Source: an uncultured Gammaproteobacteria bacterium
GTDB taxonomy: Bacteria > Pseudomonadota > Gammaproteobacteria > Enterobacterales > Psychrobiaceae
Assembly: GCA_913060565.1 (NCBI GenBank)
Contig: CAJXRU010000019.1
Coordinates: forward strand, 1 to 41,721
Length of the DNA: 41,721 nucleotides
Reading direction: 5' to 3'
Below the pieces are notes generated by a model. That model was not told the origin of the DNA. It did not search any database and saw only the letters and a list, made by a program, of their open reading frames with translations. Below are positions 1 to 41,721 of the stretch, one piece after another; the stretch's first letter is position 1, and every line of letters starts with the position of its first letter. The position numbers and the translations under genes are program-made.

Positions 1-140
1 GAATACAAGGCATGATTTGTAATTAATGGTCATTCCCTGATTATAAATCATAACGCGGTAGTCGTTTTCTATCCAAGCTCCCTTCGGGCAAGGCGATAAG
101 CGACCAACTACGTCGTTATAAAATATTGGTTAAGAGAACT
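1..140. repeat. Hairpin-rich intergenic repeat-like DNA at contig edge
   Basis: No gene is visible. Bases 12-23 and 40-51 form an inverted repeat (ATGATTTGTAAT against ATTATAAATCAT, one wobble pair). A second, looser dyad has its centre near the CCC-TTC-GGG at about 80-89, with AACG at 52-55 opposed to CGTT at about 112-116. The style resembles dispersed palindromic intergenic repeats of Colwelliaceae genomes, and a contig start inside a repeat would fit. Copy number cannot be seen from one window, so the repeat call is inference. Confidence 0.35.
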
Positions 141-215
141 TAACGACACATCTTATGCCTACCATTTGGCACGCTTCTCGACTTGCTGAAATCATGTACT
201 TTCATTGGCAACGGG

Positions 216-221
216 TATAAT
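216..221 (+). promoter_or_regulatory. Candidate -10 element for ygfZ
   Basis: A perfect TATAAT lies 36 bases before the ygfZ start and is preceded by GGG. No good -35 hexamer sits 16-18 bases upstream, so this is a plausible but unproven sigma-70 promoter. Confidence 0.35.
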
Positions 222-256
222 ATGCCTCAAATCACTGTCTATTAAGGTTTCTTCCA

Positions 257-1210
257 TTGTTTAATTCTCTGACTACTTTTGATTTTTTCCCAAGTCTTCC
301 ACTAGGTGTTACCAAACTAGACGGCACTGACAATCGCCAGTTTTTACAAGGCCAACTCACGTGTGAATTAGATTCACTCACCACCAGCCACAGTCAACTT
401 GGCGCGCATTGTGATGCCAAGGGAAAAATGATGGCGAGCCTGCGCTTAATTGACAGCGGTAATGAAGTACTCGCTCTACAAGCCGCTGAAAATACCGCTA
501 TTCATTTGCCTATGCTGACCAAATACGCTGTTTTCTCAAAAGTCACTATCACCGATAGCACTGACGAGTTCATATGCAGTGGCTTACTAGGTCAAAACGC
601 CCAGCAATGGTTAGCAGACAATTACGGCGCTGCACTTAATGCTGAAAATGACGCCGTGAATACTGACATTGGCACGGTCGTTAAACTTGATGAAATTAAT
701 GGACCGCGCTTTCTTGTGGTATCGAATAAAAAACAGCATACGGCATTAACTCAAGTGATAAGCAATGCACAGGCACAATCGCAATCAACATCGTTGTGGC
801 AAGCATTAGATTGCGCCAGTGGTGCTCCACAAGTTACACCAGTAACTCAAGCTGAATTTGTACCGCAAATGCTTAATTTACAAATGATTGACGCGATTAA
901 CTTCAAAAAAGGTTGTTATATTGGCCAAGAAACCGTCGCTCGCATGCACTTTAGAGGGCTAAATAAGCGAGGGATGTTCATTTTGCAGTCTTCATCACAT
1001 ATTGATTGCAACGTCGGTGATAATGTTGAAAAACAACTCGGCGAAAACTGGCGTAACGCGGGAATTGTTGTCAGCGTTGCTCATGTTAATGAGCAAACTA
1101 TTGCTTGTGCAGTATTACCGACAGATTTTGAACTATCAGAATCAGTTAGAGTAAAAAACAATGTCCAAGGAATCTTCACGGTGACAAAGCCAGCCTATTT
1201 TGTCGATTAA
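257..1210 (+). CDS. ygfZ: tRNA-modifying protein YgfZ (folate-binding GcvT-like)
   Basis: 317-residue member of the YgfZ/GcvT-like family, which binds folate and supports Fe-S enzymes such as the tRNA methylthiotransferase MiaB. The family signature KGCYIGQE is present at about residues 219-226, including the conserved cysteine. Length is close to the E. coli protein (326). The start is TTG, with AAGG nine bases upstream; the next in-frame Met lies far inside the conserved N-terminal domain, so a TTG start is the best reading. It is followed by cdd after 51 bases on the same strand. In many gammaproteobacteria ygfZ sits beside sdhE, which would be outside this window if conserved here. Confidence 0.93.
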   Translation: MFNSLTTFDFFPSLPLGVTKLDGTDNRQFLQGQLTCELDSLTTSHSQLGAHCDAKGKMMASLRLIDSGNEVLALQAAENTAIHLPMLTKYAVFSKVTITDSTDEFICSGLLGQNAQQWLADNYGAALNAENDAVNTDIGTVVKLDEINGPRFLVVSNKKQHTALTQVISNAQAQSQSTSLWQALDCASGAPQVTPVTQAEFVPQMLNLQMIDAINFKKGCYIGQETVARMHFRGLNKRGMFILQSSSHIDCNVGDNVEKQLGENWRNAGIVVSVAHVNEQTIACAVLPTDFELSESVRVKNNVQGIFTVTKPAYFVD

Positions 1211-1261
1211 GCTAATTTACGGATAGATTTACTTTCTGCCTACAAAATAAATAAAAATAAT

Positions 1262-2185
1262 ATGGCTCATTTTACTAAATTATCGAGCGAGCAATTAACT
1301 GATTGCATCGCTCATTTGTCGACCCCGCTGCAACAGCAATTGAAATCGATAGTGTGTCGTGTTGATTTCAAAGCATGTTTCACCAGCGAACAAGTGCAAA
1401 CGTTATTAGCGCATTACTCTGCTTCAGATAAAGCGAATAAACAGCAGCTTTGTCGTGATCTTATTCCACTGGCCCAAAGTTATAGTTTGGCACCCATCTC
1501 ATCTTTTTATGTCGGTGCCGTAGCGATGGGAGAGTCAGGAAAAATTTACTTTGGCGCAAACATGGAGTTTAAAGGGCTCACACTCGCTCAAACCGTTCAT
1601 GCTGAGCAATCGGTTATTACTAATGCATGGCGCCATCAAGAAACCAAACTTGTTATGCTGGCTGTGAGTGCTCCGCCATGTGGGCATTGTCGTCAATTTA
1701 TTAACGAATTGAATGGCGCTGGTGATATCGATGTTTTAATCACTAAGCAGCCATCGACTCGCTTTGCTGATATTCTCCCAATGGCCTTTGGCCCGAGCGA
1801 CCTAGGTATATCAGCTCGCCTAATGGTGTCGCCAGATAATCAGCTAACGCTGAAATCAGACTCAGTATTGGCTCAACATGCATTATCAGCTGCAACAAGC
1901 AGTTACAGTCCATTTAGTCTTAGCCCAAGCGGTATCGCGCTACAAACACCTAATGGGCTATATCTTGGTCGTTATGCTGAAAACTGCGCCTACAACCCAA
2001 GTTTATCTCCCCTACAAGGTGCTCTTATTTCTCTACACCTCAGCGGTGACAGTATTAGTGATATTTCAAGCGCAGTACTGGTAGAGCATAAAGAAAGCAA
2101 GGTATCACAAGAAAAAACGAGTAAGCAGCTACTTAGCTTGATCAGCGATGTCACGCTAGAGACCTTACATTGTAGTGTGAAGTAA
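1262..2185 (+). CDS. cdd: Cytidine deaminase (two-domain enterobacterial type)
   Basis: 307 residues, like the roughly 294-residue E. coli type dimeric enzyme with a catalytic domain and a degenerate second deaminase domain, rather than the short (~130) tetrameric type. It deaminates cytidine and deoxycytidine to uridine and deoxyuridine in pyrimidine salvage, in the cytosol. The zinc/catalytic motifs are clear: HAEQ at about residues 113-116 (His ligand and proton-shuttle Glu) and PPCGHCRQF at about 138-146 (two Cys ligands). The ATG follows an A/T-rich leader without a strong ribosome site. It may be co-transcribed with ygfZ. Confidence 0.95.
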   Translation: MAHFTKLSSEQLTDCIAHLSTPLQQQLKSIVCRVDFKACFTSEQVQTLLAHYSASDKANKQQLCRDLIPLAQSYSLAPISSFYVGAVAMGESGKIYFGANMEFKGLTLAQTVHAEQSVITNAWRHQETKLVMLAVSAPPCGHCRQFINELNGAGDIDVLITKQPSTRFADILPMAFGPSDLGISARLMVSPDNQLTLKSDSVLAQHALSAATSSYSPFSLSPSGIALQTPNGLYLGRYAENCAYNPSLSPLQGALISLHLSGDSISDISSAVLVEHKESKVSQEKTSKQLLSLISDVTLETLHCSVK

Positions 2186-2206
2186 ACACGTTAAGTGTTA
2201 TCAAAT

Positions 2207-2238
2207 GTTGATTGCTTATTCCCCCTTGTGCAATCAAC
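2207..2238 (+). terminator. Hairpin downstream of cdd
   Basis: GTTGATTGC (2207-2215) pairs perfectly with GCAATCAAC (2230-2238) around a 14-base loop. There is no T-run after it, so termination by this hairpin is uncertain. TTGTGC (2226-2231) and TACAAT (2250-2255), 18 bases apart, could be a promoter for the next gene. Confidence 0.35.
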
Positions 2239-2284
2239 GCTTGACTCGCTACAATAAGTTCATTATTCGATTAGTGCCGTCATC

Positions 2285-2635
2285 ATGAACTTGCCAATAA
2301 TCTGTATCTTATTATCTGCTTTTGCTTTTCCTGGTGCCGCGCATTTTTACCTTAAAAAAATAAAAGTAGGAGCCTTATTACTAAGCTGTTTTTGCATCCC
2401 TTTCTATTTTGTTCTTGGCTTTGCAATAGACCAAATATTCTTGGTTTATCGCGCCTTGCTTACATTTAAAGTAGAACCTTCATTAAGCGCAATGTTTTGG
2501 TATATGTTTGAAAATTTTACTGATGAAAGTGAAATTCCATTTATTAAGTCCGCGGCATACTACTCGCTTGCATTTTGGCTTATTGGCATCGCAGACAGTC
2601 TAAGACTGGCATTAAAAGAGAATAAATTGCACTAG
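2285..2635 (+). CDS. Small inner-membrane protein of unknown function
   Basis: 116 residues with about three hydrophobic segments (roughly 4-20, 28-52 and 90-107) and an early FPGAAHFYLKK segment. Gly/Pro followed by HxYL and a Lys-rich turn is reminiscent of TM2-like small membrane proteins, but I do not recognise a defined family. The middle loop (about 60-85) carries acidic residues. It stands alone between cdd and the DUF3291 gene with about 100 and 150 bases of non-coding sequence on each side, so it is probably a separate transcript. Coding looks real because the hydrophobic pattern and charged tail are coherent and no better frame exists. Confidence 0.7.
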   Translation: MNLPIICILLSAFAFPGAAHFYLKKIKVGALLLSCFCIPFYFVLGFAIDQIFLVYRALLTFKVEPSLSAMFWYMFENFTDESEIPFIKSAAYYSLAFWLIGIADSLRLALKENKLH

Positions 2636-2788
2636 ATAGGTTTGTAATTGTCGAAAATTTAGGTACATTGAATCCCAGAGCGCACTATTTTCTTCCCCCG
2701 GCAACAAACGCTGTCATTTTTAAAAGCACAGTGATAATGAGTTAGCCATTTAGAGCGATAAGTAACAATTCATCATAAGGATCGTGGC

Positions 2789-3229
2789 ATGCAATTAGCA
2801 CAACTCAATATCGCGCAAGCAAAATATGACTTAGACGCACCGCAAATCAAAGACTTTGTTGATAATTTAGATATCGTCAATACGACTGCAGAAAATAACC
2901 CAGGATTTGTATGGCGCCTTAAAGATGATTCTGGCAGCGCCACTAATATTCAAGCTTTTGATGATCCAAACATGCTCGTTAATATGTCTATTTGGCGAGA
3001 TGTCGACAGCTTAAAAGATTTCATGTTCCGCACACATCATAAAGACTTTATGCGTCGTAAAGGTGAATGGTTTCATAAGTTGGAGCAGGCAAACTATGTT
3101 ATGTGGTGGATTGACGACAATCATATTCCTACCATCGAAGAAGCATTAAATCGGCTTGAGCATCTTAGAGAACACGGTGAAAGTGCTTACGCATTCTCTT
3201 TTAAGAAAGTCTTTAACAAGCTTATTTAA
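2789..3229 (+). CDS. DUF3291 domain-containing protein
   Basis: 146 residues, full length for DUF3291, a small family with a dimeric alpha-beta barrel-like pattern and no known reaction. Family-like features are the opening QLAQLNIA, the NNPGFVWRL segment (about 36-44), NMSIWRDVDSL (about 66-76) and the RRKGEWF / MWWI stretch (about 89-112). The ATG has AAGGATCG nine bases upstream. Its stop codon overlaps the stop of the convergent acyltransferase gene by four bases (TTAA at 3226-3229). No functional context is given by its neighbours. Confidence 0.85.
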   Translation: MQLAQLNIAQAKYDLDAPQIKDFVDNLDIVNTTAENNPGFVWRLKDDSGSATNIQAFDDPNMLVNMSIWRDVDSLKDFMFRTHHKDFMRRKGEWFHKLEQANYVMWWIDDNHIPTIEEALNRLEHLREHGESAYAFSFKKVFNKLI

Positions 3230-3888
3230 TCAATTAAATAGACGTCTGGTTGGTTAAATAACTGCTGTATTTTTTCAAAGAAGCGCCCTACATATAATCC
3301 ATCCATTACGCCGTGATGAACTTCGACCGATAACGGCATCATTAGACCTTGCGTTGTTCGAGTCGCTTTGCCATAAACTATTTTAGGAATACTATCGATT
3401 ACTGCCGTATTGCGGGCATTGGTAAAACTCGAAAAACTCACCCACGGGATCACGGACATGTGAACTTCATTTTGCGCTTTTTCGCCGCCAACAAACTGGC
3501 TGGCAATAAAAGGATTAGCTTTAGCAGTTTCTTGGGCGATGCGTGCTTTTTCATCAAAATCACTAAATGAATGTGCATACGGAAATCCACAAAAGCGCAT
3601 CGTTTCATCATCAGCTAAGATGGCGCAACTCACTTTAATTTTCTCATAAAGACGTACTTCATTGTCAACAATACGCAGCTTGAATGGCGCTAACTCGTTA
3701 ATTGCTATCTGTGTTAAATACAGGTAGGCATGAAAAAAGCTCAGTTGCTTATCCTTACAATAGGCAAGCAAGTAACTGGCGTCAATATCGGCAATGATAT
3801 TAAACCAAGGATGAGTGGCTAATTGATAAAATTTGAAATGCTCTGCACGCGGCCAGCTAGCCAGATCGATAGTTTGATAATTAGACAT
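3226..3888 (-). CDS. CatA-like O-acyltransferase
   Basis: 220 residues, the usual size for type A chloramphenicol acetyltransferase-like enzymes (PF00302). The catalytic motif HHxxxDG appears as HHGVMDG near the C terminus (about residues 191-197), with the expected VEV before it and the helix GRFFEKIQQL after it. The family transfers an acetyl group from acetyl-CoA to a hydroxyl. The substrate cannot be read from sequence: chromosomal homologues in environmental bacteria often do not confer drug resistance, and there is no resistance-island context here. It starts 10 bases after the stop of the hydroxyacid dehydrogenase on the same strand, so the two are probably one transcript. Confidence 0.85.
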   Translation of the reverse strand: MSNYQTIDLASWPRAEHFKFYQLATHPWFNIIADIDASYLLAYCKDKQLSFFHAYLYLTQIAINELAPFKLRIVDNEVRLYEKIKVSCAILADDETMRFCGFPYAHSFSDFDEKARIAQETAKANPFIASQFVGGEKAQNEVHMSVIPWVSFSSFTNARNTAVIDSIPKIVYGKATRTTQGLMMPLSVEVHHGVMDGLYVGRFFEKIQQLFNQPDVYLID

Positions 3889-3898
3889 AACAACTCAG

Positions 3899-4828
3899 TT
3901 ATAAATATTTAGATAAATTATTGGCCAACATTCTAATCAGCCTTTGACGCGCTTCCTTGGCAGCCCACGCAATATGCGGTGTTATAATTAGGTTATCACC
4001 TTGAAAATTCAGCAATGGATGATTTGACGGCGGCGGCTCTTGTGATAGCACATCAAGTGCTGCCCCAGCGATAGATTTATGCGTCAGTGCATTTAATAGT
4101 GCTTGCTCGTCAATCAAAGGGCCGCGAGCGGTATTTAATAGCAAGGCGCTAGGTTTCATCAGGGCTAATGCATCTTCGTCAATGATATGCTGATTATCCG
4201 CCGTTAAGGGGCAATGCAAAGTCACGATATCACTTTGCTTAAGTAGCGTCTCAAAACGCACTCGCCCTTTTCTAATAACATCATTATTTGGGCGTTCTGC
4301 AATCATGACAGACATTCCAAATGCGCGAGCGATTTTAGCCACCGCTTGTCCAAGTCCCCCATAACCAATAATACCTAAGATTTTATCTTGTAATTCATAG
4401 GTCGTGAAATCCAAACAACTAAAGAATGCACTGTTAGGCCAGTCATTGTTATCAATATACGCTTGATACGAACGCGCTCTACCAATTAACTGTAACAACA
4501 ACGTAAAGGTATGTTGAGCAACTGCCTGATCGCCATATCCCTTCACATTCACCACATTTATGCCAAGCTTTTTAGCACACACCAAGTCAATGTTATTCAT
4601 TCCCGTCGCAGCGATCCCAATCACTTTCAGCTGCGGTAACGCCGTTAATAGCTGCTCTGTGAGCACCACTTTATTGGTAATGATAAACTGCGCGTCATAA
4701 CAACGCTCTACAATTTGTTCAGGGCTAGTGGTTTTAAAACTATGCCAGCTATCAAACAAATCAGATAGCGGTGCCAAATCAATATCTTGGCCAAGAGTGA
4801 TTTGATCAAGTAAAACGCCTTTATTCAT
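3899..4828 (-). CDS. D-2-hydroxyacid dehydrogenase (NAD(P)-dependent, glycerate/hydroxypyruvate type)
   Basis: 309 residues, typical for the D-isomer specific 2-hydroxyacid dehydrogenase family. The Rossmann fingerprint is GYGGLGQAVAKIA at about residue 155. The catalytic triad regions follow in order: Arg in NTARGPLIDEQAL, Glu in DVLSQEPPP, and His in ITPHIAWA. It reduces 2-keto acids such as hydroxypyruvate or glyoxylate in the cytosol, or runs in reverse; the exact substrate is not determinable here. The order suggests glycerate dehydrogenase/HprA-like rather than SerA, since the C-terminal ACT domain is absent. First gene of a probable two-gene minus-strand unit with the CatA-like enzyme. 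Confidence 0.9.
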   Translation of the reverse strand: MNKGVLLDQITLGQDIDLAPLSDLFDSWHSFKTTSPEQIVERCYDAQFIITNKVVLTEQLLTALPQLKVIGIAATGMNNIDLVCAKKLGINVVNVKGYGDQAVAQHTFTLLLQLIGRARSYQAYIDNNDWPNSAFFSCLDFTTYELQDKILGIIGYGGLGQAVAKIARAFGMSVMIAERPNNDVIRKGRVRFETLLKQSDIVTLHCPLTADNQHIIDEDALALMKPSALLLNTARGPLIDEQALLNALTHKSIAGAALDVLSQEPPPSNHPLLNFQGDNLIITPHIAWAAKEARQRLIRMLANNLSKYL

Positions 4829-4896
4829 AACTAATTAATGTGAACTTGCGAAAATGTTGTTAGTCTACCGTTTAGATAAAGACAACACTAGCGCTC

Positions 4897-5028
4897 ATGA
4901 ATAAACCTTTAGCAACTAATACGTCAAAAGAGAAACAACATTGGTCACAATGCCCCAAATGTCGGATGATTAGAGGGATTGTGCTGTGGGCGATTATTTC
5001 AGGTAGCATTTATTTGTATGTTTATTGA
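4897..5028 (+). CDS. Possible 43-residue membrane protein with a CPKC pair
   Basis: An ATG-to-TGA frame of 43 codons. The N-terminal half is polar and carries C19-P-K-C22; residues about 26-42 form one hydrophobic segment rich in Ile, Leu and Tyr. A CxxC knuckle in front of a single transmembrane helix is a coherent design, which argues for a real gene. There is no clear ribosome-binding site, and I do not recognise a family. It lies divergent from the hydroxyacid dehydrogenase and 115 bases before ypjD, in an otherwise empty 315-base gap (4829-5143). Confidence 0.45.
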   Translation: MNKPLATNTSKEKQHWSQCPKCRMIRGIVLWAIISGSIYLYVY

Positions 5029-5143
5029 TAATAATTTGCAATTAGTAGTGTTAAAACAATGTACTTTTCAAATAGTACTATATAATGCAATTTTTACGCT
5101 TGACCATAATGACTTAGGCCTTTGAAACTCGACGTTAAAAACT

Positions 5144-5941
5144 ATGTGGATTGACATTTCATCATTTGGCGCAGCCGTTAGCTACGGCGTATGCCTTACC
5201 CTAGTATTACGCAGCTTATTTGCTCATGCCCCACTCAACGAAAAGTTAGTGTTTGGCTTTGCAATTATTGGTATTGGTTTTCATAGTGTTTCATTAGGGA
5301 ACGTTGTGCTAGGCAGCGATGGCACTAACATGAGTTTGTTGGTGGTTGCATCAATTGTCAGTTGGCTGATTGCCGCATTACTAACGATTGCAATCCCCAA
5401 GTTTGCCATAGTCACTTTACTTCCCGTTGTATTTGGGTTTGCATTATTAGCTGTGCTTGGTGTCTGGTTGGTTCCATCAAGTTTTATTACACATTTTGAA
5501 ACGCGTCCTGGTTTATTACTACACATTACCATTGCTCTAAATGCTTACAGTACTTTAGTCATTGCCGCATTTTACGCGATTCAATTGCACTTAATAGACT
5601 CTCGATTAAAGAGCAAAAAGCTCAACATTGCCAGTACTCCTCTGCCACCACTTATGACTGTTGAAAAGCAGCTTTATCAGTTAGTGATGACAGGGTTTGT
5701 ATTACTGACTCTTTCTTTAGCTAGCGGCTTTTTCTTCCTAGAAAACATGCTAGCTCAAGGACAAGCCCATAAAACTGTTTTATCACTCATTGCTTGGGCA
5801 TGTTACGCCTACTTATTGTGGCAACATCACCAACAGGGCGTGAAGATAAAAACATCAGTTCATGTCACTATCATTGGCGCAGGTCTGTTAACACTGGCTT
5901 ATTTTGGCAGCCGCTTTATCAGCGAAATGCTGCTAGCCTAG
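5144..5941 (+). CDS. ypjD: Inner-membrane protein YpjD, CcsA/cytochrome c assembly-like family
   Basis: 265 residues with about eight transmembrane segments, matching the length of E. coli YpjD. The HITIALNAYSTLVIAAFYAIQL-type segment (about residues 125-146) and the C-terminal WACYAYLLWQHHQQG stretch are characteristic of this CcsA-related family. CcsA relatives handle haem for cytochrome c maturation, but YpjD itself has no proven reaction. It lies immediately before the CNNM/CorC-type gene on the same strand, an arrangement common in gammaproteobacteria and the basis for suggesting a shared metal-ion or membrane role. The intergenic gap is 82 bases. Confidence 0.88.
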   Translation: MWIDISSFGAAVSYGVCLTLVLRSLFAHAPLNEKLVFGFAIIGIGFHSVSLGNVVLGSDGTNMSLLVVASIVSWLIAALLTIAIPKFAIVTLLPVVFGFALLAVLGVWLVPSSFITHFETRPGLLLHITIALNAYSTLVIAAFYAIQLHLIDSRLKSKKLNIASTPLPPLMTVEKQLYQLVMTGFVLLTLSLASGFFFLENMLAQGQAHKTVLSLIAWACYAYLLWQHHQQGVKIKTSVHVTIIGAGLLTLAYFGSRFISEMLLA

Positions 5942-6023
5942 CCTAACTTTGACTATTGCCCTCTTGACCCTAAGCTGTTATCACCGTATAACGAGCTATT
6001 AATTATTTAAAGGAACTCCATAC

Positions 6024-7319
6024 TTGGACAGCATATCTACCCTAACGCTCTTTGGGATCCTGTTCGGACTTATCTTATTGTCCGCTTATTTCTCAAGCTC
6101 AGAGACAGGGATGATGTCGATTAATCGTTATCGATTACGCCATCAAGTCAAGAATAAGAATAAAGCAGCTAAGCGAGTCGACAAACTTTTACAGCGTCCA
6201 GACCGCTTAATTGGCCTTATCTTAATTGGTAATAATCTTGTTAATATTCTCGCATCATCCATTGCCACTGTGATTGGTATTCGTTTATTTGGCGATGTTG
6301 GTATTGCTATTGCCACAGGTGCATTAACACTCGTTATTCTAATATTTGCAGAAGTCACCCCCAAGACGATTGCCGCTTTGCATCCTGAACGAGTAGCCTT
6401 TCCGAGTTCGTTAATTCTATTACCATTGCTAAAAATACTTTACCCGTTCGTATGGCTTGTAAATATCATTACTAATGGCCTACTACGATTACTTGGCGTG
6501 AATTCTAATGCACAGGGTGGTGATCAACTTAGCAGCGATGAGCTACGATCTATTGTGAGTGAAACCTCAGGTATGATCCCGGAAAAGCACCAACAAATGC
6601 TAACCAGTATTCTCGACCTTGAAAAAGTCACCGTTGAAGACATTATGATCCCGCGAAGTGAAATTGGCAGCATTGATATTAACGATGAATGGAAAAACAT
6701 CCAGCGCCAATTAAGTCATTTACAACACACACGCATCTTGCTGTATAGAGACAAAATTGATGACGCGGTTGGTTTTATTCATGCCCGTGATTTAATGCAT
6801 TTACAGTCAAAAGATCAGTTTGATAAATCAAACCTGATCCGTGCAGTACGCGAACTGTACTTCATTCACGAAGCGACTACCCTGAATGTTCAGTTATTGA
6901 AGTTCCAAGAAAATAAAGAACGTATTGGTCTAGTTGTAGACGAATATGGTGATATTCAAGGCTTAGTAACGCTTGAAGATATCTTAGAAGAGATTGTCGG
7001 TGAGTTTACTACCAATGTTTCACCTACGGTGAGTGAAGAAATTCAACTGCAAGAAGACGGTAGTTACCTTGTAGAAGGCTCAATGAATATTCGTGAAATG
7101 AACCGAGAAATGAATTGGAACTTTCCAACCGACGGCCCCAAGACCATTAATGGTTTACTACTTGAGTATTTCCAAGACATTCCAGACGAAGGCCTTAGCA
7201 TTCGCCTTGCTGGATATCCTGTGGAAATCATCAATGTTGAAAATAACATGGTTCAAAGCATTCGCATCATTGCAGAGCTATACACACCAGAAACAAATGA
7301 AGAAGAAGTTGAAGAATAA
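6024..7319 (+). CDS. CNNM/HlyC-CorC family membrane protein (YfjD/CorB-like)
   Basis: 431 residues with the standard order: an N-terminal DUF21/CNNM membrane domain with SSSETGMMSINRYRLRH near residues 24-40, a CBS-domain pair (about 205-325, including VTVEDIMIPRSEI and GLVVDEYGDIQGLVTLEDILEEIVGE), and a C-terminal CorC/HlyC domain (about 340-425) with an acidic tail. The family is tied to Mg2+/Co2+ efflux or resistance, with adenine-nucleotide sensing by the CBS pair; the haemolysin label is historical. The start is TTG, supported by AAAGGAA about nine bases upstream. Downstream of ypjD, probably functionally linked. Confidence 0.92.
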   Translation: MDSISTLTLFGILFGLILLSAYFSSSETGMMSINRYRLRHQVKNKNKAAKRVDKLLQRPDRLIGLILIGNNLVNILASSIATVIGIRLFGDVGIAIATGALTLVILIFAEVTPKTIAALHPERVAFPSSLILLPLLKILYPFVWLVNIITNGLLRLLGVNSNAQGGDQLSSDELRSIVSETSGMIPEKHQQMLTSILDLEKVTVEDIMIPRSEIGSIDINDEWKNIQRQLSHLQHTRILLYRDKIDDAVGFIHARDLMHLQSKDQFDKSNLIRAVRELYFIHEATTLNVQLLKFQENKERIGLVVDEYGDIQGLVTLEDILEEIVGEFTTNVSPTVSEEIQLQEDGSYLVEGSMNIREMNREMNWNFPTDGPKTINGLLLEYFQDIPDEGLSIRLAGYPVEIINVENNMVQSIRIIAELYTPETNEEEVEE

Positions 7320-7355
7320 GGCTTCTTCTTACTAAAAATAACAAGGATGTACCCT

Positions 7356-9308
7356 ATGAAGATTCTAATTAGCACTATTGTTGCTATGTTTTTCGCGTGT
7401 AACGCGTGGGCTATTTCGATCAGTGATTTTAGTGACCACAACAAATACCGTAGCGTAAAAATTTCTCCGTCTGGAAAATATTTAGCGATATCAAGATTTC
7501 AAGATGGTGAAACTGATTTGGTGATCGTTGATACCAAAACAATGAAAGCGGTTAATCAACTTTATTTTAGACGTAAAGAAGAAATTGGGACCTTATATTG
7601 GGTTAACGATGAGCGTCTCGTTTTCAAGATTTTCGTGAAACACCCTTCTCAAGAAAACCCAGTTTATTATGGCGAGCTCTTTTCAGTTAATGTGGATAAT
7701 ACAAAACCAAAAATGATCTTTGGTTCGCGTATTATATTAACCAAACCTAAAACATCACGTGAACGCAAGATCTACGAAAACCACATTGCAATGCGTTCTT
7801 CATGGGCAAATATTGTTAATTTATTACCCAATGATGAAAAGCATATTTTAATCTCTGCAAAATCTTATAAGCGTTCGTCACCTGCTCGGTTATACAAATT
7901 AAATGTTTACACAGCGGCTATTTCTCCCGTAACAGAAGAGCCAATTGCCAATTCGAATATATTTTCTGATCGAGACGGTAATTTAAAACTGGCCATTGGA
8001 TATAACAGCAAAGATCAAAAAGAAGTGTATCACTACAACAGCACGAATAATGAATGGACACAATCAACAAATTTAGAGCATGCCGGCGACTTTTACCCAT
8101 TAATATTTAATGACAAAACAAATCAATTAACTTATTTAGATAATATTGATCACGATAAAACAAGCCTTTATCGTGCCGATATGACCACTGGGAAACGTCA
8201 ACTCATTTACACCAACCCCAAATATGATATTGATTGGGTATCAATAGATGATGAAAGTACTAATTTATTTGGTTTAAAGGTACTGGAACAATATCCACAA
8301 TATTACTTCCCCGATCTCAATCAGCCATTGCAGCGATTATATAAGCAATTAACTGAAAGTTTCCCAGGTCGAAATGTAAGTATTGATAGTAATACGAGAG
8401 ACATGAATCAATTTGTTGTACGTGTATCTAGTGATCGCGAAGCAGTGGCATGGTACTTGTTCAATAAAGAAAAAAACGATGCAAAATTCATTGCTTCATC
8501 AACTAAACAACTACCTGCGCAACAAATGCAGTCGATGATGGCATTTGAGTTTAAAGCAAGAGATCAACAGAATATAAATGGCTACCTCACTCTACCTCCT
8601 GTTGCCGATAAAAAAAATCTACCCGCAGTAGTTCTAGTCCATGGCGGACCTTTTGGTGTTCAAGATAAATGGGCATTTAATAAAGAAGTCCAACTACTCG
8701 CTGCACATGGCTACGCCGTTGTGCAAATTAATTATCGCGGCTCTGGTGGTTATGGAACTAAGTTCCTGACATCAGGTTATCAACATTGGGGCGACAGTAT
8801 TCAGCACGATATCATTGATGGAACGCGCTTTTTAATTGAGCACAATATTATCGACAAGGAGCGCCTATGTATCATGGGAGCCTCATTTGGCGGCTATTCA
8901 GCTGTTCGGGCACCGATGATGAGCAAGGATCTCTTTAAGTGCGCTATCGCAAGCTCTGGTGTATACGACTTAATCTCATTTACGAAGGATAGTGATATTG
9001 AAAAGCAGTTGTGGGGAAAATCGTTTTTAGAGCGAACGGTAGGATTGGATCAATATCAACTACAAGGCTACTCACCTCAATATACCATTGAAAACCTGAA
9101 AATTCCTTTATTGCTAACTCACGGAGAGCTAGACGAACGCGCCCCCTATTCACAAGCAAAGGCTTTTTATAAAGCATTAAAGAAAGCCGATAAGAAAGTG
9201 ACTTGGGTAACCTATGATGAAGAAGGCCATGGTATTTACAACCAAGAAAACCGACTCGATTACTACCAAAAAGTGATAGATTTTCTACAAAAATACAATC
9301 CAATTTAG
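7356..9308 (+). CDS. Secreted S9 family prolyl oligopeptidase-like serine peptidase
   Basis: 650 residues. The start at 7356 is preferred over the in-frame ATG at 7347 because the latter overlaps the AAGGA ribosome site (7343-7347); the chosen Met opens a signal peptide of about 19 residues ending in CNAWA. The N-terminal half is a degenerate beta-propeller with WD40-like repeats; the C-terminal alpha/beta hydrolase domain carries Ser510 in GASFGGYSA, Asp593 in ELDERAPYS and His625 in EEGHGIY, a complete triad in family order. It probably cleaves peptides in the periplasm or outside. It follows the CNNM gene after 36 bases but has its own ribosome site; a functional link is not evident. Confidence 0.92.
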   Translation: MKILISTIVAMFFACNAWAISISDFSDHNKYRSVKISPSGKYLAISRFQDGETDLVIVDTKTMKAVNQLYFRRKEEIGTLYWVNDERLVFKIFVKHPSQENPVYYGELFSVNVDNTKPKMIFGSRIILTKPKTSRERKIYENHIAMRSSWANIVNLLPNDEKHILISAKSYKRSSPARLYKLNVYTAAISPVTEEPIANSNIFSDRDGNLKLAIGYNSKDQKEVYHYNSTNNEWTQSTNLEHAGDFYPLIFNDKTNQLTYLDNIDHDKTSLYRADMTTGKRQLIYTNPKYDIDWVSIDDESTNLFGLKVLEQYPQYYFPDLNQPLQRLYKQLTESFPGRNVSIDSNTRDMNQFVVRVSSDREAVAWYLFNKEKNDAKFIASSTKQLPAQQMQSMMAFEFKARDQQNINGYLTLPPVADKKNLPAVVLVHGGPFGVQDKWAFNKEVQLLAAHGYAVVQINYRGSGGYGTKFLTSGYQHWGDSIQHDIIDGTRFLIEHNIIDKERLCIMGASFGGYSAVRAPMMSKDLFKCAIASSGVYDLISFTKDSDIEKQLWGKSFLERTVGLDQYQLQGYSPQYTIENLKIPLLLTHGELDERAPYSQAKAFYKALKKADKKVTWVTYDEEGHGIYNQENRLDYYQKVIDFLQKYNPI

Positions 9309-9313
9309 CAATA

Positions 9314-9353
9314 AACAACGCTGTTCGTTTATTCATATTCGAACAGCGTTGTT
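9314..9353. terminator. 14-bp perfect hairpin after the S9 peptidase gene
   Basis: AACAACGCTGTTCG (9314-9327) pairs perfectly with CGAACAGCGTTGTT (9340-9353) around a 12-base loop, five bases after the stop codon. No T-run follows on either strand. Placement suggests a transcript end or a 3'-protecting structure rather than a textbook intrinsic terminator. Confidence 0.5.
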
Positions 9354-9428
9354 GCAGAACCGAACAAACCACTTAAAGAAATCATCCTCACCAAAATTAA
9401 ATCATTGAATTTAAACAAATTTTAATAT

Positions 9429-9444
9429 TGGCACACAACTTTCA
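9429..9444 (+). promoter_or_regulatory. Candidate sigma-54 (-24/-12) promoter of the ABC exporter operon
   Basis: TGGCAC, five bases, then TTTCA: the -24 half matches the sigma-54 consensus TGGCAC exactly and spacing to the -12 half is correct, but the -12 half reads TTTCA instead of TTGCA, losing the usually invariant G. It lies 36 bases before the first gene of an operon that encodes an NtrC-type activator, which is why it is listed. Confidence 0.35.
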
Positions 9445-9480
9445 ATGTAACGTTATTTACAATCAACTAAATAGCGGCTT

Positions 9481-10716
9481 ATGGATATTCAATTACAAGC
9501 ATCATCACCAGCAAAGCGCAATTCATTAATTGCCATCACGTGCATAGGCACCCTTCTCATTCTTTATTTCACCTTAAAGCCATCACGTCCAAGCTTTGAT
9601 ATAAGTGAATTAACTTTCTCGACAGCCCAACAAGGGCCTTTAGATATTTACGTTAATAGCTTTGGTGAATTTATATCTCATGAAGAACGATTACTCACAG
9701 CGCCAGCACGCGGCAAGGTAGCTGAGATCTTACATCGTCCTGGCGCAATAGTGAGTCCTGAAACCATCATAGTGCGTTTGATTAATCCACAACTAGCGCA
9801 AGATGTTAATCAAGCGACTGGAGCGTTAAGTCAAACGAAAGCGCAGCTGGCAGCATTTAAGTTCGAACAAGAAAGTGCACGTTTAAACCACCTAGGTACC
9901 ATTGAAGAACTTAAGGCGACGCTCGAACAAGCGCAGTTAGAATTATCAGTTAATAAACAATTGCTTTCATTCGGTACTGTCTCAAAGATCAAACTACAAC
10001 GCGCAAAATTAGCCGTAAAACAAAGTCAGAGTAGCTTGGAGTTTGAGCAAAAGAAATATCAGCAATTCATCGAAATGCAGGGCCACCAGCTTACCCAAAA
10101 ACGTATTGAAGTAGAGCAACAGCAGCGCAAACTTAACGTACTAAATGACCAACTCGACAACATGAATATCCGTGCAGGTCTCAATGGTACTCTACAAAAC
10201 CTTGATATTGCCCTAGGTGAAAGTGTGAACTTAGGTCAATCGATTGCAAAGGTTGGTAGTTTAGACAAACTCATTGCTCGTATACGACTCCCCCAACGCC
10301 AAGCAGACCAAATAGACTTGGGTGCCAAAGTTATCATTGATACACAAAAAGGAAAAATAGCGGCTCACATTACTCGTATTGAAAGCGTTGTCACCGATGG
10401 CTCAGTACTCGCAGAAGCCTCACTTGACGGTGCACTTACTGCCAATGCTCGCCCCTCTCTTGCTATTAGCGCAAAAGTCTTTGTAGAACACGAATCAGAC
10501 GCGATTCATATCAAGCAAAGTGCAGGATTTAGACCCAGCACTAAACAAACTCTATATGTGCTTACCAACAATCAGCTTGAACAGCGCAAAGTAACCTTTG
10601 GACATCTTACTAAAAATCAACTTATCATTGACGACGGCTTGCAAGCTGGCGAGATAATCGTCGCTAATGACATGCGTGATTTTCACCATTTTTCGACACT
10701 TGAATTAGTGCAATAA
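9481..10716 (+). CDS. Periplasmic adaptor (HlyD/MacA-like membrane fusion protein)
   Basis: 411 residues. One N-terminal transmembrane anchor (about 15-33) is followed by a split lipoyl/barrel-sandwich domain (ARGKVAEILHRPGAIV around 77-92 and NIRAGLNGTLQNLDIALGESV around 230-250) that flanks a long Gln/Glu/Lys-rich coiled coil (about 105-215), then beta-barrel and membrane-proximal domains. This is the adaptor of a tripartite pump linking an inner-membrane transporter to a TolC-like channel; no channel gene is in the window. First gene of the operon, 19 bases before the ATPase gene. It differs from true MacA in partner permease size (see the permease entry). Confidence 0.9.
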   Translation: MDIQLQASSPAKRNSLIAITCIGTLLILYFTLKPSRPSFDISELTFSTAQQGPLDIYVNSFGEFISHEERLLTAPARGKVAEILHRPGAIVSPETIIVRLINPQLAQDVNQATGALSQTKAQLAAFKFEQESARLNHLGTIEELKATLEQAQLELSVNKQLLSFGTVSKIKLQRAKLAVKQSQSSLEFEQKKYQQFIEMQGHQLTQKRIEVEQQQRKLNVLNDQLDNMNIRAGLNGTLQNLDIALGESVNLGQSIAKVGSLDKLIARIRLPQRQADQIDLGAKVIIDTQKGKIAAHITRIESVVTDGSVLAEASLDGALTANARPSLAISAKVFVEHESDAIHIKQSAGFRPSTKQTLYVLTNNQLEQRKVTFGHLTKNQLIIDDGLQAGEIIVANDMRDFHHFSTLELVQ

Positions 10717-10735
10717 CTCATTAAGGAATTTGACT

Positions 10736-11437
10736 ATGACGCAGAAATTACTCGTTAGCGTAACCGACATTACAAAAAACTATCGCAATAAACAAATTGA
10801 AACCAAAGCACTCAAAGGCGTTTCTCTGAGTATTTATGAAGGTGAATTTGTCGCAATCACCGGCCCATCGGGCTGTGGTAAATCAACATTACTGTCCATT
10901 ATGGGATTAATGGATACAGCCTCATCAGGTCAGTATACCATCAGCGACATTGATACGAGTCACCTAAAAATCGACCAGCGCACAATGATCCGCAATAAAC
11001 ACATTGGGTTTGTTTTTCAATCATTTAACCTTATTGATGACATGAGCGTCTTTGACAATGTTGCACTTATTTTGGAGCACAGAAAAACGCCGAAGGCTGA
11101 AATCAAAGAGCGCGTCGAACACGTTTTAACTCAGGTTGATATGCTGGCGCGTCAGCATTATCAGCCGAACCAACTTTCTGGTGGTCAACAACAACGAATT
11201 GCAATAGCACGCGCATTAGTTGGCAATCCAGATCTCATCTTAGTCGATGAGCCAACAGGTAACCTTGATACTGTTAATGGTGACAAGGTAATGGCACTGC
11301 TCGAAAAGCTAAACCATGATGGCGCGACCATAGTGATGGTAACTCACGACAGTCGTTATGTTCGATGCGCGAATAGACAAATTCAATTATTGGATGGAGA
11401 AATCATTACCGAAAAGCAATTGGAGGTAGTGGCATGA
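10736..11437 (+). CDS. ABC transporter ATP-binding protein (MacB/LolD type)
   Basis: 233 residues from the ATG at 10736. A TTG two codons earlier (10730) is rejected because AAGGAA (10723-10728) is correctly spaced for the ATG. All nucleotide-binding motifs are present: Walker A GPSGCGKST (about 43-51), Q-loop FVFQSFN, signature LSGGQQQR (about 147-154), Walker B LILVDEPTGNLD and the H-loop His in VTHD. The sequence is of the MacB/LolD/FtsE class that powers mechanotransmission by FtsX-type permeases. Its stop overlaps the permease start (ATGA at 11434-11437), indicating translational coupling. Confidence 0.95.
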   Translation: MTQKLLVSVTDITKNYRNKQIETKALKGVSLSIYEGEFVAITGPSGCGKSTLLSIMGLMDTASSGQYTISDIDTSHLKIDQRTMIRNKHIGFVFQSFNLIDDMSVFDNVALILEHRKTPKAEIKERVEHVLTQVDMLARQHYQPNQLSGGQQQRIAIARALVGNPDLILVDEPTGNLDTVNGDKVMALLEKLNHDGATIVMVTHDSRYVRCANRQIQLLDGEIITEKQLEVVA

Positions 11438-13902
11438 GTTTAGCCCTCAAATCCCTCGGTCGTGGTACAAAACGCATCATATCTGTGCCACGTTTAAGTT
11501 TGTCATTGATAATTGCGCTTGGCTCAACTCTTGGCGCTGTGCTCTGTGTGACAGCAATAGTATCTGCACTCATTGTTAAGCCACTACCAGGTGTGAGTAA
11601 CGCGGCCTCATTAAGCGCTCTGAAACTCAACGTTACTTTTGGAGGCTCATTTAAACTAGATTTTATTACAGCACATGCGCTTAATCACGCCAGTGAGCAC
11701 TTCAAAGATATCGGCCTTTGGACCTCAGTTGAAGCGACTCGAAGCAGTATTGATGTAGAGACCATTAATCATCCAGTTACCTTATTTAATGCCGGCAGTA
11801 ACGCGACTGATGTTCTAGGCACGCGGCTAATCTTGGGTGATTTTGTTACAAACGAAAAAACACAATCTCACGCATGGATATCAAGCTCATTATGGCAAAG
11901 CGCGTATTCCGGCCTAACGACGGTACTGGGTAAAACAATGACCATTAACGGACAACAGTACATCATCGCTGGCGTGCTGGAAGATACCTTAGCAATAACC
12001 AGTAACGACCCCATATTACCAAATCAAGTATGGCGCTATAGCGATTTTAGTAAAGCGCTTGGCATGACAAAGACCGATAACATAGGCAACAATTCCCTCA
12101 AAAATATCTTTATCAAACCTCATAACGACAATATTTCAATGCCGACTGATGATGAAATTTTGCAGTGGTATAACTTGTATGTTGATACGCAAATCACCGT
12201 ACCTGGGATACAAGATTTTGTACGAAGCATGCCAATGGAAAGTTCAATGACTGATTATCGAGCAAGCTTTTTAGACACCAGTTATAACCTTGCCATCGGC
12301 TTGTCAATCACTGCACTTGGTTTATTGTTAATGGCCAGCCTCAATCTAGTAAACCTCTTTTTAAGTCACTATCAAAGCCGTAGTAAAGAGTTCGCCGTTC
12401 AACTTAGCATGGGAGCCACGCCTTTAAAGTTACGAGGGTTAATGATCTTAGAAAACTTACCCAGCTTTGCGTTAGCGGGTATTTTTGGTGCATTGCTAGG
12501 CGCATGGCTCATTAAAGCACTGCCACTACTTTCAAACAATGAAATGCCTATGCTCAGCGCTATTAGTATCGATAAATTAACCTTAATCGTTGGTGCAATC
12601 ATTGTTTTGAGCTTATCAATTGTTTTCGGACTGCTATCAATTACTAATATCAACAAACATAACTTGCAAAGTAATCTCAACAGCAGTGGTAAAGGCACAG
12701 CCGCGCAATCAAGTAGTAGCATCAGCCGGGCCTTAATGATTTTGCAAATATCTATTGCGTCAGTCTTAATGACGGGCTCTGTTATGCTTGCTAAAAACAC
12801 CTACGATGAAGTCAATCAAAACCTTGGCTTTAGCCTCGACCTAGCGCAACAAATATCATTTAACATCAAAGACGAACAGTGGATAGAACAACTTAAAATA
12901 TCAAATCAAGCAGATGCTCTAAATAATGAATATCAAGATTTCATCAAGCAATTGGGAAAGGATGTTACCGCGAAGATCCCTGACAGCGAAGTCGCTCTTG
13001 TCAATGATGGCGGGCTTTTAAGTGGCAGCATTAGCTTGCGTTCTAACTCTTCAACTGAAAATCCAGAGCAAATGTTGACCTATCAAGTTTATCACTATGA
13101 TGCAGGCTATTTTGACGCGTTAGATATACCTGTTTTAGCGGGCACACCTCTAACAGCACAGGAAATAGCTGAAAAGTCTAACAAGGTCATCATCGATGAA
13201 CGATTCGCAAGGGAGTTATTTCCAGAGATAGATTATCAAAAGATCATTGGACAACAATTACCCACGGACGAAGAAAAAATTGTAGGCGCTATTGTTGCAG
13301 AAACAGGGTTTGAAAAAACGCGTATCGGACCATCGATTTATACCCCCCACCACTCAGTGTCACGACGAATAACTTATACTTTGATTTTGCCTTTGGGTGT
13401 AAAGTTATCGAGCGATGAGCTCAAAGTTTACTTTGAAAAGCAATATCCACAACTTGAGTTAGTCGAGGCTAAATCACTCAAGGATATTTGGTTAGAGATG
13501 ACAGTATCAGATAGGTTAACCCTCTATGTACTTATTGCTATTACATTGTTAACCATCATTTTGGCGGCTATAGGTATTTCAGGACTGACGTTGATGACCA
13601 CTCATCAAAAGAAATATGAGTTAGCCATTCGCATGGCAACGGGTGCACGTCAGTCATCCTTAATGCGTTTTGTTATAAAAGACACGATGTGGATTCTCAT
13701 TATTGGGCTCTTAATAGGGTTTACGTTATCGGTCTCTGGTTACGATTGGCTCAAAGAAAATATTAGTTTATTGCCAGAATTCAACTGGTTAACTTTGGGA
13801 AGTTTGGATATTGGATTGGTCATTGTTGTGCTACTATCGGTGATATTTCCTACTTGGCGCGTCATTAAACAAGATCCATTAAACGCGCTCCGACAAGAGT
13901 AA
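11434..13902 (+). CDS. Large ABC permease with duplicated MacB_PCD-FtsX modules
   Basis: 822 residues. Hydrophobic segments suggest eight helices: 21-48, about 284-312, 344-362, 383-404, 435-453, 695-720, 742-768 and 787-810. Two large extracytoplasmic regions lie at about 50-280 and 460-690. The two FtsX-like cores (ARMATGA-type motif at 'AVQLSMGATPLKLRG' and 'AIRMATGARQSSLMR') show an internal duplication, unlike the four-helix MacB, which works as a dimer. It should move a substrate across or out of the inner membrane together with the ATPase and adaptor. The ligand is unknown; peptides, lipids and lipoproteins are all handled by relatives. Eight bases separate it from the response-regulator gene. 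Confidence 0.9.
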   Translation: MSLALKSLGRGTKRIISVPRLSLSLIIALGSTLGAVLCVTAIVSALIVKPLPGVSNAASLSALKLNVTFGGSFKLDFITAHALNHASEHFKDIGLWTSVEATRSSIDVETINHPVTLFNAGSNATDVLGTRLILGDFVTNEKTQSHAWISSSLWQSAYSGLTTVLGKTMTINGQQYIIAGVLEDTLAITSNDPILPNQVWRYSDFSKALGMTKTDNIGNNSLKNIFIKPHNDNISMPTDDEILQWYNLYVDTQITVPGIQDFVRSMPMESSMTDYRASFLDTSYNLAIGLSITALGLLLMASLNLVNLFLSHYQSRSKEFAVQLSMGATPLKLRGLMILENLPSFALAGIFGALLGAWLIKALPLLSNNEMPMLSAISIDKLTLIVGAIIVLSLSIVFGLLSITNINKHNLQSNLNSSGKGTAAQSSSSISRALMILQISIASVLMTGSVMLAKNTYDEVNQNLGFSLDLAQQISFNIKDEQWIEQLKISNQADALNNEYQDFIKQLGKDVTAKIPDSEVALVNDGGLLSGSISLRSNSSTENPEQMLTYQVYHYDAGYFDALDIPVLAGTPLTAQEIAEKSNKVIIDERFARELFPEIDYQKIIGQQLPTDEEKIVGAIVAETGFEKTRIGPSIYTPHHSVSRRITYTLILPLGVKLSSDELKVYFEKQYPQLELVEAKSLKDIWLEMTVSDRLTLYVLIAITLLTIILAAIGISGLTLMTTHQKKYELAIRMATGARQSSLMRFVIKDTMWILIIGLLIGFTLSVSGYDWLKENISLLPEFNWLTLGSLDIGLVIVVLLSVIFPTWRVIKQDPLNALRQE

Positions 13903-13910
13903 CGCTTAAA

Positions 13911-15272
13911 ATGAGTCAAACGCTGTTAATTTGTGATGATGACGCCGATATCAGATTGGCGTTATCATTATTACTCGCTGACCAAGGGTATAACATCATT
14001 GAAGCTGACAGTCCCAAAACGGTTGTAACTAATGCTCAGCGTAATCAACCTGATGTTATATTGCTCGATATGAACTTTTCCCGTGATACAACAAGCGGTC
14101 AAGAAGGACTATGGTTAATTGAGCAACTTAAACCTTTGTCCATTCCCATCATTCTAATGACAGCATGGGGCTCTATAGAATTAGCAGTAAAAGGTCTTAA
14201 TTTAGGAGCTAATGATTTTATTGAAAAACCTTGGAATAAAGATCGTTTACTCAAGAGCATTCAACAACAGGTTAAATTACAACAATTAACCACAGAAAAT
14301 CAGACTCTGAAACAATTGCTAACCCCCTCAACACAATCTCTAACGTGGTCAGCATTGTCACCTAGCATGAAACATGTTGAAGAATTAATACGTCAGATCG
14401 CGCCAACCGACGCTAACTTGTTAATTTTAGGAGAAAATGGAACCGGAAAGTCCCTTTTGGCACAGCGAGTCCATCAACTTTCAGCAAGAGCCGAGCAGCC
14501 ATTAGTACAAGTTAATATGGCCGCCATCCCACACAACTTATTTGAAAGCGAATTATTTGGCCACCAAAAAGGGGCTTTTACCGATGCTAAATCTGCTCGT
14601 ATCGGGCGCTTTCAGCTTAGCGAAAACTCGACATTATTTTTGGATGAGATAGGTACATTGCCACTCGCACTGCAACCTAAACTATTACGAGTATTAGAAA
14701 CAGGGCAATATGAAATTGTTGGTTCCAGTACCACTCAACAAAGTAATGCGAGAATAATCAGCGCAACCAACGCTGACCTTTCATCATTGGTTTCTGCCGG
14801 CGAGTTTCGCCAAGATCTGCTGTATCGGCTAAATACCTTTGTGATAAAGTTACCGCCATTACGAGAGCGCCAACAAGATATTGAGCCCCTCACTCAAGTA
14901 TTTATTAAACAGCTTTGTGATAAATACAACAAACCGCTTTGCGTGCTATCAACATCGGCACTGGCTAAATTAATAACTCATCAATGGCCTGGTAATATAC
15001 GAGAGTTACAACACGTTATAGAACGAGCCGTTCTACTGTGTAATAAGCAAGAAATTGATGACAGCCTTATTTTGATTGACCATACAGAGCAACCGTCGCC
15101 TCGCCTTTTGTCAGATAATGACTTACACCTTGAACAACACGAAAAGCGCTTAATCAATCGCGCAATTGAAGTATCTAACGGACATATTACTGGCGCAGCA
15201 AAGTTGCTAGGTATTTCGAGAAACTCTCTTTATCGCCGCTTAGAAAAGCACGAGATAAATCATGACGCATGA
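13911..15272 (+). CDS. NtrC-family sigma-54-dependent response regulator
   Basis: 453 residues with three domains: receiver (about 1-125; acidic pocket D9-D11, phospho-acceptor D53, T84, K107), AAA+ (about 145-385; Walker A GENGTGKS 174-181, Walker B LFLDEIG 242-248, arginine region FRQDLLYRLN), and a Fis-type helix-turn-helix (about 425-446, GAAKLLGISRNSLYRRL). The sigma-54-contacting loop reads GAFTDA (221-226) rather than GAFTGA. It should activate sigma-54 promoters when phosphorylated by the adjacent kinase, very likely the promoter of its own operon. It overlaps the kinase gene by 11 bases. Confidence 0.95.
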   Translation: MSQTLLICDDDADIRLALSLLLADQGYNIIEADSPKTVVTNAQRNQPDVILLDMNFSRDTTSGQEGLWLIEQLKPLSIPIILMTAWGSIELAVKGLNLGANDFIEKPWNKDRLLKSIQQQVKLQQLTTENQTLKQLLTPSTQSLTWSALSPSMKHVEELIRQIAPTDANLLILGENGTGKSLLAQRVHQLSARAEQPLVQVNMAAIPHNLFESELFGHQKGAFTDAKSARIGRFQLSENSTLFLDEIGTLPLALQPKLLRVLETGQYEIVGSSTTQQSNARIISATNADLSSLVSAGEFRQDLLYRLNTFVIKLPPLRERQQDIEPLTQVFIKQLCDKYNKPLCVLSTSALAKLITHQWPGNIRELQHVIERAVLLCNKQEIDDSLILIDHTEQPSPRLLSDNDLHLEQHEKRLINRAIEVSNGHITGAAKLLGISRNSLYRRLEKHEINHDA

Positions 15273-16518
15273 ACGCAAACTACAGCTTGGCTTATTCATT
15301 AACGCCAGTCTTATCATTTTGCTCAGCGTGATCATTACTTCTCAATTTCAGTGGTCAACATTGGCTATATCGACCCTAGTATTCGTTTTATTTCTTACCT
15401 TAGCCTTTGTGAGTTATAGCTATTATGAGCTTTGGCGACAAACATTAATGAACCTGACAAGTTACACCCAATTACTGAGTGAAGGCGTCACAAACGTCGC
15501 CCCATTACTCAATAATACCAATGGGCTTATCGATGAACTTCAACTAGAAATAAACAACCTTGCGACAAGTAAAGTAATGCAATCAGATTCAACATCCAAA
15601 ACACTATCTGCGCTCATGGATGAATGGCCAATTGCTGTTGCATTATTTAACCAACACCAGCAGCTTTTATATCGCAACCCTGCAATGTTAGAGACGCTTA
15701 AGCTACCGCTGCTCATTGGTACGACAGCAGCACAAAGTGGATTTACGGCTCATGATAATAATGGCGAACTTACACATCCCGACTTTAACCAACAATGGCA
15801 AACGCAAAATCTGTGGTTTAACGATGATGAACAACGCATTCAAATGTTAACGGCGACGAATATAGGACAATCACTGCGGGCACATGAGAGCGTCATCCAA
15901 GAAAACTTGATTCGCGTGTTTAGTCACGAACTTAGAAATTCATTAACACCTATGGAATCAATGACTGACACACTATTGTCGCAAAAATCACCGTCACCAC
16001 AAAACACTAAACTTGTACTAACAAGAATAAACCAGAGAAGTAAGCACTTACTTGAATTCATCAATCAATATGCAGATTTAAGCCGTTTATCTCAGCCCAA
16101 TTTACGATGGTTCGAATTTAAGCCATTAATTGATGAATCAAAAACAGTATTACCTAACCATACAAAAGTTATCGTCAAAGGAGAAAAGCGTTGCTTTGGC
16201 GATGTTACACAGCTCTCAATGGTATTAATCAATTTGTTCAAAAATGCATTTCAAGCGGCAGCCGACGAAGATTTAGCATTAAACATTGCGCTTTATCATG
16301 ACAATGGCCTCCAATTTATTGAAGTTGTCGATAATGGACTAGGCTTCACCAACCTTAAAAATGCGACCACGCCTTTTTATACGACCAAGCAAGAAGGAAG
16401 CGGAATTGGACTCGCCCTATCAAGAGAAGTCGTGCACCAGCATGGGGGGCAATTAATCATTGAAAACAGAGGGAATGCGGCGGGCGCAAAGATAACGCTA
16501 AAATGGCCAATCCACTAG
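15262..16518 (+). CDS. Sensor histidine kinase with minimal periplasmic loop
   Basis: 418 residues. Two transmembrane helices (about 9-27 and 33-53) are joined by a loop of only about five residues, so there is no periplasmic sensor domain. A PAS-like segment (about 115-205, from LMDEWPIAVALFN) precedes the kinase core: H-box FSHELRNSLTP with His222, N-box NLFKNAF (Asn324/Asn328), G1 DNGLGF (357-362) and G2 GSGIGLAL (379-386). It is the cognate partner of the upstream NtrC-type regulator, with overlapping reading frames. The layout resembles intramembrane-sensing kinases that work with ABC permeases in Gram-positive bacteria. Last gene of the operon. Confidence 0.93.
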   Translation: MTHERKLQLGLFINASLIILLSVIITSQFQWSTLAISTLVFVLFLTLAFVSYSYYELWRQTLMNLTSYTQLLSEGVTNVAPLLNNTNGLIDELQLEINNLATSKVMQSDSTSKTLSALMDEWPIAVALFNQHQQLLYRNPAMLETLKLPLLIGTTAAQSGFTAHDNNGELTHPDFNQQWQTQNLWFNDDEQRIQMLTATNIGQSLRAHESVIQENLIRVFSHELRNSLTPMESMTDTLLSQKSPSPQNTKLVLTRINQRSKHLLEFINQYADLSRLSQPNLRWFEFKPLIDESKTVLPNHTKVIVKGEKRCFGDVTQLSMVLINLFKNAFQAAADEDLALNIALYHDNGLQFIEVVDNGLGFTNLKNATTPFYTTKQEGSGIGLALSREVVHQHGGQLIIENRGNAAGAKITLKWPIH

Positions 16519-16700
16519 CCTCTTCAAAATACGACCTTACAAGAAATACAGTTATAAGATATACCCTTTAGCGCTAAAACAACTGTTTAATCCACGGTTT
16601 GTTACATTTTATTTACATTTCATTTATGCCATAATCCGCTCGTTGTTCAAAGGGACTTGGTAAATCAATAATTCCTTTTAATAACAAGAATTAAAATTCA

Positions 16701-18281
16701 ATGAATAAAAATAAACTATTATTGGCCATTGGCCTAACCGTGACTTCCCCGCTAGCTTTAGCTGATGTAGTACTAAGTGAAGTACTTTATGACGCACCAA
16801 ATAACGATACGACTGAAGAATATGTAGAGCTATTTAATGCAAGCTGTAATGCTATTAATCTTAATGATTACAAGCTGCAAGATAATGGCGTAACCTACCA
16901 GCTTTCAGGCACTATCGAGCCAAGCAGTTACTTCGTCGTTGCTCGCAATGCGAATGGCTATCAAGGCTTATTTAACCAATCTCCTAACCTATCAAATCTT
17001 TCTCTAAGCTTAGGCAACTCTGGTGACTACGTTAAGCTACTTAAAAATAACAACACCATAGATACTGTTGCTTGGGAAGGTGGATTATCGGGCTGGAGCA
17101 TTTCAACGCGCAACAAATCAATTCATCGCACATCACTTAGCTCTGGTAACGGTGCTTGGGCAGTAAGTAGTAATGCTGGCTCACACTTAAGCGGTAGCCT
17201 GAGTCATGACTGTGCCCCTGTGGTTGACGATAGCAAACTAGAAAATAATCAAGCTAAAACGGGTTTATCAGCAACCCGTGGCAACACATTAAACTTTACA
17301 ATTGACGTACCAGCAAACGCGAGTAAGTTAGACGTGAGCATTGCAGGTAACAATGGCGATGCTGACTTAATTATTAGCTTAAATAACAAAGAGTTATGCA
17401 AGCCATACCTACACGGTAGCAATGAAGAGTGTAATCTAACTAATCCAGCTGCCGGTAGCTACTCTGTCGATATTGATGCTTACACGTCATTTAACAATGT
17501 GACCTTATTGGCTAAGGTCACCGCCGCGGCAGTTACTCCTCCTCCACCACCGCCTTCTGGTGATTACAACTATGATGTTTATTATCAATCAGCGATTGGC
17601 AAATCAGGCGCTACATTAAAGTCTGCCCTTAATGGATTGGCAAAAGATCACGTGCGCTTTAGCTACAGCCAAGCATGGGATGGATTAGGCTATGCGGATG
17701 AAGATCCAAATAACACTAATAACGTTATTCTTTTATACACTGGTCGCTCAGAGCCTAAAACTAATCGCGCAGGCATGAGTAATTCTCAAGATGCTTGGAA
17801 TCGTGAACACGTATGGGCTAAAAGCCATGGCTTCCCAAGCTCAGGCCAACACGCCTACACCGACTTCCATCACCTTCGTCCTGCCGATGTAAGTGTTAAC
17901 AGCGCACGCGGTAATAAAGACTTCTTAAACGGCGGTAGTGAAATTAGCGAAGCACCAGGTAACTTTACTGATAGCGACAGTTTCCAAGCAGCTGATACGG
18001 TGAAAGGCGATGTAGCCCGTATGATTTTCTATATGGATGTTCGTTATGAAGGAAACGACAATAGTGGAACGCCAGATTTATCAATTGCTAGCGGCACGAC
18101 AAGTACTGGTGTTGCGCAATTAGGCGACTTATGTACGTTACTACAATGGCATTTAGATGACCCAGTAAGCAACTGGGAACGTCGTCGTAACAGCCGTATT
18201 TTTGAGTGGCAGAAAAACCGAAACCCGTTCATCGATAACCCACAGTGGGCAACAGAGCTTTATCAATCTCAGTGTCCTTAA
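16701..18281 (+). CDS. Secreted endonuclease I family nuclease with lamin-tail and PPC-like domains
   Basis: 526 residues. A signal peptide ends at about Ala21 (PLALA). Then a lamin-tail domain (about 22-130, opening with VVLSEVLYDAP and EEYVELFN), a pre-peptidase C-terminal-like beta-sandwich (about 185-275, with NGDADLIISLNN), a proline hinge (six Pro near 280-286), and an EndA/endonuclease I domain (about 290-520). The last carries the beta-beta-alpha-metal type active site around NREHVWAKSH (His370) and DFHHLRPADVSVNSARGN. It should degrade extracellular DNA/RNA for nutrient or phosphate gain, or for biofilm turnover. It stands alone, 182 bases after the kinase gene, and is followed by a hairpin. 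Confidence 0.93.
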   Translation: MNKNKLLLAIGLTVTSPLALADVVLSEVLYDAPNNDTTEEYVELFNASCNAINLNDYKLQDNGVTYQLSGTIEPSSYFVVARNANGYQGLFNQSPNLSNLSLSLGNSGDYVKLLKNNNTIDTVAWEGGLSGWSISTRNKSIHRTSLSSGNGAWAVSSNAGSHLSGSLSHDCAPVVDDSKLENNQAKTGLSATRGNTLNFTIDVPANASKLDVSIAGNNGDADLIISLNNKELCKPYLHGSNEECNLTNPAAGSYSVDIDAYTSFNNVTLLAKVTAAAVTPPPPPPSGDYNYDVYYQSAIGKSGATLKSALNGLAKDHVRFSYSQAWDGLGYADEDPNNTNNVILLYTGRSEPKTNRAGMSNSQDAWNREHVWAKSHGFPSSGQHAYTDFHHLRPADVSVNSARGNKDFLNGGSEISEAPGNFTDSDSFQAADTVKGDVARMIFYMDVRYEGNDNSGTPDLSIASGTTSTGVAQLGDLCTLLQWHLDDPVSNWERRRNSRIFEWQKNRNPFIDNPQWATELYQSQCP

Positions 18282-18288
18282 TTAATCG

Positions 18289-18316
18289 TAAGCCTCACGG
18301 ATAATCGTGAGGCTTA
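18289..18316 (+). terminator. Hairpin terminator after the nuclease gene
   Basis: TAAGCCTCAC (18289-18298) pairs with GTGAGGCTTA (18307-18316) around an eight-base loop, directly after the stop codon, followed by a short TTTAAC tail. Confidence 0.7.
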
Positions 18317-18447
18317 TTTAACACCAAAACATTAGTAATAAAACTTTCCAGCACTAAAGTTCCACTTGACCCAAACCTCATCAGCTAGTTATTCTAAGTT
18401 AAAGAATGTCACTGTAATGGTGCGTTAAAATACTCAAGGATGATACG

Positions 18448-19407
18448 GTGTTACTAAAACACAAACTTTACACCAGCCTTATCGCTGCAACATTGCTTCC
18501 TCTGTGTATTTCTACGCTATTTTTTTCAAACAGCCTACATGAGCTAACCAGTAACAAACTTGTCAAACAAGAACTACCAACCGCATTAAGTAACGTTCGC
18601 AACGCCATTGAATGGCAACTCTCAGAACCCATTGCAACCTCCCGTGCCATAGCAACTAACTCATTTGTAAAGCAGTGGCTTAAAGAAGGTGAGCCACTTA
18701 AAAGTACTGAGCAATACATTAATTATCTAAATAACGTCAAGCTCACTGATGATGCAATCAGTGCATTTATTGTGTCTCATACTTCACAACGATATTATTC
18801 ATACAGTGGGGAAATAAGACAACTCTCCTATCCTTCTGACAATTGGTTTACCGATTTTTTATCATCTAATAAACGTTACGGTTTAGTCTTCGATATTAAT
18901 AAACAGACAGGCAAAGCAAAAGTTTATGTAAACTTCGTTATAGAGGTGGATGGTGAACGACGTGGCCTAGCAGGTATTTCGCATTCGGTAAGCTCCATGA
19001 ATGAAATCATTCGAAGCCAATCAATAGGCAATGGTGGAATAGTATATTTAGTTGATGCCGTCGGTGAAATAAAGCTTCACCCCGACCAATCGATGATTGG
19101 CGAGTCCATCCCACTTAACAACATTATTTATGGCCTTCAAACAACTATTGAACGTGATAAGCAGACACTTGTCTCATCAAGTATTCCACTGCAATCCTTA
19201 GACTGGCATTTGGTGGCAGAAATTCCAGAAGACAAATTGTATGGCCCCATCGATGAAGCTATTCGCAACAATCTACTATTTGGCGGCTTGCTCGCAGTGC
19301 TAGGTGTCATGCTCATTATTTTATTCGTTAACCGGATGTTTAGACCCATCGAACAAATTACAAACTCAGTATCTTCCCTCGCCACTAAGATAGTTGGTAA
19401 ACATTAG
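18448..19407 (+). CDS. dCache receptor ending at the start of HAMP (no output domain)
   Basis: 319 residues. A GTG start has AAGGA seven bases upstream. Helix 1 (about 5-26), a dCache-type periplasmic ligand-binding region (about 35-270; FIVSHTSQRYYSYSG, DNWFTDFL, GNGGIVYLVDAVGEIKLHPD), helix 2 (about 274-297), then only the first HAMP helix (RPIEQITNSVSSLA) before the stop. Chemoreceptors, diguanylate cyclases and kinases of this architecture normally continue with an effector domain; none follows here. A MITE sits in the stop codon, but removing it still leaves a TAA after the same last residue, so the short form predates the insertion. It may be an orphan sensor acting through a partner, or an older truncation. 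Confidence 0.8.
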   Translation: MLLKHKLYTSLIAATLLPLCISTLFFSNSLHELTSNKLVKQELPTALSNVRNAIEWQLSEPIATSRAIATNSFVKQWLKEGEPLKSTEQYINYLNNVKLTDDAISAFIVSHTSQRYYSYSGEIRQLSYPSDNWFTDFLSSNKRYGLVFDINKQTGKAKVYVNFVIEVDGERRGLAGISHSVSSMNEIIRSQSIGNGGIVYLVDAVGEIKLHPDQSMIGESIPLNNIIYGLQTTIERDKQTLVSSSIPLQSLDWHLVAEIPEDKLYGPIDEAIRNNLLFGGLLAVLGVMLIILFVNRMFRPIEQITNSVSSLATKIVGKH

Positions 19408-19669
19408 GGTCTGTTGATCTTTTGAGTTCATTTTTGCAGCAATTTGTTTGGGTTTTCTACAAGGCAGAGCCTATGTGGTGTAGCTGGCTACACGAATAGG
19501 CGATAACGCCGTAGAAATAACAAACAAATGCTGTCCGTAGGATTCACCTAAAAGTATTTTGTGCCGCGTTATTCGTCATTCACCTAGGTAAACTAGGCAT
19601 CAATCCTCATGCCTTGCCCAAAATCCTTTTAGATTGAACAAAATTTGAACCACACAGATCAACAGACCC
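19407..19669. mobile_element. MITE-like element with 14-bp terminal inverted repeats and TA duplication
   Basis: Termini GGGTCTGTTGATCT (19407-19420) and AGATCAACAGACCC (19656-19669) are perfect inverted repeats, flanked by TA on both sides (19405-19406 and 19670-19671). TA duplication is typical of IS630/Tc1-type transposition. The 263-base body encodes no protein. It contains two folded blocks: 19442-19529 (ATTTGTTT against AAACAAAT, inner GCCTAT/ATAGGC and GTGTAGC-TG-GCTACAC) and about 19549-19632 (with CCTAG/CTAGG at 19583-19597). It separates the dCache gene from its terminator. The mobilising transposase is not in the window. Confidence 0.8.
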
Positions 19670-19682
19670 TAATTCAGACATA

Positions 19683-19710
19683 AAAAAAGCAGCTCGAAAG
19701 CTGCTTTTTT
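19683..19710. terminator. Bidirectional intrinsic terminator between the dCache gene and lpdA
   Basis: AAAAAAGCAGCT (19683-19694), loop CGAA, AGCTGCTTTTTT (19699-19710): a 12-bp perfect stem with T-runs on both strands. It ends lpdA transcripts on the minus strand and, before the MITE insertion, would have lain about 10 bases behind the dCache stop codon. Confidence 0.9.
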
Positions 19711-19730
19711 ATTAACTTATCAAAGGATAA

Positions 19731-21155
19731 TTACTTTTTCTTAACCGCTTTTGGGTTAGGTAAATCAGTAATAGAACCTTCGTAAATCTCTGCTGCCATA
19801 CCGATTGATTCGTGTAACGTTGGGTGAGCGTGAATTGTTAAACCGATGTCTTCAGCATCACAACCCATTTCGATTGCTAGGCCGATTTCACCAAGTAATT
19901 CACCAGCGTTTTCACCAACTAAAGCACCACCGATTACACGATCTGTGTCTTTGTCAAAGATTAGCTTAGTCATACCGTCAGAAACGTCAGATGCGATAGC
20001 ACGGCCACTTGCCGCCCATGGGAACTTAGCTACTTCAAAGTTAACACCTTGCTCTTTCGCTTCTTTTTCAGTTAAGCCAACCCATGCAACTTCTGGGAAG
20101 GTGTAAGCGATTGAAGGAATAACTTTAGGATCGAAGAAGTGGTTTTGACCAGCAATAACTTCAGCCGCAACGTGCGCTTCATGAACCGCTTTGTGTGCAA
20201 GCATTGGTTGACCAACAACATCACCGATAGCGAAGATGTTTGGTACGTTAGTACGCATTTGCTTGTCAACGTTAATGAAACCACGCTCGTCAACATTGAT
20301 ACCAGCGCCTTCAGCACCGATCATAAGGCCATTTGGCGCACGACCGATAGCAACTAATACTGCATCGTAACGAATTGGATCTGTTGGTGCTTTCTTGCCT
20401 TCTACAGATACGTAGATGCCGTCATCTTTCGCTTCAACTGCAGTTACTTTCGTAGAAAGCATTAAGTTGAAACGTTTTTTGTTAGCTTTAGTGTAGATGC
20501 GAACCATGTCAGCATCAGCGGCTGGAATCAGTTGGTCAAACATTTCTACCACGTCTACTTCACTACCTAGTGATTCATAAACAGTACCCATTTCAAGGCC
20601 GATGATACCACCGCCCATCACTAATAATTTCTTAGGTACTTCTTCTACTTTCAGTGCGTCGGTAGAGTTCCAGATGCGTGGGTCGCTATGTGGAATGAAT
20701 GGCAATTCGATTGGGCGTGAACCACATGCGATGATTGCGTTTTCAAAGTTAATGGTCGTGTTTTCTTCACCTTCAACAACTAAACTAGTCGTGCTAGTGA
20801 ACTTAGCCGTACCCGTAACAGTTTTCACTTTACGCATTTTAGCCATGCCAGCAACACCAGCGCTAAGTTTGTTTACAACGCCTTCTTTGTAGCCACGGAT
20901 CTTAGCGATATCGATTGTTGGCTCACCGTATGAAATACCGTGTGCTTCAATGTGTTTTGCTTCTTGAGTTACTTTAGCAACATGTAATAGTGCTTTAGAA
21001 GGGATACAACCAACGTTTAGACAAACGCCGCCTAGCTCTTTGTATTTTTCTACTAATACAACATCTAAACCTAAATCTGCTGCGCGAAACGCTGCTGAAT
21101 AACCACCAGGGCCTGCGCCCAATACTACAACCTGAGTTTTGATTTCGTTGCTCAT
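19731..21155 (-). CDS. lpdA: Dihydrolipoyl dehydrogenase (E3)
   Basis: 474 residues from the ATG at 21155, identical in length to E. coli Lpd. An in-frame GTG two codons upstream is rejected because it overlaps the GAGGTG ribosome site. FAD-binding GAGPGG is at about 13-18, the redox-active disulfide is C45-C50 in GGVCLNVGCIPSK, an NAD-binding GGGIIGLEMG follows mid-protein, and the C-terminal HAHPTLHESIGMAAE holds the catalytic His-Glu pair. The enzyme reoxidises dihydrolipoamide of pyruvate and 2-oxoglutarate dehydrogenases and the glycine cleavage system. It is separated from aceF by 164 bases containing a terminator-like hairpin and a palindrome, suggesting extra, independent expression. 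Confidence 0.98.
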   Translation of the reverse strand: MSNEIKTQVVVLGAGPGGYSAAFRAADLGLDVVLVEKYKELGGVCLNVGCIPSKALLHVAKVTQEAKHIEAHGISYGEPTIDIAKIRGYKEGVVNKLSAGVAGMAKMRKVKTVTGTAKFTSTTSLVVEGEENTTINFENAIIACGSRPIELPFIPHSDPRIWNSTDALKVEEVPKKLLVMGGGIIGLEMGTVYESLGSEVDVVEMFDQLIPAADADMVRIYTKANKKRFNLMLSTKVTAVEAKDDGIYVSVEGKKAPTDPIRYDAVLVAIGRAPNGLMIGAEGAGINVDERGFINVDKQMRTNVPNIFAIGDVVGQPMLAHKAVHEAHVAAEVIAGQNHFFDPKVIPSIAYTFPEVAWVGLTEKEAKEQGVNFEVAKFPWAASGRAIASDVSDGMTKLIFDKDTDRVIGGALVGENAGELLGEIGLAIEMGCDAEDIGLTIHAHPTLHESIGMAAEIYEGSITDLPNPKAVKKK

Positions 21156-21175
21156 TTTCACCTCGATGTATGTTC

Positions 21176-21195
21176 ATTTATACCAATGTATAAAT
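21176..21195. promoter_or_regulatory. 20-base palindrome upstream of lpdA
   Basis: ATTTATAC-CAAT-GTATAAAT is a perfect 8+8 dyad with a four-base spacer, 20 bases before the lpdA start. On the coding strand it contains TTGGTAT, similar to half of a PdhR site, but the other half does not match. It is a candidate operator or a 5'-leader hairpin. Confidence 0.45.
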
Positions 21196-21278
21196 GTAAG
21201 TATCTTTTTTGTTAGCGCAATTTTAACTAGCTACTCTGTTTATGTATAGCTTAATTGGCCACTTTATTCGTTTTAAAA

Positions 21279-21315
21279 CAAAGCCGCTATTTTTACAGTA
21301 AAAGTAGCGGCTTTG
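21279..21315 (-). terminator. Intrinsic terminator/attenuator between aceF and lpdA
   Basis: CAAAGCCGCTA (21279-21289) pairs with TAGCGGCTTTG (21305-21315). Read on the minus strand, the stem is followed by TTTTAAAA, and it starts just after the aceF stop. It should reduce read-through from aceEF into lpdA. Confidence 0.8.
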
Positions 21316-21319
21316 TGGG

Positions 21320-23278
21320 CTAAAGTACTAGACGACGAATGTCTGATAGTACGCCTGCTAATGTTGCGCTAAAGCGCGCCGCTTCTGCGCCATCGATCAC
21401 GCGGTGATCGTAGGACGTTGATAATGGAACCATTAGTTTAGGTAAGAACTCTTTACCATTCCACTTCGGTTTCATTTCAGACTTAGACACACCTAAGATA
21501 GCAACTTCAGGCGCGTTAACGATTGGTGTAAACGCCGTGCCGCCGATACCGCCAAGGCTAGAAATTGTAAAACAACCACCTTGCATGTCTGCTGCTTTTA
21601 GCTTGCCATCACGGGCTTTCTTAGATATTTCACCAAGTTCACGAGATAACTCATGAATGCCTTTTTGATCAACATCACGTACTACTGGAACGACTAGGCC
21701 GTTTGGCGTATCAACAGCAATACCGATATGAATGTATTTTTTCAATACTAAGCTTTCACCATCGCTACTCAATGATGAGTTAAACGTTGGGTGAGCAGCT
21801 AGCGCTTTAGCAGCGGCTTTCATAATGAATACAAGTGGCGAGATTTTAAGACCAAGCTTTTGTTTTTCAGCAATCGCGTTTTGCTCTTTACGGAACACTT
21901 CAAGTTCAGTGATATCTGCTTCGTCAAAATGTGTAACGTGTGGAATTGTCACCCAGTTTTTATGTAAGAACGGTCCAGAAATCTTCTGAATACGTGATAA
22001 TGCTTTCACTTCAACTTCGCCGAACTTAGCAAAATCAACTGGCTTAGCCTTAACCACTTCTAGATAGTTGCCATCGCCAGCTGGCGTAGATGCCGTTGCT
22101 TTTGGCTTAGCAAGCTCTGCTTTAACGTAGTTTTGAACATCATCGCGTAATACGCGGCCTTTACGACCTGTGCCAGCAACTAGTGTTAAATCAACACCAA
22201 ATTCACGAGCAATACGACGTACTGACGGACTTGCGTGTGCCGTGCCTTTGGCAGCGGCTGGTGCTGGCGCAGCAACGGGCGCAGGTTTAGCCACCGGTGC
22301 TGGTGCAGCTGGTGCCGCCTGCGGCGCTGATGCAATAGGAGCAGCTGCTTGAGTAACAACCGTTTCACCACCAGCAGTTTCAATCGTAGCGATAATAGTT
22401 CCAGTCGCTACTTTACCGCCAGTTTCAATACGCAGCTCTTTAACAACACCAGCAAACGGTGCAGGAACATCCATCGTCGCTTTATCAGTTTCAAGGGTGA
22501 TTAAACCATCTTCTTGTGCAACGGTATCGCCAACTTTCACTAATACGTCGATAACGTCAACTTCGCCATCTTCGCCGATATCTGGCACGGCAACATCTTT
22601 GATGGCTGGCGCAGCAGTAGCCACTGGTTCGGCGGCTGCAGGAGCGGCCACAACAGCTGGTGCAGGAGCAGCTTCAACCGCAGGGGCAGCAGCAGGTGCA
22701 GAGCCTTGGGCTTCAAGAATAACGATTAATGAGCCTTCACCCACTTTATCGCCTACTGCAACCTTAACTTCTTTGACAGTGCCAGCGAATGGTGCAGGAA
22801 CGTCCATCGTTGCTTTATCAGTCTCAAGCGTAATTAGGCCATCTTCCTCAGCAACAACATCACCAACGCTCACTAAAACTTCGATAACGTCTACTTGACC
22901 GTCTTCGCCGATATCAGGTACGTGAACTTCTTTCGCTTCACTTACTACTGCCGCAGCAGCAACAACAGGCGCTGCTTCAACGACTGGCGCAGGAGCCACT
23001 TCTTGAGCTGGAGCAGGCTGGGCAGCCGGCGCTGATGCACCTGCTACTGCCATTGCGCCAAGGCGTGAGCCTTCAGACACTTTATCACCAACACTAATGC
23101 TTAATTCACTAATAGTGCCAGCAAATGGCGCAGGAATATCCATTGATGCTTTGTCAGATTCAACGGTAATAATTGCCGCCTCTTCTTCAACGGTATCGCC
23201 AACGGCGACACAGATTTCAATAATTTCGACTTCTTCGCCGCCAACATCTGGGACTAGGATATCTTGTAATTCAGACAT
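21320..23278 (-). CDS. aceF: Dihydrolipoyllysine acetyltransferase (E2) of pyruvate dehydrogenase, three lipoyl domains
   Basis: 652 residues. Three lipoyl domains are visible with target lysines K43 (ESDKASMD), K155 and K266 (both ETDKATMD), joined by Ala/Pro-rich flexible linkers; then a peripheral subunit-binding domain (about 348-386, [15 protein letters not shown] to [10 protein letters not shown]) and the catalytic trimer-forming domain with His625 in DHRVIDG. It transfers the acetyl group from lipoamide to CoA and forms the core of the complex. Three lipoyl domains match the E. coli arrangement. AAGGATAA precedes the ATG; the gene starts 11 bases after aceE, so the two are co-transcribed. 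Confidence 0.98.
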
Positions 23279-23289
23279 AATATTTATCC

Positions 23290-25959
23290 TTATGCGTAAA
23301 GCGGGTTAATTTTGTCACCAGAAATATTAAAACGCTCCATAGCGCCTAACAATACTGATTGCTCGATCTTGCCACGTTTAACCAATTCAGACAGTGAAGC
23401 AACGACAACGTGTGCTGCATCAACTTCAAAGTGAGAACGTAAGTTAGCACGGCTATCACTACGACCAAATCCGTCAGTACCTAATACTTTGTAAGAACCA
23501 GGGATGTAAGCACGTACTTGCTCTGCAAATGACTTCATGTGATCCGTTGAAGCAATAACGACGTTATCTTCGTCTTTACCTAATACTTCGGTAATGTAAG
23601 GTACTTTTGGCGCAGCCGTTGGGTTCAGCATGTTTTCACGCTCAACTGTTTGACCATCGCGACCTAACTCATTAAATGAAGTCACGCTAAACAGTTCAGA
23701 GGTTACATCATAATCGCTTGCTAATATGTCAGCCGCTTGACGAACTTGTTCAAAGATAGAACCACAACCTAATAGCTTAACCGTGTTAGCGCCGCCTTTA
23801 ACAGTTGCGAACGGGTAGATACCTTTAACGATACCTTCTTCAACACCTTCAGGCATCGCAGGTTGTTGGTAGTTCTCGTTAAGCGTTGTAAGGTAATAGA
23901 AAATGTTTTCTTGGTTTTCACCGTACATACGTTCGATACCGTTTTGTACGATAACTGCTAACTCATAACCGTATGTTGGATCGTAAGATACACAGTTAGG
24001 AATAGTACCCGCTTGAATGTGGCTGTGACCGTCTTGATGTTGCAGACCTTCACCATTTAGCGTTGTACGACCTGACGTACCACCAACCATGAAACCACGA
24101 GCTTGCATGTCACCTGCTGCCCACGCCATGTCGCCAATACGCTGGAAACCAAACATTGAGTAATAGATGTAGAACGGGATCATCGGACAATCGTTCACTG
24201 AGTATGACGTTGCTGCCGATACCCAAGAGCCCATTGCACCTAACTCGTTAATACCTTCTTGTAATACTTGACCACTTTGGTCTTCACGATAATATGCAAC
24301 TTGATCGCGATCTTGTGGCACGTATTTTTGGCCTTCGTGTGCATAAATACCTACTTGGCGGAACATACCTTCCATACCAAACGTACGTGCTTCATCTGGC
24401 ACGATAGGGACAACACGTTTACCAATTGCTTTATCTTTCACTAATGCCGTCATCAAACGAACCATTACCATGGTTGTTGAAATTTCACGTTCGCCGCTGC
24501 CCTTAGTGATTGCATCAAAAATGCTTAACGAAGGAATTTGTAACGCTTCACTAAATTTAGGAAGACGTTTAGGCATAACACCACCAAGTGCATCACGACG
24601 TGCTTTCATGTACTTCATTTCAGCACTGTCTGCAGGTGGACGGTAATACGGTAAACTTGGTAAGTCTTCATCTGATACAGGAATGTTGAAACGGTCACGG
24701 AATTCTTTAAGTACTTCCATATCCATTTTCTTAACACCGTGAGCGATGTTTTTGCCTTCGGCAGAATCACCCATGCCATAACCTTTAACGGTTTTAGCTA
24801 AGATAACTGTTGGACGATCTTTGGTTGCTTTTGCTTGTGCATAAGCCGCGAAAACTTTTGCAGGATCGTGACCACCACGATTCAAGCGCCAGATATCTTC
24901 ATCAGTCATATCTTTTACAAGCTCAGCAGTCTCTGGATATTTACCAAAGAAGTGCTCACGTGTGTACGCGCCACCTTTTTGCTTACAGTTTTGGTATTCA
25001 CCATCAACAGTTTCTTCCATTAACTGAAGCAATTTACCAGATTTGTCTTTAGCGAGTAACGGCTCCCAGTGATGTCCCCAAATAACCTTGATAACATCCC
25101 AGCCTGCGCCGCGGAACTCACCCTCAAGTTCTTGGATAATCTTGCTGTTACCACGTACAGGTCCATCAAGACGCTGTAAATTACAGTTGATGATGAAACA
25201 TAAGTTATCTAAGCCTTCACGTGCAGCAAGACCGATAGCGCCTAATGATTCTGGTTCATCACACTCGCCATCGCCCATGAAGCAATATACCGTTTGGCCT
25301 GAACAGTCTTTGATACCGCGATCTGTTAGGTATTTAAGGAAACGTGCTTGGTAAATCGCTTGAATTGGACCAAGACCCATAGATACCGTTGGGAACTGCC
25401 AGTATTCAGGCATTAATTTAGGATGCGGATAAGACGATAAACCATCATCAAAGGCTTCTTGACGGAAATTATCCATCTGCGCTTCAGTAAAACGACCTTC
25501 TAAGAAAGAACGTGCGTAGATACCTGGTGAAATATGACCTTGGAAGTAAACTAAATCACCACCATCAACATCGTTTGGCGCCTTGAAGAAATGGTTAAAG
25601 CCAACATCATATAATGTTGCAGATGACGCGAAGCTTGCGATATGACCGCCTAGCTCTAAATCTTTTTTAGACGCACGCAATACCATTGTTTGGGCATTCC
25701 AGCGGATCATTGAACGAATGTTACGTTCGATGTGCGGGTCGCCAGGCATTTGAGGTTGATTGGCAGTAGCAATAGTATTCAGATATGCAGTCGTTGCATT
25801 GTAAGGTAGATGCCCACCTTTACGACGTGCACTATCGATTAATTTTTCAAGAAGGTAGTGAGCGCGCTCTGCGCCTTCTTCTTTTAACACTGAATCAAGT
25901 GATTCAATCCACTCTTGCGTTTCTAGCGGATCGATATCATGAAGATTGATGCCTGACAT
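23290..25959 (-). CDS. aceE: Pyruvate dehydrogenase E1 component, homodimeric type
   Basis: 889 residues, the size of the single-chain E1 of gammaproteobacteria (E. coli 887). The thiamine diphosphate fold motif begins [10 protein letters not shown] (about 229-238) and ends in the NCN of the [14 protein letters not shown] segment. The conserved [14 protein letters not shown] and the C-terminal [23 protein letters not shown] segments are all in place. It decarboxylates pyruvate and reductively acetylates the E2 lipoyl groups. AAGGATAAG precedes the ATG. It is followed closely by aceF and preceded by pdhR with its own terminator, as in E. coli. Confidence 0.98.
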
Positions 25960-26011
25960 AATCTTATCCTTTATGGTTGTTTGCCTTTTCTTAAATCAAT
26001 GTTGATATAAC

Positions 26012-26039
26012 AAGGCGTTTTTAATTTCTTTAACGCCTT
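26012..26039. other. Hairpin in the pdhR-aceE intergenic region
   Basis: AAGGCGTT (26012-26019) and AACGCCTT (26032-26039) form an eight-base perfect stem with a 12-base A/T-rich loop, in the probable aceE leader. It could be a second terminator or an mRNA processing or stability structure. Confidence 0.4.
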
Positions 26040-26058
26040 TTATTAGGCGCTTCTACGT

Positions 26059-26081
26059 AAAAACCCCGCCATTAGGCAGGG
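26059..26081 (-). terminator. Terminator overlapping the pdhR stop codon
   Basis: On the minus strand CCCTGCC pairs with GGCGGGG (one G-T pair) around a TAAT loop, followed by TTTTTAC. The pdhR stop codon TAA lies in the loop. It would partly uncouple pdhR from aceEF. Confidence 0.75.
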
Positions 26082-26839
26082 TCATTGTTCTGAATTCTTC
26101 TAAGGGCTCGTTGCACCCTGGAATCTTCTTGCCGTACCGACAGTAAAACATCTTCGATAAAGGCTAAATGAGCGTTTGACGCATTACGTGCTTGTTCTGA
26201 ATCCCTTGATATTATCGCTTCGATTAACGCCCCACGATGCTTGTTGCTCATTTCGACATTGCGCTCATGTCGATAGAGAAGCGTTAAGTTTTGCACGATA
26301 TTTTGTCTAATCAGTTCGCTCATACTTAATACTAAATGCAACATCGCGACGTTATGTGATGCTTCAGCGATAACTTTATATAGCTCCACAATTGCATCAG
26401 CTTCTTGTTCAATACAATGTTCTAATTGCGCAGCAGCAATATCTTGCTGACAAGTACGTAGTCGTTCGAAGTCTGTGGCGGTGCCACGTATTGCTGCATA
26501 AAACGCTAGCATTCCTTCGGTAGCATGACGAAATTCTAGCAAGTCATACTGACTCTCAGGATCTTGAGCGATGAGTTCCAACACAGGATCACTTAAACTC
26601 TGCCACAATTGTTCTTGAACATAAGTGCCACCGCCTTGGCGACGATTTAGCAATCCTTTTGCCTCTAGAACCTGAATCGCTTCACGCACTGACGGGCGGG
26701 AAACTTCAAACTGTTTCGCAAGATCTCGTTCCGACGGTAGTTTCTCACTTGGACGTAATGTCCCTTCAAGAATCATCGTTTCAAGCGCGTCAACAATAGC
26801 ATCTGATAATTTCGGCTGCCTGATTTTGCGATAGGTCAT
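26072..26839 (-). CDS. pdhR: Pyruvate dehydrogenase complex repressor (GntR/FadR family)
   Basis: 255 residues, matching E. coli PdhR (254). The N-terminal winged helix-turn-helix is at about 10-80 (PSERDLAKQFEVSRPSVREA, then EAKGLLNRRQGGGTYV as the wing). The C-terminal all-helical FCD ligand domain (about 95-235) is expected to bind pyruvate, which releases the repressor. A perfect PdhR-type box lies upstream of its own start, implying autoregulation and control of aceEF. First gene of the pdhR-aceE-aceF-lpdA cluster. Confidence 0.96.
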   Translation of the reverse strand: MTYRKIRQPKLSDAIVDALETMILEGTLRPSEKLPSERDLAKQFEVSRPSVREAIQVLEAKGLLNRRQGGGTYVQEQLWQSLSDPVLELIAQDPESQYDLLEFRHATEGMLAFYAAIRGTATDFERLRTCQQDIAAAQLEHCIEQEADAIVELYKVIAEASHNVAMLHLVLSMSELIRQNIVQNLTLLYRHERNVEMSNKHRGALIEAIISRDSEQARNASNAHLAFIEDVLLSVRQEDSRVQRALRRIQNNDPA

Positions 26840-26867
26840 TTTTCCCTCTACTTGTCTCGCTCAAAAC

Positions 26868-26884
26868 AATTGGTAATACCAATT
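26868..26884. promoter_or_regulatory. PdhR operator
   Basis: AATTGGTAATACCAATT matches the known PdhR consensus AATTGGTnnnACCAATT at every defined position. It lies 29 bases before the pdhR start and just downstream of a candidate -10 (TATAGT on the minus strand, 26889-26894), so bound repressor would block initiation. Confidence 0.9.
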
Positions 26885-26920
26885 AACCACTATAGGTAAA
26901 TTTAACAAATATCACGACTT

Positions 26921-26938
26921 TTGTCTAGCATACGACAA
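26921..26938. promoter_or_regulatory. TTGTC-N8-GACAA dyad upstream of the pdhR promoter
   Basis: TTGTC (26921-26925) and GACAA (26934-26938) form an inverted repeat about 30 bases upstream of the candidate pdhR -10, in a position typical of an activator or second repressor. The protein that would bind is unknown. Confidence 0.3.
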
Positions 26939-26990
26939 GGTGAGAAATTAAAACTGATAACAAGTTCGAATTATTTTGTATTAAAATCAA

Positions 26991-27025
26991 AAAACCTCAA
27001 TAAATGGCTAATTTATTGAGGTTTT
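26991..27025. terminator. Terminator between ampE and pdhR
   Basis: AAAACCTCAATAAAT (26991-27005) pairs perfectly with ATTTATTGAGGTTTT (27011-27025) around GGCTA. T-runs on both strands make it a good bidirectional terminator; it insulates the pdhR promoter from ampDE. Confidence 0.85.
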
Positions 27026-27075
27026 CGTAATTGTGCTTAGGTTACTTTTCTATTCAAAAGCAGCGACCACAATTG

Positions 27076-27122
27076 TAAACACTTGTTTAAATAAAATGGT
27101 AAGACCATTAAACAAGTGTTTA
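27076..27122 (-). terminator. Long hairpin overlapping the ampE stop codon
   Basis: TAAACACTTGTTTA (27076-27089) and TAAACAAGTGTTTA (27109-27122) form a 14-bp stem, extended inside by ATGGT-AAG-ACCAT (27096-27108). The ampE stop codon falls in the outer arm. It has no long U-tail; the hairpin at 26991-27025 backs it up. Confidence 0.6.
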
Positions 27123-27977
27123 AATTAAGTAACCAAATATCGTAAGAAATGACATAGCAACCACTAATAAGATAAGTGTTCTTTTGGCTAGACTAACCAA
27201 TCGACACGTACTTTGCATACAGACACCAGCCTCGCCTTGAGATTTAGACATCTGCTCAGCAGACATAGCGACTTTACTCACAACATCATAGGCAGGAGCT
27301 CGAAAGTTTACAGACAAACTTAACCATACACTCATCGCATTAGAGAAGTTACCAACCAATACATAAGCAAAGGCAATAATTCGCGCAGGGATCCAATCAA
27401 GTACAAATAATACTCTTCTAACCCATGGCATCGTGGGCAATTGCCCTTTGAATGACAACAATTCTAAACTGCGTAAACTCGCATAAAATACGATAGCGAC
27501 TGGGCCACCGATAATCATCATAAAGACAATCGCACAATAAAATCGATAGTTTATCCACGCTAGCTGACGACCGACTCGCGTTCCAAGCATCGTTTCGTCG
27601 TCAATATCAATATCTTCAACATCAGCCAGCTGAGCTGCCAAATGATAACTACCTTGAGTATCTTGCTTACAAACAGACAGTAAATACCGTTTATATAGCT
27701 CGCGATAATGAACACAGCCAATGCACATCAGCGCAATAAGCGTCCATAAAACCATTGAAACTAACCCAAAAATCCATCCTTGAATAAGATTAAGCAGCAG
27801 ATAAGTCACCAACGCGGGTAGCAAGCTTGCAAATAAGGCGAAGCTTATACTGGTTGGTTCTAACAATTTTCGACCTGAATTAATAAGAGCAAGATGCCAA
27901 TGCTGAAATTGCCATTGTTTAGATAAAAAGGTAGTGCGCTCGATTATTAATGCTAACAATAATGAAAATAACGCCAT
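27120..27977 (-). CDS. ampE: AmpE-family inner-membrane protein
   Basis: 285 residues, the usual AmpE size (E. coli 284), with a start MALFSLLLALIIERTTFLSK that is typical of the family and about four hydrophobic segments (roughly 1-15, 48-85, 143-168 and 265-285). AmpE is linked genetically to AmpD in peptidoglycan recycling and beta-lactamase induction; its biochemical activity is not established. It follows ampD by 53 bases on the same strand, so they are a probable operon ending in the hairpins at 26991-27122. Confidence 0.9.
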   Translation of the reverse strand: MALFSLLLALIIERTTFLSKQWQFQHWHLALINSGRKLLEPTSISFALFASLLPALVTYLLLNLIQGWIFGLVSMVLWTLIALMCIGCVHYRELYKRYLLSVCKQDTQGSYHLAAQLADVEDIDIDDETMLGTRVGRQLAWINYRFYCAIVFMMIIGGPVAIVFYASLRSLELLSFKGQLPTMPWVRRVLFVLDWIPARIIAFAYVLVGNFSNAMSVWLSLSVNFRAPAYDVVSKVAMSAEQMSKSQGEAGVCMQSTCRLVSLAKRTLILLVVAMSFLTIFGYLI

Positions 27978-28030
27978 AAATGAGCCTAAATTAGTTAATG
28001 AAATGATGATTTAGTTAAATCTTACCACGA

Positions 28031-28582
28031 CTACTTTTGCGCTAACATTGAAAAATAGCCCGACCAGTCAAAGGCTTGTCCAGGATCGGACTTTCGACCG
28101 GGTGCAATGTCGCAATGGCCAGTTATGCGACTCGGTGTAATGGGATATTGCTGCATGATGGCATGAGTAACCAATGACAAGCTGTTATATTGCTGCTGTG
28201 TATAAGGTAAGTCATCAGTACCTTCCAATTCGATACCAATTGAAAAGTCATTACAATTGTCTCTACCTTTGTAGTGAGAAACACCTGCATGCCATGCCCT
28301 ATCTAAAAATGACACAAACTGAATAACATTGCCATCGCGCTCAATTAAGCAGTGGGCAGAAACCGTTAATCCGTCTAAATCAGCAAAGCTTGGGTGCGCT
28401 GTGCAATCAAGTGTATTAGTAAATAACTGCTTAATATGACCTGTAGCAAACACTCCCGCCGGCAAACTAATGTTATGAATGACCAACAACGAAATATCAT
28501 CAATGATTGGCCGAACATTAAAGTTTGGAGAAGGACAATGTTCGACTGTCATTAGCCAACCTGCTGGGTTTATCGTTAACAT
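28031..28582 (-). CDS. ampD: 1,6-anhydro-N-acetylmuramyl-L-alanine amidase AmpD
   Basis: 183 residues, the same size as the E. coli cytosolic enzyme. Zinc ligands are His36 (VIHNIS), His156 and Asp166 in the GHCDIAPGRKSDPG segment, with catalytic Glu118 (IGIELEG) and Lys164 also present. It has no signal peptide, consistent with the cytosolic recycling enzyme rather than a periplasmic AmiD. It cleaves the anhydro-muropeptide imported by AmpG, thereby lowering the AmpR-inducing ligand. No ampR or ampC is in the window. It is divergent from the retropepsin-like gene, sharing an 80-base intergenic region with a 16-base palindrome. Confidence 0.97.
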   Translation of the reverse strand: MLTINPAGWLMTVEHCPSPNFNVRPIIDDISLLVIHNISLPAGVFATGHIKQLFTNTLDCTAHPSFADLDGLTVSAHCLIERDGNVIQFVSFLDRAWHAGVSHYKGRDNCNDFSIGIELEGTDDLPYTQQQYNSLSLVTHAIMQQYPITPSRITGHCDIAPGRKSDPGQAFDWSGYFSMLAQK

Positions 28583-28614
28583 AAGGAATTAATTTATCAG
28601 AGAATATAGTTAAA

Positions 28615-28630
28615 TTTAGTGTACACTAAA
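28615..28630. promoter_or_regulatory. 16-bp perfect palindrome between ampD and the retropepsin-like gene
   Basis: TTTAGTGTACACTAAA is fully self-complementary and sits in the middle of the short divergent intergenic region, so one bound regulator could control both directions. I cannot assign the regulator. Confidence 0.45.
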
Positions 28631-28662
28631 GCGCTCAATTAATAACAACGCTATTTGACGAT

Positions 28663-29166
28663 ATGGAACGAACAGGGAAAATAATGTGGGTAATATTTTG
28701 GTGCCTTACTTTGGCGGCCCTTACCTATTATTTTAACGATAGCCTGACAAAAAAATATAACCCTAATCAGGTTGTCGAGTCCACAATCTCAGATCGCGGC
28801 AAATCTATTGTGTTAAAACAAAATAAGCGCGGCCATTATGTCGCCAATGGTTTTATCAATGGAGAGTCCGTCATCTTTCTATTAGATACCGGTGCTACAC
28901 TCATCTCGATTCCTGCTCATCTTGGAAAAAAACTAGGCCTTAGCAAAGGCAAGACTTACCCAGTATCCACCGCCAATGGCTCAATCAATGTATTTGCGAC
29001 AAAAATCGCGTCTCTTGAAATCGGCACATTAAGATTTAACGGTATTGAAGGTCATTTAAATCCAGGCATGGACGGCAATACCATATTACTTGGCATGAAC
29101 GCTTTAAAGCATCTTGAACTACGCCAAGCTAATAATTCGTTAACATTAACAATCCCTAACTATTAG
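28663..29166 (+). CDS. Membrane-anchored retropepsin-like aspartic protease (TIGR02281 type)
   Basis: 167 residues: an N-terminal transmembrane anchor (about 8-24), then a single-domain retropepsin fold with the catalytic FLLDTGATLISIP segment (Asp75) and the flap/dimer region ending in NTILLGMNALKHLEL. Like viral retropepsins it should act as a homodimer, with its active site in the periplasm. Substrates of this bacterial family are unknown. A later Met at 28684 has an AGGGA upstream, but the longer form matches the family's usual basic N terminus. The stop is one base from the start of the ligase gene, implying tight translational coupling. Confidence 0.88.
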   Translation: MERTGKIMWVIFWCLTLAALTYYFNDSLTKKYNPNQVVESTISDRGKSIVLKQNKRGHYVANGFINGESVIFLLDTGATLISIPAHLGKKLGLSKGKTYPVSTANGSINVFATKIASLEIGTLRFNGIEGHLNPGMDGNTILLGMNALKHLELRQANNSLTLTIPNY

Positions 29167-29167
29167 C

Positions 29168-30871
29168 ATGATAACTACGACCTTATTTCAACACTTAAAA
29201 TTATTGCTAGGCACGCCAAAGCATGGATTTATTGCATTAATCGGTTTGTATTTTTTATTGGTGATGCATTATTTTCAACACAATGTTGGCGGCAGTGGTT
29301 TAGATATTCCAATCAACCCATTAGGGTGGATTACAGTGTCTGGTTTGGTTGGATTAGGCTTGGTACAAATCATTCAACAACGTCAGTTTATTTACAATAA
29401 ATACCTAATTATTATCGCTGTTTGCTGCACCAGTTTATTGATTCCGCTTGTTTATAGTAATGAAGCTGGTGTATTTAGTTATGCACGCTTTCTAGGAATA
29501 TTTGCTGGTGTTGGTATTTTGGCAGCCGTCTTTCAAATGAAGTTTTCAGATAACGATCGACATAAAATACTTTGGCTGATGCTAGGGGGCATCTTTTTAG
29601 AAAGTCTATTTGCGTTAACGCAGTTTTATATATTGCCTCACATCAGCGCGTTAAATATTAATATTGCGCGCCCTTCTGCGATTTTTTTTCAAGCCAATGT
29701 AGCCGCTACATTTTTTGCAACCGGTATTTTTATTGCCCTGTATTTACTAAAAACGCTCTCGGAAAAACAGAATAAATTACGTGTGAGTTTGGTGCCAATT
29801 ATCTTTACTTGTGCGCTATCGGTCATGTTATTGCAGTCACGGACAGCGTTTCTAGGCACATTAATTGGAACCATAGTTTGGATTATTGTTAATAAAAAAA
29901 TATCTAAACTATGGTTAACATCTGTTGTTGCAGCCATTGCGATTGCCTTAATTTCATTTTCAATGATGGAAAAAACATTACGAGACAACAATGTGTACAC
30001 AGACGCTGGTGCTCGCGTTGAAATTTATTCGGATTCATTTGCAACTTTCACCCAAAAACCGCTGTTAGGGCATGGCTATGGCACCTTTAGCCGAGCCTTT
30101 AGGGAATATCAAGCCAATGCCTATGAAACGAATAAATCGCATCAACAAATTTATCGGCTTTCTCACCCTCACAATGAAATTTTACTCTGGGCTGTAGAAG
30201 GTGGCGTTGTAAGTTTAATACCGCTGTTTATCATCATGTTGGCTAGCGCATATCTGTTTCGCAATAAGTCAGCATTACTCTTGTTTCCACTGGTTTTTCC
30301 CATCAGTCTGCACATATTTAGCGAGTTTCCGTTTTATCATAGCGTCGCCAGTTACCTAACATTTCTATTACTGTTATCGGTAATTTCAGACAAAAATAAC
30401 AAGTCTAAGTCACTAAAATTTAACTCCCCTCGATTAATCTACGGCCTTGTTTCAATAGGTATCATGTTCAATGCCTTTTTAATGTTGACCTTAATACAAG
30501 GCCAATCAACACTCACCGACGCAGTTCGTAATCAAGACATTCGCGCACTGGTTGAGAGCGATTTCGTATTAATGTCAGAAAACGTTGCATTAGCGCAAAA
30601 CGAAACCTTGCTCCACTTAGCCATTGAGCATGATATCCCAATTGGCGCAACATCATTTAACGACTGGATCACGCCGCGTATTAAATCCTACCCTCGAGCA
30701 CGATATTATCAAAATATGCTGTTAAGCTATTCTTACTTAAAGGAAAAGAAGGCATGGCAAGAAACACTGGAAGAGGCGAAGCGATTATTTCCGACGCTTG
30801 ATTGGAGTACTTCTTTTGATAATAAAAAAATAACCAAACCAATTAGCTCAACATTGAAAACAAGTAATTAA
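29168..30871 (+). CDS. O-antigen ligase/PglL-type O-oligosaccharyltransferase (Wzy_C superfamily)
   Basis: 567 residues with 10-12 hydrophobic segments. The Wzy_C region holds LQSRTAFLG (about 218-226), the DAGARVEIYSDS segment and the HPHNEILLWAVEGG motif (about 332-345), typical of WaaL/Wzy/PglL enzymes. The C-terminal non-membrane portion (about 425-550) resembles Wzy_C_2, which favours a PglL-type protein glycosylation ligase over a lipopolysaccharide ligase. PglL enzymes move lipid-linked glycans to Ser/Thr of pilins and other periplasmic proteins. Two genes downstream lies pilA with a Pro/Thr-rich tail. There are no glycan synthesis genes nearby, so the donor must come from another locus. 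Confidence 0.82.
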   Translation: MITTTLFQHLKLLLGTPKHGFIALIGLYFLLVMHYFQHNVGGSGLDIPINPLGWITVSGLVGLGLVQIIQQRQFIYNKYLIIIAVCCTSLLIPLVYSNEAGVFSYARFLGIFAGVGILAAVFQMKFSDNDRHKILWLMLGGIFLESLFALTQFYILPHISALNINIARPSAIFFQANVAATFFATGIFIALYLLKTLSEKQNKLRVSLVPIIFTCALSVMLLQSRTAFLGTLIGTIVWIIVNKKISKLWLTSVVAAIAIALISFSMMEKTLRDNNVYTDAGARVEIYSDSFATFTQKPLLGHGYGTFSRAFREYQANAYETNKSHQQIYRLSHPHNEILLWAVEGGVVSLIPLFIIMLASAYLFRNKSALLLFPLVFPISLHIFSEFPFYHSVASYLTFLLLLSVISDKNNKSKSLKFNSPRLIYGLVSIGIMFNAFLMLTLIQGQSTLTDAVRNQDIRALVESDFVLMSENVALAQNETLLHLAIEHDIPIGATSFNDWITPRIKSYPRARYYQNMLLSYSYLKEKKAWQETLEEAKRLFPTLDWSTSFDNKKITKPISSTLKTSN

Positions 30872-30940
30872 TATCAAGCATAGCGAAGCCTTTGAAATTA
30901 CCTTAAAATCACTTTAAATTTATAGATAGAAGACACCACC

Positions 30941-31783
30941 ATGAATCCATTAGAAATCCAAGCAGCCGTCAAACAAGCACTAGATGAAGATCTAGGTAAC
31001 CTGTGTTACACCGAAGGTGACATCACGGCGAATTTAATCCCAGAAGATAGTATTTCTCAAGCCACAGTGATCACACGTGATGATGCCATATTTTGTGGCA
31101 GCGCTTGGGCTGACGAAGTATTCAAACAACTTGGCGATAAAGTGTCTATTGAGTGGATGGTGGAAGATGGCGATAAAGTCACCCCAAATCAAATATTATG
31201 CAAATTGTCTGGCCCAACACGACTTTTATTAACGGGTGAACGCAGTGCCCTCAATTTTATTCAAATGCTATCGGGAACGGCGACAGTTACCAACCAATAC
31301 GTTGAACTTATCAAACATACCAACACTAAACTCCTAGATACCAGAAAAACCGTTCCGGGCCAACGTAACGCACAAAAATACGCCGTATCATGTGGCGGCG
31401 GCAATAACCACAGAATCGGATTGTTTGACGCTTATTTAATAAAAGAAAACCACATTATGGGTTGTGGTGGCATTGAGAATGCGATAACTCAGGCGCGCGA
31501 ACTCCACCCAATAAAAACCGTGGAAGTAGAAGTTGAAAGTATTCAAGAGTTAGAGCAGGCGCTATTTGCAGGAGCAGATATCATCATGATAGATAACTTT
31601 ACCGTTGACATGATGGAGCAAGCAGTCGCCATTGCCGACGGCAGAGCCAAACTTGAAGTGTCTGGTAATGTCAGCCATAACACTATTGCAACTTATGCCG
31701 AAACGGGCGTTGACTATGTTTCTGTTGGCGCGTTAACCAAACATGTGCAAGCTATTGATTTGTCGATGCGACTGACAAAATAA
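30941..31783 (+). CDS. nadC: Nicotinate-nucleotide pyrophosphorylase (quinolinate phosphoribosyltransferase)
   Basis: 280 residues, normal family length. Substrate-binding motifs appear in order: [17 protein letters not shown] (about 93-109), [19 protein letters not shown] with the active-site Arg and Lys residues (about 128-146), [21 protein letters not shown] (in the middle), [11 protein letters not shown] and IIMIDNFT for the barrel strands. It converts quinolinate and PRPP to nicotinate mononucleotide in de novo NAD synthesis. Placement between ampD and pilA is a common gammaproteobacterial order; here the retropepsin and PglL-like genes are inserted between ampD and nadC. A terminator follows. 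Confidence 0.97.
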
Positions 31784-31830
31784 CTTTAATATTACAACGA
31801 GATACATTGATAGCACTTTATCATTAAAAC

Positions 31831-31853
31831 ACTACTTTTGTAGTAGTTTTTTT
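31831..31853 (+). terminator. Intrinsic terminator after nadC
   Basis: ACTAC (31831-31835), loop TTTT, GTAGT (31840-31844), then AG and a run of seven T. A short stem but a strong T-tract. Confidence 0.7.
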
Positions 31854-32005
31854 CAAAAAAAAATTGTTATTTTTTGTAACAGATGATAATTTTAAAACAA
31901 CTGTTATAGAGCGCTGCATGCCTTAGTAACAGGCCATAACAGTTCGCTGTTTTTAACGTTTAGATTAACAAGGCTAATTTAAACAACACAATTGAAGGAA
32001 ATATT

Positions 32006-32509
32006 ATGAACGCGCAAAAAGGTTTTACCCTGATTGAGTTAATGATTGTTGTTGCAATCATCGGCATTCTAGGTGCAGTTGCTGTACCTCAGTACCAAAC
32101 ATATACACTACGTACGACTGTATCTACACAAACGGTTAGCGCAATGCGCCCATTACAAAATGCCATTTCAGAATATGCGGCATTAAAAGGCGAACTTCCA
32201 ACAACTGGCTTTGGCAAGTTAGCAGACATTGGTTTTACTAAAGCTGACGGCACTACATATACTAAAACAGACTTTGCTTCAGGCAATGTATCATCAATTG
32301 ATTGGGACGGTTCAAAAATGACCGTAACTTTAGCAGACACAGGTTCAACCAAATTAGATTCACAGACGGTATTTGTTGGCGCTGATTTAAACTCTGCAGG
32401 CGCTGTTGTTTATTACATAGATAAAACAGCCGGTGGCACTGTGGAAGCGAAATACCTACCTACACTTGGTAAAGTACCTGCTGCAAAAACGCCAGCACCA
32501 ACAAATTAA
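32006..32509 (+). CDS. pilA: Type IV pilin PilA, cysteine-free, with Pro/Thr tail
   Basis: 167-residue prepilin with a six-residue leader; cleavage by PilD falls after Gly6 in [22 protein letters not shown], and mature Glu5, needed for assembly, is present. The mature protein (161 residues) contains no cysteine at all, so the C-terminal disulfide loop that closes most type IVa pilins is absent. The C terminus is a Pro/Thr/Ala-rich extension ([16 protein letters not shown]). GAAGGA lies just upstream of the ATG. Strong terminators on both sides make pilA its own transcript, as expected for the abundant major subunit. I looked for a sigma-54 promoter in 31860-32005 and did not find a convincing one. 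Confidence 0.95.
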
Positions 32510-32536
32510 TTAATTAAATATGTTTTAATTATATTC

Positions 32537-32565
32537 AAAAAGCTCGGATTAATTCCGAGCTTTTT
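32537..32565 (+). terminator. Intrinsic terminator between pilA and pilB
   Basis: AAAAAGCTCGG (32537-32547) pairs perfectly with CCGAGCTTTTT (32555-32565) around ATTAATT, with further T residues after it. It should keep pilA transcription higher than pilBCD. Confidence 0.9.
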
Positions 32566-32630
32566 ATTTACTTTAGTCATATTATTATTGCCATAAAAAC
32601 AAACTTTATAGTCACAAAAGGAATACAGTG

Positions 32631-34334
32631 ATGGCGCCGTCCTTCCATGGTTTAACCAATACCTTGCTGCGACATGAACTCGTTGATATCGAAACGATTG
32701 AACGCTCTGTCAAACAAGCCGCTGAAGAAGACATTCCGTTACTTACTTTTTTAGTCAATAATAATACGATTAATGCCACTCAATTTGCGCATGTATGCAG
32801 CAACGACCACGGCATTCCACTGTTTGATTTAGCCACCTTTGACATCAATAATCTGCCGAGTGATTTCCTTAACGAAAAGCGCGTCATAAAACACTCTGCC
32901 CTGCCTCTTTTTGTACGTGGCAGTCGTCTGTATATTGCGATTGGCGATCCAACAAATCAAACCGCGTTAGAAGAGTTTCAATTTAATGCCGGCATGCGAA
33001 CTGAAGCAATTTTAGTGTGCGAAAAGCAGCTTCAAGCAACCATTAAAAGTAAATTTGAAAGTGACTCGAGTGCGCTGGCAGTCAGTGAATTCGATGAACA
33101 AGAACTTGCCAATCTAGAGCTTAGCGATCCAGAAAGCAGCGTTGCACAAGAAAGCGATCTTGATACTGACGATCAACCCATTGTTATTTATATTAATAAG
33201 TTATTGATGGACGCTATTCGAAAAGGCGCGTCAGATTTACACTTTGAACCCTATGAAAAAAATTACCGAGTGCGGTTTCGCATCGATGGTATTTTACATG
33301 AAATAGGTTCCCCACCCGCCTATTTATCATCTCGATTGGCGGCGCGTCTTAAAGTTATGTCTAAAATGGACATTGCCGAAAAGCGAGTGCCGCAAGATGG
33401 ACGTATAAAACTTAAAATATCAGCTAAAAAATCCATCGATTTTCGTGTGAGCTCGCTGCCAACCTTATTCGGCGAAAAGATTGTATTACGTATTCTAGAC
33501 TCTAGCATTGCCATGATGGGCATTGAGCAATTAGGTTACGAAGATGAGCAACGTAGCCTCTATGAAGAGAATTTACAACGTCCACAAGGCATGATTCTAG
33601 TCACTGGGCCAACAGGGTCAGGAAAAACGGTTTCTTTATATACTGGGCTTAATATTCTTAACACCCCTGAACGTAATATTTCAACCGCAGAAGATCCGGT
33701 AGAAATAAACCTTGCAGGCGTCAACCAAGTTCATATTAACCAAAAAGCTGGTTTGGACTTTTCGTCAGCGCTTAAAGCCTTCTTGCGTCAAGATCCTGAT
33801 GTTGTTATGGTGGGTGAGATACGTGATCTTGAAACAGCCGAAATAGCGATTAAAGCGGCGCAAACAGGTCACTTGGTACTTTCAACCTTACACACAAATT
33901 CAGCCGCTGAAACAATTACGCGTTTAATGAATATGGGCGTGCCGGGATATAACATTGCAAGCTCCGTTTCGCTTATCATTGCCCAGCGATTAGCAAGGCG
34001 TCTCTGTAAGCACTGTAAAGAGCCAGAAGAAGTACCAATAGAGCAACTTCTAAAATTGGGTTTTGATAGAGCCGATTTGAATGAAGAACCCATTTTTTAT
34101 AGTCCGAAAGGATGTGATAAATGTTCTGGCGGTTATAAAGGCCGTGTCGGTATTTATGAAACGATGCCAATATCTGAATCTATTGGCCGAATTATCATGG
34201 CAGGCGGAAATTCAATAGAAATCTCTGACGAAGCAACTCAACAGGGTGTGAAATCTTTACGGCATTCAGGCTTATTAAAAGCACTACAAGGGGTAACTAG
34301 CCTCGCGGAAGTTAACCGAGTCACTAGCTTCTAG
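32631..34334 (+). CDS. pilB: Type IV pilus assembly ATPase PilB
   Basis: 567 residues from the ATG at 32631; a GTG one codon earlier is too close to the AAAGGA site (32617-32622). N-terminal MshE/GspE-type domain (about 1-160), a second N domain, then the motor core with Walker [11 protein letters not shown] (about 325-334), the Asp box/Walker B region [18 protein letters not shown], the His box [14 protein letters not shown], and the zinc tetracysteine (CKHC at about 459-462 and CDKC at about 494-497). It drives pilus extension. It is the first gene of pilBCD. Confidence 0.97.
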
Positions 34335-34358
34335 TAAGGAATCAGGCAAACTTTATTT

Positions 34359-35594
34359 ATGGCTATTCAAAAAAATAAGAAAAAAAACACAGTCCACACT
34401 TATCAATGGCAAGGGATCAACCGAAAGGGAGATCGTGTCAGCGGTGAGTATAAAGGGATTAGTGAAAAAGAAGTCAAAGAAAGCCTAAAACGCCAAGGCG
34501 TCAATCCGACTAAACTTAAAAAGAAACCTGAGCCATTTTTAAAAATTGGTGCAAGTTATAAGATTTTACCCATGGATATTGCCATGGTATCTCGCCAATT
34601 AGCGACGATGTTAACGGCTGGTGTACCGTTAGTGCAAAGTTTAAGTATTGTTGCCGATGGCCATGAAAAACCTATCGTTAGAGAACTACTCAATAATATA
34701 AACGGCGATATCCAATCTGGTGTTCCCGTTGCCGATGCTTTAAGGCAGCATCCGAGGTATTTTGATGATTTGTACTGTGATTTAGTATCGGTAGGCGAAC
34801 AATCAGGATCCTTAGATCAAGTATTTGAACGAATTGCTACCTATAAAGAAAAAACGGAAGCATTGAAGTCAAAAATCAAGAAAGCTCTGCTTTACCCCAC
34901 TTCGGTTATTATTGTGGCGTTTGCGGTAACAATGTTATTGCTCATTTTTGTTGTGCCTCAATTTGAGTCTATTTTTGCCGGATTCGGCGCAGAGCTGCCC
35001 GCGTTTACTATTTTTGTATTAGACATTTCAGAAGTGGTACAAGCCTATTGGTATTTAATCATTGGCGGCCTTATTGCTGGTGGTATCTTATTTAAAAAAG
35101 CACATTTTAAGTATGAATCGTTACGCAATAAAACAGATATTATGATCCTCAAGCTACCAATCATTGGTCCTATTATGCGCAAGTCATGTATTGCTAGGTT
35201 TAGTCGAACCTTGGCAACGACCTTTACTGCCGGTGTACCACTTCTGGAAGGACTAGGCTCTGCCGCAGGCTCATCTGGTAATTACATCTACAAGAAAGCA
35301 ATACTTGAAGCTCGTAAAGACGTCGAATCAGGGTTAATGTTAAATATTGCCATTCGAGCGTCTAATATTTTCCCTAATATGCTGGTACAGATGATCATGA
35401 TTGGTGAAGAGGCTGGTACCATTGATGACATGCTAAACAAAGTCGCTAACATTTATGAAATGGAAGTGGACGATGCAGTTGAAGGCTTAACCACCTTAAT
35501 CGAGCCTATCATCATGGTTGTCATTGGCGGCCTTGTTGGATCACTTATTATCGCAATGTACCTTCCTATTTTCGAAATGGGTAACATCGTTTAA
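34359..35594 (+). CDS. pilC: Type IV pilus inner-membrane platform protein PilC
   Basis: 411 residues with the two repeated T2SF/GspF domains: the first at about 70-195 (RQLATMLTAGVPLVQSL, LYPTSVIIVAFAVTMLLLIFVVPQFESIF) and the second at about 275-400 (SRTLATTFTAGVPLLEGL, IEPIIMVVIGGLVGSLIIAMYLPIF), each ending in hydrophobic helices. It forms the rotor-like platform that PilB acts on. A basic, Lys-rich N terminus (QKNKKKNTV) is typical. It lies 24 bases after pilB and 17 before pilD, in one operon. Confidence 0.97.
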   Translation: MAIQKNKKKNTVHTYQWQGINRKGDRVSGEYKGISEKEVKESLKRQGVNPTKLKKKPEPFLKIGASYKILPMDIAMVSRQLATMLTAGVPLVQSLSIVADGHEKPIVRELLNNINGDIQSGVPVADALRQHPRYFDDLYCDLVSVGEQSGSLDQVFERIATYKEKTEALKSKIKKALLYPTSVIIVAFAVTMLLLIFVVPQFESIFAGFGAELPAFTIFVLDISEVVQAYWYLIIGGLIAGGILFKKAHFKYESLRNKTDIMILKLPIIGPIMRKSCIARFSRTLATTFTAGVPLLEGLGSAAGSSGNYIYKKAILEARKDVESGLMLNIAIRASNIFPNMLVQMIMIGEEAGTIDDMLNKVANIYEMEVDDAVEGLTTLIEPIIMVVIGGLVGSLIIAMYLPIFEMGNIV

Positions 35595-35611
35595 CAATTT
35601 CTGAGTATTTC

Positions 35612-36505
35612 ATGAATCAATTTATTTCCCTGTTGCAGCAACAGCCAATGTACTTTTATGGCTTGGTTTTTCTATTTAGCCTACTCATTGGTAGCTTTCT
35701 TAATGTTGTCATTCACCGCCTTCCTATCATGATGGAGCGAGCATTTAAGAATGAAGCGAAAGAATACTTTTCAATGGATGATGTTCATTCGCCGTTGGAG
35801 AAAAACACTAACAACGAAATCTTTAATCTAGCAGTACCACGTTCTGCTTGCCCACAATGCAATCATCAAATAACGGCAGCTGAAAATATTCCCGTCATCA
35901 GTTACTTATTCTTAAAAGGGAAATGCAGCGGGTGTAAAACCTCAATTTCAATGCGTTACCCTTTTGTAGAGTTAATAACAGGCTTATTGTCATTGGCTGT
36001 CGCGCTGAAATTTGGTGTAAGTTGGCAAGCACTTGCAGCAATTGTTTTAACTTGGTCTTTGATTGCACTAACTTTTATTGATTTTGATACCATGTTACTA
36101 CCCGATAGCATCGTATTACCTGTTCTCTGGCTTGGGTTATTTGCTAATAGCGCCATGCTATTTACCGATCTTCATAGTGCGTTTTTTGGCGCAATTGCTG
36201 GTTACCTAAGCCTTTGGGCTGTGTACTGGAGCTTTAAATTACTCACTGGCAAGGAAGGTATGGGTTATGGCGATTTTAAGCTTTTTGCACTTATTGGCGC
36301 TTGGCTCGGCTGGCAGTATTTACCGCTAACAATTTTATTATCTTCAGTCGTTGGCGCCGTCATTGGCATCGCTTTAATGCTAAATCGTGGTAAGAAGACA
36401 GATATGGCTATTCCTTTTGGCCCTTATTTGGCGATCGCAGGATGGATAGCGTTGATGTGGGGTGAACAAATTAACAATGCCTACCTTGGATATATGGGGC
36501 TGTGA
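35612..36505 (+). CDS. pilD: Prepilin peptidase/N-methyltransferase PilD
   Basis: 297 residues with about eight membrane helices. The cytoplasmic zinc-binding tetracysteine is complete (CPQC at about 80-83 and CSGC at about 105-108). The two aspartyl protease residues lie in TFIDFDTMLLPD and in GMGYGDFKLFALIGAWLGW (GxGD motif). It cleaves prepilin leaders, including that of PilA, and N-methylates the new N terminus. The stop overlaps the GTG start of coaE (GTGA at 36502-36505). Confidence 0.97.
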   Translation: MNQFISLLQQQPMYFYGLVFLFSLLIGSFLNVVIHRLPIMMERAFKNEAKEYFSMDDVHSPLEKNTNNEIFNLAVPRSACPQCNHQITAAENIPVISYLFLKGKCSGCKTSISMRYPFVELITGLLSLAVALKFGVSWQALAAIVLTWSLIALTFIDFDTMLLPDSIVLPVLWLGLFANSAMLFTDLHSAFFGAIAGYLSLWAVYWSFKLLTGKEGMGYGDFKLFALIGAWLGWQYLPLTILLSSVVGAVIGIALMLNRGKKTDMAIPFGPYLAIAGWIALMWGEQINNAYLGYMGL

Positions 36506-37110
36506 GTCAATTAGTTATTGGCCTTACCGGTGGCATTGCTAGTGGTAAAACAACGGTCGCTGATTTGTTTTCAGAATTAGGCGCTGATCTAGTTGATGCT
36601 GACATTGTTGCTAGAGAAGTTGTCGCTATTGGGACTCCCGCGCTAGACAAAATTGCTAAGCACTTCGGTTCCCGCGTTATCCAAGAAAATGGTGAACTTA
36701 ATCGCAGTGAGTTGCGCCGTATCATATTTAACGATGAATCAGATAAACAATGGCTAAACAGTCTGTTACATCCACTCATTAGAACAACAATTGCTGATCA
36801 ATTGTCGGCATGCCAATCCCCCTATTGCTTATTAGTTGCTCCGTTATTGTTAGAAAATAATATGCAAGAGATGGTGCATAAGGTCTTAGTTGTTGATGTC
36901 GATGTTGAGACACAAATCGCTCGCACCGTTGCTCGTGACAACACAGATTCTGAACAAGCCAAAGCAATTATCGCTTCACAAATTTCTCGAGAACAACGCC
37001 TAGAACAAGCGGATTTTGTTATAAAAAACACAGGAATGATCAATAAGTTGACTAATGAGGTAAAAAAATTGCATCATGAGTACTCAAAAATTGCACAGGA
37101 CGGATCCTGA
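36502..37110 (+). CDS. coaE: Dephospho-CoA kinase
   Basis: 202 residues, typical length. The P-loop GLTGGIASGKTT is at about residues 7-18, followed by DADIVAREVV, the CoA-domain segment LLHPLIR (about 92-98) and VAPLLLENNMQ; the lid carries Arg residues in QISREQRLEQADFVIKN. It phosphorylates dephospho-CoA in the last step of coenzyme A synthesis. The GTG start overlaps the pilD stop, so it is translationally coupled to the pilus operon, as in many gammaproteobacteria. Confidence 0.96.
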   Translation: MSQLVIGLTGGIASGKTTVADLFSELGADLVDADIVAREVVAIGTPALDKIAKHFGSRVIQENGELNRSELRRIIFNDESDKQWLNSLLHPLIRTTIADQLSACQSPYCLLVAPLLLENNMQEMVHKVLVVDVDVETQIARTVARDNTDSEQAKAIIASQISREQRLEQADFVIKNTGMINKLTNEVKKLHHEYSKIAQDGS

Positions 37111-37226
37111 TGCATTATTTTTTTCAAAGATAACGACTCAACATCCCCAAGCTAAAACAATAAAAAGGGGCGGATAATGGCAACTAATGCCAACTAGACT
37201 CGTTATTTTTTTGTAACGTTGCGATT

Positions 37227-37961
37227 ATGTCTGAAACAATTATTTATGAATATCCGCTAACGGAGAAAGTTCGTTGCTATTTGCGGATAGAACATCTGAG
37301 TGATCAACTATTAAGTTATCACACTGTTGAACAATCTGAACTTTTTAAACCTTTCTTTGGGTTGTTATTTTCATTGGCGGAACAGTTTGATCGCGGTGAA
37401 TTAAAAAAAGAACTGTTACGTGATTTAGATAATCAAAAGCATTCTTTAAACCAGTGGCGTGAAGATGAAAATATCGATCAGCATCAACTCGATATTCTGA
37501 TTAAGAAACTCGATGGTTTTAAACTTTCTCAATCCCAGCCTAACAAAACCAATAGCATGTTATGCCAAGATCCTTTATTGGCTCAAATAAAGAATAAGTC
37601 TTCACTACCTGGCGGTGGAAGTCCATTTGATACGCCACTACTTCACTATTGGAATCATTTGCCGCTACAACGACGTCAAGATGATGTTGCGCGTTGGTTA
37701 TTGCCGTTCTCACAAACTATTGAAGCCGTTAGGTTATTGTTACAACTAACCCGCGAATCGTCTTCCTATCAGGAAGTAACAGCCAAAGAGGGTTTCTATC
37801 AGAATAGTTGTGAGCAGCTCCAGCTCTTACGAATCAAATTAATGGCACATCAGGATCATTACCCAACAATTAGTGGCTATAAAAACCGCTACGCAGTACG
37901 TTTTCAATCATGGAATGAACAACCGGTTCAGGATGTTAAATTTTTACTTTCTTGTTGCTAA
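37227..37961 (+). CDS. zapD: Cell division protein ZapD
   Basis: 244 residues, matching E. coli ZapD/YacF (247). It begins with YEYPLTEKVRCYLRIEHL, the typical family opening, and carries the conserved CQDPLLAQIKNKSSLPGGGSPFDTPLLHYW-type region in the middle (about 113-141), followed by the beta-domain ending SWNEQPVQDVKFLLSCC. It is a cytosolic Z-ring associated protein that bundles FtsZ filaments. It follows coaE after 116 bases and precedes yacG by 47, the conserved coaE-zapD-yacG order. Confidence 0.96.
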   Translation: MSETIIYEYPLTEKVRCYLRIEHLSDQLLSYHTVEQSELFKPFFGLLFSLAEQFDRGELKKELLRDLDNQKHSLNQWREDENIDQHQLDILIKKLDGFKLSQSQPNKTNSMLCQDPLLAQIKNKSSLPGGGSPFDTPLLHYWNHLPLQRRQDDVARWLLPFSQTIEAVRLLLQLTRESSSYQEVTAKEGFYQNSCEQLQLLRIKLMAHQDHYPTISGYKNRYAVRFQSWNEQPVQDVKFLLSCC

Positions 37962-38008
37962 GTCTATCGCTATGATCAAACGTAAAATTAGATAGATTTG
38001 AGAATATT

Positions 38009-38227
38009 ATGACTGTTGTAAACTGTCCAACCTGTGAAAAGAAAGTCACTTGGTCCCCAGAAAGCCAATTTCGTCCATTTTGCTCTAAGCGATGTAAATT
38101 AATCGACTTAGGCGAATGGGCAAGTGAATCCAATACCATTGAGGGCGCATCATTGACAGACTCGTTAACATTCGATGAGTTTGACTTGCCTATTAACGAT
38201 GACTTATTTAGACCAGACGAAGACTAA
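38009..38227 (+). CDS. yacG: DNA gyrase inhibitor YacG (zinc-binding)
   Basis: 72 residues. The zinc site is Cys6, Cys9 (CPTC) and Cys25, Cys29 (FCSKRC), followed by the family motif [10 protein letters not shown] and a disordered acidic tail. YacG binds GyrB and blocks DNA binding by gyrase. It follows zapD in the same orientation. Its TAA overlaps the convergent mutT stop by four bases (CTAA, 38224-38227). Confidence 0.95.
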
Positions 38228-38619
38228 TTTAAACACTTCATCACTTCGAGTAAGATGGGTTGATTAGCAGCTGGAAATTCAAACTGACTAAGCTGATTCA
38301 CTTCAACCCATTTTATTTCTTGGCCTTCAACGCCTTCTGCTTGCCCTCTAAAGTCCTTAACCCAATGGACATGCAAACACACCAGCTTATCGCCGTAATC
38401 ATGTTCTAGCACCATCATAGGCACTGTTGATTTTACATCTAATGAAACTTCCTCACTAATTTCTCGAATGATTGCCTGATCGACGGTTTCATTGGACTCA
38501 ATTTTTCCACCAGGAAATTCCCACTTACCACCTTGGTGTAAATGCGCATGGCGTAATGCAAGTAATATCTGCTGTTGCTCATTAACGATAACAGCTGCCG
38601 CCACATTAACTTTTTTCAT
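38224..38619 (-). CDS. mutT: 8-oxo-dGTP diphosphatase MutT (Nudix)
   Basis: 131 residues, like E. coli MutT (129). The Nudix box is GKIESNE, seven residues, REISEEVSL: all metal-binding glutamates are present, but the Gly of the consensus EExGU is Ser here. The N-terminal [18 protein letters not shown] and the ending [16 protein letters not shown] match MutT. It removes oxidised guanine nucleotides from the pool and prevents A-to-C transversions. In many relatives mutT lies close to yacG, as here, but convergent. Its promoter lies in the 123-base divergent gap shared with the mutarotase gene. Confidence 0.94.
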
Positions 38620-38708
38620 ATTTAATTCCTCATTATCTGGTGAGTATTATAAATTGTTCATGGTATAAATCGATATGAATTAAATATTTAATACCACTGC
38701 CAATTAAG

Positions 38709-38714
38709 TATAAT
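38709..38714 (+). promoter_or_regulatory. Candidate -10 element for the mutarotase gene
   Basis: A perfect TATAAT lies 29 bases before the ATG; the -35 region is poor (A/T only). A second TATAAT on the minus strand (38646-38651) could serve mutT. Confidence 0.3.
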
Positions 38715-38742
38715 TTCTAAAAAATTCAAAGATGATGACATT

Positions 38743-39606
38743 ATGACGACGGTTTTAATAACCCATAGCGATACAGCAACCTATTATGGCAGCGAAGAAG
38801 CAATACCATTAATTATCGTAACCTCACCACTGTGTAAGGCGGTAATTTCATTGTACGGCGGCCAAGTATTAGAGTACCAAGCAACCAATAAACAACCACT
38901 ATTATGGTTAAGTGACAGCGCAGTATTTAAAACGGGTGTGGCAATTAGAGGCGGGATTCCAATATGTGCACCTTGGTTTGGCAATCATCCAACGCATGAG
39001 CTCAACCATGGATTTGCTCGTATTAGTGTTTGGCAACAACAATCAATCAGCGAACTAACTAATGGCGATATTGAAGTGATTCTGACGTTAGAGGAAAACG
39101 AGCTAAGTCGGCAATATGGTTACGAGCAATTCACGATGTCACTCACCATGCTATTAAGCAGTGAATTAACTGTCGAATTCAGCTTTGAAAACCATCACAC
39201 AGCAACAAAGGATTGCGAATGGGCAATGCACAGTTACTTTGCCGTGAGCAACATAAAAAACACAACCATCACAGGGCTTGAACAACAAATTTATTTGGAT
39301 AAAACAGATCATAATCACCCTCATAAACTAAACGGTGTACAGGTTTTTAATGGTGAAGTTGATAGCGCTTTCGTCAATTCTCCATCACAACAAACTATTG
39401 ATGACCATCAATTAGCAATCAATGTTCGTGGCGAAAATTGTCCTAGTGCGATCGTTTGGAATCCAGGGCAAGATTTAGCCACAAAAATGACTGACATCGC
39501 TGACTATCAAAAGTTTGCTTGTTTGGAGCGCGGCGCAATTAAAGAAAACACATGGCAGATCGCGCCAAGCCAAACAAAAAGCGCGAAAGTACTTATGAGT
39601 AACTAG
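38743..39606 (+). CDS. D-hexose-6-phosphate mutarotase (YeaD-like aldose 1-epimerase family)
   Basis: 287 residues, the usual length of the YeaD subfamily of galactose mutarotase-like proteins. Family segments are IRGGIPICAPWFGNHP (about 68-83), HGFARISVWQ (the catalytic-site His region, about 89-98), EWAMHSYFAVSNI, and the C-terminal FACLERGAIKENTWQIAPSQT with the active-site Glu region. It interconverts anomers of glucose-6-phosphate or related sugar phosphates in the cytosol. It stands alone; its stop abuts the stop of the convergent YhhN gene. Confidence 0.92.
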   Translation: MTTVLITHSDTATYYGSEEAIPLIIVTSPLCKAVISLYGGQVLEYQATNKQPLLWLSDSAVFKTGVAIRGGIPICAPWFGNHPTHELNHGFARISVWQQQSISELTNGDIEVILTLEENELSRQYGYEQFTMSLTMLLSSELTVEFSFENHHTATKDCEWAMHSYFAVSNIKNTTITGLEQQIYLDKTDHNHPHKLNGVQVFNGEVDSAFVNSPSQQTIDDHQLAINVRGENCPSAIVWNPGQDLATKMTDIADYQKFACLERGAIKENTWQIAPSQTKSAKVLMSN

Positions 39607-40245
39607 CTATGATAGTAATATTGCTTGGCTTAGCATCCATTGTGCAAAGAAATAGGTCAACAATATTGCCCATTGAGCGCCCTTGAATGGCTTTTTGAAT
39701 TTATTCCATGCTAACGCTGAATCAGAACATGCAAAAACAACAGCACCAATGAGTAATGTTAAGCTTAAATAGTTTGATGATTGCCAAAACAGCTCTCCCG
39801 CAAGCCAAACCATGGCAATAATCACGCTAATATAAACGATAACAGGGATTTTTAATGCACCTAAATGTTTAGCCAATAATGAGTAAAACAAGACGGCAAA
39901 TACCGCTAAAGACAGCGCCCACCACCAGGTTAATTGCCAATCAAATAACTGATAAAAAGCTACTATATAAGCGATATGGGCTACTAAAAAGCTAGCGAGC
40001 CCTTCAATAAACCGCTCCTTTGGCAACATTAAGAAGACGTCCCCCATCAAACTAAATAACAAACCCACAAACATTGCATAGGCGAACGTGTTATCAGGTA
40101 ATCCTTGCATCATCACATATCCTATAAGTAACAGCATGGTGACGGGTTTAAAGATATAATGAAGCGTTCGATTATTCGGACGGTCCCCGACAATACTAAG
40201 TAATGCAGAGCCTAAAATCACAAGATTAAATGAGGTAACAAACAT
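39607..40245 (-). CDS. YhhN family membrane protein (lysoplasmalogenase-like)
   Basis: 212 residues, about eight closely spaced transmembrane helices, no large loops. Characteristic segments are FVGLLFSLMGDVFLMLP (about 59-75) and CSDSALAWNKF (about 173-183), which hold the conserved Asp residues of the YhhN/TMEM86 family; mammalian relatives hydrolyse the vinyl-ether bond of lysoplasmalogens. The role in bacteria is uncertain. AAGG lies six bases before the ATG. It lies next to pssA, another phospholipid gene, in opposite orientation. Confidence 0.88.
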   Translation of the reverse strand: MFVTSFNLVILGSALLSIVGDRPNNRTLHYIFKPVTMLLLIGYVMMQGLPDNTFAYAMFVGLLFSLMGDVFLMLPKERFIEGLASFLVAHIAYIVAFYQLFDWQLTWWWALSLAVFAVLFYSLLAKHLGALKIPVIVYISVIIAMVWLAGELFWQSSNYLSLTLLIGAVVFACSDSALAWNKFKKPFKGAQWAILLTYFFAQWMLSQAILLS

Positions 40246-40291
40246 AGATAGCCTTGAGCAGATAATAATGCCTTTAATTTAGCGACTTTTT

Positions 40292-40405
40292 TTACCCTTG
40301 ACGATGGCGTTTGATGACAACAAGCAAGCATATTGACGATAAAACAACCAGCCCAATCAACAAAGTCGTTAAAATAATGGGATTACCTTTAAAAAAGTCC
40401 GATTG
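40292..40405 (-). other. Short hydrophobic open frame without a standard start codon
   Basis: A 37-codon open stretch ending in TAA reads as one strong transmembrane segment with a basic tail (KGNPIILTTLLIGLVVLSS, then a Cys-Leu-Leu segment and VIKRHRQG). Its pattern recalls the tiny DUF3149-type membrane proteins, but no ATG, GTG or early TTG is available. An ATT at 40376-40378 has AAAGG seven bases upstream and could be an unusual start; otherwise this is the decayed end of a gene. It occupies most of the 204-base gap between YhhN and pssA. Confidence 0.25.
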
Positions 40406-40449
40406 TTAGCTAAAGTGACAAGCAATAAAAAGAAAATCTTCAGAGACTT

Positions 40450-41673
40450 ATGGTTAATCTTTACCGCCGCAAACAATTACTTGAAAAGCTACCCTCAACA
40501 TCTATCGAGGCTCAAGATATTAGCGTTATTTTAAATGCTAAGGATTATCTTACTCAGCTATTAGCACTAATCGATAATGCAAAGACGCGTATTTATATCA
40601 CCGCACTTTATTTAGAAGATGATGATGCAGGACGATTAGTTGTTGAACATTTGATTGCTGCTAAAGAAAGAACTGCGTCACTAGACATCAAAGTATTTGT
40701 TGATTTTCACCGCGCTCGACGTGGCTTAATTGGCCAAAAAGAATGTGAAGGAAACGCTGCTTTTTATCGTGAAATTGATGAGAAAAATCCAGATTTCATT
40801 CAATTTTATGGTGTTGCCGTCAAACAAAAGGAACTCTTTGGTGTATTGCATCTAAAAGGTATTGTTGTCGATGATACGCTTGCTTACACTGGCGCTAGCA
40901 TCAATAATATCTATCTACACTATGGTGATCGTTATCGTTACGATCGATACTGCCTATTGCGTAGCCAAACGCTAGCTAATAGTTTTGTTGAATACCTACA
41001 ACATGCCTTGATCCCCAGTGAAGGGGTTCATTTATTGGGGCGTCATCCGTTAGTTTTAGATAATCAATTTAAAAAGCAAGTCGCAGCGCAACATAAACAA
41101 TTGACTAAAACAAAATACGATATCGTCGATAATGGCCGTAATGCGGCACTGTCTATTACCCCGCTTATCGGGCTTGGAAAACGTAACAATCAGCTTAATA
41201 AAGTGATTCACGAACAAATGCTCCAAACAGAGCAATCTCTTATTCTTTATACGCCATATTTCAATTTACCAAGCGTATTAAAACGTACAATTACTAAATT
41301 ACTACGTAAGGGAATTAAGATAGAAATTGTCGTTGGTGATAAACGTGCTAGTGACTTTTTCATTCCTGAAGATCAAGAATTTAGCAAAATTGGCTTGGTA
41401 CCTTACCTTTACGAGACAACATTACGCCAGTTTATAAAACGTCATCAGCCTTCGATCAATAACGGCTTATTAACAGTTCGCCTATGGCAACACGACAGTA
41501 ATTCATTCCACCTTAAAGGCATGCAAGTCGATAATCGTTATCACCTACTTACGGGTAATAACCTTAATCCACGCGCATGGCGTTTAGATATTGAAAATGG
41601 ATTAATGATCGATGACAAAGACCAGCAATTAACTGACATTTTTGATCGTGAACATCAAGAAATTATTCAGCAC
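40450..41673 (+). CDS. pssA: CDP-diacylglycerol--serine O-phosphatidyltransferase PssA, 3' truncated by contig end
   Basis: 408 genuine codons of a protein that is 451 residues in E. coli; the C-terminal part of about 45 residues is missing. It is a phospholipase D superfamily member with two catalytic HxK motifs: LHLKGIVVDD (about His135) and FHLKGMQVDN (about His355). Near-identity with E. coli PssA in SITPLIGLGK, LYTPYFNLPS, IVVGDK, IPEDQEF and LTGNNLNPRAWRLD makes the assignment secure. It makes phosphatidylserine, the precursor of phosphatidylethanolamine. The frame stays open into 41674-41721, but those bases are sequencing adapter, so LSLIHISEPTRLGMIS is not part of the protein. Confidence 0.95.
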
Positions 41674-41721
41674 CTGTCTCTTATACACATCTCCGAGCCC
41701 ACGAGACTAGGCATGATCTCG
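41674..41721 (+). other. Nextera sequencing adapter left at the contig end (not genomic)
   Basis: Bases 41674-41692 are CTGTCTCTTATACACATCT, the Tn5 mosaic end used in Nextera libraries. They are followed by CCGAGCCCACGAGAC (41693-41707), an eight-base index TAGGCATG (41708-41715; I recall this as i7 N706) and ATCTCG, the start of the flow-cell sequence. The order and spacing match a read-through adapter exactly, so this stretch is a library artefact. Confidence 0.98.

Follow-up and report, generated by a model that had tools for sequence, protein, structure and literature searches.

A MacB-type export module with a short-loop kinase and a predicted sigma-54 output looks like a self-regulating pump loop

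How a histidine kinase whose two membrane helices are joined by a very short loop receives its signal is the question raised by five genes at positions 9481-16518 of the window, the whole 41,721-nucleotide stretch of DNA from an uncultured gammaproteobacterium analysed in this study. All five lie on the forward strand. The first (9481..10716) encodes a periplasmic adaptor of the HlyD/RND_mfp family (411 aa; HlyD_3 and RND_mfp in Pfam and NCBIfam). It is followed by a LolD/MacB/DarD-like ABC ATPase (10730..11437; ABC_tran), whose gene starts with TTG, with an in-frame ATG two codons further, and whose best NCBIfam model, DarD, scored below the cut-off. The third gene (11434..13902) encodes a duplicated FtsX/MacB-type permease of 822 aa (two FtsX matches and MacB_PCD). 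Profile and PDB matches give these three proteins the composition of a MacB-type tripartite pump. An NtrC-type response regulator with receiver, AAA+ and Fis-type HTH parts (13911..15272; 453 aa; Response_reg, Sigma54_activat and HTH_8) and the kinase (15262..16518; 418 aa; HisKA and HATPase_c) complete the set. From adaptor to kinase the intergenic gaps are 13, -4, 8 and -11 bases, in agreement with the tight packing (overlaps or gaps of <20 bases) described in the initial annotation.

Hydropathy placed the helices of the window kinase at residues ~7-25 and 33-51, so the loop between them has ~5-7 residues. A loop of about five residues had been claimed, and with it that the kinase cannot itself sense a ligand in the periplasm. 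The first claim was confirmed, and the second was supported because the loop is too short. Among 81 module kinases, the loop measured 2-11 residues in 75, was short by eye in five and was ~31 residues long in one. The family is not free of sensor-like parts, since many members carry cytoplasmic PAS segments and some carry HAMP. Pfam matches in the 60 of 81 kinases scanned were PAS_8 in 29, PAS in 20 and HAMP in six; in the HAMP/PAS-like linker of the window kinase both PAS_8 and HAMP stayed below threshold. Outside the module, the closest kinases that the profile search returned were of the NtrY type. A large periplasmic loop was present in all 22 of these comparators, and none of the 22 had a permease, ATPase or adaptor match in the fetched stretch (E 1e-5); an NtrC-family regulator match adjoined 12 of them. 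In the tree, the module kinases formed one side of a branch with support 99/97 (80 vs 24 sequences).

We then determined how widely the module recurs, using 84 loci picked by kinase sequence. An FtsX permease lay near the kinase in 80 of the 84 loci, a count that includes one locus (L085) with permease remnants only, and all four partners were found in 71. Kinase homologues standing mostly apart from such permeases had been named beforehand as the refuting pattern; the pattern found was the reverse. At one locus (L102) a short-loop kinase was present and the pump was not found within ~8.5 kb. The co-occurrence of gene set and short-loop kinase was shared across the order and beyond, but the gene order put forward with it varied, the kinase-permease pairing being kept over at least three gene arrangements. 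The source genome itself carries six modules of the same gene set, although for two of them (C3 and C35) the fetched stretch ends before ATPase and adaptor. Named relatives occur in Rahnella, Xenorhabdus, Pseudoalteromonas and Phocaeicola, so the range extends to Bacteroidota, and two of them are situated in or near natural-product genes. A lead to the zeamine cluster was set aside: HlyD, ABC and PPTase genes are present there, but the gene table in the part of the account used lacks the five-gene module (PMC3547906). A query with a single kinase returned one relative only, a six-kinase alignment gave just two distant partial matches in viral contigs, and a tblastn search of plasmids with the permease gave no match at 1e-20. 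The six genome copies and the kinase loci show that the gene set recurs in many Gram-negative bacteria, more than by chance.

The regulator has the features of a sigma-54 enhancer-binding protein: a receiver, an AAA+ domain with a GAFT loop, and an HTH. Comparison of 71 module regulators showed conservation of D53, K106, the Walker A lysine K180 and the GAFT threonine T224; all 71 have the GAFT threonine, and 70 have the phospho-acceptor D and the Walker K, with a gap in the remaining row. RpoN is encoded in the source genome. The consensus of sigma-54 promoters is TGGCAC-N5-TTGCW, and a candidate with one mismatch, TGGCAC-N5-TTTCA, lies at 9429..9444 on the forward strand. It deviates at the usually conserved -12 G; none of 50 shuffles gave an equally good site. 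Strong sigma-54 sites preceded 32 of 71 adaptor genes, compared with 2/81, 2/74 and 0/83 for other module genes, and 21 of the 71 adaptor genes had no site even at a looser score. The sigma-54 output that had been claimed is supported as a prediction, by the Sigma54_activat regulator and by sites specific to the pump genes.

A candidate enhancer, the putative regulator-binding site, was located at 9317..9366 (forward strand). It consists of the inverted repeat AACGCTGTTCG...CGAACAGCGTT and a third half-site, CCGAACA, and is conserved in a genus relative (L061). A search of the 4.35-Mb genome for GCTGTTC-N8-16-GAACAGC found it at a single place. Across the modules the upstream inverted repeats are clade-specific, and the two tested had one genome occurrence each, ahead of their own pump. 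A strong RNA hairpin is predicted at ~9314-9353, overlapping the candidate enhancer. An intrinsic terminator at this position was rejected, as no T-tract follows and the site is absent from the terminator scan. The repeat may nevertheless have a dual role as an RNA hairpin, which is conceivable because the stop of the upstream gene closely precedes it.

Hydropathy of the permease revealed two extracytoplasmic stretches of ~230 residues each, as the initial annotation had anticipated (two domains of >200 residues). The protein matched TIGR03434, 'ADOP duplicated permease', over nearly its full length with 303 bits, the family cut-off of 622 not being reached. Its PDB matches were MacB, LolC, YtrF and one unnamed permease; BceB was not among them. 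Two TolC-type genes above cut-off are found elsewhere in the source genome, and no TolC family was seen by eye in the 25 largest clusters of genes flanking the module loci.

The coupling of kinase and permease was investigated. Their distances correlated with r 0.731, and the best of 200 partner swaps reached 0.475. The other module protein pairs tested showed the same partner retention, so this result also fits plain operon co-inheritance. A region-wise test of direct contact revealed no special link between hairpin and permease, because the hairpin ranked last in conservation among the kinase regions in 12 of 14 related pairs, and its rank correlation with the permease helices was the lowest (0.44; HAMP-like segment 0.66, PAS 0.77, catalytic part 0.79). 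Structure models of kinase and permease (two rows each, the window and L018) were unusable, with mean pLDDT of 38 and 30. The pump is a good candidate for the kinase's missing sensor. Its role as sensor is unproven, since many of the kinases carry cytoplasmic PAS and conservation within the kinase is usually lowest in the hairpin.

These observations are consistent with a self-contained, self-inducing export module in which pump state is sensed via the kinase and the regulator fires the pump promoter, a reading to which we give close to an even chance. Adaptor, ATPase and duplicated MacB-type permease would form an inner-membrane pump, presumably docking on a TolC encoded elsewhere. Because the kinase lacks a periplasmic sensor, we propose that pump state, either substrate on the large extracytoplasmic domains or the ATPase cycle, is relayed to it via the membrane hairpin and/or the HAMP/PAS linker. 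Judging from its conserved residues, the regulator would be phosphorylated by the kinase. It is predicted to bind its own inverted-repeat enhancer and to activate the sigma-54 promoter ahead of the pump genes; firing in the window operon would also raise kinase and regulator. The most likely substrate is perhaps a toxic peptide or another antibiotic-like compound.

The genes might instead be accidental neighbours, an ordinary pump beside an unrelated two-component system. Both parent families are very common, which counts for this view, but it is already contradicted by the permease at 80 of 84 loci, the partner-swap test, and the operators and promoters on pump genes, and we regard it as extremely improbable. 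We also consider it very improbable that, in the window copy only, a stand-alone Cache-domain protein encoded downstream (18448-19407) is the periplasmic sensor. In this protein a dCache domain precedes a hydrophobic helix, and no output domain was matched. Relatives occur in L018, where the gene lies near the kinase, and in L061, where it is presumably the gene of 328 aa that comes immediately after the kinase. However, the family in the flank clustering is limited to the window and these two loci, so it cannot be a general input, and synteny alone may account for the common neighbourhood.

Two further explanations were considered. The ATPase or the cytoplasmic face of the pump could restrain the kinase via PAS until the pump is saturated, so that pump deletion would turn the promoter fully on. 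PhoR, a Gram-negative kinase described as lacking a canonical periplasmic sensor and governed by PstSCAB/PhoU, is a precedent (PMC6978683), and the PAS segments of many module kinases fit, as does the correlation of ATPase distance with PAS distance (0.84; the catalytic part gave the same value, 0.84). No sixth gene recurred in >8 module loci among the 25 largest clusters of flanking genes, and this arrangement appears unlikely. The kinase could also sense by itself, via cytoplasmic HAMP/PAS or an in-membrane ligand, the pump being output only. The PAS_8 and PAS matches and the NtrY-type nearest kinases described above agree with this, in 13 of 14 related pairs the conservation of PAS equalled or exceeded that of the hairpin, and a 2024 account of HssS, the heme kinase of Staphylococcus aureus in control of the pump HrtBA, reports a precedent for a ligand sensed in the membrane (PMC11237747). 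Self-sensing alone leaves unexplained the clade-wide tie of short hairpin and pump linkage, as well as the kinase-permease pairing across the different gene arrangements; it is possible but doubtful.

The self-inducing export module would have wider meaning as a Gram-negative, cross-phylum pump-as-sensor family, independent of Bce, in which an NtrY-like kinase reads the load of a MacB-type pump and private enhancers insulate the copies. We consider this broader reading plausible, somewhat short of evenly balanced. If true, each duplicated copy would be insulated by an enhancer sequence of its own that occurs solely ahead of its pump, and a cell would therefore hold several sigma-54 loops for detoxification or export, each private to its copy. 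The six genome copies with identifiable private operators would then be directly testable exporters with built-in reporters. It would also be a Gram-negative counterpart, with sigma-54 output, of transporter-sensing modules; Bce-like modules are reported as restricted to Firmicutes (PMC3023708). The module might also point to unknown antibiotics, because biosynthetic genes surround or adjoin two of the named relatives. The claim that the system is undescribed held in part: no paper on the kinase-pump module was found in the literature searched, but sigma-54 control of the permease class COG0577 was already predicted in 2025 (PMC12316311).

Among known systems, the NtrY/NtrX pair is similar in that NtrY supplies the nearest kinases outside the module clade; the NtrY-type comparators combine four helices with a large periplasmic loop and lack a pump, whereas the window kinase has two helices and a short loop. 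PstSCAB-PhoU-PhoR uses an OmpR-type regulator and, to our knowledge, no sigma-54. It is an importer acting via PhoU, and shares with the module a Gram-negative kinase without canonical periplasmic sensor that an ABC transporter governs (PMC6978683). MacAB-TolC and the Stenotrophomonas maltophilia MacRS-MacABC system also combine an adaptor and a MacB-family permease with a two-component system alongside. In the latter, macRS is divergently encoded and its inactivation is reported to leave macABC expression unaffected; the available sections of that account contain no mention of sigma-54 (PMC8277102). The window ATPase and adaptor match DarD and DarC of the darobactin exporter DarBCD, but with scores far below the curated cut-offs, and the permease gave a weak match of 36 bits. 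In staphylococcal HssRS-HrtBA, a two-component system controls a pump listed in the MacB family (PMC5985334), but heme in the membrane reportedly activates the kinase itself (PMC11237747).

The BceAB-BceRS logic proposed by the initial annotation held for loop length, gene linkage and self-directed output, while the permease as sensor is a candidate only. In Bce-type modules, signalling by the kinase depends on the transporter. Bce-type modules use an OmpR-type response regulator, whereas the window has an NtrC-type regulator, a predicted sigma-54 promoter and a kinase from an NtrY-like family with PAS. BceB-type permeases have ten helices and a single large extracytoplasmic domain, and Bce modules are reported to lack an adaptor (PMC5985334); the window permease is of the duplicated MacB/ADOP type with two such domains, thus not the BceB type, and is accompanied by an HlyD/RND_mfp adaptor. 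Bce-type kinases are defined as having exactly two transmembrane helices with no more than 12 loop residues between them (PMC3023708), a description that covers the window kinase with its ~5-7 residues. BceS, in which a HAMP domain accompanies the two helices and their short loop, binds BceB (PMC10314905, PMC3023708). Both systems link a MacB-family transporter with large extracytoplasmic domains to a short-loop kinase, direct the regulator to the pump's own promoter (in the module by prediction), and show module duplication and co-evolution (PMC3023708, PMC10314905, PMC5985334). The module looks like a closed self-regulating pump loop convergent with BceAB-BceRS.

The five genes at 9481-16518 on the forward strand encode, in this order, an adaptor, an ATPase, a duplicated permease, an NtrC-type regulator and a histidine kinase, and are separated by 13, -4, 8 and -11 bases. 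Domain matches bore out the initial annotation of all five proteins. The kinase has two helices with about 5-7 residues between them, in keeping with the initially noted loop of about five residues. The seven solved sequences matched by the permease (E up to 1) are MacB chains and, as weak matches, YtrF, LolC and an unnamed permease; BceB is not among them. The ATPase matched MacB, LolD and, lower down, BceA among the best 60 of 108 matches. The original observation was right and understated; the module recurs in many Gram-negatives.

Loci were selected by kinase sequence only. A profile built from the six module kinases of the window's genome had matches at E 1e-40 in 26 of the 118 genomes sampled from the order, with up to 14 candidates scored per genome, and the examined stretches covered all 51 rows. 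In the phylum, the same profile matched 113 of 398 genomes (up to four candidates scored per genome), many with long NtrY-like frames. We sampled 33 further rows (E 4e-55 or better) whose frames were shorter than about 630 aa and took 22 long-frame rows as comparators, the remaining phylum rows being outside the sample; L018 came from a separate relative search. An FtsX permease was present within the examined stretch at 80 of 84 kinase loci, separated from the kinase by a median of 1.5 kb and at most 4.4 kb; at 71 loci the full set of four partners stood beside the kinase. The proposed co-occurrence was thus found for kinase and permease, but the gene order is not constant, as the copy on contig C11 of the window's genome runs regulator-kinase-adaptor-ATPase-permease. 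No permease was found in the examined stretches of L052, L091, L092 and L102; L091 is apparently the other half of L084, split at a contig break, the L092 kinase has a loop of 117 residues, and no pump lies near the short-loop kinase of L102. At eight of the 13 incomplete loci (L016, L017, L018, L052, L054, L072, L100 and L107), the stretch or contig apparently ends before the missing genes. L103 has permease, ATPase and regulator, with no adaptor found, and L085 (G079 contig C132) is a decayed module in which permease remnants adjoin a kinase fragment interrupted by stops. Two full-size permease genes lie beside one kinase at L058 and L122, three at L072, and five or six permease matches at L100 and L107; these extra genes suggest enlarged variants of the module.

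Module kinases were compared at 81 loci (84 minus L085, L091 and L092), and in 75 of them the first two helices lie 2-11 residues apart. For L054, L057, L079, L103 and L132 the script detected a single helix, and the hairpin was read by eye; L100 has about 31 residues. All 22 NtrY-type comparators (L116, L117, L134-L153), among the profile matches the nearest kinases outside the module clade, show four helices. Their loop spans about 175-201 residues, apart from 130 in L143, inside whose loop the script had placed an extra helix. The stretches of about 15-19 kb around them gave no match to a permease, an ATPase or an adaptor at E 1e-5. The short hairpin accompanies linkage to the pump. In a tree of module kinases and NtrY-type comparators with L092 and L093, other kinase families being outside its scope, a branch with support 99/97 separated 80 module kinases from the 22 comparators, L092 and L093.

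The window's genome carries six modules, on contigs C19 (the window copy), C76, C43, C11, C3 and C35, as found by kinase and permease searches and reading of the regions. Their kinases make up 6 of its 59 HATPase_c places. The permease is fused in C19, C76, C43 and C11; C3 and C35 have two half-size permeases, and there the stretch examined ends before the ATPase and adaptor. With no more than 23-29% identity between the window kinase and each of the other five, the six modules are old duplicates. In the 71 complete modules, distances of the kinase N-terminal part and of the permease correlated between genomes with r 0.731, a value never reached when partners were shuffled within the 13 genomes that carry several modules (best of 200, 0.475). 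Catalytic part-permease, regulator-permease, kinase-adaptor and kinase-ATPase pairs gave the same outcome (0 of 200 shuffles each), so partner retention is evidence of module cohesion and does not single out a kinase-permease contact.

The sigma-54 consensus is TGGCAC-N5-TTGCW, and sites were given a penalised mismatch score against it (strong, 1 or less; looser, 2 or less). Strong predicted sites lay upstream of 32 of 71 adaptor genes; for regulator, ATPase and kinase genes the counts were 2 of 81, 2 of 74 and 0 of 83. At a score of 2 or less, the four counts are 50, 9, 3 and 3, in the same order. Three of the kinase genes counted belong to comparators, and the regulator genes include the second regulators of L081 and L082. 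Even a looser site was not found upstream of 21 of the 71 adaptor genes. The predicted window site scores 1.5 because the -12 G is replaced, likewise in the genus relative L061. In the regulator-first loci L015 and L052, the predicted site lies between kinase and adaptor, and the pump is therefore the target. The window's genome has an RpoN gene; D53, K106 and the Walker K are kept in 70 of 71 module regulators (the remaining row is gapped), and the GAFT threonine in all 71. We conclude that the module is recurrent in Gram-negative bacteria and very probably controls its own pump through a closed sigma-54 loop.

Inverted repeats upstream of the predicted promoters, read by eye in 23 loci, vary by clade, and some of these loci show no clear repeat. 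The window repeat, AACGCTGTTCG/CGAACAGCGTT, is conserved in L061; several L015-group loci carry AGTCCGATATCGGACT or close variants, and many split-permease loci carry TGTCCG/CGGACA repeats. In the window's genome, GCTGTTCN8-16GAACAGC has a single location, and so has GTCCGATATCGGAC with up to one mismatch, ahead of the C11 pump; this uniqueness covers two of the six copies, window and C11. The repeats may act as private operators.

Plasmids searched with the kinase by tblastn gave 17 records (Rahnella 11, Pseudoalteromonas 4, Xenorhabdus 1, Phocaeicola 1), and five were examined. Kinase loops had 3-11 residues in all five, and the best sigma-54 match ahead of the adaptor had a single mismatch in one of them and two in the other four. 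In Rahnella aquatilis CP042358 (L158), the window's five-gene order is surrounded by biosynthetic genes (ketoacyl-synthase, AMP-binding, P450), and in Xenorhabdus sp. TH1 (L160) phenazine-type genes lie about 10 kb from the five module genes; in both, the gene immediately after the kinase encodes a 4'-phosphopantetheinyl transferase. Two Pseudoalteromonas megaplasmids carry the module, one with split permeases. In Phocaeicola massiliensis (Bacteroidota; unannotated record), regulator and kinase are divergent from the adaptor and two permeases, with no ATPase match in the 20.7-kb stretch. The four annotated records label the kinase 'ATP-binding protein' or 'PAS domain-containing protein'.

A stand-alone dCache protein (18448-19407), encoded about 2 kb downstream of the window kinase, has a hydrophobic helix and no output-domain match; gene clustering gave relatives at L018, near the kinase, and at L061, presumably the 328-aa gene directly after the kinase. 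An S9 prolyl-oligopeptidase gene (7347-9308) separates a CNNM/CorC-type gene from the module. In L061 the CNNM/CorC-type gene is directly upstream of the adaptor, so the S9 gene looks gained in the window or lost in L061. The window also encodes a protein with lamin tail, PPC and endonuclease I domains (16701-18281), whose start resembles a secreted protein by eye, and a chloramphenicol-acetyltransferase-family protein (PF00302; 3226-3888, -).

The initial annotation had proposed BceAB-BceRS-like logic, with the permease as flux sensor. Against the simple Bce reading, the hairpin ranked lowest in conservation among the kinase regions in 12 of 14 related pairs, and its rank correlation with the permease helices over 789 close pairs was the weakest (hairpin 0.44, HAMP-like part 0.66, PAS 0.77, catalytic part 0.79). 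That reading is also opposed by PAS_8 in 29 and HAMP in 6 of the 60 module kinases scanned (of 81; E 0.01); neither reaches E 0.01 in the window kinase. Structure models of kinase and permease were too poor in quality for use. Direct sensing by the kinase itself is a real but lesser possibility, and the pump as sensor is, tentatively, the best single reading.

Among the open-access papers listed by the literature searches, with preprints and most subscription journals outside the scope, none was a recognisable account of the kinase-pump module. The consulted passages of two MacB reviews (PMC5985334, PMC8277102) do not mention a sigma-54 module, and the terms MacB, ABC transporter, efflux and permease are absent from those of an older sigma-54 survey (PMC3162934). 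For Gammaproteobacteria, Bacteroidia and Opitutia, PMC12316311 predicts that COG0577 permeases have sigma-54 promoters; its consulted passages present this as first evidence and draw no link to the kinase. PMC3023708 defines a Bce-like module as a large-loop transporter adjoined by a two-helix kinase whose loop has at most 12 residues, and reports such modules as confined to Firmicutes; a BceAB-S structure has been published (PMC10314905).
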